A DNA stretch of 55,631 nt from Candidatus Nitrosopolaris wilkensis (GCA_003176995.1 QHBN01000145.1:1-55631); one strand, 5' to 3'; shown: positions 1-55,631, numbered from the stretch's first letter. Notes: generated from the letters alone by a model not told the origin. Translations and numbers: made by a program.

Positions 1-93
1 TTTATGGCTAGAGAAAAAGACTGTATATTCTGCATGGCATGTGAAAACGTATGTCCTCCCCAGTGTGTAAAAATATTCCAGAAAGGGACATGA
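1..93 (+). CDS. 4Fe-4S ferredoxin-type protein, C-terminal fragment
   Basis: Only the last 30 codons are in the window; the gene starts upstream of position 1 or at the ATG at position 4. The visible peptide carries the motif CIFCMACENVCP, a perfect C-x2-C-x2-C-x3-C-P ligand set for one [4Fe-4S] cluster, followed by a short tail ending FQKGT. Such domains carry electrons in small soluble ferredoxins or in subunits of larger oxidoreductases (for example NuoI-like subunits of complex I). The fragment is too short to say which. It is followed by a terminator-like hairpin. Confidence 0.75.
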   Translation, partial: FMAREKDCIFCMACENVCPPQCVKIFQKGT

Positions 94-111
94 GATAATA
101 TAAGATAACAC

Positions 112-131
112 TATGTCAACTTTTTGACATA
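112..131 (+). terminator. Perfect 8-bp hairpin followed by T-rich tract
   Basis: TATGTCAA and TTGACATA are perfect inverted repeats separated by a 4-base loop (CTTT). A T-rich stretch follows (about 132-156). The hairpin lies 18 bases after the ferredoxin stop, so termination of that transcript is the simplest reading. Because the repeat is also a palindromic site upstream of the glycosyltransferase, an operator is possible. Confidence 0.45.
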
Positions 132-209
132 TCTTTTTATAATATTTTTATCTTTTTAATCAAATTGGAAATCTTGGGTATGTGACTATAACTATACGGC
201 TAGCTAACA

Positions 210-2398
210 TTGGTTCTTAGGCAAGATAGAATGCTTGGCTTAGGCGCATTTCTTTATGTAATTTTCATAAGTGTTGCCTGGATTATGACTATTTACACTC
301 TCAATTTTTATTACCTTTCCTATCAGTCTCAGCACAATATTATACATCAAAAAAGGAAGGGCAAAATAAGTCTCCAGGGCGATTCTACTACTCACGACAA
401 TCTTCCGGTAGTGACAGTTCAACTCCCTATATACAACGAAAAGTATGTAGCAGCCCGGCTAATTGATGCTGTATGTTTACTCGACTATCCGAAGGATAAA
501 CTCGAAATACAAATCCTTGATGATTCTGACGACGAGACTTTCGAATTGATAAAGTTGATGGTTAACCAACTCAAGCTTGGCGGTGTAAACATTCACCATA
601 TTCACAGAAGCTCTGGTAGGCCAGGCTACAAAGCTGGAGCATTGAAGGCCGGCATGAAATACGCGAAAGGGGAATTCATCGCGATCTTTGACGCAGATTT
701 TGTTCCGGCACCTTGTTTTTTGAAAAAAACCATTGGTTATTTTGTCGACCCGAAAATAGGCTTAGTCCAATGCAAATGGGTCACTTAAATGAAAACTATT
801 CATCTCTTACGGAAGCGCAGGCAATTTCTCTGGATCTACATTTCTTAATTGAACAAAAGGCAAAGAGTCTGACACATCTCTTTATGAACTTTAATGGAGC
901 AGCAGGTATATGGCGAACATCGTGCATCGTCGATGCAGGCGGTTGGCATACTGCAACTCTTGTCGAGGATCTTGATCTTAGCTACAGAGCTCAGCTGAAG
1001 GGCTGGAAGTCCATTTTCCTAGAAGATATAGTGGTGGGAGGAGAGCTCCCAGTTCAGATGAATGCAGCAAAGCGTCAACAGTTTCGATGGGCAAAGGGTT
1101 CAATCCAGGTTGCGTTGAAATTATTAATCGACATTTTGTTGGAGAAAAAAATATCTATCGACACGAAGATTCAGGCTTTCATTCAATTGACCCGCCACGT
1201 GGTCCATCCTCTGTTTCTTATCCAGTATCTTGTTTTTCCTATATTACTGGCATTAAATTACAAGTTATACGCAGTAAATTGGGCTCCAATTACAGGAATT
1301 CTGATATACGTTCTGATGGGTCCTGCCACATATCTTTACATGATAAGAAAGATTTGGGGCGAAAGGTGGAAGGATAAGGCAAGGCAATATCTGTTCTTGA
1401 TTTTCTTTGCAGCCGGTATATCAGTTAATAACACCATCGCGGTCTTTGATGCAATATTCGGAGGCAAGAGTGAATTTTTACGAACGCCGAAATTTGGTGT
1501 CGTGACTAAAGACGATGATTGGAGAGACAAGGCATATGTCTTGCCGTTTACGAAGACCATCTTATTGGAGGTTTTTTTTGGTGTGTACGGATGTATCGCC
1601 ATATTTGTTTCGATTTTTTCACTTAACCCAGTTTTCGTTCCCATCATTGCCATCCAAACAGTCGGCTTCATTTACATAGCATATCTGAGCATTGTCCATT
1701 CTTCGCTTAAAAATAAAATGGATAGAAAACAAAGAGGAGTCAGTTATTTAGACAGCATGCCCACGCAACCTGCAATGATGCGGACTGCGCAGACGGACCC
1801 CCTTCTAGGTGATAGAATAAATACAACCACCCGCGCAAAAACATTGCTAACGACTGGGCCTGAGAACAGGAACAAGCAAAGCGAAATGAGAACTAAATAT
1901 TACAGGTTGATAATAATAGGAATTCTGGGATTTCTAATTCTTGGAGGCGCTTTGGTTTATTTCGGTTATCAAAATGCTATCTATCCGTTGGACAAAGCAA
2001 TGGGCTATTTGACAAGGGCTGAATCTGCCCAGACACCATATATGATCGCCGATTATCTTAGGCATGTTAAGCAACTTCTCCCAATGGGAGGAAATCCTGT
2101 ATGGTCGTTTCCAAATCCAAGGACAGATTTTGGATTAATCCAAAACGATGTCGACGCGATGTTATTGCGCACTGTCTCTATTTCGTCAGTGGAACCCAAT
2201 AGCGCAGCATACAATACAGGGTTAGAAGACCTGCACGGGTCAATCAAAATAATTGAATCAAACTTAGAAGAATCTACACCGTACGTCTACGTTAGTCTCA
2301 CAAATATGATCCTGGCTGGGCTATGGGTAGGAGTAATCATGTTGATATTTGCTGCGATGAGGAGAGGTAGAGCTAAACTCGAGTATGAGACGACATGA
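210..2398 (+). CDS. Processive family 2 glycosyltransferase (cellulose synthase-like), with one apparent frameshift
   Basis: Membrane-bound enzyme that would add sugars from a nucleotide-sugar to a growing polysaccharide or lipid-linked glycan. In the first reading frame (TTG at 210, alternative ATG at 231): an N-terminal membrane segment (residues ~11-37), then the GT-A core with DDSDD at ~104-108 and DADF at ~161-164. The frame stops at 786-788, but the next frame continues without loss of any motif: HLNENYS, VEDLDLS and QFRWAKG (the Q-x-x-R-W signature of processive enzymes), several membrane helices, and an extra C-terminal module with one helix at ~1900-1965, an extracellular-looking stretch and a last helix at ~2300-2350. 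Restoring one G in the GGG at about 777-779 (WGHLN instead of WVT-stop) joins the halves into about 730 residues. Sequencing error, true mutation or programmed shift cannot be separated here. The product glycan is unknown. Confidence 0.8.
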
Positions 2399-2708
2399 AT
2401 AAAAGTTTCGTGGAAGCTAGCCACTTCTTACATTCGCGGTCTCAGCCCTCTCATCTAGTTCAATTCAAGGATTAAGTACGTCTCGACTGAACAGAATCAC
2501 AAGATAATCTATTCCTCTCAGGCAATAGATTGGTCAGCTACCCTAGTACTGTCTTCATTCTTTTCCGTCAGGAAGACTTGTCATCATCCCCTCATTGGTA
2601 TTGATGTGTTATATTATTAATGCTTCGTTTAAAAGTTAAATTTTGTTAATCAAATATGTAGTAGCATGTTACGTCCGTCTTTAAATAACGATTTTCGCGC
2701 TTTACCTC
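2399..2708. other. Intergenic stretch without recognisable gene
   Basis: About 310 bases between the glycosyltransferase and the next gene. I see no tRNA and no convincing coding sequence. An AT-rich stretch GTTTAAAAGTTAAAT at about 2628-2642 could be the TATA region for the gene cassette starting at 2709. Confidence 0.4.
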
Positions 2709-3365
2709 ATGTTAGCCGAGGAGGAACTTATCCAAAGGATTTGTTCTGCTGGCCAGGCCGGTGTAAGAAAAACAGATTTACGCAAAGAATTTCCGCAGCC
2801 CGAAATCGATACTATCTTGGAGAAATTGACAAACGATGGTCAGCTCTTCATTGACAAAAAGGGTGCTGCATATTATTGTTGGCTTAAGGAGGGCTATCTA
2901 CAACATTTGCTAAATTCAGACCCCAGGTTCAGATTGACGCATGAGGCAATATATTCTTTGGAACAATCTATCCACAAAAATACGGACCGACTAGCAATCA
3001 CCTTGGATGCAATCGGTGCACGGAGTTCACCATCCGGCGATCTAACTGCTATAAACGACCAACACTCTTCTGAAGCGGCTTTCGGAAAACCGACATTCGA
3101 ATCCCAGATGACTAGAGTGGGACTCGATTTGTTTAAAAATAACTTCGATAACTCGATCGCCAATTTCTCAAGCTCGATAGGCTGGGTTGAACTAGGTAAA
3201 ATCAGAAATGATTTATGTAAAAAACATCATCTGGCTGACGAGGAATTTTATGATTTGGTGGCTCAATTGATAGCAAAGTATCCTGACAAATATGAGTTGT
3301 CTTCAGGCGGTTACGAGGGGTTGACGGTCCGTGGATTATTGCATGGATTTGTGAGGTGCATATGA
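2709..3365 (+). CDS. Unknown protein with an N-terminal winged-helix-like domain (first gene of a four-gene cassette)
   Basis: 218 residues, function not recognised. Residues ~1-70 read like a winged-helix DNA-binding domain of the archaeal B-block/TFIIE type: a helical LIQRIC...GVRKTDLRKEF segment, then a recognition-helix-like PEIDTILEKLTNDGQLF and a beta-wing DKKGAAYYCW. The middle (~90-150) is polar and low in conserved features. A C-terminal helical part (~155-218) includes GWVELGKIRNDL and ends with GLTVRGLLHGFVRCI, possibly a second winged helix. It overlaps the following ATPase gene by 10 bases, so the two are almost certainly co-translated and may form a complex. Start: ATG at 2709; no in-frame alternative is better. 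A role in recruiting the ATPase to DNA is inference from the domain pair. Confidence 0.6.
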   Translation: MLAEEELIQRICSAGQAGVRKTDLRKEFPQPEIDTILEKLTNDGQLFIDKKGAAYYCWLKEGYLQHLLNSDPRFRLTHEAIYSLEQSIHKNTDRLAITLDAIGARSSPSGDLTAINDQHSSEAAFGKPTFESQMTRVGLDLFKNNFDNSIANFSSSIGWVELGKIRNDLCKKHHLADEEFYDLVAQLIAKYPDKYELSSGGYEGLTVRGLLHGFVRCI

Positions 3366-5044
3366 TGTACCCCTACAAGCTGATACAGAATCCATATCCA
3401 AGTAATCCTACACCAACAGTAGAAGATACTCAGATTCTTGGCGGCAACAGGCATAAGGAAGGAAAGTCTGCTGTGCTATCTTGCATAGATGACTTATTTT
3501 CGAAAATAAAGGGAGGTGCGACAGAAAAGGATTTCCGCTTAATTACCGTTATTCAAGATGTAGGTTCAGGTAAGACACACCTTGCCTTTCACATTAGAGG
3601 TTTGCAACAACTATTAGGCAGCGCTGTAATCTCCTATTCAGATCTCGCACAGATATCACCACGATCTATGCACAGTATTTGTGGTGCTCTATTAAGAGGC
3701 TTTAATGACGAATATCTGAACGATCTCAGAAAGAAAGTTATCCATTATTTAAAAGACAAAGCGGATCGAAATATAAAGAACGCCAGAAAAATCTTCGGTT
3801 ATGGGTTCTTCGATTCGCTTATGGGCAAGAAGCTCGAGGACAAGGTAGAAAAATTTTTACAGAATGATGGCTATGTCTTAGACTTTGATGCTGTCGACAA
3901 AGTGTTAACTGAAGAATTTTCTACAGCCGAAGTATCCGTACTGAAGTTAATCATCGAAGGTAAATTTAGGACAGTGGTCAACCATGAAAAGACGTTGGAG
4001 GAGATAATCGAAAACCTATCCGCATTAGCGAGGATGAATCTCAAGTTTTTAAAAAAATTAACGGTGTTAGAAATAGATGAATTTGACGCAGATAAGGAGT
4101 CTATGGCTTTTGTCAAGGCTATTGTAAATGCACACTTGCCTTCAACAGTCCTTTTGCTGATCTTGACTCCATCTTCGTACGAACAAATACGAATCGCCAA
4201 CAGTTCCGTATTTGATAGGCTCGAAAAAGCGAATTACAAAATCGACCTTGCCGGGTCAAATACCTTTGAAGAAATACTAGATATCATACTTGAATATATT
4301 AGATACTATGATAAAGGAAAGAATTTTACATCACAGGAAGAAAAAGACCTGGCTGCGAGGATAAAAGTAATTTATGATGAATTTCCAGATTTCAGAAATG
4401 TCCGGTCAATGATAAATATTTTGTATCACTCAACAGAAAACGCCGAAGCCAGGGATGCATCTGCGATCGATGAACACGCTCTCGATGAGACTATCAAGAA
4501 AAATTACCCGGGTTTGAGAATAAGAGGTAGCATCATGTCAGTTCCTGTATCTGATTTCATTAAAATCCAAAAGAATTGTGATGACAAGCAGACTATGGAG
4601 TCTGACCTACGCGCTGCGATAAGAAACCTTGTTAACCACGCCCACAATATGGGGACTGTATCTGCACTTGAAGACTCACAAAATACGAGTGGCATTGATG
4701 TAATTTATAACGATGCCTGTGGAATGAAGGTCGCTGTTACTGTCATTTTAAATAAAGATAGCGCCAAAAATTTTGAACGAGTTTCTAATTCTGCCCGATC
4801 GACTTTAGCGGATAAGGTTGTAATACTGACTGATTCCAGTACTGCATTAGGAACAGGGTCGGCGACGAGGGCTGCGGCAGTAGTAGCGGCGACAACTGCA
4901 AAGGGAGGAGAGACAGTTGTAAATGTCGATCGATCCAAAATGATTGATTTGCTTTATTTTAGCAGCAAGTACAAAAACGATGAAATAAAGGGAGATGATC
5001 TAGAACGCGCATTAACGCTCGCAAAATCAATAAAACTTTGTTAA
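3356..5044 (+). CDS. AAA-type/Orc-like ATPase of unknown function, with C-terminal extension
   Basis: 562 residues. Walker A is DVGSGKTH at ~69-76, Walker B is LEIDEFD at ~240-246, followed by a sensor-like LLLILTPSS and an FDRL arginine segment; this order resembles the Orc1/Cdc6 and STAND side of the AAA+ ATPases. The N-terminus (YKLIQNPYPSNPTPT, then LGGNRHKEGK) precedes the P-loop. Residues ~385-562 form a separate domain with alternating hydrophobic strands (GIDVIYND...VAVTVILNKD), which could be a Rossmann-like or nuclease-like fold, but no catalytic set can be assigned. A start at M3 or M4 (3362, 3365) is possible. The gene overlaps the winged-helix gene and is followed at 55 bases by a zinc-finger gene, so it is probably the motor of a small nucleic-acid-related complex. 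Replication, repair or defence cannot be told apart from sequence alone. Confidence 0.65.
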   Translation: MHMMYPYKLIQNPYPSNPTPTVEDTQILGGNRHKEGKSAVLSCIDDLFSKIKGGATEKDFRLITVIQDVGSGKTHLAFHIRGLQQLLGSAVISYSDLAQISPRSMHSICGALLRGFNDEYLNDLRKKVIHYLKDKADRNIKNARKIFGYGFFDSLMGKKLEDKVEKFLQNDGYVLDFDAVDKVLTEEFSTAEVSVLKLIIEGKFRTVVNHEKTLEEIIENLSALARMNLKFLKKLTVLEIDEFDADKESMAFVKAIVNAHLPSTVLLLILTPSSYEQIRIANSSVFDRLEKANYKIDLAGSNTFEEILDIILEYIRYYDKGKNFTSQEEKDLAARIKVIYDEFPDFRNVRSMINILYHSTENAEARDASAIDEHALDETIKKNYPGLRIRGSIMSVPVSDFIKIQKNCDDKQTMESDLRAAIRNLVNHAHNMGTVSALEDSQNTSGIDVIYNDACGMKVAVTVILNKDSAKNFERVSNSARSTLADKVVILTDSSTALGTGSATRAAAVVAATTAKGGETVVNVDRSKMIDLLYFSSKYKNDEIKGDDLERALTLAKSIKLC

Positions 5045-5099
5045 TTGTAGAGCAAGGTTTGTACAAACTCTTTTAAGAGGGTGCTGCAATTGTTGCGCT

Positions 5100-5372
5100 G
5101 TGGATGGCGACAAAGAATTGGATGATGAACTCACGGATTTAAATCATACAAGATCGCTTAGAGAGGTTCTTCGATGTAATATCTGCGGCGGAGATGCCGA
5201 CTTTATAGTTCAGCTAGAATTAGTAAAAGAAAGAAGCAACTATAATGTTATGGAATCTGTGAATCAAATGCCATTCTATCTTTGTAAATCGCATGAATAT
5301 CTCTACAAGAAGATGCAATACAACATAGAACTAAAAGACTATTTCTCCGAAACAATTAGCGGATACCGATAA
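5100..5372 (+). CDS. Small zinc-finger protein of unknown function (third gene of cassette)
   Basis: 90 residues starting at GTG 5100. CNICGG at ~27-32 and a later CKSH at ~63-66 give a C-x2-C...C-x2-H set typical of a treble-clef-like zinc site. The rest is acidic and helical. It sits 55 bases after the ATPase and 34 bases before the next gene on the same strand. I do not recognise the family; an adaptor or nucleic-acid-binding role is inference from the zinc site and neighbours. Confidence 0.5.
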   Translation: MDGDKELDDELTDLNHTRSLREVLRCNICGGDADFIVQLELVKERSNYNVMESVNQMPFYLCKSHEYLYKKMQYNIELKDYFSETISGYR

Positions 5373-5406
5373 GGACAATATTATAGTTATTGGGCAGCAG
5401 ACGTCG

Positions 5407-5886
5407 TTGGCCACAGGAAGTAGATCTTTTAGATCACTTGAGGACTTCATCTCAAATTTACATAAATGTGGAGCGGCCTTGACTGACTTCAAAGGCGCCA
5501 ACATTCCTACCATATACATTGACGCTAGAAGATATGACGAAATTATGAAAAGGATCTATAGCCAAAAAGTAGCAGTTGATACTTTGTTGAACATATTTCA
5601 TGACGGCCGTCATGTGTTTGTTGATGTCCAAATGAAATTTCTCAATACAGACTTGCAAGAAAATTATCTTTTATATGCCAACAACATGATCGAGTTCTTT
5701 GAATCATTGTCGGAAACAGGTTTGATATCACTTGCCCCTGATCCCTCCTCTATAAGTAACTCAAGTAACTTATTCATTATCCAGCTTCCAAAAAAAGAGC
5801 TGGCCGAAAAAGCACTCCAAATAATTCGGAAAAATGCAAGCAACAAAGTAGGAATACATGAGGACAGTTATGATAAGAGACTGTAA
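5407..5886 (+). CDS. Unknown protein (fourth gene of cassette)
   Basis: 159 residues from a TTG start at 5407; the first in-frame ATG is well inside, within the segment DEIMKRIY. It has no membrane segment and no catalytic motif I can name. The pattern of a strand (TIYIDARRYDEIM), helices and a second strand (HVFVDVQMKF) suggests a compact alpha/beta fold. A polar Ser/Asn-rich linker lies at ~110-125. It closes the same-strand run that begins at 2709. The function is unknown. Confidence 0.5.
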   Translation: MATGSRSFRSLEDFISNLHKCGAALTDFKGANIPTIYIDARRYDEIMKRIYSQKVAVDTLLNIFHDGRHVFVDVQMKFLNTDLQENYLLYANNMIEFFESLSETGLISLAPDPSSISNSSNLFIIQLPKKELAEKALQIIRKNASNKVGIHEDSYDKRL

Positions 5887-5935
5887 AGAAAAAGGAAGGC
5901 TCGATCGAGACCCAATTCTACACCCACTTGATTAT

Positions 5936-5957
5936 GGTGCCAGTGAATATTGGCGCC
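5936..5957 (+). terminator. 7-bp GC-rich hairpin after the four-gene cassette
   Basis: GGTGCCA and TGGCGCC can pair over seven positions (one G-U) around the 8-base loop GTGAATAT. It lies 50 bases after the last cassette stop and 130 bases before ctaB, which fits a transcript end or a structured leader. There is no long T-run after it. Confidence 0.3.
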
Positions 5958-6086
5958 GCCACAAATAGTGCAAAAACGCTCGAAAAGGGCCGATTATGAG
6001 ATATATAGTAAACCTGCTAATGAGGTTGAGTATGGCGAATCAATTAAATGCAAGGTTTGTTAGAGCAAAATTAAGGTATTTGCGTA

Positions 6087-6968
6087 GTGAGGGTAAGGGA
6101 GTATATCGAAGTTTCAAAGCCCCGCATAGTTGTAGTTTTAGTAATCACAGCTGTTACTTCTTTACTTGCAGGTAGCAGGTTTGACAGTACGCCAGGTTGG
6201 CACGTAACTGCATGGCAATTAGGCTTTTTGGCCTTGGCTGGCGCTCTTGCGTCGATGGGCTCCAGTGCTCTTAACCAGTACTATGACAAGGATATCGATA
6301 AAATAATGTATAGGACTTCCAGCAGACCAATTCCCTCTGGTCGGTTGTCTCCTGGGAACGTCATGGCTTATGGTTTGGCAATGAGCATTCTGTCGGTGAT
6401 ATTGGCGTGGATTACATTGAATCCCGTTGCGACGAGCATGATTGCCCTCGGAATATTTTTTTATGTTATGGTTTATACTGTATGGCTTAAACGCTACAAC
6501 GCGGCAAATATTGTCATAGGGGGATTCGCAGGGAGCGCCGCATCTATGGCCGGTTGGGCCGCCGCTACCGGATCAATTAATTTGCTCGGTTTTCTAGTTG
6601 GATGGTTGGTGTTTATGTGGACTCCGTCTCATTTTTGGTGTCTGGCGATAAAAGCACGAGAGGAATATGCGAGCGTTCGGATCCCGATGCTGCCTGTTCT
6701 AATTGGAAATGAGAAGACGTCAGGCTACATTTTCGTAAATACCGCTATATTACTCCCGTACTCTCTGGCGCTTTATTTTTTCGGGCTGGGTCTTTTATAT
6801 ACTGCTGTCGCAGCTATCTCGGGTTCGCTGATGCTAATTTATCATTATAAACTGACAAAAAATCCTAGTCCAGAATTTGCTTGGAAGGCGTATAAGGTGA
6901 CAGCGCCATACCTTGTCGTGATATTTGTTGCGTTAGCGTTGGACTCTCTGTTTTATTTCAGGTTGTGA
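6087..6968 (+). CDS. ctaB: Protoheme IX farnesyltransferase (heme o synthase)
   Basis: Integral membrane prenyltransferase of the UbiA superfamily that puts a farnesyl group on heme b to make heme o, the precursor of heme a in terminal oxidases. 293 residues, close to the family's usual ~290-300. The first Asp-rich motif is N63-x3-D67-x3-D71 followed by RTSSRP (76-81), the pattern that marks CtaB/CyoE/Cox10 rather than ubiquinone or chlorophyll prenyltransferases. The second conserved block is WTPSHFWCLAI near residue 180. Eight or nine hydrophobic segments fill the rest. The start is a GTG at 6087; the first residues MRVREYIEVSKPRI match the usual short N-terminus before the first helix. Its presence implies a heme-copper oxidase elsewhere in the genome. 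Confidence 0.93.
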   Translation: MRVREYIEVSKPRIVVVLVITAVTSLLAGSRFDSTPGWHVTAWQLGFLALAGALASMGSSALNQYYDKDIDKIMYRTSSRPIPSGRLSPGNVMAYGLAMSILSVILAWITLNPVATSMIALGIFFYVMVYTVWLKRYNAANIVIGGFAGSAASMAGWAAATGSINLLGFLVGWLVFMWTPSHFWCLAIKAREEYASVRIPMLPVLIGNEKTSGYIFVNTAILLPYSLALYFFGLGLLYTAVAAISGSLMLIYHYKLTKNPSPEFAWKAYKVTAPYLVVIFVALALDSLFYFRL

Positions 6969-6985
6969 GGATACTTATTCGTCCT

Positions 6986-7213
6986 CTAGACGGGAGTGGA
7001 ATCCACCAACCTTGCCTCTATCCTACGTTTATCTTTGGTCATCCACGAGACTCGCACAAGCCCATATATTTCTAGGTCAAGCAACGTCTTGTCTAACTCG
7101 GCCTCAGTTATGGGTACTCCATCCTTGGTCAAAGCATTCATTAATTCGGAATCAGTCATATTACCGGCATGCTTTATTTTCTCGTAAATTAGATTACGCA
7201 AAGGGTAATTCAT
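6986..7213 (-). CDS. Small winged-helix DNA-binding-like protein
   Basis: 75 residues. The helix-turn-helix pattern is clear: LRNLIYEKIKHAG, then MTDSELMNALTKDGVPITEAELDKTLLDLEIYG, then a beta-wing VRVSWMTKDKRRIEARL. It resembles the isolated winged-helix proteins common in archaea. It converges with ctaB (17 bases between stops). The target is unknown. Confidence 0.65.
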   Translation of the reverse strand: MNYPLRNLIYEKIKHAGNMTDSELMNALTKDGVPITEAELDKTLLDLEIYGLVRVSWMTKDKRRIEARLVDSTPV

Positions 7214-7342
7214 AATGCGGCCTCTAAAATTTGGGAGGGTTAGCAGTATATCAATGTATATCCAAACAAACTGTACGAACTGTTCATGTTATGGGGCTAC
7301 CGGGCAATTAAATTGGGATCGAATATACTTTTATAAAAATCC

Positions 7343-9550
7343 CTATCCGTAGAACACTTTGTCTATTTGTTTAGGCATCGAATACGTAATGCTCTTCTTC
7401 ATTGACTCATACCAGTCTTCAACATCTTTAGTTATCGACGGCTTTACCAGATGCAAAGCGCTCCCAAAGTCAGTGTTAGTGATGATATCTGATTTGCTTC
7501 TCATTGCATTCACCGCAGCTTCTCTGCAGAGGGCACCGAGATCAGCACCGCTGAAGCCTTTTGTAGATTGAGATATATTCTCCATGCTCACGTCATTTGC
7601 AAGTGGCATTGAAGACGTCAAAATTTTTATTATTTCGAGCCGTGCCTTCTCATCCGGTGCTCCAATGAACAATATCAAGTCTAATCTTCCAGGTCTCAGA
7701 AGTGACGTGTCTATTAGATCAGGCCTATTTGTAATTCCGATTACTATAACGCCTGCACTCCCTGAATCGTCCATCTCTGTCAGAAGCTGGGACAATACCC
7801 TCTCATTACCTGATAAATCATCCCCACCACGGGGTCTAGCGAGCGAATCCAGCTCATCAAAAACTACTACACAAGGCGAAGAAGCTTTTGCTTTCCTAAA
7901 TATTTCCCGGACTGCTTTTTCTGATTCTCCAACCCACTTAGACAATACTTCAGGACCCCTCACCATTATTATGTTCGCGCTGCTCTCGGTTGCCAAGGCT
8001 CTTGCAATTAAGCTCTTACCGCAGCCAGGAGCGCCAAATAATAAGGCTCCTCTAGGGGGTTTGACGCCCATCTTGATGAAATTTTCCGGGACTTTAATGG
8101 CTGTAATGAGGTTATAATATAAGGTACGTTTGGCGTCATATAGTCCGCCTACGTCCTCCCACCTGACTGCTGCAGCTTCTACGTAAAATTCTCTCATTGC
8201 TGTTGGAATGATTTCTTTCATTCCGTCTTTGAAATCTTTATTCCTGATATCCATTATCTCCAACGTGCTTGGCGAGACCTTCTCTTCTTCTAATTCTATG
8301 TCCGGTAGGTAGCGCCGCAACGCTTTCATGGCAGCCTCTCTGCAGAGGGCTTTTATATCTGCCCCAGTATACCCGTGAAGCTCCTTTGCCAAAGCCGGAA
8401 GGTCGATATCTTGGGAAAGTGGCATTCCTCTTGTATGAATTTGAAGTATTTCTAGTCTGCCTTCCACATTGGGCACCCCTACTTCTATCTCTCTATCAAA
8501 TCTACCTGGACGCCTCAAAGCAGGATCTATACTTTCGGGTCTATTTGTAGCACCTAGTACTATTACATTACCACGTTCAGACATACCATCCATTAAGGAA
8601 AGCAATTGTGCCACAACTCTTTTCTCGACGTCGCCAATTGCCTCCTCCCTCTTTGGAGCGATGGCGTCGATTTCATCGATAAAAACAATACTTGGTGACG
8701 CATCTCTTGCTTCTTTAAAAATGTCTCGTAGCCTAGCTTCCGTTTCGCCGTAGTACTTGTTTACAATTTCGGGGCCATTGATAATAAAGAAATTTGCTTC
8801 GGATTCTGAAGCCAGTGCCTTAGCAATCAAAGTTTTCCCACAGCCAGGAGAACCGTACATCAGTATTCCGTTATGAGGTTCAATGCCTAGTCTTGCAAAT
8901 ATCTCTGGTTGTCGCAAAGGTAGTTCGACAATTTCTCGGAGACGCTTGATTTGTTCCGTTAGACCGCCAACCTCTTCATATGTCACTCGCGGCTTCTTAT
9001 CAAGAGAACTCTCTGCCATTATATTCAGCTTCGTGGATCTTTCAATCTTGACGGTAGCTCTAGGTGTTATTTTTTCTATGCGAAAATCCATAGGATTCCC
9101 CAGAATTACTACAGATATCTCATCTCCCTCAGTTACAGGGAACCCTCTGAGTCTATTCTTTACAAATTCACAGAATTCCCTATCAATAGAAACAGTACTG
9201 CTCCCGAGAGGCATCAGACCTACCGCTTTTGCAGATTTTGATTTTGCCTTGTGTACTGACAATAGATCATTCAAAGCTACTCCTGCATTCTTTCTCGTTT
9301 GACCGTCGATCCTGATAATATCAATCTCGCTCTTCTCCTGATCGCTCGGCCAGGCCGTCACAGCGGTCTTGCGTTTGCCTACTAACTCTATGACTTCGCC
9401 GGGTTCAATGCCCATTCTGCGCATCGAATCCGAATCAATACGCGCCCTACGTTTTCCTAAGTCCCGGTGTTTAGCTTCTAAGACACGAAGGTGTAATTTT
9501 GGGGAAGATTCGTCACTTGCATCGTTACTTCTTCCACGAGATTTTTTCAA
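7343..9550 (-). CDS. cdc48: Cdc48/VCP-type AAA+ ATPase
   Basis: 735-residue hexameric unfoldase. Domains in order: N-domain (about 18-185, double-psi barrel plus 4-stranded barrel), D1 with Walker A GSPGCGKT at ~233 and Walker B FIDEID, D2 with Walker A GAPGCGKS near 511 and Walker B VFDELD. Both rings keep the second-region-of-homology motifs ([19 protein letters not shown] and [19 protein letters not shown]). It pulls proteins apart with ATP, for refolding or for degradation. The last three residues are F-Y-G, matching the hydrophobic-Tyr-any (HbYX) tail by which ATPases dock on the 20S proteasome. The start ATG at 9550 lies 21 bases after the aEF-1beta stop, so the gene probably shares a transcript with the translation genes upstream. 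Confidence 0.95.
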
Positions 9551-9571
9551 ATTTCAGCTTTGAGCTCCTTC

Positions 9572-9862
9572 TCAAAACTTGGACTTCATTTTTACAGATT
9601 GTCTGCTTATGTTTATCACGTCGATCTCGCCAACACCCTCTGTATTTTTTATGAGCTCTTCTAGTTTATCCATCTGACCTGCTTGGTCTTCCATAAGAAA
9701 ATCTCCGACAATTGCCTCCAAGCCAAATGCAATGGGTTCTTTTGCATGGGCCATCATTTGGATACCATCGGGAATTACAGTCTTTAGGCGCTGAACCACA
9801 TCCTCTAGATCAGAATCAGCTTCTGCCGGGAGGATCCTGATTCTTGCAACAAGACGGGTCAT
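9572..9862 (-). CDS. ef1B: Translation elongation factor aEF-1beta
   Basis: Nucleotide exchange factor that recharges aEF-1alpha with GTP. The protein is 96 residues from the ATG at 9862, beginning MTRLVARIRILPAEAD, with the usual alpha/beta sandwich of about 90 residues (AFGLEAIVGDFLMED, TEGVGEIDVINISRQ). The reading frame stays open 11 codons further upstream to 9895, but that part overlaps the zinc-ribbon gene and is not typical of the family; the ATG at 9862 sits two bases after that gene's stop. The zinc-ribbon/aEF-1beta pairing is a recurrent archaeal arrangement. Confidence 0.93.
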   Translation of the reverse strand: MTRLVARIRILPAEADSDLEDVVQRLKTVIPDGIQMMAHAKEPIAFGLEAIVGDFLMEDQAGQMDKLEELIKNTEGVGEIDVINISRQSVKMKSKF

Positions 9863-9864
9863 TT

Positions 9865-10044
9865 CTACGGACCCTCGAATCCACACCCTACGCATTTATA
9901 ATTTCTGGCAAATTCTCGGCAACTTTCACATCTCCAAATTAGAACATATCCACAATTAGGACAGTAGTATTTGACGCACTCATCGTTAGGCATTATAGGT
10001 CTACTACAAGAAGTACAAACAGGAAGCTGTAACGGCTGGGACAC
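9865..10044 (-). CDS. Small zinc-ribbon protein of the archaeal HVO_2753-like family
   Basis: 59 residues. Four CxxC-type knuckles are visible: CTSC (10-13), CPNC (28-31), CESC (39-42) and CVGC (51-54), enough for two zinc sites, and the protein ends FEGP, the characteristic end of this family of small archaeal two-zinc proteins encoded next to aEF-1beta. They are thought to bind RNA or act around translation; the exact function is not settled. The start is GTG at 10044. A TATA-like box lies 26-32 bases upstream, which points to a leaderless transcript starting at or near the GTG. The stop is two bases before the aEF-1beta ATG. Confidence 0.85.
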   Translation of the reverse strand: MSQPLQLPVCTSCSRPIMPNDECVKYYCPNCGYVLIWRCESCREFARNYKCVGCGFEGP

Positions 10045-10069
10045 GTAACCTCGAAGGTTGATAACCGAA

Positions 10070-10076
10070 TTTATAT
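10070..10076 (-). promoter_or_regulatory. TATA box for the zinc-ribbon/aEF-1beta/cdc48 run
   Basis: On the minus strand the sequence reads ATATAAA, 26-32 bases before the GTG at 10044. That is the expected TATA-to-start distance for archaeal TBP/TFB promoters, so the mRNA would begin at the start codon. It lies inside the end of the reductase gene's 3' flank, so the translation genes have their own promoter. Confidence 0.55.
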
Positions 10077-10081
10077 CTTCC

Positions 10082-11269
10082 TTAGCTTAATAACCGCCTA
10101 ATTTCGTTACCTAGTATTGCTTTCATTATCTTTACTCCATGCCTTGATCCAAATATTTTTGTCAAAGCAGCAGTGTGAAAATCGAATTCCCCTACTCTAG
10201 ATATTTCTTGAAGCTTCGATTCAGAAACACTAAGAAATAATTCGTCTAACGTCCTATTATCAACTCGTTCCAATATTCGTCTTGCGAGAAGCATCTTGTC
10301 AAATTCGCCTCCGAAAATAGCGAGCCAGCTTCTCTGGTAATCCCATAGCTTATCAATGTCGTTTTCATCATATGCATTCGATATCGCCCTACCGGCAAGA
10401 ATTCCTCCCATCCCGCATGTATAAATCCCACCCGCCGTTGTCGGTTTTGTTTGGCCCGCTGCGTCCCCAATAATTATTGTTCGTCGAGCACTAATAAAAT
10501 TCTCAATCGGACCAGAGACCCAAATCGGTGCATATACCTTACGAATAACTGAATACTTTTGCGCTTTACTATCCATATACGATTTCAAGGCAACTGCCGC
10601 ATTGATCCCTTTTCCGGCTACTCCTACTTTTCCAGTACCATCTCCAGTCGGAATAATCCATCCGAAAAAACCCGGATACTTATGATTATCAAATTGAACC
10701 TCGACAGTCTCTCTCTCTATCCACGAAGCATATACTTCATATTGTGCGGATTGAAGTATACCCTCACGTTTGTTCTGAATTATTGATGCCACCCCTCTTG
10801 CATCAATAAAGAATTTACAAGTAAAATCACCTTCAGAGGTTTTTATAGTTTGACTAAAATCTGCCTGATTATGATCTAGAGTCGGTTTATTTTCAGAAAC
10901 AGAACGAACGGAACACCTTGTCCTTATTTCTGCACCCAGTCTTTGTGCTTGAAGAGCTGCCTGTTTATCCAAGAGTCGCCGGTCGAGGGCAATCACTTTT
11001 TGGGCTTCGGTATTAAGAATGAAAGAATGCGAAGGAGAAAAAATTTTTGCCTCTTTGATTCTACTTTCAATCGCATTGGCTGCAGGTACCATACCAAGAT
11101 TCTTTAGGCCGTCGATACTAACTAAGCCGCCGCAATGTTGCGGTGTTCCGATTTCAGGATCTTCTTCAAAGACAGCAACAGATCTACCTCCTGGGGCAGC
11201 AATTTCGCGTGCTGCTAATAGGCCGGATATGCTACCCCCGGCGATTATTACATCAAAATAATCTGACAT
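10082..11269 (-). CDS. Geranylgeranyl reductase family FAD-dependent oxidoreductase
   Basis: 395 residues. An N-terminal FAD-binding Rossmann motif (VIIAGGSISGLLAAREIA), followed by the family's acidic residue and EEDPEIGTPQHCGGLVS, and a second FAD motif GDAAGQTKPTTAGGIY at ~265-280. Archaeal members saturate the geranylgeranyl chains of membrane ether lipids; others act on related isoprenoids such as menaquinone side chains, so the exact substrate is not fixed. No membrane segments, as expected for these peripheral enzymes. It is divergent from pth2 with only 51 bases between starts. Confidence 0.85.
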   Translation of the reverse strand: MSDYFDVIIAGGSISGLLAAREIAAPGGRSVAVFEEDPEIGTPQHCGGLVSIDGLKNLGMVPAANAIESRIKEAKIFSPSHSFILNTEAQKVIALDRRLLDKQAALQAQRLGAEIRTRCSVRSVSENKPTLDHNQADFSQTIKTSEGDFTCKFFIDARGVASIIQNKREGILQSAQYEVYASWIERETVEVQFDNHKYPGFFGWIIPTGDGTGKVGVAGKGINAAVALKSYMDSKAQKYSVIRKVYAPIWVSGPIENFISARRTIIIGDAAGQTKPTTAGGIYTCGMGGILAGRAISNAYDENDIDKLWDYQRSWLAIFGGEFDKMLLARRILERVDNRTLDELFLSVSESKLQEISRVGEFDFHTAALTKIFGSRHGVKIMKAILGNEIRRLLS

Positions 11270-11320
11270 AATAACAGATAGGCAATCTATTTCTTGGTCT
11301 GTTAATTAAGGTATATACCT

Positions 11321-11674
11321 GTGATTTACAAACAGGTAATCGTCGTTAGGAGGGATCTTCGGATGGGTATTGGTAAGACGGCCGCGCAGGTAGCTCATGC
11401 GGCGGTCCTCGGAGCTGAAAGAACCAAGCAGTTTAATCCGGCCTGGTTTCAGAGGTGGTTCGAATCGGGTCAGGCAAAAGTCGTGGTAAAGGTGCAAACT
11501 GTTGAAGAGTTGACTTCATTGCGTAATGTTGCCGAGACTTTGTCTTTGATAGTAGTTCAAGTGGAAGACAGGGGTCTCACACAAATTCCTGCGGGAACCA
11601 CTACGTGTATAGGGATAGGACCAGCACCTACAGAGCTGATAGACAGGGTGACGAGCCGCTTAAAATTGCTTTAG
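11321..11674 (+). CDS. pth2: Peptidyl-tRNA hydrolase, archaeal/eukaryotic type (Pth2)
   Basis: Releases the peptide from stalled peptidyl-tRNA so that the tRNA can be reused. 117 residues, normal for the family. The N-terminal strand YKQVIVVRRDLRMGIGKTAAQVAHA carries the conserved K-x-A-x-Q-x-A-H-A segment, and the C-terminal motifs VEDRGLTQIPAGTTT and GIGPAP are intact. The start is GTG at 11321. TTAATTAAGG at about 11300-11309 could be the TATA region. Confidence 0.95.
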   Translation: MIYKQVIVVRRDLRMGIGKTAAQVAHAAVLGAERTKQFNPAWFQRWFESGQAKVVVKVQTVEELTSLRNVAETLSLIVVQVEDRGLTQIPAGTTTCIGIGPAPTELIDRVTSRLKLL

Positions 11675-11814
11675 CGCTTGACGCAATAAAGTGTGTAACA
11701 AGAATGTTTTTTAGGGTATTGCTGCGTCTAATAACTGAAAGTGTACAAACGTTCTAAACTTAATATATTGACGATTAGGGGTGTTCATCGGAAATATTTA
11801 GATATTGAGCAAAA

Positions 11815-13254
11815 ATGGTTCACGAAAATTGTGGAGTAGTAGGGGCATTCTCGCTGAACGGTTCTAACGTTATACCGTTCGTCATAGATTCTCTCCGTGC
11901 ACTTCAACACAGGGGCCAGGAGTCCTGGGGCCTCGCAGTTCCAAACAGGATGCCGCTAAAAAAACTAGGACTAGTCTCCGCGGCAGCGACAGAGTTTCAG
12001 ACATTAGTTAAGAGGTACAAGTCGCATGCGGCGATTGGGCATGTTCGTTATTCTACTTTTGGGAAGAGCACCCTACAAAATGCTCAACCCTTAAAGGTAA
12101 AAGATTTGTGTGTAGCGCACAATGGCACGATAGCGAATGTAGAGGAACTGTCATCCATGGTAGGTGGATGTACTTTCACTCCGCAAACTATGAGCGATAC
12201 CTTGGTCGCAGCGCAGCGTCTTGTTATGCATACAACTGAAAATGGCAACTTTACTGAGGCTGTCTCTACCTTAAGAGATGAGATGGTTGGCTCGTTCTGC
12301 TTTACCTTTTTGACTGATTCCGGATGTGTGTATGCAGCGCGGGATCCAAAAGGCTTCCGCCCACTTGTTATGGGATATCATAAAGAGACCAATACCTATG
12401 TTGTTGCGTCAGAGTCTTGTGCTTTCTCTGCGATCGGAGCACAACTTAAACGGGACGTCGAGCCTGGTGAAATTATGAAAATGAGCCTATCAGGGATTGA
12501 ATCTGAACAATTTTCTGTAGACATGCCACATTCTCATTGTGCATTTGAATACACATACTTCGCCCATCCTAGCAGCATTATGGAAGGTGTGAATGTATAT
12601 GCAGCAAGGAGAAGGATTGGGAAGTTCCTTGCTAAACAATTCCCTGTTCACGATGCTGATGTTGTTATCCCGGTGCCAGATTCCGCGAGACCAGCGGCAT
12701 TGGGATATGCACTTGAGATAGGCAAACCTTTCGAAGAGGGATTACTCAAAGATAGATACAGTAGAAGAGGTTCAATGCGGAGCTTCATAGAACCTCATCA
12801 AGAAAGTAGGATTGAGATTAATAAGGGTATTATTCCTATTCGCGAGGTGATTGATGGGAAAAACATTGTTGTTGTAGACGATAGCATTGTTAGGGGTAAC
12901 AGCTCGATGTCCATAATTCGTACATTACGCGCAGCTGGTGCTAAACGAATTAGCATGATAATAACATATCCTCCAATTAGCTATCCTTGCTATGCAGGCA
13001 TTGACTTTCCATCGCAAGAAGAACTTTTAGCGTTTAGACATGCAAGTAATGATCTGTCAGGTACCGGGGCAGGAGATAAGATATCAAAAATAATAGGGGC
13101 AGATTACGTAGCATATAACAGTACTACAAACTTAGCAAAGGCCATAGGCATTCCCAAGGAAGAGCTTTGTTTTACCTGCTCAACAGGAGATTATTCTGCT
13201 CTTGGGATAAAACCAATTTTCAAATCAAGAAAACAAATGAAAGGCGAGGATTAG
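11815..13254 (+). CDS. purF: Amidophosphoribosyltransferase
   Basis: First step of purine synthesis: PRPP plus glutamine gives 5-phosphoribosylamine. 479 residues. The N-terminal glutaminase domain begins MVHENCGVVGAF, so the nucleophilic Cys is residue 6 and a five-residue propeptide must be removed. The phosphoribosyltransferase domain has the PRPP loop VVVDDSIVRGNS near residue 360. Cysteines in HCAFEYTYFAHP, YPCYAGID and CFTCSTGDY match the four ligands of the [4Fe-4S] cluster found in the Bacillus-type enzyme. The gene has its own upstream region with a TATA-like AATATATTG about 50 bases before the start. Confidence 0.96.
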   Translation: MVHENCGVVGAFSLNGSNVIPFVIDSLRALQHRGQESWGLAVPNRMPLKKLGLVSAAATEFQTLVKRYKSHAAIGHVRYSTFGKSTLQNAQPLKVKDLCVAHNGTIANVEELSSMVGGCTFTPQTMSDTLVAAQRLVMHTTENGNFTEAVSTLRDEMVGSFCFTFLTDSGCVYAARDPKGFRPLVMGYHKETNTYVVASESCAFSAIGAQLKRDVEPGEIMKMSLSGIESEQFSVDMPHSHCAFEYTYFAHPSSIMEGVNVYAARRRIGKFLAKQFPVHDADVVIPVPDSARPAALGYALEIGKPFEEGLLKDRYSRRGSMRSFIEPHQESRIEINKGIIPIREVIDGKNIVVVDDSIVRGNSSMSIIRTLRAAGAKRISMIITYPPISYPCYAGIDFPSQEELLAFRHASNDLSGTGAGDKISKIIGADYVAYNSTTNLAKAIGIPKEELCFTCSTGDYSALGIKPIFKSRKQMKGED

Positions 13255-13629
13255 TTATCGACGACCTTTAGCGTTTAAGATTTCACTTCAAGACCTCGTA
13301 TACTGATTATTGTAATACCAACCGCCTTCTTCTGTACATGTTTTTTTGATCGACACTGTTCGACTCGGTGTTAGTAGAATAACAGATACAACTAGGCTTC
13401 ATCTATCTAGTTCTTAGCCTGAAAAACACGTGTTATCTACTCATAATGAAGTTAACCATCGCTACCGATCTGTGCGCTAGAATAATAACCGATTTAGGAT
13501 CTAAACCAGTTGTTACGGACTAAGTGTAAGCTGTAGTGTCGACCCATTCTATTTTGTATGAAACATATTAAGACAGATAATCCTTAGAAATCAACACTTA
13601 AAAATAGGATCACTGATTTCTTCGGTTAT
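13255..13629. other. Intergenic stretch without recognisable gene
   Basis: 375 bases, AT-rich, with no tRNA or plausible coding sequence. Its last part holds the promoter of the ribosomal protein pair: ACTTAAAAATAG at about 13600-13611 is placed about 20-30 bases before the L39e ATG. Confidence 0.4.
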
Positions 13630-13788
13630 ATGGCTGCCCGAAAAAAGACGGCCTTGAAAATGAGGCTAATGAAACGTACAATGCAAAACAAAGCGGTCCC
13701 TGCGTGGGTAATAATTAGAACACATCGCCACGTAAGGACTAATCCTAAACGTCGCATGTGGCGCAGAACTGATGTAAACGTCGGGTAG
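13630..13788 (+). CDS. rpl39e: 50S ribosomal protein L39e
   Basis: 52 residues, very basic, starting MAARKKTALKMRLMKR and ending RRMWRRTDVNVG. The conserved N-K-x-V-P-x-W segment (QNKAVPAWVI) and the RRxWRR-like end identify L39e, a small extended protein near the peptide exit tunnel of archaeal and eukaryotic large subunits. The stop is 14 bases before the L31e start, the usual archaeal pairing. Confidence 0.95.
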   Translation: MAARKKTALKMRLMKRTMQNKAVPAWVIIRTHRHVRTNPKRRMWRRTDVNVG

Positions 13789-13802
13789 CCTTTGAGAGGA
13801 GT

Positions 13803-14171
13803 TTGTTAGCGAAATTGTCTTCTGAAGAAAGTGTAACTCGTATCGAAACCGTAAACCTGGGAAAAGCATGGATAACCCCCCGTTATAGAAGGACAGATCG
13901 AGTTATAAACATGATTAGGGAATTTGCAAAAAAAAGTATGAAGAGCGATGAAGTGAAACTTGATCAAGATCTGAATCGGCAGATTTGGAAGAGAGGTAAA
14001 ACAAATCCTCCAAGAAAGGTTCGTCTTAAGCTGGTCAAAGATGAAGACGGGACAGTCGTGGTCTCTCTTTATGATGAGGCGACGAAGAATGAGCTAAATA
14101 AAATAGGACCGGAAGAAAAGAAATCACCTGAATTGACAACGAAAACAGAGGGACCTGAGGCTTCCAAATAA
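13803..14171 (+). CDS. rpl31e: 50S ribosomal protein L31e
   Basis: 122 residues. The L31e core is residues ~10-95 (VTRIETVNLGKAW, RRTDRVINMIREFAKK, DQDLNRQIWKRG, NPPRKVRLKL). A charged tail rich in Glu, Lys and Thr extends ~25 residues beyond the core. It starts at TTG 13803, directly after a strong Shine-Dalgarno-like GAGAGGA (13794-13800), which is only three bases from the start codon. Co-transcribed with rpl39e. Confidence 0.93.
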   Translation: MLAKLSSEESVTRIETVNLGKAWITPRYRRTDRVINMIREFAKKSMKSDEVKLDQDLNRQIWKRGKTNPPRKVRLKLVKDEDGTVVVSLYDEATKNELNKIGPEEKKSPELTTKTEGPEASK

Positions 14172-14295
14172 AATAGAATACTCTGAATCACTCCCTCTCA
14201 ATAATCAACTTATTATTCGCGCAAGCTATTGGATCCTGCGGTCAAATCACACACTAAAAAACCAATCGTGATTTCTCTTGGATCGAAATTATTTC

Positions 14296-15258
14296 TTACT
14301 CGAGATTCGTAATTGCCATTTCTATATCAGGCGAGCAATCCATATCATCCCAGTCTAAAACATTTCTATTCGGGATGATTCGGGAAAGAGGATCGTAAGC
14401 GTCAAATCTTGTTGTTTCGTCAAAGGATGCTAGAAGATGAACCGTCGTTTTGTCGGAGTTTGATTCTGCAATTGCAACTCCTGCATTTCCGTCATCCTTA
14501 AAGATTTCTTGTAACGTATTAAAAAGCGAATTTAAAAGGCCGAGAGGAACGTTCTTCCCACCCATGACATATAACATGGCACTCTTGACAGAGCCGGCAT
14601 ATGCGTTCTGGTATAGCATAGCAACAGAATCCTTGGCAGAAAATTCTGCTCCGCCAATATTATTGCTGGTACATAGTAAACTCAAGTCGCTATAGGTGTA
14701 AGTGCCGCTGCAAATTAGACCAATAGTCTGAGAAAGAGCTCTATTTGTGATTTGATAACATTCTTCGGCTGATAATTCTGGATTATTTTCTAGAAAAGCC
14801 TCGTTGTCAATTACTACAGTCGCGTCAGAGGCTTCTCGTACTCTTTTAAGAGAGATCGCTGCTTGAAAGACGCGATCTTTTTCAAACTTGAAAGGCATTA
14901 TGACGAATGACACTACAGTTTTTGAATTAGACTCTTCTTTTGCCAACCTACAAACGACCGGAGCAATCGCACTACCCCCCCTTCCAGCCAAGTTTGCTAC
15001 CACGACCACTGTGTTAAAACCACGTAACACCGATCTTATTCTAACTGCTGAATCTTGAGCATAGAACCTTAACTTATAACTAGACGGATTTACCCAGGAT
15101 TTTGGGTTAATCAGAATAGAGCTAAAACTCCCGACTAGGTCCTTTGTGTCATTACTTATCAAAACACATTCAGAATTGATTGCTTTGCAGGCCTCTCTGG
15201 CTATCCTGCTTCCTGCGCCGCCAATACCTATTACTAGAATAGGTTTTTCAATGGCCAA
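14296..15258 (-). CDS. Divergent FtsZ/tubulin-superfamily protein with degenerate GTPase motifs
   Basis: 320 residues. The N-terminus (PILVIGIGGAGSRIA, residues ~7-20) is the first glycine loop of FtsZ, and the overall order of strands and loops follows FtsZ. The tubulin signature GGGTG(S/T)G is replaced by AGRGGSA at ~91-97, followed by the still recognisable IAPVVCRLAKE (FtsZ has APVIA). The T7 catalytic-loop region reads TYTYSDLSLL rather than the usual N-x-D-x-x-D. It should therefore not hydrolyse GTP in the usual way. Thaumarchaea are known to have divergent FtsZ while dividing with Cdv/ESCRT proteins, so this is unlikely to be the main division GTPase. Its role is unknown. Confidence 0.75.
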   Translation of the reverse strand: MAIEKPILVIGIGGAGSRIAREACKAINSECVLISNDTKDLVGSFSSILINPKSWVNPSSYKLRFYAQDSAVRIRSVLRGFNTVVVVANLAGRGGSAIAPVVCRLAKEESNSKTVVSFVIMPFKFEKDRVFQAAISLKRVREASDATVVIDNEAFLENNPELSAEECYQITNRALSQTIGLICSGTYTYSDLSLLCTSNNIGGAEFSAKDSVAMLYQNAYAGSVKSAMLYVMGGKNVPLGLLNSLFNTLQEIFKDDGNAGVAIAESNSDKTTVHLLASFDETTRFDAYDPLSRIIPNRNVLDWDDMDCSPDIEMAITNLE

Positions 15259-15370
15259 GTTATCTTCCAGAACCCTTCCCCTTCATCCGGATAGCACAGA
15301 TATTAGTTAAGAGTTTTGGTGGTCTACATAATAACAACTATTTGAGCTATTGGCCTCTATTATTATCTAA

Positions 15371-16645
15371 TCAACCTATCAACATATGGCTAGAAAACTC
15401 TTGGATTTTTACACTTATTCTGTCGCCTAGTTGAATCTGACAGCCTGGTGAGCGGGGAACATGTATAGGCTTGTATGCATAGTTTCTCCCCCGTAGCCAC
15501 CTAATATCTGATTGATCAACAATTATTTCACCTTCCCACCCTTTCCATAATGCGTTACGTTTCAGAGCGATATTGTTAATCAGCAAATGCATCTGCTTAC
15601 TTCTGACTTTTATAATCTGGGAACTTAGCTTCTTAAACTTTGCAGCCGCAGTTCCTGGTCTCGCACTGTATTTAGAGATATTGACGACGTCGGGCTCGGT
15701 GGCTTTTATTATCTCAAGAGTTCTCTCGAAATCTTCCATAGTCTCAGAGGGGAAACCAACAATCACGTCAGTAGCGATGGTCACCTCCGGAATTCTGCTC
15801 CTAAATGTTTTGACTGCGTCAACGAATATGTTCGCGGTGTGACCTCTTTTCATTTTCCTAAGAATAGCGTTGCTACCGCTTTGGACTGGAATATGTAAAA
15901 ACTTGAAGATTCTGTCGCTTTCTACGAAGAGCTCTGCCAACCTCTCAGTCATGTTCGTAAGAAACATCGGATTCATCATCCCGATTCGAATTTTGTAGTC
16001 CCCCTTTATGCTAATACACGATTCAAGGAGCTCAATCAGATTTGATCCGATATCTCTTCCATAACAGCCGTTGTCGGTTGAAGTAAGCCAAATCTCTTTG
16101 CAACCGTCATTGACATCGTGTCGAAATTGCCGCAGTATGTCTCCTATGCGATAACTTCTTAATTGCCCTTTTGCGAGTTTCGTCTGGCAGAATGTACATC
16201 CACTCATGCATCCACTGGCTATTTCTATTATGCTGGTCACAGGATTAACTCGTACTCTAGGCAGGTTAACTTTGTTAGACACAGAATCCTCAAGAGCTAC
16301 TGCTCGTCGTCCAGAAATTGTGGATTTTACAACATCTATTGTGCGATTGATAGCGTGTGGTCCAAGCAGGGAAGCTGTAGGATACCTAGTTTCTAGAAGT
16401 TTCTTGTTTGCCTTGGGAAGGCAACCGGCTATTATCAAAGGTTTTCCTGTTTTCATTAATTGGTCTACTCTATGAAGCATCTTGTGTTCGGTTACGTCCT
16501 TTACAGAACATGTTACGATAATACTCAGAAAACTGTCCCTTTCGTTATTCCCTACCTGATAACCACTCTCCTTCAAGAGCCCGGTTATCATTTCGGAATC
16601 TCCGATGCTCGCTGTGCAGCCGTATGCTTCTACCCATATTTTCAT
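15371..16645 (-). CDS. Radical SAM tRNA methylthiotransferase, archaeal MtaB/CDKAL1 type
   Basis: Adds a methylthio group to t6A at position 37 of tRNAs reading ANN codons. The ATG at 16645 gives MKIWVEAYGCTASIGDSEM, the usual start of this family; the frame is open 42 codons upstream (16771) but that part is unlike the family. Three N-terminal cluster cysteines (YGC, VTC, AGC), the radical-SAM motif CMSGCTFC (C-x3-C-x2-C) and a C-terminal TRAM-like RNA-binding domain (from about LWKGWEGEIIVD on) are all present. Length from M43 is 424 residues, normal. A neighbouring transcript relation is not evident: 112 bases separate it from the FtsZ-like gene. Confidence 0.9.
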   Translation of the reverse strand: MKIWVEAYGCTASIGDSEMITGLLKESGYQVGNNERDSFLSIIVTCSVKDVTEHKMLHRVDQLMKTGKPLIIAGCLPKANKKLLETRYPTASLLGPHAINRTIDVVKSTISGRRAVALEDSVSNKVNLPRVRVNPVTSIIEIASGCMSGCTFCQTKLAKGQLRSYRIGDILRQFRHDVNDGCKEIWLTSTDNGCYGRDIGSNLIELLESCISIKGDYKIRIGMMNPMFLTNMTERLAELFVESDRIFKFLHIPVQSGSNAILRKMKRGHTANIFVDAVKTFRSRIPEVTIATDVIVGFPSETMEDFERTLEIIKATEPDVVNISKYSARPGTAAAKFKKLSSQIIKVRSKQMHLLINNIALKRNALWKGWEGEIIVDQSDIRWLRGRNYAYKPIHVPRSPGCQIQLGDRISVKIQEFSSHMLIG

Positions 16646-16851
16646 ATTCTTAGATCGATCACCCAACGTGTCTGACAAAGCTCGCCAGTTAGCGTCACGA
16701 GTAGTCGTGTTCGGGCGTTTGATCAAAGAAGGTATCTTTTCAATTAGACTTGGTTGTAAGGAACGAAACAATTCTATTGCTGTAGTCGAATAATATAATG
16801 TCTAGTATAAATCGTGTGGCGTTTTTGACGTCATCCGTTGTTCCAATCGGT

Positions 16852-18207
16852 TTAGGAGTCTTTCTCCGAAGATAGTATCCCAGAGTTCACCAATAATCGT
16901 GTAGCCTCGAGTAGATGAGTAATATCGCCCTCGGTGTGCACTGAGGATATTGCTCCCATTTTTAACGGCAGAAAAAAAATTTGATGCAACGTTATTAATC
17001 CCAGGTGGTACCTGTGGAGTAGTCCCAGATCAGACATGGCCACATCTGCGGCGTTACTTATACTTCTAACCTTGTTATTTAGAAAGTGAGTCAAAAATAG
17101 TGACCCTTCCCCGGTAACTTGAACGTCGATTTTGGCCTCTTTAAATATCTTAGCCAAACCAGCCCTAGCTTTTGCGCCAAGATCATTTATCTTCTGATAG
17201 ATCTCGTCCATATTTTTATTAAGATAATTGATGGTTGCCAATCCTGCTGCCATTGACATAGGATTACAAGAATATGTTCCTCCACCTATATTGCATCTAG
17301 CCTGATTCTCTTTGATTAAGACAGGGTCTGCTAGTGACATTACCTCCTTCTTCCCGCAAACAATTCCTATTGGCATTCCCCCGCCTACAATTTTGCCCAG
17401 TGTAAAAAGATCGGGTTTGAGATTGTATTTCTGTGAAGCTCCTCCAATGGATAATCTGAATCCGGTGACAATCTCATCCAGTATTAGAAGGATATCGTTT
17501 TTCTGTGCGAATTCTTGCAAACCCTTTATGTAACCAAGATCGGGCGTAATGCAACCTGCCCCTCCAAGTATGGGTTCCAGAATGATGCCTGCTAAATCGT
17601 CGATAGCGGATTCAAGAATCTTTATAGAAGAGTCGAGGTCGTTGAAAGGTAATGATTCGACAAATTGTTCCTCTTCCGCAACAAGACCCGCTCCCTCCTG
17701 TTTATTGAACGGATAGTTTACCGACTGCATAAGTGTAGTATTGAATCCATGCCAGCCGCCAATTATCTTTGCGATGACACGCTTATTGCTCTTTGCTCTT
17801 GCGAGACGCACAGCGTACATCGTTGCCTCAGAACCTGTGCTTGAAAAACGCAGATTCTCTGCACCGGGCATGAGTTTCTGAATTAACTCCCCTAACTCCA
17901 GGGAGATATGGTTTGCGGTCCCGTACAAAGTACCATTTCTAAGCTGTTGCGACAGTGCATTTACAACTGTACGAGGAGAGTGGCCTAGGATTAGCGACCA
18001 ATGTCCCATCCAATAGTCGGTGTATTCGTTGTCATCTACATCGCAGAGATTTTTGCCCTTAGCCCATTTTGAAAAGAATGGATACGGTTTGAAAAAGCGA
18101 ATGTTGTGGTTGATTCCACCTGCGAACACTTTGGTGGCTTTATGAAAGAGCCTTTTGGAGGTCTGAGTTTTATCTTCATAGGAAGCGCCAAGTTCGGAAT
18201 TTAACAT
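16852..18207 (-). CDS. Class III aminotransferase, glutamate-1-semialdehyde aminomutase-like
   Basis: 451 residues, PLP-dependent. The PLP lysine is in FTLGKIVGGGMPIG, with the upstream Asp in LLILDEIVTGFR and the phosphate-binding STGSEATMYAVRLAR, so catalysis by the fold is intact. The closest functional match I can see is HemL, which makes 5-aminolevulinate. However, the HemL hallmark GGVNSPVRAF is here GGINHNIRFF, and the protein is about 20 residues longer than usual HemL. It may be a paralogue with another substrate; no other heme or tetrapyrrole synthesis gene is next to it. It is divergent from the rRNA operon. Confidence 0.75.
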   Translation of the reverse strand: MLNSELGASYEDKTQTSKRLFHKATKVFAGGINHNIRFFKPYPFFSKWAKGKNLCDVDDNEYTDYWMGHWSLILGHSPRTVVNALSQQLRNGTLYGTANHISLELGELIQKLMPGAENLRFSSTGSEATMYAVRLARAKSNKRVIAKIIGGWHGFNTTLMQSVNYPFNKQEGAGLVAEEEQFVESLPFNDLDSSIKILESAIDDLAGIILEPILGGAGCITPDLGYIKGLQEFAQKNDILLILDEIVTGFRLSIGGASQKYNLKPDLFTLGKIVGGGMPIGIVCGKKEVMSLADPVLIKENQARCNIGGGTYSCNPMSMAAGLATINYLNKNMDEIYQKINDLGAKARAGLAKIFKEAKIDVQVTGEGSLFLTHFLNNKVRSISNAADVAMSDLGLLHRYHLGLITLHQIFFLPLKMGAISSVHTEGDITHLLEATRLLVNSGILSSEKDS

Positions 18208-18498
18208 AACTAAAAATGGAGGTTAAAATGAGCTATTATATTTTTGTGTGAGATTGAATGACAAATAGTCCGAGACAAGATTTATATTCTAATTTGTTGT
18301 CATAAATCTAGAACGTAACATTAAAGGCGGCGTCGGTGATGATCTTTGGTCATGGTGCCATTCTATGATTTACCGACCTCCAGTTGCGCTCACAATATGG
18401 GGATTCAATTGTATAAAAATTGTATCCGACATTGGTCACATGACCCGCACAATACTAAAAGTTGTCCGGCCGTACTCTTTAAGTTAACAAACATAATG
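18208..18498 (+). promoter_or_regulatory. Upstream region of the rRNA operon
   Basis: 290 bases without a gene. An AT-rich stretch at 18278-18309 contains TTTATATT and the 8-base inverted repeat AGATTTAT/ATAAATCT (18278-18285 and 18302-18309), plus nested GACAA/TTGTC. This is the likeliest place for the rRNA promoter, possibly shared with the divergent aminotransferase. Transcription start and regulator are not visible. Confidence 0.35.
18459..18471 (+). other. 16S rRNA processing stem, 5' strand
   Basis: AAGTTGTCCGGCC pairs with GGCCGGCAACTT at 19976-19987 on the other side of 16S: 12 base pairs with one bulged T. A long stem that loops out 16S is the standard precursor structure. I could not place the two bulges of a canonical bulge-helix-bulge in this stem. 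Confidence 0.65.
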
Positions 18499-19968
<1,470 letters not shown>

Positions 19969-19975
19969 CGATTAA

Positions 19976-19987
19976 GGCCGGCAACTT
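19976..19987 (+). other. 16S rRNA processing stem, 3' strand
   Basis: GGCCGGCAACTT, complementary to 18459-18471 apart from one bulged base. It begins eight bases after the 16S 3' end. Confidence 0.65.
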
Positions 19988-20168
19988 AAGTGTAAAGGGT
20001 TATGTGCCAGTGTACGTACGAATGCAATTCTCTGCATGATATGCAGGGAATGAAGGACCGAGCAAACGCAAGTTTGCAATGACTGTCATGTATAGGATAA
20101 ATCTGCATCTCTCAAATGATTGTTAGACATAATCGTCTGACAACAATGATAGATAAAATGTGGCTTTA

Positions 20169-20193
20169 CAATGTTCACGTAAAGTTTCAATGC
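20169..20193 (+). other. Bulge-helix-bulge of pre-23S rRNA, 5' strand
   Basis: Outer helix CAATGTTC (20169-20176), central 4-base helix ACGT (20177-20180), 3-base bulge AAA (20181-20183), inner helix GTTTCAATGC (20184-20193). It pairs with 23222-23246. This is the substrate shape of the archaeal splicing endonuclease, which cuts in both bulges to release the pre-23S. Confidence 0.75.
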
Positions 20194-20199
20194 TTTAGA

Positions 20200-23186
<2,987 letters not shown>

Positions 23187-23221
23187 AATAAACTAGACGT
23201 AGTGGTCAGCCAAAAAGGCAT

Positions 23222-23246
23222 GCATTGAGATACGTAGAGAACATTG
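23222..23246 (+). other. Bulge-helix-bulge of pre-23S rRNA, 3' strand
   Basis: Inner helix GCATTGAGAT (23222-23231), central ACGT (23232-23235), 3-base bulge AGA (23236-23238), outer helix GAACATTG (23239-23246). It pairs with 20169-20193. Beyond the outer helix, AAGC (near 23249) can also pair with GCTT near 20163 across a small internal loop. Confidence 0.75.
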
Positions 23247-23249
23247 CTA

Positions 23250-23661
23250 AGCGAGAATGCGGATTAATCTATATTTGACGGTCTAAACTTACGTTTTTTA
23301 ATGTAATAAATATTAAGATATTGCCGGTTCAGTCCGTTAGCCGGAAGAAAATCTTGAGTCTTTAGAGTTACTGGGAGGATCGGATGCACTTGCAGAAGTA
23401 AGTGTAATCATGCTATATTATAACATTAAAACTACATCAGAAATTATTAATGAACAGCCTGAGATAAAACTAATGCCCTGAATGAAGCACAAATTGCACT
23501 TCATCCAGGACTGTTCCCCATCGGTTTGGTCGATGTAATCCTCATGTATCTGCAATGTAATTTAAATCATGCTGTTTTTGCGGAAGAAGTAAAGTTTATT
23601 GTCTTTATTCCGTGAAGAAGAAGATATTTTAAAGAGTAACAAGTATATCACTTGACAAATA
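23250..23661. other. Spacer after the rRNA operon
   Basis: About 410 AT-rich bases with no tRNA, 5S rRNA or convincing coding sequence. ATGAAG...CTTCAT (about 23484-23505) can form a 6-bp hairpin, and the trailing run GTTTTTTAAT near 23294 is a possible rRNA terminator. Nothing else is supported. Confidence 0.35.
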
Positions 23662-23961
23662 TTGAGCGGTGATAATAAACAATTCCTCTCACAACAATTG
23701 CTCTGGATTGGTATTTCGCTTGGTATAAGTCTCGTCATCTCATTTCTTATACCTTTTCCTTATTCTTTACCTATAATTATCGCGGTCTTCATCCTGCTCA
23801 GTTTCTATGTACGGAAAAGAACTCTGAGAAGAATGGGAATGTCTGGTGCGTCAATGTTTGGCTATAATTCGTTAAGCTATTATTGTATGAGTTGTGGAAC
23901 AAAACACAATCAAGCTGCGTGCCCTAAATGTGGGTCAAAAATGAAAAGAGTTGGATCTTAG
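23662..23961 (+). CDS. Membrane-anchored zinc-ribbon protein of unknown function
   Basis: 99 residues from TTG 23662. Two adjoining hydrophobic segments (about 13-32 and 34-50) form a membrane hairpin, followed by a basic stretch RKRTLRRMG, then a C-terminal zinc ribbon CMSCGTKH...CPKCGSKM (C-x2-C...C-x2-C). Single-domain proteins of this layout are common in archaea and uncharacterised. The ribbon should lie in the cytoplasm by the positive-inside rule. Confidence 0.7.
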   Translation: MSGDNKQFLSQQLLWIGISLGISLVISFLIPFPYSLPIIIAVFILLSFYVRKRTLRRMGMSGASMFGYNSLSYYCMSCGTKHNQAACPKCGSKMKRVGS

Positions 23962-23976
23962 GGATCGACATCATGA

Positions 23977-24035
23977 GTATGCAGCAAAGTACCGTTATAT
24001 GCTTTACGGGGTTAGATTTAGTGTATGCTGCATAC
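23977..24035 (+). other. Stable hairpin of unknown role
   Basis: GTATGCAGCA (23977-23986) and TGCTGCATAC (24026-24035) are perfect 10-base inverted repeats. The 39-base loop contains a further short CCGT/ACGG stem. It begins 15 bases after the zinc-ribbon gene, so it could end that transcript or be a small structured RNA. Confidence 0.4.
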
Positions 24036-24115
24036 GCGTACGAGGGTATATTACTTTGTAATTTGGATCTTTTTTATTAGCTTGTGGCTCTCCTGCATCG
24101 GAGCAGGCAGGCGGC

Positions 24116-24376
24116 GTGGTGAACTATAACTGGTGTTCAGTCCGAATAATTAATCTGCAAATGTTTTTAATGTCATTATTTGCGTCGCGATTCCTGTTTC
24201 GCAGGTCGCCATTTGATACTGTAGGGCACCGTTACACTAGAAATACGTTGATAGTCGATGCGCTCTGTGATACCTTCTATTTTCTAGGGGCAATCGTCTA
24301 TGGGGAGATGCTCCTACTCTTTCTTATCAACCTGGTTAAATCTTGGAAACCCTTCTCTACTGGATGCGGTAGATAA
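24116..24376 (+). CDS. Doubtful small membrane-protein reading frame
   Basis: 86 codons from GTG 24116, with two hydrophobic stretches (near residues 13-24 and 55-73). I recognise no family, there is no clear ribosome site, and codon usage looks less ordered than in neighbours. It may be chance or the remains of a gene. If it is not real, 23962-24553 holds no gene. Confidence 0.2.
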   Translation: MVNYNWCSVRIINLQMFLMSLFASRFLFRRSPFDTVGHRYTRNTLIVDALCDTFYFLGAIVYGEMLLLFLINLVKSWKPFSTGCGR

Positions 24377-24553
24377 CAAGAACCGCATTTTATTACAGAC
24401 CGTTGATCCTACAACTGTTTAGGAGGTTAGATATAGTAGACGCATTCTAGGATAAAACTACTTTGAATAGAATGAAGAAAGCTTCAAACAAAACCACTAT
24501 TAGATGATTACTTACCTCTTAAATGCAAGGACGTTGCTGATGAGGTTTACTGG

Positions 24554-24703
24554 ATGCACGCAGAAGACCTCCACATGTTGTGGGTATGTTATCAGTGTAA
24601 AAGCAGATTCGTATTTCATTCGGATGCTGATGACCATAAACTAAGAAGCGGCCATTTGCTAATCATAAAATATGATATACTCTCAGGCAAGGTATTAGCT
24701 TAG
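24554..24703 (+). CDS. Very small C2H2-type zinc-finger protein
   Basis: 49 residues. It has VCYQCKSRF...DDHKLRSGH, a C-x2-C-x13-H-x5-H pattern like a single classical zinc finger, then LLIIKYDILSG. A clearly related protein lies at 55037-55210 with the same spacing and the shared end H-x-x-I-x-K-Y-D. Two independent copies of the same pattern argue that both are real genes. They may be regulators or nucleic-acid-binding adaptors; this is inference. Confidence 0.6.
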   Translation: MHAEDLHMLWVCYQCKSRFVFHSDADDHKLRSGHLLIIKYDILSGKVLA

Positions 24704-24839
24704 AGGAGTTAAGGACTTGTCCGCGTGGTTGCTGATGGATCTGTCATTTGTCACATCTCAACGCCTATAATGACTGAATTTCAGCTTTTAGAAATTGATG
24801 TAGCTTAATGGGGATTTGCGATACGAAGACATACACAGG

Positions 24840-24864
24840 TATATATACAGCCCCTTTATAAAGG
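24840..24864 (+). promoter_or_regulatory. tbp promoter: TATA box plus 12-base palindrome
   Basis: GTATATATA (about 24839-24847) is placed about 27-35 bases before the tbp ATG, right for a leaderless archaeal mRNA. Immediately after it, CCTTTATAAAGG (24853-24864) is a perfect 12-base palindrome containing a second TATA-like core. A second TBP or a repressor could bind there. Confidence 0.45.
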
Positions 24865-24873
24865 CCATCTAGT

Positions 24874-25437
24874 ATGCCTCAAACAAAACCCATTGTTAGT
24901 ATAGAAAATGTGGTTGCGTCGGCAACCGTTAACCAAACGGTAAACTTAAACCTAATTACACAACTATTCCCAGATGTCGAATACCATCCTGACCAATTCC
25001 CTGGACTTGTTTTCAGGTTAAAATCGCCTAAGACTGCCACTCTGATTTTTAGCTCGGGTAAGATGGTCTGCACTGGCGCAAAGTCTGAAGAACAAGCCAT
25101 AAAGGCTGTAAGGAATGTCGTTCAAAAGTTAAAGAAAGGTGGTATCCCCGTAGAACACGAGCCCCAAATTGAAATCCAAAACATTGTTGCCTCTGCCAGT
25201 CTAGGTGGCAAGATTCATCTAGAACTAGCAGCCAGGGTTCTCCCGAGAAGTATGTATGAGCCCGAGCAATTTCCAGGATTGATACACAGGATGTTAGATC
25301 CAAAAACGGTGATTTTGCTATTTGCTAGCGGCAAACTAGTCTGTACTGGAGCCAAGAAGGAAAGTGAGGTATATAGAGCAGTGCATGCTCTTCACACTCT
25401 GTTGGAAGAAAAAAATCTCATGATATATGAGAGTTAG
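24874..25437 (+). CDS. tbp: TATA-box-binding protein
   Basis: General transcription factor that binds promoter TATA boxes and recruits TFB and RNA polymerase. 187 residues built from two direct repeats of about 90 residues: each has an IVASA strand (near 11 and 104), a segment ending EQFPGL or DQFPGL, and the signature SGK(M/L)VCTGAK. Length and repeat layout are normal for archaea. The start ATG at 24874 gives MPQTKPIVSIENVVASA. Confidence 0.97.
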   Translation: MPQTKPIVSIENVVASATVNQTVNLNLITQLFPDVEYHPDQFPGLVFRLKSPKTATLIFSSGKMVCTGAKSEEQAIKAVRNVVQKLKKGGIPVEHEPQIEIQNIVASASLGGKIHLELAARVLPRSMYEPEQFPGLIHRMLDPKTVILLFASGKLVCTGAKKESEVYRAVHALHTLLEEKNLMIYES

Positions 25438-25557
25438 CCAATCTACCCAACTCATGCTCTTATATCATGATTCTAGCAGCGATCAACGATTTGGGACATA
25501 GGCACCCCACATAATTTGATCTGAAAAAGTTTTATTTTATGTTTTATTTTTATTGTC

Positions 25558-26673
25558 ATGCCAGAGATTTGGCTTAAATACGGTACAACAGATGTTGCGC
25601 TCGACATCAAGTTCGGAAATCTTCTTACTCAGGTGGTTCCTGATATTCCATTAATGTCGGACGAGGATATTGCAGCGACACTAGGCAATGTACCCATGTC
25701 TAACAATATGCTAATTTTGGCGCTCTCTAGATCAAAACCGGTCCAAAGAATTATCCAGATGCTTCAGGTTGTCATACAGTCTAGAGGCTTCGAAGGGGTG
25801 CATGTTAATGCTCTACGAAAACTACCGAATATGGAAAGTAACGAAGGTTTTAACCTGGGCTCTCACGACTGTCCTCTCTTCCTAGGTAGACGGTACGAAA
25901 ATGTCATTTTTGTTTCTCGGACCTCTTACGATCCACTTTTTGGATTCAGCGGCACTCCAACTATACTTCTGCGATATTACATGCAGGACCGTATGCTAGC
26001 GGCTTTCGAATCGAGACAGAGCAATCTACCTAACCCGGGGGTTGACTGTCCCCCATTGGCAGTCGCTCTTTCTGCTTCAGAAAAGCTTTCGGCTTCATCT
26101 GTCGAACTCATAGCAAGTAATTCAGGCATTTCAGGAATCTATTGTGGAAATATTTGTGATGGATTCCGAAATGCTATACAAAAGTTAACCTCAGCTACGA
26201 CGGTTGAAGTAGATTACGCCAAGTCCGCTATAGTTGCCGGAAGCAATGAAATGGACTTCTCGAATCTTACGGCCTCATTGAATTTACTATGGAATTCCGT
26301 GCATGCTATCCAAGAGGGAGGTTCCATTATTTTGTTGGCTGAAAATCGAGACGGCTTAGGAGAAGGAGCTATGCAAATGTTTGTGGAAGGTAAGATGAAA
26401 ATTGAAGACCTCGACAAGAAAGGGTTCTATGTACCAGGCCTAGAGCATCTCGTATATATACAAAACCTGCGCCATCAATACGATTTAGGAATCTTGTCGA
26501 CATTGCCACAATATTATCTAAAGAAGCTAGGATTTGAAACTTATGGCGGAACGATGGATGTTTTGCAAAAGTTGCTAGCCAAACACGGCAAAAACCATAA
26601 AATTCTTGTATCATCTGCGGCGGATCTTGCATTGTTGAAGTTGAGAGAACAAACAAGAACAGTCCAGGCTTAG
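25558..26673 (+). CDS. LarA (lactate racemase)-like protein lacking canonical active-site residues
   Basis: 371 residues. The N-terminus (IWLKYGTTDVALDI) and the C-terminal block GGSIILLAENRDGLGEGA match the two halves of the nickel-pincer racemase LarA. In Lactiplantibacillus plantarum LarA, K184 tethers the cofactor, H200 binds nickel and H108 and H174 do acid-base chemistry. Here GSHDC (~101-105) may keep the H108 position, but the region corresponding to PHFFAGFSGGAKSILPG reads SYDPLFGFSGTPTILLRYY, so H174 and K184 are replaced, and no obvious H200 follows. It may be a racemase relative with another chemistry or a protein that lost the cofactor. The cofactor genes larB, larC and larE lie 18-22 kb away in the same window. 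By-eye alignment; the assignment to the LarA superfamily is good, the loss of residues should be checked. Confidence 0.7.
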   Translation: MPEIWLKYGTTDVALDIKFGNLLTQVVPDIPLMSDEDIAATLGNVPMSNNMLILALSRSKPVQRIIQMLQVVIQSRGFEGVHVNALRKLPNMESNEGFNLGSHDCPLFLGRRYENVIFVSRTSYDPLFGFSGTPTILLRYYMQDRMLAAFESRQSNLPNPGVDCPPLAVALSASEKLSASSVELIASNSGISGIYCGNICDGFRNAIQKLTSATTVEVDYAKSAIVAGSNEMDFSNLTASLNLLWNSVHAIQEGGSIILLAENRDGLGEGAMQMFVEGKMKIEDLDKKGFYVPGLEHLVYIQNLRHQYDLGILSTLPQYYLKKLGFETYGGTMDVLQKLLAKHGKNHKILVSSAADLALLKLREQTRTVQA

Positions 26674-27499
26674 TTGTAAGTAAGATTCAGCACTTGTTAC
26701 GCCAACATGAAACAATAATTCTATCAGGCTAGGACTGCAGAGGCAGCAGCACGACGAGAAAGACGTGGTGAGGAGGAGAAAAAATGATCATAAATCGTTA
26801 GTATATTCATAATGATGACAGAAAAAACTTATGACCATTTTCATACTACTGTTACCCGTAGCACACAGGATGTGCTATTTCGCAGAATACTGAGCTCAGC
26901 AGTGCAATGATTGCAATTATTCGTAGTCCAGAGTATCGGATGTTCTGTACCAAACTCCGGCAGTACGCTGGTAGCTGTCTTGTGAAAGATTCTTGTCAAA
27001 ATAAATTGCGTTGTAGGAATAAAGTAGTATTTCTTATTCCATCGACTATCTTCAAAAATCGAAAAAAGCAACCTCGCTATTCAAAGGTCTACAGTATCAC
27101 TACGAGGTAGGACGGTAACCGCCATTCGAGATCGAAGAAATACTTTAGCGTAAGCCAGGCAGTAATATTATTGATAATTCCTCCACTTGCTAAAGTTATA
27201 AGCCAATAGCGCTATTACCGTTCACCAGGCTGTCTACATTGCCATTCTCCTTTGCTTGACCAAACGCATTCCCTTATATCGACCCTAAGCTGATTACAAT
27301 ACGTATTCGTAACAATCAATATCCGTGCAACAATTGTATAGCTAGTCATACTCTTTTCTTTGGGAGTTCGTCTCATCGAAGTGAGATATTACAATATACT
27401 TATATATGCATGCGAATGATACATGAGGATTCGAGGATGACGAAGTGGACTATCTGTCTCTGCTTGTCACCCGATGAATATGGGAGATGTTGTTGAAAG
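26674..27499. other. Long gene-poor stretch upstream of rpoH
   Basis: 826 bases. A short purine-rich piece near 26732-26785 would encode ARTAEAAARRERRGEEEKK but has no start codon, so it may be a gene remnant. No tRNA fits. Near the end, ACTTATATATGC (27398-27409) is a good TATA box, about 90 bases before the rpoH start, so this promoter would give a mRNA with a real 5' leader. Confidence 0.45.
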
Positions 27500-27751
27500 T
27501 TGTCTATCGAGAAAAAAGTAGTAGAGATTACCAATCATACATATCAACCGAAACACGAAATTTTGTCGAAGAGTCAAGCAGAGGAAATTTTAAAAAAATA
27601 TAATACGAAACCAAGTCAGCTCCCATACATAATGATAAATGATAAGGGAATAGTGGATCTAGACGTGAGACCTGGTGATATACTAAAAATTACCCGGAAA
27701 AGCGCCACCGCAGGTGAAAGTGTATATTACCGCTATGTGGTAGAAGCTTGA
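27500..27751 (+). CDS. rpoH: RNA polymerase subunit H (RpoH/Rpb5)
   Basis: 83 residues, the archaeal form without the eukaryotic N-terminal domain. HTYQPKHEILSKSQAEEIL and the C-terminal PGDILKITRKSATAGESVYYRYV are family hallmarks. The start is TTG 27500: an in-frame TGA lies at 27494-27496, so no upstream start is possible, and GGGAG (27482-27486) serves as ribosome site. It leads the rpoH-rpoB-rpoA operon. Confidence 0.95.
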   Translation: MSIEKKVVEITNHTYQPKHEILSKSQAEEILKKYNTKPSQLPYIMINDKGIVDLDVRPGDILKITRKSATAGESVYYRYVVEA

Positions 27752-27757
27752 TTTATT

Positions 27758-30700
27758 ATGATGTGGCCGATAATTAATGATGTTTTACGAAGAGATGGCA
27801 TTGCCAGACAGCACTTAAATTCTTACAACGAATTCATGGAACGTGGACTGCAGAGTATCATCGATGAAGTTGGAGAAATTGAAATTGAGACGGCTGAATA
27901 TCCATATAAAATTAAGCTTGGGAAAATAAAATTACAACAACCAAGGATAATGGAGTTAGACGGTTCCATTACACATGTTGCCCCAATGGAAGCGAGGCTC
28001 CGTAACCTTACTTATGCATCACCGATCATGCTTGAATGTAGCATTGTGGAAGATGGAAAAATTTTAGAATCTAGGTTTATTCATGTCGGGGATATGCCTG
28101 TAATGGTCAAATCTAATGCGTGTATCTTACACAATTTGCCTGATGCAAAGCTTGTCGAACTGGGTGAAGACCCCCGCGATCCGGGTGGCTACTTCGTAAT
28201 AAATGGATCCGAGCGTGTAATTGTTGGCCTAGAAGACCTCTCTTATAACAAGATTATTGTGGATTCTGAAGAGACCACCGGGGCATTGCTGTACAAAGCA
28301 AAAGTCTATTCTTCCATCGTAGGTTACAGAGCGAAACTGGAGTTGATTATGCGACCCGATGGGTCTGTAGTTGGGAAGATTCCAGGGTCTCCTGTCGATA
28401 TTCCGTTAATCACCTTGGTGCGGGCCTTGGGTTTGGAGTCAGACAGGGATATAGCGAGTGCCGTGACGTTGAATAAGACCATTCAAGATGAACTCGAGCC
28501 TTCATTTGAGAAATCTGGCGAGATTATTACGAGCAGGGATGCTATCGTATATATCAGTAAAAGAATCGCACCGGGTATGCTCGAGGAGTTTCAAATAAAG
28601 CGTGCAGAGACATTGCTTGATTGGGGATTGCTCCCACATCTCGGAAAGAATCCTGATAACCGACACGAAAAGGCATTGTTCCTAGGAGAAGCCACGAGTA
28701 AACTGATCGAGCTCAAGCTCTCATGGGTCGATAACGATGATAAAGATCACTACGGAAATAAAGTAATCAAGTTTGCCGGCCAAATGCTTGCAGACTTGTT
28801 TAGAACTGCATTCCGCAACCTAATTCGGGACATGAAATACCAACTTGAGCGATCTGGTCAGAAACGAGGTATCAATGCCGTTGCCGCAGCTGTGAGGCCA
28901 GGCATTATTTCTGACAAACTCAATAACGCTATTGCAACTGGTAACTGGGGCCGCGGAAGAGTTGGAGTAACTCAATTACTTGATAGAACGAATTACATGT
29001 CAACCATCAGTCATCTACGCCGAATCCAGTCTCCGTTAAGCAGAAGCCAGCCGAACTTTGAGGCAAGAGATCTGCACGCTACGCATTTCGGTAGGATCTG
29101 TCCGGCTGAAACACCAGAAGGTTCTAATTGTGGACTAGTAAAGAATTTAGCGCTTTCGGCGGTGATTTCCGTGAGTGTCTCCTCTGCGGAAATTGTGGAA
29201 AAGTTATACGAATTTGGAGTCGAACACGTCGATGAGGCCAACGAAAAACTAAGGAGTATCGGCGCTAGAATATTTGTCGACGGCCGATTAATAGGATATG
29301 CTGAGGACGGACGCCGCTTATCAAATGCCCTTAAAGACATGAGGCGGTCGGGAAAAATTCATCCTCATATTGGCATATACTTTTACTCCTCACTGAACGA
29401 CAATGCCACTAAGCGCCTTTACGTAAGTTGTAACGCTGGGAGAGTTCTTAGACCGTTAGCAGTAGTTAAAGATGGTAGGGCTCTCGTAACCGATGAAATA
29501 ATCGAGAAGGTTAGCAAGAAATTTCTATCATGGACTGACCTCCTCTATATGGGCATGATAGAGCTGGTAGATGCAAACGAAGAAGAGAACTGCTATGTAG
29601 CTGTCGAAGTGGCACATATAGAAAACACACACACTCATCTCGAAATATTTGCGTCTGCTATTCTTGGAGTAGGAGCTTCCATAATCCCATATCCTGAACA
29701 CAATCAATCGCCGCGGAATACGTATGAAAGTGCCATGGCCAAGCAGAGTCTTGGTTTTTCTACACCTTTGATGAATGCTAGCACTTACGTGAGGCAGCAT
29801 TTTATGTTATACGCACAGACACCCATGGTCAGTACTAAGGCAATTAATCTACTAGGTCTTGATGATCGTCCAACTGGGCAGAACGCTGTTGTTGCTGTTT
29901 TACCATTTGAGGGTTATAATATCGAAGATGCAGTCGTGTTCAACAAATCCTCAGTCGAAAGAGGCCTGGGGAGAACATTCTTTTACAGGGTGTATGAAGC
30001 TGAATCGAAACAGTACCCTGGTGGCATGAAGGATACCTTTGAGCTTCCAGCATCAGATGCTAATATCAGGGGCTTCAGGGGAGAAAAAGCATACCGTTTA
30101 CTAGAGCAAGACGGGGCCATTATGCACGAAGCAGTTGTTACGGGCGGCGATATTTTGATCGGCAGGACTTCTCCTCCTCGATTTATGGAAGAGTACAAGG
30201 AATTTGAGGTGAAGGGTCCCTACCGCAGAGACACTTCAGTGGGCGTGAGGCCATCAGAAAACGGCGTCGTGGATACAGTTATCATGACTCAGTCAATAGA
30301 GGGAGGTAAAATGTTTAAGATAAGAGTGCGGGACATGCGCATTCCGGAAATCGGGGACAAATTTGCTTCGCGACACGGTCAGAAAGGAGTAATTGGTATG
30401 CTGGTAAGCCAAGAAGACTTGCCTTATACTGAAGATGGTGTTGTACCAGACATTATGATAAATCCACATGCTTTCCCTTCACGTATGACTGTTGGGCAGT
30501 TTATGGAGTCATTAGGAGGCAAAGCTGCTTCCTTGAGATGTCGTGCTGTAGATGGCTCTGCATTTCTTGGCGAGAAATTAGATGATTTGAAGGGTGTCTT
30601 GGAGGAGTACGGCTTCAAGTATAGCGGCAAGGAAGCTATGTACGAAGGCAGGTCAGGCAAAAAGTTTCCTGCTGATGTGTACGTAGGTGTAGTCTATTAC

Positions 30701-31090
30701 CAAAAACTGCACCATATGGTTGCAGACAAGATACACAGCAGGGCAAGAGGACAGGTCCAGATGCTTACTAAACAGCCAACAGAGGGGAGGGCACGGGGGG
30801 GTGGCCTGAGGTTCGGGGAGATGGAACGAGATTGCCTAATCGCATACGGAGCCTCAATGATGCTCAAAGACAGATTATTAGAAGAGTCTGACAAAGCCGA
30901 AGTAAATGTTTGCGAACGGTGTGGCTTGTTATCCTACTACGATGTGAAGCAACGAAGGTACGTTTGCAGAGTCGACGGTGAAAAGGCAAAGATTTCATCA
31001 GTGGTAATCGCTTACGCCTTCAAACTCCTGTTGCAAGAGATGATGAGTCTTAACATCGCTCCCCGTTTGATAGCGAAGGAGAAAGTTTAG
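27758..31090 (+). CDS. rpoB: RNA polymerase subunit B (beta-like), single chain
   Basis: 1110 residues, one uninterrupted polypeptide (methanogens and some others split it). Characteristic blocks include NRGRVG-like WGRGRVGVTQLLDRTNY, RICPAETPEGSNCGLVKNLAL, GYNIEDAVVFNKSSVERG, and GDKFASRHGQKGVIG with the nucleotide-contacting residues. The C-terminal zinc site reads CERCG...YVCRVDGEK: archaeal RpoB usually has C-x2-C...C-x2-H, and here the last ligand is Asp. Six bases follow the rpoH stop. The start ATG 27758 gives MMWPIINDVL. Confidence 0.97.
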   Translation: MMWPIINDVLRRDGIARQHLNSYNEFMERGLQSIIDEVGEIEIETAEYPYKIKLGKIKLQQPRIMELDGSITHVAPMEARLRNLTYASPIMLECSIVEDGKILESRFIHVGDMPVMVKSNACILHNLPDAKLVELGEDPRDPGGYFVINGSERVIVGLEDLSYNKIIVDSEETTGALLYKAKVYSSIVGYRAKLELIMRPDGSVVGKIPGSPVDIPLITLVRALGLESDRDIASAVTLNKTIQDELEPSFEKSGEIITSRDAIVYISKRIAPGMLEEFQIKRAETLLDWGLLPHLGKNPDNRHEKALFLGEATSKLIELKLSWVDNDDKDHYGNKVIKFAGQMLADLFRTAFRNLIRDMKYQLERSGQKRGINAVAAAVRPGIISDKLNNAIATGNWGRGRVGVTQLLDRTNYMSTISHLRRIQSPLSRSQPNFEARDLHATHFGRICPAETPEGSNCGLVKNLALSAVISVSVSSAEIVEKLYEFGVEHVDEANEKLRSIGARIFVDGRLIGYAEDGRRLSNALKDMRRSGKIHPHIGIYFYSSLNDNATKRLYVSCNAGRVLRPLAVVKDGRALVTDEIIEKVSKKFLSWTDLLYMGMIELVDANEEENCYVAVEVAHIENTHTHLEIFASAILGVGASIIPYPEHNQSPRNTYESAMAKQSLGFSTPLMNASTYVRQHFMLYAQTPMVSTKAINLLGLDDRPTGQNAVVAVLPFEGYNIEDAVVFNKSSVERGLGRTFFYRVYEAESKQYPGGMKDTFELPASDANIRGFRGEKAYRLLEQDGAIMHEAVVTGGDILIGRTSPPRFMEEYKEFEVKGPYRRDTSVGVRPSENGVVDTVIMTQSIEGGKMFKIRVRDMRIPEIGDKFASRHGQKGVIGMLVSQEDLPYTEDGVVPDIMINPHAFPSRMTVGQFMESLGGKAASLRCRAVDGSAFLGEKLDDLKGVLEEYGFKYSGKEAMYEGRSGKKFPADVYVGVVYYQKLHHMVADKIHSRARGQVQMLTKQPTEGRARGGGLRFGEMERDCLIAYGASMMLKDRLLEESDKAEVNVCERCGLLSYYDVKQRRYVCRVDGEKAKISSVVIAYAFKLLLQEMMSLNIAPRLIAKEKV

Positions 31091-31111
31091 CAAAGGGGTG
31101 TTTTGGGGAAA

Positions 31112-34100
31112 ATGGAACAACCTGTAAAAGTCCTTGGCGGAATTAAATTTAGCGTTTGGTCCCCCGTAGAAGTGCGCAAGTTCAGCGTTGCAGAGATTAC
31201 AGCGCCTGAGACTTATGATGAAGACGGCATGTCGGTCCAGGGTGGATTGATGGATAACAGACTCGGGACATTAGAGCCTGGTCAGAAATGCGCTACCTGC
31301 GGTAACACATCGGCGAAATGCCCCGGTCATTTCGGACATATCGAATTAGCTGAGCCCGTTTTACACATCGCTTTCGTCGACGATATACATAAGCTGCTCT
31401 TAATCACCTGCAGATCATGTAATAGGCTAAAACTTGGCGTTGAAGAACTCGCGAAATACCAGCATCTGAGAGATAGCAAAGCTGCATATGCAGTTATCAC
31501 GTTGGATAACGTCAAGGCAGACATCATCGAAAAAGCCAAGAAGGTAAGGATTTGTCCTCATTGCCAAAAAGAGCAAAACGATCTTGTATTTACAAAACCG
31601 ACAATCTTCGTAGAGAAGACTGATGCCGGCGAAAATCGGTTGCTTCCTATCACTATTAGGGAGAGGCTGTTGCATACTTCGGATGAAGACCTTGCGCTCT
31701 TGGGGTACGATCCAAAGACTGCGAGACCGGAGTGGTTCGTGCTTCAAGTCCTGCCAGTACCACCGGTGACGGTGAGGCCCTCAATCATTCTAGAAACTGG
31801 GATCAGATCAGAAGATGATTTGACCCATAAACTCGTCGATATTATTCGAGTTAATCAAAGGCTAAAAGAAAGTAAGGAAGCTGGTACGCCACCACTTATC
31901 GTACAGGATTTGGTTGATCTGTTACAATACCATGTTACCACTTACTTTGACAATGAAGTTTCTGGTATCCCACAAGCTCACCACCGCTCTGGTAGACCCC
32001 TGAAGACGCTTACCCAAAGGCTGAAAGGTAAAGAGGGACGGTTTAGAGGATCCCTGTCCGGAAAGAGAGTAGATTTCTCGAGCAGAACTGTAATCTCACC
32101 CGACCCGAATCTTGGAATCTCTCAGGTCGGCGTACCGGTCGATGTGGCTAAAAAACTCACTATTGCAGAAACAATTTCTCAGTGGAATACGGATGAATTA
32201 AAAAAATTAGTCATTAACGGGCCAAATATCTATCCAGGTGCAAATTATATTATAAGACCGGATGGTGTGAAGATAAGACTTGATTATGTTAATGATAGAA
32301 AGATAATTGCTGATTCTCTTGCTGCCGGCTATATGGTTGAAAGGCACCTTGCAGATGGAGATATCGTGATTTTCAACAGACAACCGTCGCTACATCGTAT
32401 GTCAATCATGGCGCACTATGTTAGGGTTCTCCCGTATCGTACCTTCAGGTTGCATCCGGCGGTATGTCCTCCATACAATGCGGACTTCGATGGAGATGAG
32501 ATGAACCTTCATGTTCCACAAAGCGAAGAAGCAAGAGCTGAAGCAGCTCTATTAATGAGAGTCCAAGATCAATTGATATCGCCTAGGTACGGAGGGCCGA
32601 TTATAGGCGGAATAAGGGACTTCATCACCGGTGCATTTCTTCTTACTAGTGATGACACCACCCTGACGAAAGAAGAATTTGCAAACTTTGCACTGATAGG
32701 CGGATATAAAGGTACCCTACCTGAACCGCACGTTAACAAAGATGGAGAAAAATTGTTTTCTGGGAAACAGCTTTTCAGCCTTTTTCTCCCTCGGGATTTT
32801 AACTTCGTGATCACTTCAAAATGGAACAAAGCAATTAAAGGCGAAGGAAGGGATGTTGTCATAAAGAATGGGGAGCTACTTAGCGGAGTCATCGATAAGG
32901 CCTCGATCGGGGCTGAGGAGCCAGATAGCGTCCTCCATAGAATTGTGAAAGATTATGGTAATGATATTGCGCGGAGATTTCTTGATTCGATACTGATTAT
33001 GCTGAAGACATATATCACTCATAGAGGTTTTTCATACGGTTATTCTGACCTCTGGCTAGAGCCTGAAAAAAAGGAAGAGATTACAAATGTTATTCAAAAG
33101 GCATATGAGAAGGTTCATGATCTTATTCAACAATACAAGGATGGCTCACTACCGTTAACAAGAGGACTGGCCCCAGAGGACGCCTTAGAACTCTATGTTG
33201 TTAATGAATTGTCGAGAGCAAGGGATAGAGCAGGAAAATCGGCCGACAGAGCATTTCCAGACAACAATTCAGGAGTCATAATGGCATCCACCGGCGCTAG
33301 GGGTTCTACTCTTAATATAGGCCAAATGACGGCGGCTTTAGGTCAACAATCTATTAGGGGAAGGAGGATTTACAAAGGATACCGTAACAGAGCCCTACCT
33401 CACTTTAAAACTAATGATACGAACCCAGATGCAAAAGGATTTGTGAAATCAAATTACCGAGACGGGTTAAACCCCTTGGAATTCTTCTTCCACGCAATGG
33501 GAGGGAGAGAGGGTTTGGTCGATACTGCGGTGAGAACCCAACAATCAGGGTACATGCAGAGAAGACTGATAAATGCTCTGGAACATCTAAAAATAGAATA
33601 TGATCAAACTGTACGAGATCCTCATGGAAATATAATTCAGTACTTGTATGGTGAAGATGGGATTGATCCAGCAAAGAGTGACCACGGCGAAGCCGTCAAT
33701 ATTTCAAGGCTAATTGGAAGCGAGATCGTTGAAGACGATGGCAGAAGGGCAACGGAGCAGGAAATAAGAACAGCTGTCGCAAGATATGCAACAGAGCTTA
33801 ATCCAAAAATACAGAATGACTTGCAAACCATTCTTTCCGAAAACGGGTTGAGTAGGGAAGGGATTAATAGGGTTCTGAAAAAAACACTTGATCTGACTAC
33901 CAGGGCGATGGCGGATCCTGGAGAAGCTGCAGGAGTCGTCACGGCACAGTCGATAGGCGAACCTGGCACGCAGATGACTCTTAGGACCTTCCACTTTGCA
34001 GGAGTTAAGGAAAGAAATGTAACACTGGGATTGCCAAGACTGATCGAATTAGTAGACGCTAGGAAAAAGCCTGTAACGCCCACGATGGATATATATCTTG

Positions 34101-34930
34101 ATAAGGAATATCGGATAAGCAGAGAAAAAGCACTGGAGGTAGCTAAGGAAATAATCTATACCCGGGTAAGCGATTTGGTTGAAAAGACTGACGTTGATTA
34201 CGGAGGGGATCTTACGTTCCACCTATCAGAAACGAAGCTTGCAGAGCGAGGCTGTGAGTTACAAGATGTCTATCTGGTACTGAAAGGGTCCAAAAAGAAA
34301 TACGAGATCTCTATGAATGAAAAGAAATTTTTAATCAAATTGGCTATCCCTGGCGAGCCCGATGCACAGACTCTTCTCGCCTTAAAGAATAAGCTGCTAA
34401 ATACAAGAGTAAAAGGAGTGCCTGATATTGAAAGGGTGACGATCGTAAAACAAGAGGAGGAATGGGTCATTCAGACTGCTGGATCGAACCTTTCAAAAGT
34501 GGTGGCGATCGAAGGGATTGACACATCTAGAATCACGACCAATAACGTGTATGAAATATGGCAGACACTCGGAATTGAAGCTGCGCGAACCGCTCTGGTA
34601 AAAGAGATCACTAACACATTAGAGGAGCAGGGTTTGGAAGTCGACATTAGGCATATAATGCTAGTAGCGGATCTTATGACCTCAAAAGGTTACTTGCAGC
34701 AGATCGGTAGACACGGTATTGCTGGAACTAAGACTTCAGTTTTAGCACGCGCGGCTTTCGAAATCACAGTACCGACTATAGCCAGGGCTTCACTTGAAGG
34801 ACAAGTAGAGACATTAAGAGGTGTGACAGAAAACGTTATAGTAGGTGCTACTGTACCTGTGGGCACAGGAATGGTAGATCTCTATATGCAGGTGAAAGAA
34901 AAAAATGCTGAAGATAGAGAAAGCACTTAA
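31112..34930 (+). CDS. rpoA: RNA polymerase subunit A (beta'-like), A' and A'' fused
   Basis: About 1272 residues. The catalytic magnesium loop is NADFDGDEMNLHVPQ near 450-465; the N-terminal zinc site is CATCGNTSAKCPGHFGH. The trigger-loop/bridge-helix segment and the A'' part (EAAGVVTAQSIGEPGTQMT near 940) follow in the same chain. Most Crenarchaeota and Euryarchaeota split A into two genes; an uninterrupted chain is a Thaumarchaeota feature. The frame is open to a TTG at 31103, but the ATG at 31112 is better placed behind the AAGGGGTG ribosome site (31093-31100). Its stop overlaps the start of rpl30e by 26 bases. Confidence 0.96.
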   Translation: MEQPVKVLGGIKFSVWSPVEVRKFSVAEITAPETYDEDGMSVQGGLMDNRLGTLEPGQKCATCGNTSAKCPGHFGHIELAEPVLHIAFVDDIHKLLLITCRSCNRLKLGVEELAKYQHLRDSKAAYAVITLDNVKADIIEKAKKVRICPHCQKEQNDLVFTKPTIFVEKTDAGENRLLPITIRERLLHTSDEDLALLGYDPKTARPEWFVLQVLPVPPVTVRPSIILETGIRSEDDLTHKLVDIIRVNQRLKESKEAGTPPLIVQDLVDLLQYHVTTYFDNEVSGIPQAHHRSGRPLKTLTQRLKGKEGRFRGSLSGKRVDFSSRTVISPDPNLGISQVGVPVDVAKKLTIAETISQWNTDELKKLVINGPNIYPGANYIIRPDGVKIRLDYVNDRKIIADSLAAGYMVERHLADGDIVIFNRQPSLHRMSIMAHYVRVLPYRTFRLHPAVCPPYNADFDGDEMNLHVPQSEEARAEAALLMRVQDQLISPRYGGPIIGGIRDFITGAFLLTSDDTTLTKEEFANFALIGGYKGTLPEPHVNKDGEKLFSGKQLFSLFLPRDFNFVITSKWNKAIKGEGRDVVIKNGELLSGVIDKASIGAEEPDSVLHRIVKDYGNDIARRFLDSILIMLKTYITHRGFSYGYSDLWLEPEKKEEITNVIQKAYEKVHDLIQQYKDGSLPLTRGLAPEDALELYVVNELSRARDRAGKSADRAFPDNNSGVIMASTGARGSTLNIGQMTAALGQQSIRGRRIYKGYRNRALPHFKTNDTNPDAKGFVKSNYRDGLNPLEFFFHAMGGREGLVDTAVRTQQSGYMQRRLINALEHLKIEYDQTVRDPHGNIIQYLYGEDGIDPAKSDHGEAVNISRLIGSEIVEDDGRRATEQEIRTAVARYATELNPKIQNDLQTILSENGLSREGINRVLKKTLDLTTRAMADPGEAAGVVTAQSIGEPGTQMTLRTFHFAGVKERNVTLGLPRLIELVDARKKPVTPTMDIYLDKEYRISREKALEVAKEIIYTRVSDLVEKTDVDYGGDLTFHLSETKLAERGCELQDVYLVLKGSKKKYEISMNEKKFLIKLAIPGEPDAQTLLALKNKLLNTRVKGVPDIERVTIVKQEEEWVIQTAGSNLSKVVAIEGIDTSRITTNNVYEIWQTLGIEAARTALVKEITNTLEEQGLEVDIRHIMLVADLMTSKGYLQQIGRHGIAGTKTSVLARAAFEITVPTIARASLEGQVETLRGVTENVIVGATVPVGTGMVDLYMQVKEKNAEDREST

Positions 34931-35168
34931 AGAAGCAGTTGCCGGTAGCAAATTCAAATGTGGCCATAAACAGGCACTCCAGTCTATAAAAGGGTCAAAA
35001 CTTATCGTAATTTCAAGGTCTGCTGATGCTAAAACCAGACGAGACCTTGAACTACAGGCCCCAGCCGCAGGAGTTCCGATTTATCAGTTTGATGGTAATT
35101 CCACGCAGTTAGGCAAACTATGCGGTAAACCTTTCAGAGTTGCTGTGGTTGCGCTTAAGAGCGAATAG
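34905..35168 (+). CDS. rpl30e: 50S ribosomal protein L30e
   Basis: 87 residues of the L7Ae/L30e RNA-binding fold: IEKALKEAVAGSKFKCGHKQALQSIK, then SKLIVISRSAD and VPIYQFDGNSTQLGKLCGKPFRVAVVAL. It starts at an ATG inside the end of rpoA (26-base overlap), so it is coupled to it. Placement after RNA polymerase and before NusA, S12 and S7 is the common archaeal order. Confidence 0.95.
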   Translation: MLKIEKALKEAVAGSKFKCGHKQALQSIKGSKLIVISRSADAKTRRDLELQAPAAGVPIYQFDGNSTQLGKLCGKPFRVAVVALKSE

Positions 35169-35209
35169 CCTTTCATACCAAGAGAAAACTTTAACGGATA
35201 GACACGCTG

Positions 35210-35473
35210 ATGAAAACGAGAAATATAGACCTAGTCCCAAATCAGGTTTCTCCTGAAAAGCTGTGTGAACTATTTATCAGAAATGAGGAGGGAAGAGTGG
35301 GGATCAATTTGTATAAATTCCGATTTCGAAGGATAATCCGTCATGTTAGGTTGCTGCGCCGGTACGCTAAGGGTATCAGTATCCGTGAAGACTTAAATTG
35401 GACTGTAGCAATCAGCATGAATTGTCGTTTGAACCCTTCAAATTGCACTTATCGTAGAGGTATTATGAAATGA
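35210..35473 (+). CDS. Small basic protein of unknown function between L30e and NusA
   Basis: 87 residues with a very basic middle (FRFRRIIRHVRLLRRYAKG). No family recognised. Its stop overlaps the nusA start by four bases (ATGA), which favours a real coupled gene over a chance frame. RNA-binding is suggested by charge and neighbours only. Confidence 0.45.
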   Translation: MKTRNIDLVPNQVSPEKLCELFIRNEEGRVGINLYKFRFRRIIRHVRLLRRYAKGISIREDLNWTVAISMNCRLNPSNCTYRRGIMK

Positions 35474-35949
35474 CTGAAAAGATCAAACTGACTCCTGACG
35501 AATTTCGTTTGATATCTTTATTCCAGAGTATTACAAGTGCAAGTGCTAGAGATTGCATTGTTGACGACAAAATGGAGCGTGTTATTTTTATCGTTAACAA
35601 AGGTCATATGGGACTAGCAATTGGTAAAGGGGGAGCAACAATTAAGCAATTACAGAATGTCATTGCAAAAAAAGTTGAGCTAGTGGAGTATTCTGATAAC
35701 GCGTCTGAATTTATTCGTAATATTTTGAACTCTGAAATGGTTAATGACATTAAGATTAACGAACGATCCGATGGATCAAAACATGCTGTTGTCTTTGTCG
35801 ACCCAAAGAGAAAAGGGGTTGTTGTAGGTCGCGAGGGCAGGAATGCAGAGAAAGCAAGGCTACTGGCAAAACGTTACTTCCAAATATCTAATGTTCTGAT
35901 CGTGAGCCCTGAACAGAGCACAGAAAGCACTAATCAGGTGAATTTTTGA
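35470..35949 (+). CDS. nusA: NusA-like KH-domain transcription factor
   Basis: 159 residues, the short archaeal form with two KH domains only: first GHMGLAIGKGGATIKQLQ near 50-67, second KRKGVVVGREGRNAEKARLLAKR near 117-139. The two GxxG-type loops (IGKG, VGREG) are the RNA contacts. It lacks the bacterial N-terminal polymerase-binding and S1 domains, as is usual in archaea. It lies between L30e and S12 with overlapping or abutting genes. Confidence 0.94.
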   Translation: MTEKIKLTPDEFRLISLFQSITSASARDCIVDDKMERVIFIVNKGHMGLAIGKGGATIKQLQNVIAKKVELVEYSDNASEFIRNILNSEMVNDIKINERSDGSKHAVVFVDPKRKGVVVGREGRNAEKARLLAKRYFQISNVLIVSPEQSTESTNQVNF

Positions 35950-36387
35950 ATGGGTAGATCTCCACTAGGCTTATTTGCAGGGCGAGTTTTACGAACGAAA
36001 AGGAACCGGGGCAAATGGTCCAACAAGTACTACAAGAGAAGGATGCTAATGTTGGATAAGAAGGCCAATCCTTTGGAGGGTGCGCCACAGGCGAGGGCGA
36101 TTGTGTTGGAAAAGGTCGGTATAGAATCAAAACAACCTAACTCCGCTGTCAGAAAGTGTGTGCGAGTCCAGCTAATCAAAAACGGGAAATCAATCACTGC
36201 TTTTCTCCCAAGGGATGGTGCATTAAATTTTGTCGACGAACACGATGAGGTCATACTAGAAGGCATTGGTGGGTCAATGGGTGGAGCAATGGGGGATATA
36301 CCTGGTGTCAGATGGCAAGTTTTTAAGGTGAACGGGGTTTCCTTAAATGAGCTTGTTCGAGGTAAGAAAGAGAAACCGAGGAGATAG
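35950..36387 (+). CDS. rps12: 30S ribosomal protein S12
   Basis: 145 residues, decoding-centre protein. [20 protein letters not shown] and the loop around [20 protein letters not shown] are the archaeal S12 signature. Its ATG directly abuts the nusA stop (TGA then ATG), showing translational coupling. Confidence 0.97.
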
Positions 36388-36392
36388 CAGAA

Positions 36393-36998
36393 ATGAGTGG
36401 TAAAGAACATGTTAATATATTGTTATTCAACAAATGGGTTACTGACAAAATCCAAATAAAGGATTTAGGCCTTCAAAAAGTAATATCTTTAAAACCGGCT
36501 GTTATTCCGAGTACGTCCGGCAGACATGTCCGCCAGAGGTTTAAGAAAGCAGATGTAAACATTGTAGAAAGATTGGCTAACAAGATGATGCATTTCGGAA
36601 AAAGATATGCAAAAAATACAGGCAGGATGGGTGGCAAAAAAGCAAAGATGTTAACTGTAATCAGAACTGCCCTAGATATAATTCATTTACAGACAGGAAA
36701 AAATCCGGTGGAATTGCTTGTAAGCGCCATCGAAAACGCATCGCCAAATGAGGACACTACTCGTATAGTATACGGGGGTGTAGTGTATCATGTATCAGTA
36801 GACGTCGCGCCGCTACGTAGAGTTGATCTTGCCCTTAGATTCATAGCTGAGGGTGTACGAGAATCGAGTCACTCCAATCCTCAAACAATTGATGAATCTC
36901 TAGCCAAAGAAATAGTTTCGGCGGCAACCAATGATATGTCAAGTCATGCAATAAAGAAGAAGAACGAACAAGAGCGCATCGCTATGGCTTCCCGATAG
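36393..36998 (+). CDS. rps7: 30S ribosomal protein S7
   Basis: 201 residues. RQRFKKADVNIVERLANKMM, GRMGGKKAKMLTVI and ENASPNEDTTRI are the S7 blocks, and the C-terminal helix RVDLALRFIAEGVRESS is complete. It follows S12 by five bases. Elongation factors, which often come next in archaea, are not here. Confidence 0.97.
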   Translation: MSGKEHVNILLFNKWVTDKIQIKDLGLQKVISLKPAVIPSTSGRHVRQRFKKADVNIVERLANKMMHFGKRYAKNTGRMGGKKAKMLTVIRTALDIIHLQTGKNPVELLVSAIENASPNEDTTRIVYGGVVYHVSVDVAPLRRVDLALRFIAEGVRESSHSNPQTIDESLAKEIVSAATNDMSSHAIKKKNEQERIAMASR

Positions 36999-37125
36999 AG
37001 AGGAATGGATATTTCGTTACTATGAGTATGTTAATAATCGTACTTAAGCTCTGAGTGATACTAAGTATTTTGATGATATCGCCGTATTAAAGTTAAATAA
37101 CGAGCTACTATACTGAAACTCATAC

Positions 37126-38256
37126 ATGAGCAGTAAGGACGAATTCATCTTCAAGAAAAGCGCTCTGATGAGTACCAAATCAGGGAAAGATATTCTAAAA
37201 CATATCATCCTCCGTGAGAAGGGCTACAAGCAATTTCATAAATATAACCAAAATAATGAACAAGAATTTCGAGATTTCACGAAGAGATATTTACTTTCAT
37301 TACACACGCAGATCATTTCTGACACTAATCCATCAGTTACACTCAAGAAATTTACCGAGGAAATAGGATCGCCTGAATTAGGCTTGGATGATCACAAAAT
37401 CGATGAGGTGAGGGCAAGAATATCGAAACCTGAGGTACTAGCCGACCGTGTGGACAGGCTCTTAAATTCTAATTTTGTAATCATGACCTTTCCTGTACTA
37501 CGCGCGTTATTTGACGGTGCATCACAGTATCAAAAAGAAACGGTTCCGACGGAAATGAGGAACGCGATTATAGATGGCCATATTATTGCTATTGATCTTA
37601 GTGAACCGATGGACAGGATCATTGATAAAGATGAGGACCTCGACTACCTGGATGACTACAAGTTGATGAATCCGTACATCCTCGAGATCGCAAGGCAGAA
37701 AATTTCACAAGGTGGAGAATCTATCATAAAGGCCTTCGAAGAAGGCTTTAAGGACGCAAGAATTGGCCAATATATAGACACAAAGCTGAAAACAAAACCT
37801 GAATCAATAAGCGACGAAAATATGATAGGTTGTTACAAGAAGTACCGAGCAATAATGGGAACAGCTGGTAGAAACATGGCACTAAACCGTCGACCACTGG
37901 CTGATATTTTTCACCTAGGCATGGCAAAGGCTGGCGAATCTGTGGGCTGCGGAAATGAAATCCAAGACGCAATTAGAAATGGTCGCATCAAGATTCCATC
38001 ATGGCCTCTGTTTTTTTCGATCTTGAGCGGAGATGTCAAAAAAGGGTTTGAACTTACAATTAAAAAGGGGAAAAATTACCTCGACGAAGCCAAGCTTGCT
38101 CTTGACATGCTTCCTGAGGATTTTCAGAACAAGCCATTCTTAGAATTTCTGTTCCTGACTATTAGTCATTATAATCAATATTGGTACAACGAACTAAATA
38201 GGAGAGACCTTTTTGCACTTTTGCAAAAGAACATGAATGGGACAATGAAAGTCTAG
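37126..38256 (+). CDS. Unknown soluble protein
   Basis: 376 residues, function not recognised. No signal peptide or membrane segment. It appears mostly helical, with a charged stretch DRIIDKDEDLDYLDDYKLMNPY near 160-182, a conserved-looking KKYRAIMGTAGRNMALNRRPLADIF near 240, and a C-terminal FLTISHYNQYWYNELNRRDLF. Codon usage and length indicate a real gene. It stands alone with 127 bases upstream and 376 downstream. Confidence 0.65.
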   Translation: MSSKDEFIFKKSALMSTKSGKDILKHIILREKGYKQFHKYNQNNEQEFRDFTKRYLLSLHTQIISDTNPSVTLKKFTEEIGSPELGLDDHKIDEVRARISKPEVLADRVDRLLNSNFVIMTFPVLRALFDGASQYQKETVPTEMRNAIIDGHIIAIDLSEPMDRIIDKDEDLDYLDDYKLMNPYILEIARQKISQGGESIIKAFEEGFKDARIGQYIDTKLKTKPESISDENMIGCYKKYRAIMGTAGRNMALNRRPLADIFHLGMAKAGESVGCGNEIQDAIRNGRIKIPSWPLFFSILSGDVKKGFELTIKKGKNYLDEAKLALDMLPEDFQNKPFLEFLFLTISHYNQYWYNELNRRDLFALLQKNMNGTMKV

Positions 38257-38632
38257 AGTAGATGCAGACCAAAACCAACGCAGGTTGGATCTAGGTTACT
38301 TTTTTTATTTAAATGGATGATCATTTTTGCAAGACTACTGATAAATAATAAGTAGCGGTTGCACAAACGAGCATAATCCGTATAACATTTTTCAGTCGAA
38401 TAATATATCCATATTTCGTAACCCACTGAAAGAACAAATCCTGAATGATCTTATCGATAGTGCAACTAATTTTTATTCGATTAAAGAAGATGCTTCAAAC
38501 ACCAAGTGCACATAATTGCTTTCGTAGATTCTGTGCTTTAAGCCGATTGCACGCTAACGTACTCCGAGATACCACGGGATGTGAATAGAATAGCAAAGAT
38601 TAAAATCGGAATTAATTGTAAGGCTTCGAAGA
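38257..38632. other. Intergenic stretch without recognisable gene
   Basis: 376 bases, AT-rich. I looked for C/D-box RNA boxes and tRNA; GGATGATC...CTGA near 38314-38340 is only a weak resemblance. No gene is supported. Confidence 0.35.
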
Positions 38633-38845
38633 ATGTCAAGTGATTATGAGCGAGACATAGCAAAGATGTTAGTGGAAAAAAATGAACAGTTAGAAAAATT
38701 AAAGAAAAATCCTGAACGGAATAGCTTAAAGATTAGATTGCTTATGGGAGAAATTGAGGCTCTCCAGGCTTTATTTGAAAATTATAATTTAGGTATGATC
38801 TACTTTCGCCGAGCCCGCGGTGGAAGGGCAGGACTTAGAGACTGA
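38633..38845 (+). CDS. Small coiled-coil protein of unknown function
   Basis: 70 residues. The first ~50 form one long amphipathic helix (KMLVEKNEQLEKLKK...LLMGEIEALQALFENY) with heptad spacing; the end is basic and Gly/Arg-rich (FRRARGGRAGLRD), which could contact nucleic acid. The family is not recognised. It lies upstream of the carboxylase operon on the same strand but 155 bases away. Confidence 0.55.
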   Translation: MSSDYERDIAKMLVEKNEQLEKLKKNPERNSLKIRLLMGEIEALQALFENYNLGMIYFRRARGGRAGLRD

Positions 38846-39000
38846 ATTCAAGGATTGATTCTTTTTTAAATTCTTTAGTTGAGTCAAAATGTGACATAAT
38901 GCAGGATCAATAGCTGGCATCCTCTTATCAAAAGATTTGGGTGTAGCCCTTTACTGTAATGAATTTATATAGGCAGGATAGGCATTAAATGCATTTCTAC

Positions 39001-40542
39001 ATGCACGATGAAAAAATCAAACGACTGTATCATCTGAAAAAATTGGCGGAGGGTGGCGGGGGACCGGAGAAGGTCGAAGCTCAACACTCGAAAGGCAAGT
39101 TAACAGCCAGAGAACGAATTGACATTCTTTTGGATGCGAATACATTCGTTGAGATAGACAAATACGTTACACATCGGAGCGAAGATACAAACGAAAAAAA
39201 ATACTATGGAGACGGTGTTGTCACAGGGTTTGGCTATGTGAACGGCCGTCGGGTTTTCGTATATGCCTATGACTTTACAATTTTAGGAGGTTCATTGGGC
39301 GAAATGGCGGGAAGAAAAGTTTCCAAGTTAATGGATCACGCATTGAAATCTGGCGCGCCACTCATCGGTATTATAGACTCCGGGGGCGCCAGAATTCAGG
39401 AAGGTGTGATGAGCTTGGACGGGTACGGCGATATCTTTTTTAGAAATACAATGGCTTCAGGTGTAATTCCCCAGATTACAGCCAGTATGGGCCCTTGTGC
39501 AGGTGGAGCAGTATACTCTCCAGCCATGACTGATTTTGTCATAATGGTGGAAAACGTTGGTCAGATGTTCGTAACCGGCCCGGAAGTAGTAAAAGAAGTC
39601 CTGAGCCAGGATGTGTCATTCGAAGAATTAGGCGGCGCTAGGACGCACGCCTCAAAATCTGGCGTAGCACATTTTGTGGCCAAAAATGAGTATGATTGCA
39701 TAGATAAAATTAAGACACTATTGTCTTTTATTCCCCAGAACAATGCTGAGGAGGTTCCCCTGTTTGAGACAAGCGACGATGTAAATAGAATCGATCCAAA
39801 CCTTGTGAACATATTGCCTGAAAATCCGTATGAGCAATACGACATGAAGCAAATCGTAAAGTCGATTGCGGATAGCGGCGAATTTATTGAAGTTCACGAA
39901 TTGTTTGCAGAGAATATAGTTGTGGGGTTTGCACGGATGGGCGGCAGGTCTGTCGGAATTGTAGCTAATCAACCTATGTACCTGGCCGGCGCATTGGATA
40001 TCAATTCGTCGTGCAAGGCAGCGCGTTTTATTAGATTTTGTGATTCATTTAATATTCCAATTGTTACTCTTGTGGATACTCCTGGTTATCTGCCGGGAGC
40101 GGATCAAGAAAGCAATGGAATAATTAGACACGGCAGCAAGCTACTTTATGCATACTGTGAGGCGACAATTCCTAAGATAACTTGTATAGTTGGTAAAGCA
40201 TATGGTGGTGCGTATATTGCAATGGGAAGTAAAAATTTAGGTACGGATTTGAATTGTGCATGGCCTACCGCCGAAATCGCCGTTCTTGGTCCCGAGGCAG
40301 CCATTACAATAATACATAGAAGAGATTTGAAACAATCTCTGGATGCTGTGACTACTAAAAAGAAACTGGCCAAGGAATTCCGCGATAAGTTCGCTAATCC
40401 GTATATAGCAGCCGAGAAAGGAATCATTGATGCGGTAGTAGATCCTGCAGAGACTAGACCAATGATAATCCATTCACTAGATGCGTTTGCAAACAAGAAG
40501 GATTCTAGACCGTTAAGAAAACACGGCAACATAAATTTGTAG
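39001..40542 (+). CDS. pccB: Acetyl-CoA/propionyl-CoA carboxylase, carboxyltransferase subunit
   Basis: 513 residues. Moves CO2 from carboxybiotin to acetyl- or propionyl-CoA. DSGGARIQEG, MGPCAGGAVYSPAMTDF and the C-terminal oxyanion/CoA-binding KAYGGAYIAMGSK are family hallmarks. With the next two genes it forms the single biotin-dependent carboxylase that thaumarchaea use twice in the 3-hydroxypropionate/4-hydroxybutyrate cycle. The frame is open to an ATG at 38989, but the ATG at 39001 gives the usual N-terminus MHDEKIKRLYHLKK; the TATA box TTTATATA (38964-38971) lies 30-37 bases before 39001 and only 18-25 before 38989, so it also fits 39001 better. Confidence 0.93.
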   Translation: MHDEKIKRLYHLKKLAEGGGGPEKVEAQHSKGKLTARERIDILLDANTFVEIDKYVTHRSEDTNEKKYYGDGVVTGFGYVNGRRVFVYAYDFTILGGSLGEMAGRKVSKLMDHALKSGAPLIGIIDSGGARIQEGVMSLDGYGDIFFRNTMASGVIPQITASMGPCAGGAVYSPAMTDFVIMVENVGQMFVTGPEVVKEVLSQDVSFEELGGARTHASKSGVAHFVAKNEYDCIDKIKTLLSFIPQNNAEEVPLFETSDDVNRIDPNLVNILPENPYEQYDMKQIVKSIADSGEFIEVHELFAENIVVGFARMGGRSVGIVANQPMYLAGALDINSSCKAARFIRFCDSFNIPIVTLVDTPGYLPGADQESNGIIRHGSKLLYAYCEATIPKITCIVGKAYGGAYIAMGSKNLGTDLNCAWPTAEIAVLGPEAAITIIHRRDLKQSLDAVTTKKKLAKEFRDKFANPYIAAEKGIIDAVVDPAETRPMIIHSLDAFANKKDSRPLRKHGNINL

Positions 40543-40545
40543 ATA

Positions 40546-42084
40546 GTGGCGAGAATAATGGGCCGAGTTATTTCCAGTATTTTAATTGCAAATCGAGGCG
40601 AGATAGCTCTTAGAATTATCCGTGCGGCCAAGGAGCTTGGAATTAAGGCCATCGCCGTTTACTCCGATGAAGATGCGCGATCTCTCCATGTAAAAAGAGC
40701 TGACGAAGCATATCACATCGGTCCCTCTTCTGCTTCAGAAAGCTACCTCAATACGAAAAAGATTACTGAAACTGCAACGACGGCTGGAGCAGATGCGATT
40801 CACCCCGGCTACGGATTTTTATCTGAGGATGAAAATTTTGCAGATACGTGCGAGAAGAAGGGTATCATCTTCATAGGGCCAAACAGTAGAGCCATGGCTG
40901 TGACAGGTGACAAGATGAAATGCAAAGCACTAATGAAGAAGGCAAACATCCCGGTTATTCCTGGTAGCGACGGAAATATTGATGACGTTGACAAGGCAGA
41001 GAGCAATGCTCGTAACATTGGTTATCCTGTTCTCCTAAAATCGGCATTCGGCGGTGGCGGTAGGGGTATTAGACTGGTAAAAGACGAGAAACAATTAAGA
41101 CAGGAATTCGAGATTGCTGCCGCCGAATCAAAGGCTGCTTTCGGGAAGGCCGCGCTCTATGTCGAGAAGGGTCTCGAACGGATAAGGCATATAGAATTTC
41201 AACTTGTTCGAGATTCATATGGGAACACTAGGCATCTATTTGAACGTGAATGTTCTATCCAGCGGAGGCATCAGAAACTGATCGAAATGTCACCCTCTCC
41301 TGTGGTTAGCGCAGAAACGAGGCAACGAATAGGAGAAATTGCAATTAAAGCGGCAGAAATCGTGAATTACCTCAATGCTGGCACAGCGGAGTTCTTGCGA
41401 GATAAAGACGGAAATTTTTATTTTATCGAGATAAATTCTAGACTTCAGGTTGAACATCCAGTCACAGAACTAGTGACAGGATTAGACCTTGTAAAGCTAC
41501 AAATTTCCATAGCTCAAGGGGAAGAAATTTCGTTTAAGCAACGCGATCTCAAAATGCATGGATGTTCTATTGAATGCCGAATCAATGCAGAAGATCCCTT
41601 TTACGACTTCGCACCCTCGGTCGGCACGGTTCGTCAATGCAATCTCCCGCAAGGCCCTGGAATTAGAGTAGATAGCTACCTTTACCCTGGTTGTACTGTA
41701 TCAGGTTATTACGACTCCTTGGTCGCAAAAATAATCACATGGGGCCAAGACCGTCAAGAAGCTCGCTCGAGAATGAAAAACGCTCTGAGAGAGTTTAGTG
41801 TCGAGGGCATTAGCACGATTATACCATTACATGAAACAATAATGAACAACCCTGATTTTATCAGGGGAGAGATATCCACAGATTATCTTGATAGGTTGAA
41901 CATACTAGATGTAATGCGCAGAGAATACAGGGATATGTCTAAAAGGAATGCTTTAGTGGCAATAGCTGCGATACTCCTACAATCAGAATCCATTAGGAGA
42001 ACAGGCGGCGATTTCTCCGGTATGAAGAAAAGCGCGAGGGTCTCGAGCTGGAAGAACCTGGGGAGGAGCAGTGGTGGAGTTTAA
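40546..42084 (+). CDS. accC: Biotin carboxylase subunit of acetyl/propionyl-CoA carboxylase
   Basis: ATP-grasp enzyme that carboxylates biotin. About 512 residues: N-terminal ILIANRGEIALRII, HPGYGFLSED, ATP loop KSAFGGGGRGIRLV, catalytic FERECSIQRRHQKLIE and INSRLQVEHPVTE are all intact. The frame opens at GTG 40546, three bases after pccB; the ATG at 40558 (MGRVISSILIANRGE) is an equally good start. Its end overlaps the carrier-protein gene by 14 bases. The C-terminus reaches slightly beyond the usual biotin carboxylase end. Confidence 0.93.
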   Translation: MARIMGRVISSILIANRGEIALRIIRAAKELGIKAIAVYSDEDARSLHVKRADEAYHIGPSSASESYLNTKKITETATTAGADAIHPGYGFLSEDENFADTCEKKGIIFIGPNSRAMAVTGDKMKCKALMKKANIPVIPGSDGNIDDVDKAESNARNIGYPVLLKSAFGGGGRGIRLVKDEKQLRQEFEIAAAESKAAFGKAALYVEKGLERIRHIEFQLVRDSYGNTRHLFERECSIQRRHQKLIEMSPSPVVSAETRQRIGEIAIKAAEIVNYLNAGTAEFLRDKDGNFYFIEINSRLQVEHPVTELVTGLDLVKLQISIAQGEEISFKQRDLKMHGCSIECRINAEDPFYDFAPSVGTVRQCNLPQGPGIRVDSYLYPGCTVSGYYDSLVAKIITWGQDRQEARSRMKNALREFSVEGISTIIPLHETIMNNPDFIRGEISTDYLDRLNILDVMRREYRDMSKRNALVAIAAILLQSESIRRTGGDFSGMKKSARVSSWKNLGRSSGGV

Positions 42085-42583
42085 GGTAGCTGAGGCGCAA
42101 CAGGAAGTAGATGGAGAAGTAGTCCATTCACTCAGCGATGGATTGGTTATATTAAAGATAAATCGAAAAGAGTATCAAGTCCGGCTCCTGAGATCGGGCA
42201 CAGACGAAGTTGAATTCATATTTGAGAATTCATTTCATCACGCGAAGATACTTCGATCTAACAGCTCTGAAACAACGATTCTTCTCGATGGGTACCCGCT
42301 GACAATAAAAAAACATTTCAGATTTGCTGACTTGATTTACAAGACGTTATCGTCGACGGTATCTGTCGGAAATAACAATTTAACCAGCCAAATTCCTGGC
42401 AGAGTAGTAAACATAATACTAAATGCAGGATCAGTCGTGAAGGCCGGAGACTCGGTAATAATACTTGAATCCATGAAGATGCAGGTAGCAATAAAAGCGC
42501 ATAAAGATGGCAACATACGTGAAATTAAGGTCAAGCAAGGAACGACAGTAGGCCGGTACGACGTTGTAGCAATAATCGAGTAA
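42071..42583 (+). CDS. accB: Biotin carboxyl carrier protein of acetyl/propionyl-CoA carboxylase
   Basis: 170 residues. The biotinyl domain is in the last 80 residues, with the biotinylated lysine in LESMKMQVAI near 136-145 and the hairpin GSVVKAGDSVIILE before it. The N-terminal ~85 residues form a separate small domain that probably binds the other subunits. The 14-base overlap with accC indicates translational coupling. It closes the carboxylase operon. Confidence 0.92.
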   Translation: MVEFKVAEAQQEVDGEVVHSLSDGLVILKINRKEYQVRLLRSGTDEVEFIFENSFHHAKILRSNSSETTILLDGYPLTIKKHFRFADLIYKTLSSTVSVGNNNLTSQIPGRVVNIILNAGSVVKAGDSVIILESMKMQVAIKAHKDGNIREIKVKQGTTVGRYDVVAIIE

Positions 42584-43052
42584 TGGATTTATCCGTCTAT
42601 TTGGCTTTTACTGCTGACATCAGAACATCCTTGATTTGCTGATAATTGGTTTTATTCAAGGTCGAATCTATTCATTCATTTTCGTCGAGTATAGCAAAGG
42701 AGCGTCTTGCTGCGAAGCACTCTTCCTAAATTTATCATCTAAGCTACATTTATTTGTGAGCCCCTAGGCGTTGAAGTCGTTCAACACAACCAAGTTAAGA
42801 ACCTTCTGCATATTTTTATTTGCCTATACGCGCTATGTGTCGAGTATGGGGTCCCTCAAATTACACATCTCCGCTATCACCAACGGCAGATTAAAACGAA
42901 AGAATGGGTTCTCGTTCCTGAAGCAGCTCCACTAGTCCATTTTCATATTGACATATGGTAGCCAAAACTCAATCATGTGTATCGATACATGGAGTTGATG
43001 TTTTAGCCAAATACACATGAAACTGTCAAATAGGAGATAATAGCACTGTCGA
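42584..43052. other. Convergent intergenic region with inverted repeats
   Basis: 469 bases between the ends of accB (plus strand) and the cysteine desulfurase (minus strand). No gene recognised. CATGTGTAT (42974-42982) and ATACACATG (43011-43019) are perfect inverted repeats, and GTATCGATAC (42979-42988) is a perfect 10-base palindrome overlapping the first arm. This could be a bidirectional terminator. Confidence 0.4.
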
Positions 43053-44261
43053 TCAATTTTGTTCATCAGCTTCTAATTTGAATGGAGAAATCTTTCGTAG
43101 TTCTTCCAACGCCTGTGACAAAATTGAAACAGCCTGATCTATTTCCTGCTTAGTATTTAAGATGCCGATGCTTAAACGAAGAGAGCCAGTTAACTCCGCG
43201 TACGAGAATCCCATAGCCTTTAGGACGTGTGATGGCCTCCGATGCCTTAACGAACAAGCGGATCCAGTCGAGGCAGCGATCCCGAGCTCATCGAGTTTGA
43301 TGATAAGGTCTTCGCCGTTGACTCCAAAAAAAGTGAAATGGGCGATATTGGCAATCCTCTTTTGGGTAAAACAGTTTAACCGAGAGTTAGGTATTTCATA
43401 CAGCACTCGGTCGATCAGATAGTCTCTAAGTGCTCGAATTTCTGTTTCGTAAGAAACCAGTCTTTGAGCGGCAATTTCGCAAGCTTTCCCAAAACCTACG
43501 ATTCCGTGAACGTTTTCGGTACCAGATCTGAGAGTTGATTCTTGGCCTCCGCCGTGAATTATCGCAGCTAATTTCAACCCCTCACGTTTGTACAATGCCC
43601 CCACACCTTTCGGCCCATTAATCTTATGGGAGGATGCCGAAAGAAGATCTACTCCTAAGTCTTTGACGTCGATAGGCATTTTTCCAACCGCCTGCACGGC
43701 ATCAGTATGAAATAGCCCTCCTTTCTGGTGAGTTATTGTTGCGAGTTCCCTGATAGGTTGTATTGTGCCCACTTCGTTATTTGAAAACATTATGCTTACT
43801 AACGCTGTTCTGTCATCTATTATAGTTCGTTTGAGATCAGCAGTTTCGATCTGGGCCTCTCTTGTGACTGGCAGGTAACTTACATCGAACCCCTTTTTTT
43901 CTAGATCTCTAAAAGCTTCCAGAACAGATTCATGATCTATAACACTAGTTATAATACAATTTTTTTTTGGATTTGATTTTCGAGCTAGCTCTGCAATACC
44001 TTTGATCGCAAGATTATTTGCTTCGGTTCCTCCAGAGGTGAAAATTATTTCGTGCCGCCTGCACCCGATAAGAGAAGAAACGCGCGCTCTAGCACTCTCG
44101 ATTGCTCGCATCGTTACCCTCCCAAAACTATGCAGAGACGAAGGGTTCCCATAATATTCTTTAAAGTAAGGTAACATTTCTCTTATAACCTCGTCCAATA
44201 TGGGGGTCGATGCGGCATTGTCAAGGTAGATAGGCAAGGAAGTACCACTTGATGTGGACAT
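43053..44261 (-). CDS. Cysteine desulfurase (NifS/IscS family)
   Basis: 402 residues, PLP enzyme that takes sulfur from cysteine as a persulfide. The PLP lysine is in SSHKINGPKGVGALY, the catalytic cysteine in GSACSLRHRRPSHVL, and the N-terminus IYLDNAASTPILDEV is typical. It ends the minus-strand run LarC-LarE-desulfurase with 5 bases to larE, so it is probably co-transcribed with the nickel-pincer genes. A role in supplying sulfur to LarE is inference from that position; iron-sulfur or thiolated-tRNA work is the alternative. Confidence 0.92.
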   Translation of the reverse strand: MSTSSGTSLPIYLDNAASTPILDEVIREMLPYFKEYYGNPSSLHSFGRVTMRAIESARARVSSLIGCRRHEIIFTSGGTEANNLAIKGIAELARKSNPKKNCIITSVIDHESVLEAFRDLEKKGFDVSYLPVTREAQIETADLKRTIIDDRTALVSIMFSNNEVGTIQPIRELATITHQKGGLFHTDAVQAVGKMPIDVKDLGVDLLSASSHKINGPKGVGALYKREGLKLAAIIHGGGQESTLRSGTENVHGIVGFGKACEIAAQRLVSYETEIRALRDYLIDRVLYEIPNSRLNCFTQKRIANIAHFTFFGVNGEDLIIKLDELGIAASTGSACSLRHRRPSHVLKAMGFSYAELTGSLRLSIGILNTKQEIDQAVSILSQALEELRKISPFKLEADEQN

Positions 44262-44266
44262 CTTCT

Positions 44267-45082
44267 TTAGTTTGGAGTCAAGACCAGACTTCCAGTACGG
44301 TACCCTTTTGCGTCTATCGAAACATATTTGAAGCCAAGTTCCTTTAGAAGCGTGTCCAAGTTTTCTAATTTCCCCACATCAAACAAAAGGATAATCTCCT
44401 CCTTTTGAACTTCGATTCTTGCAATGTCTCCATGATCCCTTACCCGAACCTGCCTGAGATTAAATAATTCTTTCACAATAGTTTCTGCTTTCTCAATCCT
44501 CGCAAGTTTTTCGTACGTAACTGTAGTGCCTCGTGGGATACGTGAGGCAAGACATGAATTTGAAGGTTTATCGTGTATCGAAAGCTTGAACCTCCTCGCA
44601 ATTGCGCGTATTTGGGCCTTGGAGATGGCTAATTCAAGCATTGGACTTCTCACATTACATTCCTGCAAAGCTCTAATTCCGGGCCTGTTGTTGCCAATAT
44701 CATCAAAATGCGTTCCATCCACGATGAGGTTTGCATTCAATTTACTCGCTTCTTGCAATAGTCTCATTCCCAGTTCTTTTCGACAATGGTAACATCGGAG
44801 CTGATCATTCTTTGCAAAGTCGGAATTTGCCACTTCGTCATATTGAATCAACTTATGCTGAATACCTATCTCTTCTGCAACAACATAAGCAGAGGACAAC
44901 TCTTCCTGCGATAATGTTTTATAATTTGCAGTAATTGCTATAGAATTATCTCCGAAAGCTTTTTTTGCTGCAAGGGCCACCACGGCGCTGTCGACTCCGC
45001 CAGATAGAGCCACTATTACTCGAGTACCATTTCTTGAAAACCATCGGATCAGCTCTGGAAAACGGTCTGTCTCCTGCGACAT
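44267..45082 (-). CDS. larE: LarE, sulfur insertion step of nickel-pincer nucleotide synthesis
   Basis: 271 residues. An N-terminal PP-loop pyrophosphatase domain (VIVALSGGVDSAV, residues 22-34) adenylates the carboxylate, and a C-terminal domain replaces it with thiocarboxylate. Cysteines C97 and C100 (CYHC) and C177 (SNSCLASRIP) are present. The Lactobacillus enzyme has only the one equivalent to C177 and is destroyed in the reaction; a three-cysteine arrangement is known for [4Fe-4S] LarE proteins, which use sulfur catalytically. The gene lies between larC (3-base gap) and the cysteine desulfurase (5-base gap). Confidence 0.92.
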   Translation of the reverse strand: MSQETDRFPELIRWFSRNGTRVIVALSGGVDSAVVALAAKKAFGDNSIAITANYKTLSQEELSSAYVVAEEIGIQHKLIQYDEVANSDFAKNDQLRCYHCRKELGMRLLQEASKLNANLIVDGTHFDDIGNNRPGIRALQECNVRSPMLELAISKAQIRAIARRFKLSIHDKPSNSCLASRIPRGTTVTYEKLARIEKAETIVKELFNLRQVRVRDHGDIARIEVQKEEIILLFDVGKLENLDTLLKELGFKYVSIDAKGYRTGSLVLTPN

Positions 45083-45085
45083 TCT

Positions 45086-46333
45086 TTATCCCACATTTAT
45101 TTTGTAAGTTATTTGAGCGCTCACTAGCTCCAAAGCTCTCTTGACCGAAATTCCGGTAGTAGAAGCGATAACCTTGACGTCGTCGAACTCCGGCTTAATG
45201 CCTAATGCCTCAGCGTTTAATCCCCTACTAATTTTGACGCGGACATTAAAATCATATCCAGAAATATTGACTGGAACGGTCACAATGCTCCTCGGGAGAA
45301 TCAATCGTTGTATCTCTTGGAATCTTGCACCAATTGTACCTGTTTCGCTGAAAAGAGTCATCAAGACATTATTTAGGTTCGCATGATCACATATAATTCT
45401 AATTAAGTGTGTAGGTCGGTTTTTCTTAGCTATACCAGGTATTGCAATGACATCCTTCACAGCTCCTGCAGATAATTGTTCTATCAAATTTCCGATAATT
45501 TCTCCAGAAATATCATCCAAAGTGGTTTCTATAAGACAGCTGGTATCTGAGTACGCTTCGCTGGCCAACGATGATCCGCCAATTATGAATCTCAATATGT
45601 TTGGGAGATGATCGAATATTTTTTGTCCTACACCGTATCCTATTTTTAGGGGTGTAAATGTTGGGTAGTGGTTAATACTTTCAGAGGCAAGATTAACTAG
45701 AATCGCAGCGCCAGTTGGGGTCGTTATCTCTTCGCTAACCTGACCTCCTGCGAGAATAAAATGTTTACCCTTAAATATCTCAAGGACCGCACTAGTTGGA
45801 TTAGGGACAGTTCCATGGGAGAATGTTACAGTCCCTCCCCCAACTGCAACTTTTGTAGACAAGATTCGGGATTCGAATAGATTCAGATCCTGCAAAGCTG
45901 CTGCACACCCAATTAGGTCAGCAAAAGTGTCTACACTAGAGGTTTCGTCTAGATACACGTGATTAGTATCTTCCCCATGAATGAACGCCTCTGCTACAAT
46001 GATTGTTTTAAGGCACTCGAGAGCGAATACTTTGGCGCGTTGTTCTAGATCCAAGGAATCGCAACAAGCGGCAAGCGATCGATACATATCCATTCCCCTT
46101 CGTTGACGAGTGTTATCTGTATAATCTAAACTGAAAGCCATCGCGGAGAAGCCGTGGGTTATCGTCTTGGAGAACCTAACACTCTCGATCTTGCTTCCTT
46201 TTAAAAAATTTTGGCATGCGAGAATAGCGTCTATGATCCTCCTTTCGTTTGCACCTGCGTCGACCAAGCTAGCTAATAACATATCACCGGAGATCCCTGA
46301 AATTTGGGAATCAATTATCGCTATGCTGGTCAA
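45086..46333 (-). CDS. larC: LarC, nickel insertion step of nickel-pincer nucleotide synthesis
   Basis: 415 residues. Cyclometallase that uses CTP to insert nickel and close the Ni-C bond. Typical segments are GISGDMLLASLVDAG at the N-terminus, LDETSSVDTFADLIG near 130-145, VAVGGGTVTFSHGTVPNPTSA, and EEITTPTGAAIL. In some bacteria larC is split and needs a ribosomal frameshift; here it is one continuous reading frame. It is divergent from malate dehydrogenase, with 121 bases between starts (shared promoter region). Confidence 0.92.
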   Translation of the reverse strand: MTSIAIIDSQISGISGDMLLASLVDAGANERRIIDAILACQNFLKGSKIESVRFSKTITHGFSAMAFSLDYTDNTRQRRGMDMYRSLAACCDSLDLEQRAKVFALECLKTIIVAEAFIHGEDTNHVYLDETSSVDTFADLIGCAAALQDLNLFESRILSTKVAVGGGTVTFSHGTVPNPTSAVLEIFKGKHFILAGGQVSEEITTPTGAAILVNLASESINHYPTFTPLKIGYGVGQKIFDHLPNILRFIIGGSSLASEAYSDTSCLIETTLDDISGEIIGNLIEQLSAGAVKDVIAIPGIAKKNRPTHLIRIICDHANLNNVLMTLFSETGTIGARFQEIQRLILPRSIVTVPVNISGYDFNVRVKISRGLNAEALGIKPEFDDVKVIASTTGISVKRALELVSAQITYKINVG

Positions 46334-46454
46334 GGGTATCAGATGATTCTAGTGTTAATATATGATTTGCCTCAACGGGGATAATGACTATCACTTCGGC
46401 CAAGAGATCCCTCGTGAAAAACTTTTAACTATATACTATCTCTTTTCTTTAAGA

Positions 46455-47369
46455 ATGACTATTTCGATCATTGGTTCGGGTAAAGTAGGGGCGTCAATTG
46501 CTTTAAACTGTGCAATACGAGATTTAGATGATGTATTATTAGTTGATATTGTGCAGGGACTTCCACAAGGCGAAGCTATGGATATAAATCACCAATTATC
46601 CGAAATGGGGATAGATCGGCTAGTACGAGGCAGCAACAATTATGCTGATATTAGTGATTCTGGTATTGTGGTACTGGTCGCCGGCCTGGGAAGAAAGCCT
46701 GGAATGAGCAGAATGGATCTCTTACACACCAATGCCAATATCGTAAAAGATGTTTCAAAGAAAGTGGCATCTTATGCAAGAAATTCCATATTAATTGTAG
46801 TGACAAACCCTCTTGATCCGATGACTTATGTCGCGCTGAAAACCACAGGCATGCACAAAGATAAAGTTATGGGAATGGGCGGCCTGCTGGACTTGTCAAG
46901 ATTTAAGAGCTTCATTCGAGAAGCTACCAATGTCTCAGGTGAATCCATTCAGGCCATGGTCATAAGTGAGCACGGTGAGAATATGCTTCCGTTGATTAGA
47001 TTCTGCTGCATCAGTGGAATACCACTGATCGACTTTATTAGCGCTGAAGTACAATCTCGAATCTTTGAAAATACGCGTAAAGTAGCATCTGACGTAATTG
47101 CTTTGAAAGGCGCCACTACCTATGCGCCGGGTAATGCGGTGGCAATAATGGCCGAAGCGATAATTAAGGACAAAAAATCTGTCATTCCAGTATCGGCACC
47201 CCTTGACGGTGAATACGGCGCAAGTAATATCTGCATTGGAGTTCCCGTAGTCTTAGGCGAGAATGGCATAGAACGAGTAATTGAGCTCAAGCTAAATACT
47301 ATTGAACGTGAGATATTTCACAAAGGAATAAACAGCGTCAGTGAAGCGATAAAGGCAATCATGCCCTAA
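46455..47369 (+). CDS. mdh: Malate dehydrogenase
   Basis: 304 residues from the ATG at 46455 (MTISIIGSGKVGASI); the frame is open to 46362 but those 31 residues are unlike the family and precede the TATA-like TTAACTATATAC (46425-46436). NAD-binding G-x-G-x-x-G, catalytic His in ISEHGENMLP and the Asp-Arg of LLDLSRF are present. The substrate loop reads GRKPGMSRMDLL, with Arg at the position that selects malate over lactate. Next to larB (36 bases) and divergent from larC, it could be co-regulated with a hydroxyacid racemase, but it is also a central-metabolism enzyme. Confidence 0.9.
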   Translation: MTISIIGSGKVGASIALNCAIRDLDDVLLVDIVQGLPQGEAMDINHQLSEMGIDRLVRGSNNYADISDSGIVVLVAGLGRKPGMSRMDLLHTNANIVKDVSKKVASYARNSILIVVTNPLDPMTYVALKTTGMHKDKVMGMGGLLDLSRFKSFIREATNVSGESIQAMVISEHGENMLPLIRFCCISGIPLIDFISAEVQSRIFENTRKVASDVIALKGATTYAPGNAVAIMAEAIIKDKKSVIPVSAPLDGEYGASNICIGVPVVLGENGIERVIELKLNTIEREIFHKGINSVSEAIKAIMP

Positions 47370-47405
47370 ATTTTTATTCCGAGAGACGTTACTGACAATG
47401 GTGGA

Positions 47406-48227
47406 ATGGATTTAAAAACTATTTTAGAAAAATTTGCAAAAGGCGAACTTGCACTAGAGGACGTACATAAACAGATTTCAATCCATTCGATAGAACATGT
47501 CGGAAATAATATCGCTAAATTGGATATCGGCAGGGATTTCAGAAAGGGGGTGCCGGAAGTAGTCCTTGGGGAAGGCAAATACTCTAGAGATATTGTAAGA
47601 ATTGTGCTGTCCGCTGTAAAGATCAAAGGAAACGTAGTCGTGAGTAGAATACGTAGAGATGAACTGTCCAAGATCTGCAAGACTCTAAAAAATAAAAATT
47701 TGCATATTCAAGTAGGAAGGAGTAGTACAACAATTCTGGTTAAAGCCAATCTCGATGCCAACCAGCACTCAGGCGGGAAGATTGGAATTCTGTCTGCGGG
47801 GACCTCTGATATGGGTGTCGCAGAGGAAGCACGCTTGGTAGCCGAAGCAATGGGGTGTGATGCAATTACATATTACGATGTAGGAATTGCTGGATTGCAC
47901 AGACTCCTCCCCGCAATGCAGGAAATGATTTCGGCAGACGTTGGGGCAATAGTTGTCGTTGCCGGGATGGAGGGTGCTCTTGCGTCAGTAGTGTCGTCAA
48001 TGGTTAATGTACCAGTCATCGGTGTACCAACTTCTGTAGGCTATGGGTTTGGATCGGCCGGAATTGCAGCTCTCTCCTGTATGCTCCAAAGCTGTGCATT
48101 GGGTCTTGCAGTCGTTAACATAGATAATGGCGTCGGAGCCGGCGCGTTTGCTGCGCTGATAGCGAACAGAACTACGAGAAATTTGTTCGAAGCAAAACCT
48201 CACAAATCTGAGGATACGAAAAAATGA
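47406..48227 (+). CDS. larB: LarB, first enzyme of nickel-pincer nucleotide synthesis
   Basis: 273 residues. Carboxylates and hydrolyses nicotinic acid adenine dinucleotide to give the dicarboxylated pyridinium mononucleotide. The C-terminal half is PurE-like: GILSAGTSDMGVAEEAR, YYDVGIAGLHRLL, VVVAGMEGALASVVSS, VPVIGVPTSVGYG, and NIDNGVGAGAFAAL. The N-terminal ~110 residues match the LarB-specific domain (AKGELALEDVHKQI, KGVPEVVLGEGKY). It is on the same strand as mdh and close enough for one transcript. Confidence 0.95.
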   Translation: MDLKTILEKFAKGELALEDVHKQISIHSIEHVGNNIAKLDIGRDFRKGVPEVVLGEGKYSRDIVRIVLSAVKIKGNVVVSRIRRDELSKICKTLKNKNLHIQVGRSSTTILVKANLDANQHSGGKIGILSAGTSDMGVAEEARLVAEAMGCDAITYYDVGIAGLHRLLPAMQEMISADVGAIVVVAGMEGALASVVSSMVNVPVIGVPTSVGYGFGSAGIAALSCMLQSCALGLAVVNIDNGVGAGAFAALIANRTTRNLFEAKPHKSEDTKK

Positions 48228-48241
48228 ATCTTGCTAAAACG

Positions 48242-48249
48242 TTTATAAG
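48242..48249 (+). promoter_or_regulatory. TATA box for the L18-SecY operon
   Basis: TTTATAAG 51-58 bases before the L18 ATG. With a start about 26 bases downstream, the mRNA has a short leader carrying the strong ribosome site AGGAGGA at 48284-48290, nine bases before the ATG at 48300. Confidence 0.5.
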
Positions 48250-48299
48250 TGCTTCCGCTGTTCGTGTTTTAGCCGTCAGAACTAGGAGGAAAAAAATTC

Positions 48300-48932
48300 A
48301 TGGTTTATACTGCTGTCCTTAGGAGAAATAGACAAAATCGAACTAATTACCGAAAAAGGGTAGCGATGCTTATTGGAAGACACTCTTTTGTTTCAATTAC
48401 TGTTAGCAATCAGAACATCATGGCCCAGGTTCTGAAGCCTTTGGTTGGGGGGGACAGCGTAGTTACCGCCGTTCGTAGCAGAGAACTTCTGACGTACGGA
48501 TGGAAGGGCTCTATGAAGAGCATACCAACCTGTTATCTGACAGGCTTGCTTTTGGGTATAAGAACATTGGAAAAAGGAATGAATAATTTAATTCTTTACA
48601 CAGGCAAGGGTTCTTTCACCTCTAGGGTTGGAGCTTGCTTGAAGGGACTAATTGATGCTGGGGTCAGTATACCGGTGTCTGAAGCCTCATTACCGAAAAT
48701 TGAAAGGATAAATGGCGGACATATTGCCCAATATGCAGAGGTGTTAAAAAAAGATGAGGAAAAATATAACTCACACTTTTCTTCTCTTTTGAAAAATGGC
48801 TGGGTACCCGAGAATTATTCACACTACTTTGAAGAAGTTAGAACTAGAATTACTAAAAACATGAGAACGGTACCGCATTCTACTTTGTCTGAGAGTTCCA
48901 AGTCTCCTACTAGGAATGCTCCGGTCAGTTAA
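48300..48932 (+). CDS. rpl18: 50S ribosomal protein L18
   Basis: 210 residues; binds 5S rRNA. RRNRQNRTNYRKRVAMLI at the N-terminus, TPTCYLTGLL-like IPTCYLTGLLLGIR and GACLKGLIDAGVSIP are archaeal L18. About 25 residues of Ser/Pro/Thr-rich tail lie after the core. It opens the window's second ribosomal operon; L19e and L32e, which usually precede it, are not upstream. Confidence 0.95.
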   Translation: MVYTAVLRRNRQNRTNYRKRVAMLIGRHSFVSITVSNQNIMAQVLKPLVGGDSVVTAVRSRELLTYGWKGSMKSIPTCYLTGLLLGIRTLEKGMNNLILYTGKGSFTSRVGACLKGLIDAGVSIPVSEASLPKIERINGGHIAQYAEVLKKDEEKYNSHFSSLLKNGWVPENYSHYFEEVRTRITKNMRTVPHSTLSESSKSPTRNAPVS

Positions 48933-48958
48933 GTGATAATTAGAGGGCAGAAATAGAT

Positions 48959-49579
48959 ATGAGCAGGTTTTATAGACAGCAAGAGCAACATGTAGAATGG
49001 CAGCCGCGGACCACACTCGGCATGATGGTATCAAGCGGTAAAATCAATTCAATGGATCAGATTTTTGAGAATGGGATGAGGATTCAGGAGCCAGAAATTG
49101 TCAAGCATCTGCTTCCAGACATCAAGAGCCAGGTTATCCACGTGGGCATAGTGCAGAAACAGACGGATGCAGGTGAGATGACTCGATTTAATGCATTAGT
49201 TGCGGTGGGAAATGAAGCAGGCTGGTTTGGAATAGGGAAGGGAAAAGCAGCGCAAATGCGTGTTGCTATAGACAAGTCAACCACGGCGGCACATCTCAAT
49301 GTTATTCCTGTAAAGTTAGGCTGCGGAAGCTGGGAATGTAGGTGCAATCAACTTCATTCCATACCATTTAAAGTCAAAGGAAAGGGCGGAAGCGTAACAG
49401 TTGAAATTATCCCAGGACCGCGAGGTCTGAGTTTAGTAGCAGGCGAGAACATTAAGGGCCTTTTAAAGCTAGCAGGTATAAAGGATGCATGGACCAAGTC
49501 ATTTGGTTCCACTAGTACGATGTCGTCGACAACAAAGGCAATATTTGCGGCTCTTCGCCGTACCTACGTCACAGGCTGA
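48959..49579 (+). CDS. rps5: 30S ribosomal protein S5
   Basis: 206 residues. RFNALVAVGNEAGWFGIGKGKAAQM is the S5 RNA-binding double-stranded motif, and the second domain has GPRGLSLVAGENIKGLLKLAGI. Length is normal for archaea. The ATG at 48959 is preceded by AGAGGG. Part of the L18 operon (26-base gap). Confidence 0.96.
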   Translation: MSRFYRQQEQHVEWQPRTTLGMMVSSGKINSMDQIFENGMRIQEPEIVKHLLPDIKSQVIHVGIVQKQTDAGEMTRFNALVAVGNEAGWFGIGKGKAAQMRVAIDKSTTAAHLNVIPVKLGCGSWECRCNQLHSIPFKVKGKGGSVTVEIIPGPRGLSLVAGENIKGLLKLAGIKDAWTKSFGSTSTMSSTTKAIFAALRRTYVTG

Positions 49580-49585
49580 TGCAGA

Positions 49586-50044
49586 TTGGCTTATCTTGTA
49601 GTCAGGATACGAGGTACCGTAAACGTGCCATCGTGGGCAACTGCGACATTAACCTACTTGAATCTCAATAAAAAATATCGTGCCACACTCATCCCAGAAA
49701 GTCCGCAATCGCTAGGTATGCTAAGGAAGGTGAAAGAACTAGTGGCATGGACTTCTGCGGATCCAAGCATTGTTAAAGAGTTATTGGAAAAGAAAGGACG
49801 AAAGGCTGGCTTTGAACCGGTTTCAGATTCTGATCTGCCAAAGGAATACGATGGCATAGATGCATTTGCTGCAGCAATCTCAGAGAACAGAGTGTCAATG
49901 TCGGACATCCATAATATTAAACCCTGGTTTGCCTTAAATCCGCCACGAGGTGGATTTAAACGAAAAACGAAGAATCAGTATAATGAAGGGGGCATACTTG
50001 GAGAAGACAAGGAGTTGGTCAATATTGTCAGGAGGATGCTATAG
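49586..50044 (+). CDS. rpl30: 50S ribosomal protein L30
   Basis: 152 residues, the longer archaeal/eukaryotic (L7-type) form. YLVVRIRGTVNVPSWATATL gives the typical R-x-R-G start, and LNPPRGGFKRKTK near the end is diagnostic. It starts at TTG 49586, six bases after the S5 stop, with GATGCAG upstream and no ATG in frame before residue 45. Confidence 0.93.
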   Translation: MAYLVVRIRGTVNVPSWATATLTYLNLNKKYRATLIPESPQSLGMLRKVKELVAWTSADPSIVKELLEKKGRKAGFEPVSDSDLPKEYDGIDAFAAAISENRVSMSDIHNIKPWFALNPPRGGFKRKTKNQYNEGGILGEDKELVNIVRRML

Positions 50045-50121
50045 AATGCAGCAAGACTTAATTAAGGTACCATCATGAAAATAGTTCGCGTTTCATACAA
50101 AAAGGGGATGCATTAATAATT

Positions 50122-50568
50122 ATGGCTACTCGTTTGAGAAAAAGCAGAAGACAGAGGGGCACTAGGTATTGTGGATGGGGGCAGATAGGTCAGCATAGGC
50201 AATCCGGCAGTAGAGGTGGTATCGGAGCCGCTGGCAAACACAAACATTTTTGGATTCGCACGGTGATTGAGGAACCAAGTCACTTTGGACATGATTCTTT
50301 CTACTTAATAAATCGGAATCCTGTGAGGAAATGGTTGAACGTGCGAGACTTGGATGGAATTTTAGCCCAGCATGGAAGTGTGAGGGACAAGGATACTAAA
50401 CCGACTTTAGATCTCACCTCGCTCGGGTATCATAAATTGCTGGGCGGCGGAAAATTTAGCGGCGGTGGTCTTAAGGTTCGAATCGAGAAAATATCACACA
50501 ATGCTAAACAGAAAATAGAGGATGTGGGTGGGGAGGTGTTGCTATATAATGAGCACAATACAAAATGA
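50122..50568 (+). CDS. rpl15: 50S ribosomal protein L15
   Basis: 148 residues, basic Gly-rich N-terminus (TRLRKSRRQRGTRYCGWGQIGQHR) typical of archaeal L15, then TLDLTSLGYHKLLGGGKFSGG and a beta C-terminal part. A 77-base gap separates it from L30; its end overlaps secY by 20 bases. Confidence 0.95.
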   Translation: MATRLRKSRRQRGTRYCGWGQIGQHRQSGSRGGIGAAGKHKHFWIRTVIEEPSHFGHDSFYLINRNPVRKWLNVRDLDGILAQHGSVRDKDTKPTLDLTSLGYHKLLGGGKFSGGGLKVRIEKISHNAKQKIEDVGGEVLLYNEHNTK

Positions 50569-51985
50569 TGATGAAAGTATTTTCAGACGTATCATAAAAA
50601 AAATTTCTGCCTATATCCCACAGGTGGAGAAACCCAAAAAGAAGATATCACTGACTGAGAAGTTTGTCTGGAGTGGAATCGCTCTTTTTGCATATCTGAT
50701 TATGGGTCAGATACCTCTCTACGGTGTTACAAGCGATCCGAAGTTCGACTTTCTAGCGTTCGCTAGGGTTATCTTTGCAGCACAGCAAGGTACTTTGTTA
50801 GAACTCGGAATAGGACCCATCGTCACCGCAGGTCTGCTTATGCAGCTGTTGAAGGGCTCGGAGCTCGTTAAACTTAATTTTAAAAATCCTGACGATAGAT
50901 CGTTATTTACTTCCGCTACAAAAATTGTTACGATTATTGTCATAATTGCTGAGGGCACGCTGTACGGGACCAGTGTGTATGGTCACTTGGTTGCAAGTCC
51001 CTTGTTTGTCCCGATCCTAGTTGGACAACTTATTGGAGCAAGCCTCATAGTGATGCTCCTTGACGAGATGGTGCAGAAAGGCTGGGGCTTAGGATCAGGC
51101 ATAAGTCTGTTTATAATGGCAGGTGTAGCACAGGGTATTTTGTGGAGCATATTTAGCCCTGTTCCTGCTCAGGATGGGCCAGTAGGCATCGTTCCTTTTA
51201 TGATATATTCAGCAGAGCACGGGCATCTCGCCGACACATTTTTTAGGGCCGGGCAGCTACCTAGTATATTCGGTCTGATAGTTACAGCTATTGTGCTATT
51301 GATTCTAGTATATACGCAAGGTATACATATAGACATCCCTATTGTTTCCACCAAATACAGGGGATTTACTGCTGTTTACCCAATCAAACTCCTTTATACA
51401 TCCAATATTCCTGTAATACTGGCGTCAGCACTTCTTGCTAACGCCGTTTTCATGGGTCAGATGTTATGGGCCAATTACAACCCTCAAAACGATAATCCTT
51501 TGTTCAACTATGTCGCACAATTTGACCCTGGTAGACCTCAAACCCCCACAGGTGGATTACTCTATTACACCACGTCGCCACAGAGCTTGGATACTGCAGC
51601 GCAAGACCCAGTCAGGGCATTAGTCTATATTGTGTTCTTGACTACGATCATAACGATTTTCGGGAGACTCTGGGTTGAACTCGGCGGCTTGTCTGCCAAG
51701 TCTGCCGCAAAGAATTTGCTTGACGCAGATGTTCAAGTGCCTGGCTTCAGAAGAGCAGAAGGATCAGTTCAGGTATTACTACAAAAGTATATTCCCTCCG
51801 TCACCATTATTGGATCTATAATAATAGGACTCTTAGCATCAGCATCTAATGTTCTTGGTGTTTTTGGCTCTGGAATAGGGATTCTCTTGATGGTGGATAT
51901 TCTAGTAAATTACTACAACTTATTGATTAAAGAACAAGTTGATGTCCATATGCCTAAATTGGCGGCTCTACTTGGTAGAAAGTAA
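50549..51985 (+). CDS. secY: Preprotein translocase subunit SecY
   Basis: 478 residues with about ten membrane helices; the protein-conducting channel for export and membrane insertion. Plug and pore-ring region IAL...MGQIPLYGV, then GIGPIVTAGLLMQLL, GWGLGSGISLFIMAG, and the cytoplasmic ribosome-binding loop IDIPIVSTKYRG are present. The ATG at 50549 (MSTIQNDDES) is chosen over an upstream frame opening at 50522 because it is preceded by GAGGTG (50533-50538). It overlaps L15 by 20 bases and adk by 14 bases. Confidence 0.96.
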   Translation: MSTIQNDDESIFRRIIKKISAYIPQVEKPKKKISLTEKFVWSGIALFAYLIMGQIPLYGVTSDPKFDFLAFARVIFAAQQGTLLELGIGPIVTAGLLMQLLKGSELVKLNFKNPDDRSLFTSATKIVTIIVIIAEGTLYGTSVYGHLVASPLFVPILVGQLIGASLIVMLLDEMVQKGWGLGSGISLFIMAGVAQGILWSIFSPVPAQDGPVGIVPFMIYSAEHGHLADTFFRAGQLPSIFGLIVTAIVLLILVYTQGIHIDIPIVSTKYRGFTAVYPIKLLYTSNIPVILASALLANAVFMGQMLWANYNPQNDNPLFNYVAQFDPGRPQTPTGGLLYYTTSPQSLDTAAQDPVRALVYIVFLTTIITIFGRLWVELGGLSAKSAAKNLLDADVQVPGFRRAEGSVQVLLQKYIPSVTIIGSIIIGLLASASNVLGVFGSGIGILLMVDILVNYYNLLIKEQVDVHMPKLAALLGRK

Positions 51986-52571
51986 CACGAAGAGGGTCAT
52001 AATAGTGGGGATACCGGGCGTGGGAAAGACTACTGTAATTTCTAGAGCAGCTGAATTCCTAAGACAAAAGGGGCATAATACTACCGTCGTAGTATTCGGT
52101 AGTCTTATGTTTGAGGAATCCAAGGAAATGAAGCTGAAGAACAGAGATGAAATGAGAAAGCTTTCGGTGGAAGAACAACGTCGACTCCAGGACAAAGTTG
52201 CAAACAGAATTGCCACAATCAAAGGGGACTTTGTGATTATTGACACACATCTGCTAATAAATACCGACGAAGGGTACTATCCGGGAATTCCAATGCATCT
52301 GCTTGAAACTATTAAGCCTACTAATCTTGTTATGATTGCGGCTGACCCACAAGAGATATTGAATAGAAGGAGCAAAGATGAAAGTCGAAAAAGGGATATT
52401 CGTCCAGAAATAGATGTTCAAAACGAACTAGATATTTCTAGGGTGATGATTGCGTGCTGCTCTGTGGTATCGGGTTGTCCATTTCTTACAATTATGAATA
52501 ATAACAATGAGATTGATAAGACGGCTCTCACTCTAGCAAATGTTGTGTTGGGAAATACTGGCACGATATGA
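51972..52571 (+). CDS. adkA: Adenylate kinase, archaeal type
   Basis: 199 residues; AMP + ATP to 2 ADP. Walker A GIPGVGKTT near 13-21, then the archaeal-type LSVEEQRRLQ...FVIIDTHLLI and PQEILNRRSKDESRKRD. The TTG at 51972 gives MVESNTKRVIIVGIPGVGK; the frame is open to 51939 but that part lies inside secY. It overlaps the secY stop by 14 bases and the next gene by four (ATGA), so the whole run is coupled. Confidence 0.92.
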   Translation: MVESNTKRVIIVGIPGVGKTTVISRAAEFLRQKGHNTTVVVFGSLMFEESKEMKLKNRDEMRKLSVEEQRRLQDKVANRIATIKGDFVIIDTHLLINTDEGYYPGIPMHLLETIKPTNLVMIAADPQEILNRRSKDESRKRDIRPEIDVQNELDISRVMIACCSVVSGCPFLTIMNNNNEIDKTALTLANVVLGNTGTI

Positions 52572-53176
52572 ATATTCTTGATCCTTTAATGATGCAGATG
52601 CCAGGGTTGACCCCGCATTATACTAAACATCCCATCTTCCCAGACATGCTCACGGCTATGATCGTAGCTTCCCTAATATCGATTGGGCTAAATATTGCGA
52701 TAGCGATGCTGCGCAAGAAAACGACTGATTTTGAAAAAATGAATAAGGTGATGAAAGAGACAAACGAATGGCGTAAGCAATACACAGCCGCAATAAAAAA
52801 ACAAGATAGGGCGCTAATTGAGGAGCTAAAAAAGAAGCAGGCATATGTGAACAAAATGAGTATGGAAATGCAGCAGCAGCAGATGCGTCCAATGCTACTC
52901 TATATGGTACCATCATTTATGCTATGGATTTTCGTATTTCCGACGATCTTTGGTGCGACAACAGCACTTTCCCCTATTCAAGTTCCTTGGATTATGTGTA
53001 GTAGCGCACAAGTGCAAGCAGATAGTCAGGTTGACAAAAGTGGCATGCATAAGGGACCGTGCCTTGTTCCCGGCGAGGTTTTCCTGTGGGGCTGGTTTCT
53101 TATTACATCGTTTGCGTTTAGTGGTATGATATCAAAAGTTACCAAAACAACCATGCCTAGTTTGACTGGGAATTGA
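52568..53176 (+). CDS. EMC3/TMCO1/DUF106-type membrane insertase
   Basis: 202 residues, related to YidC/Oxa1 and the eukaryotic EMC3 and TMCO1. Three membrane segments (about 27-46, 108-127 and 176-195) with a cytosolic coiled coil rich in Lys/Glu/Gln between the first two (KMNKVMKETNEWRKQY...MEMQQQQM). The location after secY and adk is the standard archaeal place for this family, which is thought to help insert membrane proteins. Confidence 0.88.
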   Translation: MNILDPLMMQMPGLTPHYTKHPIFPDMLTAMIVASLISIGLNIAIAMLRKKTTDFEKMNKVMKETNEWRKQYTAAIKKQDRALIEELKKKQAYVNKMSMEMQQQQMRPMLLYMVPSFMLWIFVFPTIFGATTALSPIQVPWIMCSSAQVQADSQVDKSGMHKGPCLVPGEVFLWGWFLITSFAFSGMISKVTKTTMPSLTGN

Positions 53177-53182
53177 TCTACG

Positions 53183-53755
53183 ATAGCTTACAAAAAGAGT
53201 ATAGTTATTTCTGGCTGGCCAGCCGTAGGCAAAACTACTGTGGCATGCGAGTTCGCAAAGGAATTTGGCCTGAAAATATTTAACGGTGGAGATATTTTGA
53301 AAAAACTTGCAGGTGAGAAAGGTTATCTGATTTCGGGTAAAGATTGGTGGGATGGGGAAGAGGCAAAAAAATTCATGGCCGAAAGACGGACTAACCCATT
53401 TTTCGATAAGGAAGTGGATCAGAAGTTAATGGAGATAGCAGAAATAGGAAATGCCGTGATTACTAGTTATACTCTTCCGTGGCTTACTGAAAATCCTATT
53501 AAATTTTGGTTGAGGGGTTCGCAGAATAACAGGGCAAAAAGGATGGCCAACAGAGATAATATAAATTTCCTAGATGCAAAAAAGATAGTACGGTTGAGGG
53601 ATGACGACAACAAAAAAATCTATCGTAAACTCTATAACATCAAATTCGGGGATGACCTGACTGTTTTTGATTTCAGTCTCAACACTGATTTACTGAATCT
53701 AATATCGTTAATCGACATATCAAAGAATATGATACGCCACGTTTTGACTAAGTGA
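53183..53755 (+). CDS. cmk: Cytidylate kinase, archaeal type, with no canonical start codon
   Basis: Phosphorylates CMP and dCMP. The P-loop GWPAVGKTT is encoded at 53216-53239, followed by FNGGDILKKLAGEKG, DKEVDQKLMEIAE and the C-terminal RLRDDDNKKIYRKLYNIKFGDD. The first ATG, GTG or TTG after the preceding stop (53174-53176) in this frame is GTG 53240, after the P-loop, so it cannot be the start. Candidates are ATA 53183 (a start one base different from ATG) or a TTG at 53173 overlapping the previous stop (TTGA), in the neighbouring frame, which would join this gene if the AAAAA run at 53192-53196 were one base shorter. The resulting N-terminus would then be MIYDSLQKSIVISGWP. Start uncertain, kinase identity clear. 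Confidence 0.85.
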   Translation: MAYKKSIVISGWPAVGKTTVACEFAKEFGLKIFNGGDILKKLAGEKGYLISGKDWWDGEEAKKFMAERRTNPFFDKEVDQKLMEIAEIGNAVITSYTLPWLTENPIKFWLRGSQNNRAKRMANRDNINFLDAKKIVRLRDDDNKKIYRKLYNIKFGDDLTVFDFSLNTDLLNLISLIDISKNMIRHVLTK

Positions 53756-53781
53756 GGTGAGGGTACATCTCTAACTTTGTT

Positions 53782-54792
53782 ATGCCGCAGCTACAAAATC
53801 TCATGAAGGTAGATGACGACGTCACAGACGAAGCGTACGGTCATTACCCTGACCGTAGACCTGTCATTTCGTTACTCGATTACGGAGTAATACTTATTGA
53901 TAAGCCTGCTGGACCTTCTAGTCATGAAATTGTGGCATGGATAAAAAAAATCTTATGCATCCAAAGCGCAGGACATAGCGGGACTTTGGACCCTGGCGCA
54001 ACAGGACTACTGCCTGTAGGGCTAGGCGAAGGTACCAAAGCTCTATCAGTACTTCTTTTGGGCCCGAAGGAATACTATACGTTGGCACGTATGCATTCAC
54101 ACATCTCGGAGGATAGGTTGCAATCGTTGATCGCAAAATTTACCGGCGATATTTTTCAGAGGCCTCCGCAGCGGTCCTCGGTAAAGAGGGCGACGCGTAT
54201 ACGGACTCTCTATGAATTTCAGAAATTAGAACAATATGACCGCCTTGTATTGCTCCGTATATTGTGTCAAGCTGGTACTTATATTAGAAAAGTAATTTAT
54301 GACGTAGGAGAAGTCCTGGGGCCGGGAGCGACCATGATAGAACTGCGAAGAACTATAGTGAGCAACCTTACAGAAAGAAATTATGAATTTACGAAGCTGC
54401 ACGACCTTGCAGACGGCTTTCAAATATACAAAGAAAAAAATGACGATAAAAAGCTCCGACGATTGATAAGACCCATTGAACTGTGCCTAGAAGGCTTACG
54501 GGGGGTCGTAGTTCGTGATACTGCAGTTGATGCGTTGTGTCACGGCGCCCAGCTAGCAGTTCCTGGAATAGTCGCAGTTGCAAGGGATCTCGCGCCTAAC
54601 CAGCTTGTAGGTATCTATACCATGAAGGGAGAAGTTATTGGACTAGCGGAGTCGTTAATGTCGATAGACGACATTCAAGAAAATGATAAAGGAATTGCGT
54701 TCCGGCTCAAAAGGATAATTCTAAAACCTAACACCTATCCAAGAGCTTGGCGCGTAAATAATAAAGATCGTCTTAAGAGAATGTCTCCCTAA
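53782..54792 (+). CDS. cbf5: Pseudouridine synthase Cbf5 (TruB family, H/ACA RNP)
   Basis: 336 residues. GVILIDKPAGPSSHEIVAWIK opens the TruB domain and GHSGTLDPGATGLLPVGLG carries the catalytic Asp. The C-terminal ~80 residues form the PUA RNA-binding domain (VVVRDTAVDALCHGAQLAVPGI...LVGIYTMKGEVIGLAE). With Nop10, Gar1, L7Ae and guide RNAs it makes the H/ACA complex for rRNA; it can also act on tRNA U55. It follows cmk by 26 bases and ends the operon. Confidence 0.95.
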   Translation: MPQLQNLMKVDDDVTDEAYGHYPDRRPVISLLDYGVILIDKPAGPSSHEIVAWIKKILCIQSAGHSGTLDPGATGLLPVGLGEGTKALSVLLLGPKEYYTLARMHSHISEDRLQSLIAKFTGDIFQRPPQRSSVKRATRIRTLYEFQKLEQYDRLVLLRILCQAGTYIRKVIYDVGEVLGPGATMIELRRTIVSNLTERNYEFTKLHDLADGFQIYKEKNDDKKLRRLIRPIELCLEGLRGVVVRDTAVDALCHGAQLAVPGIVAVARDLAPNQLVGIYTMKGEVIGLAESLMSIDDIQENDKGIAFRLKRIILKPNTYPRAWRVNNKDRLKRMSP

Positions 54793-55036
54793 AGAAGGTC
54801 GAAGTGATTCATCTTGGCTGGTGCAAAGATTCAAAATTAAAACCGAAGAAATGTGATTGTGTTTCTCAGTTTCTAATGTTCTACACCCAAAGTATTACCT
54901 CATACGTTAATTGTGTTCTAACATTATACCCCAAGAAAATTGTGCATATTCGTTACGAACATAAGTTCAAATAAAAAGGATATGATCTGGTTTCTTATCT
55001 CTTATATCCGATAGGATTCTATTAAATCTCAGAACT

Positions 55037-55210
55037 ATGAATCGTGAGGATCTGAAAGTAATATGGTTTTGCCGCGAATGCGGAACTAGCTTTGTTTTTA
55101 GGTCTGATGTGGAAGATCACGAGAAGAATCTAGGCCACTCAAAGATTTCAAAATACGATTTATCGTCCTATGTGGATATGGGTGTCGATATCGGAATGGA
55201 GCGAATTTAG
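55037..55210 (+). CDS. Very small C2H2-type zinc-finger protein, paralogue of 24554-24703
   Basis: 57 residues. It has IWFCRECGTSF...EDHEKNLGH, the same C-x2-C-x13-H-x5-H spacing as the protein at 24554-24703, followed by SKISKYDLSSY. Shared residues (W-x-C-x-x-C, F-V-F-x-S-D, D-H, GH, I-x-K-Y-D) make common origin likely. The function is unknown; single-finger archaeal proteins may bind nucleic acid or protein. Confidence 0.65.
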   Translation: MNREDLKVIWFCRECGTSFVFRSDVEDHEKNLGHSKISKYDLSSYVDMGVDIGMERI

Positions 55211-55272
55211 AGATCTTGACTTTAGATCCTTGAATGGTTAATATATTTCATTTTATTACCGAGGGATATTAT

Positions 55273-55369
55273 GCCGGGGTTGCCTAGCCTGGTAGGGCGC
55301 AAGCCTGGAATCTCTACAGCAAGCTTGTGATCCGGAAGGGTCTCGAGGGTTCAAATCCCTCTCCCGGCG
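55273..55369 (+). tRNA. tRNA-Ser(GGA) with 11-base intron
   Basis: Acceptor GCCGGGG/TCCCGGC (last pair G-U), anticodon stem CAAGC/GCTTG, T arm GAGGG-TTCAAAT-CCCTC, and a long variable arm GATCC-GGAA-GGGTC make it a class II tRNA; the anticodon is GGA and the discriminator is G, both right for serine. The anticodon loop is interrupted by 11 bases, TCTCTACAGCA (55311-55321; 55310-55320 gives the same product), after position 37, the usual archaeal place. CTG/CAG can pair with GAA and CAA as three-base bulges, a relaxed bulge-helix-bulge. No CCA is encoded. TTAATATATT at 55238-55247 is a likely TATA box. Confidence 0.88.
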
Positions 55370-55483
55370 CTTCAACACCATGGGATAATAGATAAACATC
55401 GCGAAGCCATCATGGGGGGGTGTTTAGTCTAAGGGTGAAACGGTTTATGAAAGAGCTCATTCATCGACCCTAAGGACACGAGA

Positions 55484-55631
55484 CTAGATCTCTTCATCTA
55501 TTTCCTCAAAAGCCAGGGCCTTGGATATTTCGTGTAGGCGCATCGAGACAATTCTTTGATATTCCTTTTTATTTATAATGCCCTTCTCATCGAGTATTTC
55601 CACGAGAGTACTTATTTGAATCCTGAACTCT
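55484..55631 (-). CDS. Unknown protein, C-terminal fragment
   Basis: On the minus strand an open frame runs from the window edge to a TAG at 55484-55486 and reads LVEILDEKGIINKKEYQRIV then SMRLHEISKALAFEEIDEEI. The amphipathic helical pattern (ILDEKGIINKKEYQ) and charged end suggest a real conserved protein, but only about 49 residues are visible and the family is not recognised. Confidence 0.5.
   Translation of the reverse strand, partial: EFRIQISTLVEILDEKGIINKKEYQRIVSMRLHEISKALAFEEIDEEI

Follow-up and report, generated by a model that had tools for sequence, protein, structure and literature searches.

The window, a stretch of 55,631 nucleotides from Candidatus Nitrosopolaris wilkensis (GCA_003176995.1 QHBN01000145.1:1-55631), carries a winged-helix (WH) gene and an AAA+ ATPase gene followed by two smaller ORFs, with the following features:

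2709-3365, + strand: WH gene (ORF call), 218 aa.
3123-3341, + strand: C-terminal wHTH of the WH protein, its most conserved part in the alignment.
3362-5044, + strand: AAA+ ATPase gene (ORF, homologue starts, AF2 pLDDT 85, PDB fold matches), 559-560 aa from ATG 3365/3362.
3557-3580, + strand: Walker A, DVGSGKTH.
4061-4087, + strand: Walker B, VLEIDEFDA region (D238, E239).
4217-4219, + strand: putative arginine finger R285, in FDRLEKANYKIDL.
4586-5041, + strand: C-terminal helix and PD-(D/E)xK-like alpha/beta domain with the catalytic pattern lost (DSSP, Mrr_cat, motif loss).
5100-5372, + strand: accessory zinc-type protein gene, 90 aa, with invariant ligands; outside the core unit.
5407-5886, + strand: ORF4, 159 aa, a separate conserved gene, usually nearby; outside the core unit.

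The four ORFs are as an earlier sequence-only reading had placed them, with 55 bases between the ATPase and zinc genes and 34 bases between the zinc gene and ORF4. That reading began the ATPase ORF (3356-5044) at a GTG, giving a 10-base overlap with the WH gene. The ATPase homologues begin at a conserved M-YPY in the alignment, which corresponds to ATG 3362 or 3365, and the GTG at 3356 lies upstream of this. The start is therefore better set at ATG 3362/3365, and the overlap becomes a coupled ATGA (4 bases) or a single base. Comparison with a 95%-identical relative gives dN/dS values of 0.17 for the WH gene, 0.14 for the ATPase, 0.11 for the zinc gene and 0.19 for ORF4, and these low values indicate that all four are under purifying selection; a zinc-gene value for L052 was left out because of a frame error. 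As single sequences, the four proteins stayed below the curated cut-offs of Pfam and NCBIfam, below cut-off in PADLOC, where matches were weak (E of at least 0.01), and below cut-off in the PDB, in which the WH and ATPase proteins have no sequence relative among solved structures. A glycosyltransferase-like gene upstream of the pair (210-2398) falls into two frames, 240-779 and 698-2383. It is a single frame in the 95%-identical relative (L051), pointing to a frameshift here or an assembly error. Elsewhere in the window, an ORF at 14296-15258 (- strand) looks tubulin/FtsZ-like, with GIGGAGSR at its start, and a 97-base tRNA at 55273-55369 (+ strand), perhaps intron-containing, was found by Rfam and missed by ARAGORN at default settings.

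The conserved unit is two genes, WH and ATPase, and not the cassette of four that had been proposed. At 92 of 100 loci, a set in which some genomes are counted twice, the WH gene lies directly upstream of the ATPase, usually overlapping or abutting it; the exceptions are four contig edges and four loci without WH. The zinc gene occurs in 19 of 61 genomes, all of them Nitrososphaeraceae and only a subset of that family. Its C-x2-C...C-x2-H motif holds up, the ligands C26-x2-C29 ... C62-x2-H65 being invariant in 12 homologues. ORF4, a core gene in its own right, is retained where the pair has been lost: of 200 genomes sampled from the order, 83 have the ATPase and 147 have ORF4. Its hosts include 36 of 39 Nitrososphaeraceae (f1) and at least 110 genomes of the Nitrosopumilus-type family f9, about 80 of these without the ATPase. 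ORF4 is thus near-universal in these two families. It is absent among f2 and f13 genomes in the matches listed, and searches of Pfam and PDB gave no noteworthy match to it. The conserved linkage outside this genome extends to the WH and ATPase genes and leaves out the other two. With that linkage present elsewhere and no characterised system matched, the proposal that the locus holds something not recognisable as a known module stands.

The ATPase is present in 37 of 37 Nitrososphaeraceae within a set of 61 genomes, and in 39 of 39 within a 200-genome sample of the order. This larger sample also has it in six f2 genomes (Nitrosocaldus-type), in seven f13 genomes and, for f9 (Nitrosopumilus, Nitrosotenuis and Nitrosotalea types), in 30 genomes out of at least 110. 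The ATPase gene tree mirrors taxonomy, the number of changes being the minimum possible, and the chromosomal position of the pair is fixed across the ammonia-oxidiser loci compared. Marine-type genomes keep the block F3, F7, F14, ORF4, F9 and an L10e-like gene, with WH-ATPase missing between F7 and F14/ORF4; this absence is a clean lineage loss. Most marine Nitrosopumilus are without the pair and yet replicate, so it is dispensable there. Three Nitrosopumilus-type genomes have the ATPase, which in the two that were read lies at another locus without WH, and a WH gene sought in those three and in five f13 genomes was not found.

Several loci depart from the usual arrangement. L128, L129, L202 and L203 are Nitrosopumilus-type loci with an ATPase and no WH gene, and in L202 and L203 the ATPase is away from the ancestral locus, which suggests relocation or transfer with loss of WH. 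L038 (G023:C24) has at 7191-9713 a second, orphan ATPase copy without a WH gene, followed by a PP2C-type phosphatase-like ORF. In L032 (G033), Cas1-like and DNA polymerase B-like ORFs (10427-18444; casposon-like by reading) come just after the ATPase, and ORF4 is about 16 kb from it instead of adjoining.

The WH protein is modelled by AF2 at pLDDT 81 (about 85-95 in the wHTH segments) as an N-terminal wHTH (aa 3-59), a long helix (72-105), a disordered linker (about 107-135) and a C-terminal wHTH (139-211). In the N-terminal wHTH, the helix predicted to serve in recognition has no marked basic character. In an alignment of 55 homologues the C-terminal part carries an invariant GW...FY...YELSxGGxEG...RG...G..R, and the C-terminal wHTH is also the part that is recognisable in the Sulfolobaceae-like and Thermoproteales-like partners. 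The linker is expanded in Nitrosocaldus-type genomes, where the proteins reach 405-626 aa.

The ATPase is active-looking, as judged by its motifs, and is of the ORC/Cdc6-TnsC-BrxC type. Among 51 homologues from ammonia oxidisers, GSGKTH of Walker A, D and E of Walker B and the putative finger R285, whose role is assigned by position, are all invariant. The Walker motifs are retained across all groups compared, with GxGKT kept in every one. An R at the finger position is also seen in the alignment of distant and Sulfolobaceae-like members and is absent from the Thermoproteales-like ones. In the AF2 model a large helical insertion separates strand 2 of the AAA+ domain from Walker B; a C-terminal helical part follows, and beyond it a further alpha/beta domain. 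A PDB fold search with this model returned BrxC (3.5e-4), TnsC (4.9e-4), ORC (7e-4) and Cdc6 (1.2e-3), in this order, all of them DNA-associated AAA+ proteins. These matches, with the wHTH model, support the earlier view of a DNA-binding-type protein combined with an ORC-like ATPase. Pfam scans of individual members yielded signals that are generic or sub-threshold: AAA_22 is the commonest match, and there are weak BrxC_BrxD and nSTAND matches as well.

The ATPase does have the additional C-terminal domain that the sequence-only reading gave it, as is evident in both the homologue alignment and the model. The domain looks like an eroded PD-(D/E)xK-like fold. The order given by DSSP is helix-strand-strand-helix-strand-(helix)-strand-helix, which is compatible with Mrr-type PD-(D/E)xK domains, and Mrr_cat (Pfam) gives sub-threshold matches (0.002-0.003) in two distant relatives. 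The difference from Mrr-type domains is in the catalytic pattern: D...[D/N/S]xK survives only in several relatives outside the ammonia oxidisers, whose own branch lacks the xK lysine. The domain is probably not an active nuclease, given this motif loss. The Thermoproteales-like ATPase has neither the C-terminal domain nor the arginine finger.

By profile comparison, both WH and ATPase have adjacent, diverged homologues in Sulfolobaceae-like and Thermoproteales-like genomes. The ammonia-oxidiser profiles match those of f34 at 98.6% (E 5.8e-16) for WH and 97.9% (E 4.6e-13 over 395 columns) for the ATPase, and those of f36 at 97.1% and 96.5%, respectively. As a yardstick, the same ATPase profile reaches 0.2-45% probability against Orc1/Cdc6, and 78-91% against BrxD-like proteins over only 53-73 columns around the P-loop. 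The pair is found at 9 of 9 Sulfolobaceae-like (f34) loci. A crenarchaeal ATPase profile has strong matches in 14 f25 and 13 f36 genomes, and WH was recognised automatically beside the ATPase at 25 of these 27 Thermoproteales-like loci. We take f34 to be Sulfolobaceae, f25 Pyrobaculum/Thermoproteus and f36 Caldivirga/Vulcanisaeta. Adjacent WH-ATPase genes also occur in distant relatives from other Thermoproteota families (L206, L207, L208). Weak matches to the crenarchaeal profile (L313-L319, L322-L324) were discarded as ABC-type or other ATPases on reading.

The neighbours of the pair appear to be those of an ordinary chromosome. They are housekeeping genes in the window and at most loci read, where the names come from reading the sequences except for GINS, MCM, the TGT-like gene and BrxC_BrxD, which are Pfam-based. 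Which genes these are varies: a ctaB and a Cdc48-like gene are near the pair in the window and in Nitrosocosmicus, an endonuclease-III-like gene accompanies it in Pyrobaculum-like genomes, and L10e-like and tRNA-endonuclease-like genes lie beside it in Nitrosotalea. One crenarchaeal genus stands out (g68; G106, G144, G210, G284): in each of its four genomes the order is adk-WH-ATPase-GINS-MCM, on one strand and with short or overlapping junctions. PMC2643942 treats gins23-mcm as an accepted functional cluster in replication, and the passages covered of this study and of the 2012 CMG paper (PMC3307487) do not mention the WH-ATPase pair. The GINS-MCM neighbourhood comes from one genus and may represent a single event. 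Searches of virus, phage and plasmid sequences returned no homologues of the pair, and the suggestion that the genes might sit in defence islands is not borne out by these searches or by the neighbours. Taken together, the evidence suggests that the pair is an overlooked machine acting on the DNA of ordinary chromosomes, and not a defence system.

Our tentative reading is that the pair is a vertically inherited two-gene DNA machine, in which WH positions an ATP-driven oligomer, probably for replication or chromosome maintenance. With ATP, the ATPase would form a DNA-bound ring or filament. The WH protein may serve as a positioning adaptor that touches DNA, or a protein on it, through one wHTH and docks on the ATPase through the conserved C-terminal one, the flexible linker extending its range. 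ATP, on being bound and hydrolysed, could then switch the complex so that a client is loaded, placed or released. That client would most likely belong to the chromosome replication or maintenance apparatus, with the MCM-GINS helicase as the best candidate, and the eroded nuclease-like domain may act as a DNA or protein grip and not as a cutter. A narrower version makes the pair an ORC-like loader, regulator or restart factor for MCM-GINS, ancestral to much of Thermoproteota, lost in marine ammonia oxidisers and with the winged helices carried by a separate partner protein. Points that speak against the general reading include the genomes that retain the ATPase but have no WH, the missing finger and C-terminal domain of the Thermoproteales-like ATPase, and the lack of marked basic character in the N-terminal recognition helix. 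Because the GINS-MCM link is seen in one lineage and the marine genomes have lost the pair, we hold the general mechanism at somewhat less than even confidence and consider the MCM-GINS version improbable.

The pair could instead be a module against invaders. In such a guard, of BREX-related or STAND-like type, WH would detect foreign DNA and the ATPase would act as scaffold or trigger for an effector whose gene lies elsewhere; a version of it domesticated for host use is the alternative. The top fold match to BrxC, the weak BrxC_BrxD and nSTAND matches in members, the degenerate nuclease-like domain and the loss from streamlined marine genomes are consistent with this. So is a further related pair, a WH gene with a BrxC_BrxD-type ATPase (Pfam 6.6e-11), in a Vulcanisaeta-like genome (L242, G138:C1:177500-197000, at 8009-10535). 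A TGT-like gene (Pfam 2.3e-8) follows this further pair, an arrangement that recalls BREX-related or DNA-modification clusters, and TGT with an ORC/Cdc6 ATPase is part of a described BREX-related system (PMC12839542). The module is unlikely, however, given that PglZ is over the cut-off in 0 of 41 relatives, that no BrxC/BrxD family match exceeds it in the genome itself or in ammonia oxidisers among the matches listed, and that descent is vertical, with every sampled Nitrososphaeraceae genome carrying the ATPase among housekeeping neighbours and no viral, phage or plasmid homologues.

Regulation of transcription would put the WH protein first, as a tandem-wHTH factor whose binding is modulated by the ATPase in the manner of other AAA+ co-regulators. 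The WH model best fits winged-helix subunits of RNA polymerase III and TFIIIC and MarR-type regulators, and Pfam scans of member WH proteins match TFIIIC B-block, TFIIE-beta and Mnd1-type HTH. These signals are generic or sub-threshold, though, and wHTH folds are themselves generic; ATPases of the ORC/TnsC/BrxC type are DNA-loading or scaffold proteins and not typical co-regulators. No conserved candidate target gene lies beside the pair across the ammonia-oxidiser, Thermoproteales-like and Sulfolobaceae-like loci, and we regard this role as decidedly unlikely. A domesticated transposition regulator, that is, a TnsC/TniB-type ATPase and target adaptor retained without a transposase, would fit the second-best fold match, the AAA_22 signal and an N-terminal NPY/F..PTP..H.eA stretch reminiscent of ExeA/TniB-type proteins, but is scarcely credible, since the loci read showed no recognisable transposase or TniQ next to the pair, no mobile-element homologues were found, and the conserved position and vertical descent largely refute it.

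The literature searched, with incomplete coverage, contains no description of the WH-ATPase pair. It appears to be an uncharacterised two-gene DNA-ATPase module common to Sulfolobaceae-like model archaea and ammonia oxidisers. If the pair acts with MCM-GINS, as in the narrower version of our reading, it would be a second ORC-like player in archaeal replication. If not, it is still a new setting for a clade of ATPases in which replication initiators, transposition regulators and defence ATPases come together.

Each of the known systems nearest to the pair shares some of its features. TnsC/TniB is similar in fold (4.9e-4) and in the AAA_22 signal; the pair differs in having no recognised transposase or TniQ with it, and its ATPase in the large helical insertion and the additional domain at the C-terminus. 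A mobile-element origin was rejected, as there was no viral, phage or plasmid match. For BREX, the best fold match is to the N-terminal region of BrxC, and the profile match is partial, at the P-loop. BrxC and BrxD belong to the ORC/Cdc6 clade (PMC12839542), and ORC-type ATPases are linked to wHTH domains in BREX-type systems (PMC12839542, PMC13326643). In the pair, by contrast, the wHTH is on a separate protein, and the ATPase is much shorter than BrxC and a chromosomal core gene in Nitrososphaeraceae. Membership of BREX was rejected in view of the missing PglZ, the lack of any BREX gene alongside and the BrxC_BrxD scores, which are below cut-off (at best 0.007 in members and 0.0014 in a distant relative). 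Replacement of Orc1/Cdc6 was likewise rejected, since the same genome has a separate gene for a true Orc1/Cdc6 (G000:C196). The ATPase has no Cdc6_C match in Pfam, either as a single sequence or among members, and its profile similarity to Orc1/Cdc6 is poor. The likeness to Orc1/Cdc6 is in the AAA+ fold class, with Cdc6 and ORC among the best fold matches, in a core with Walker A/B and sensor/finger residues, and in the combination of an AAA+ ATPase with winged helices. The pair differs in having those winged helices on a separate protein and a nuclease-like domain at the C-terminus of the ATPase.
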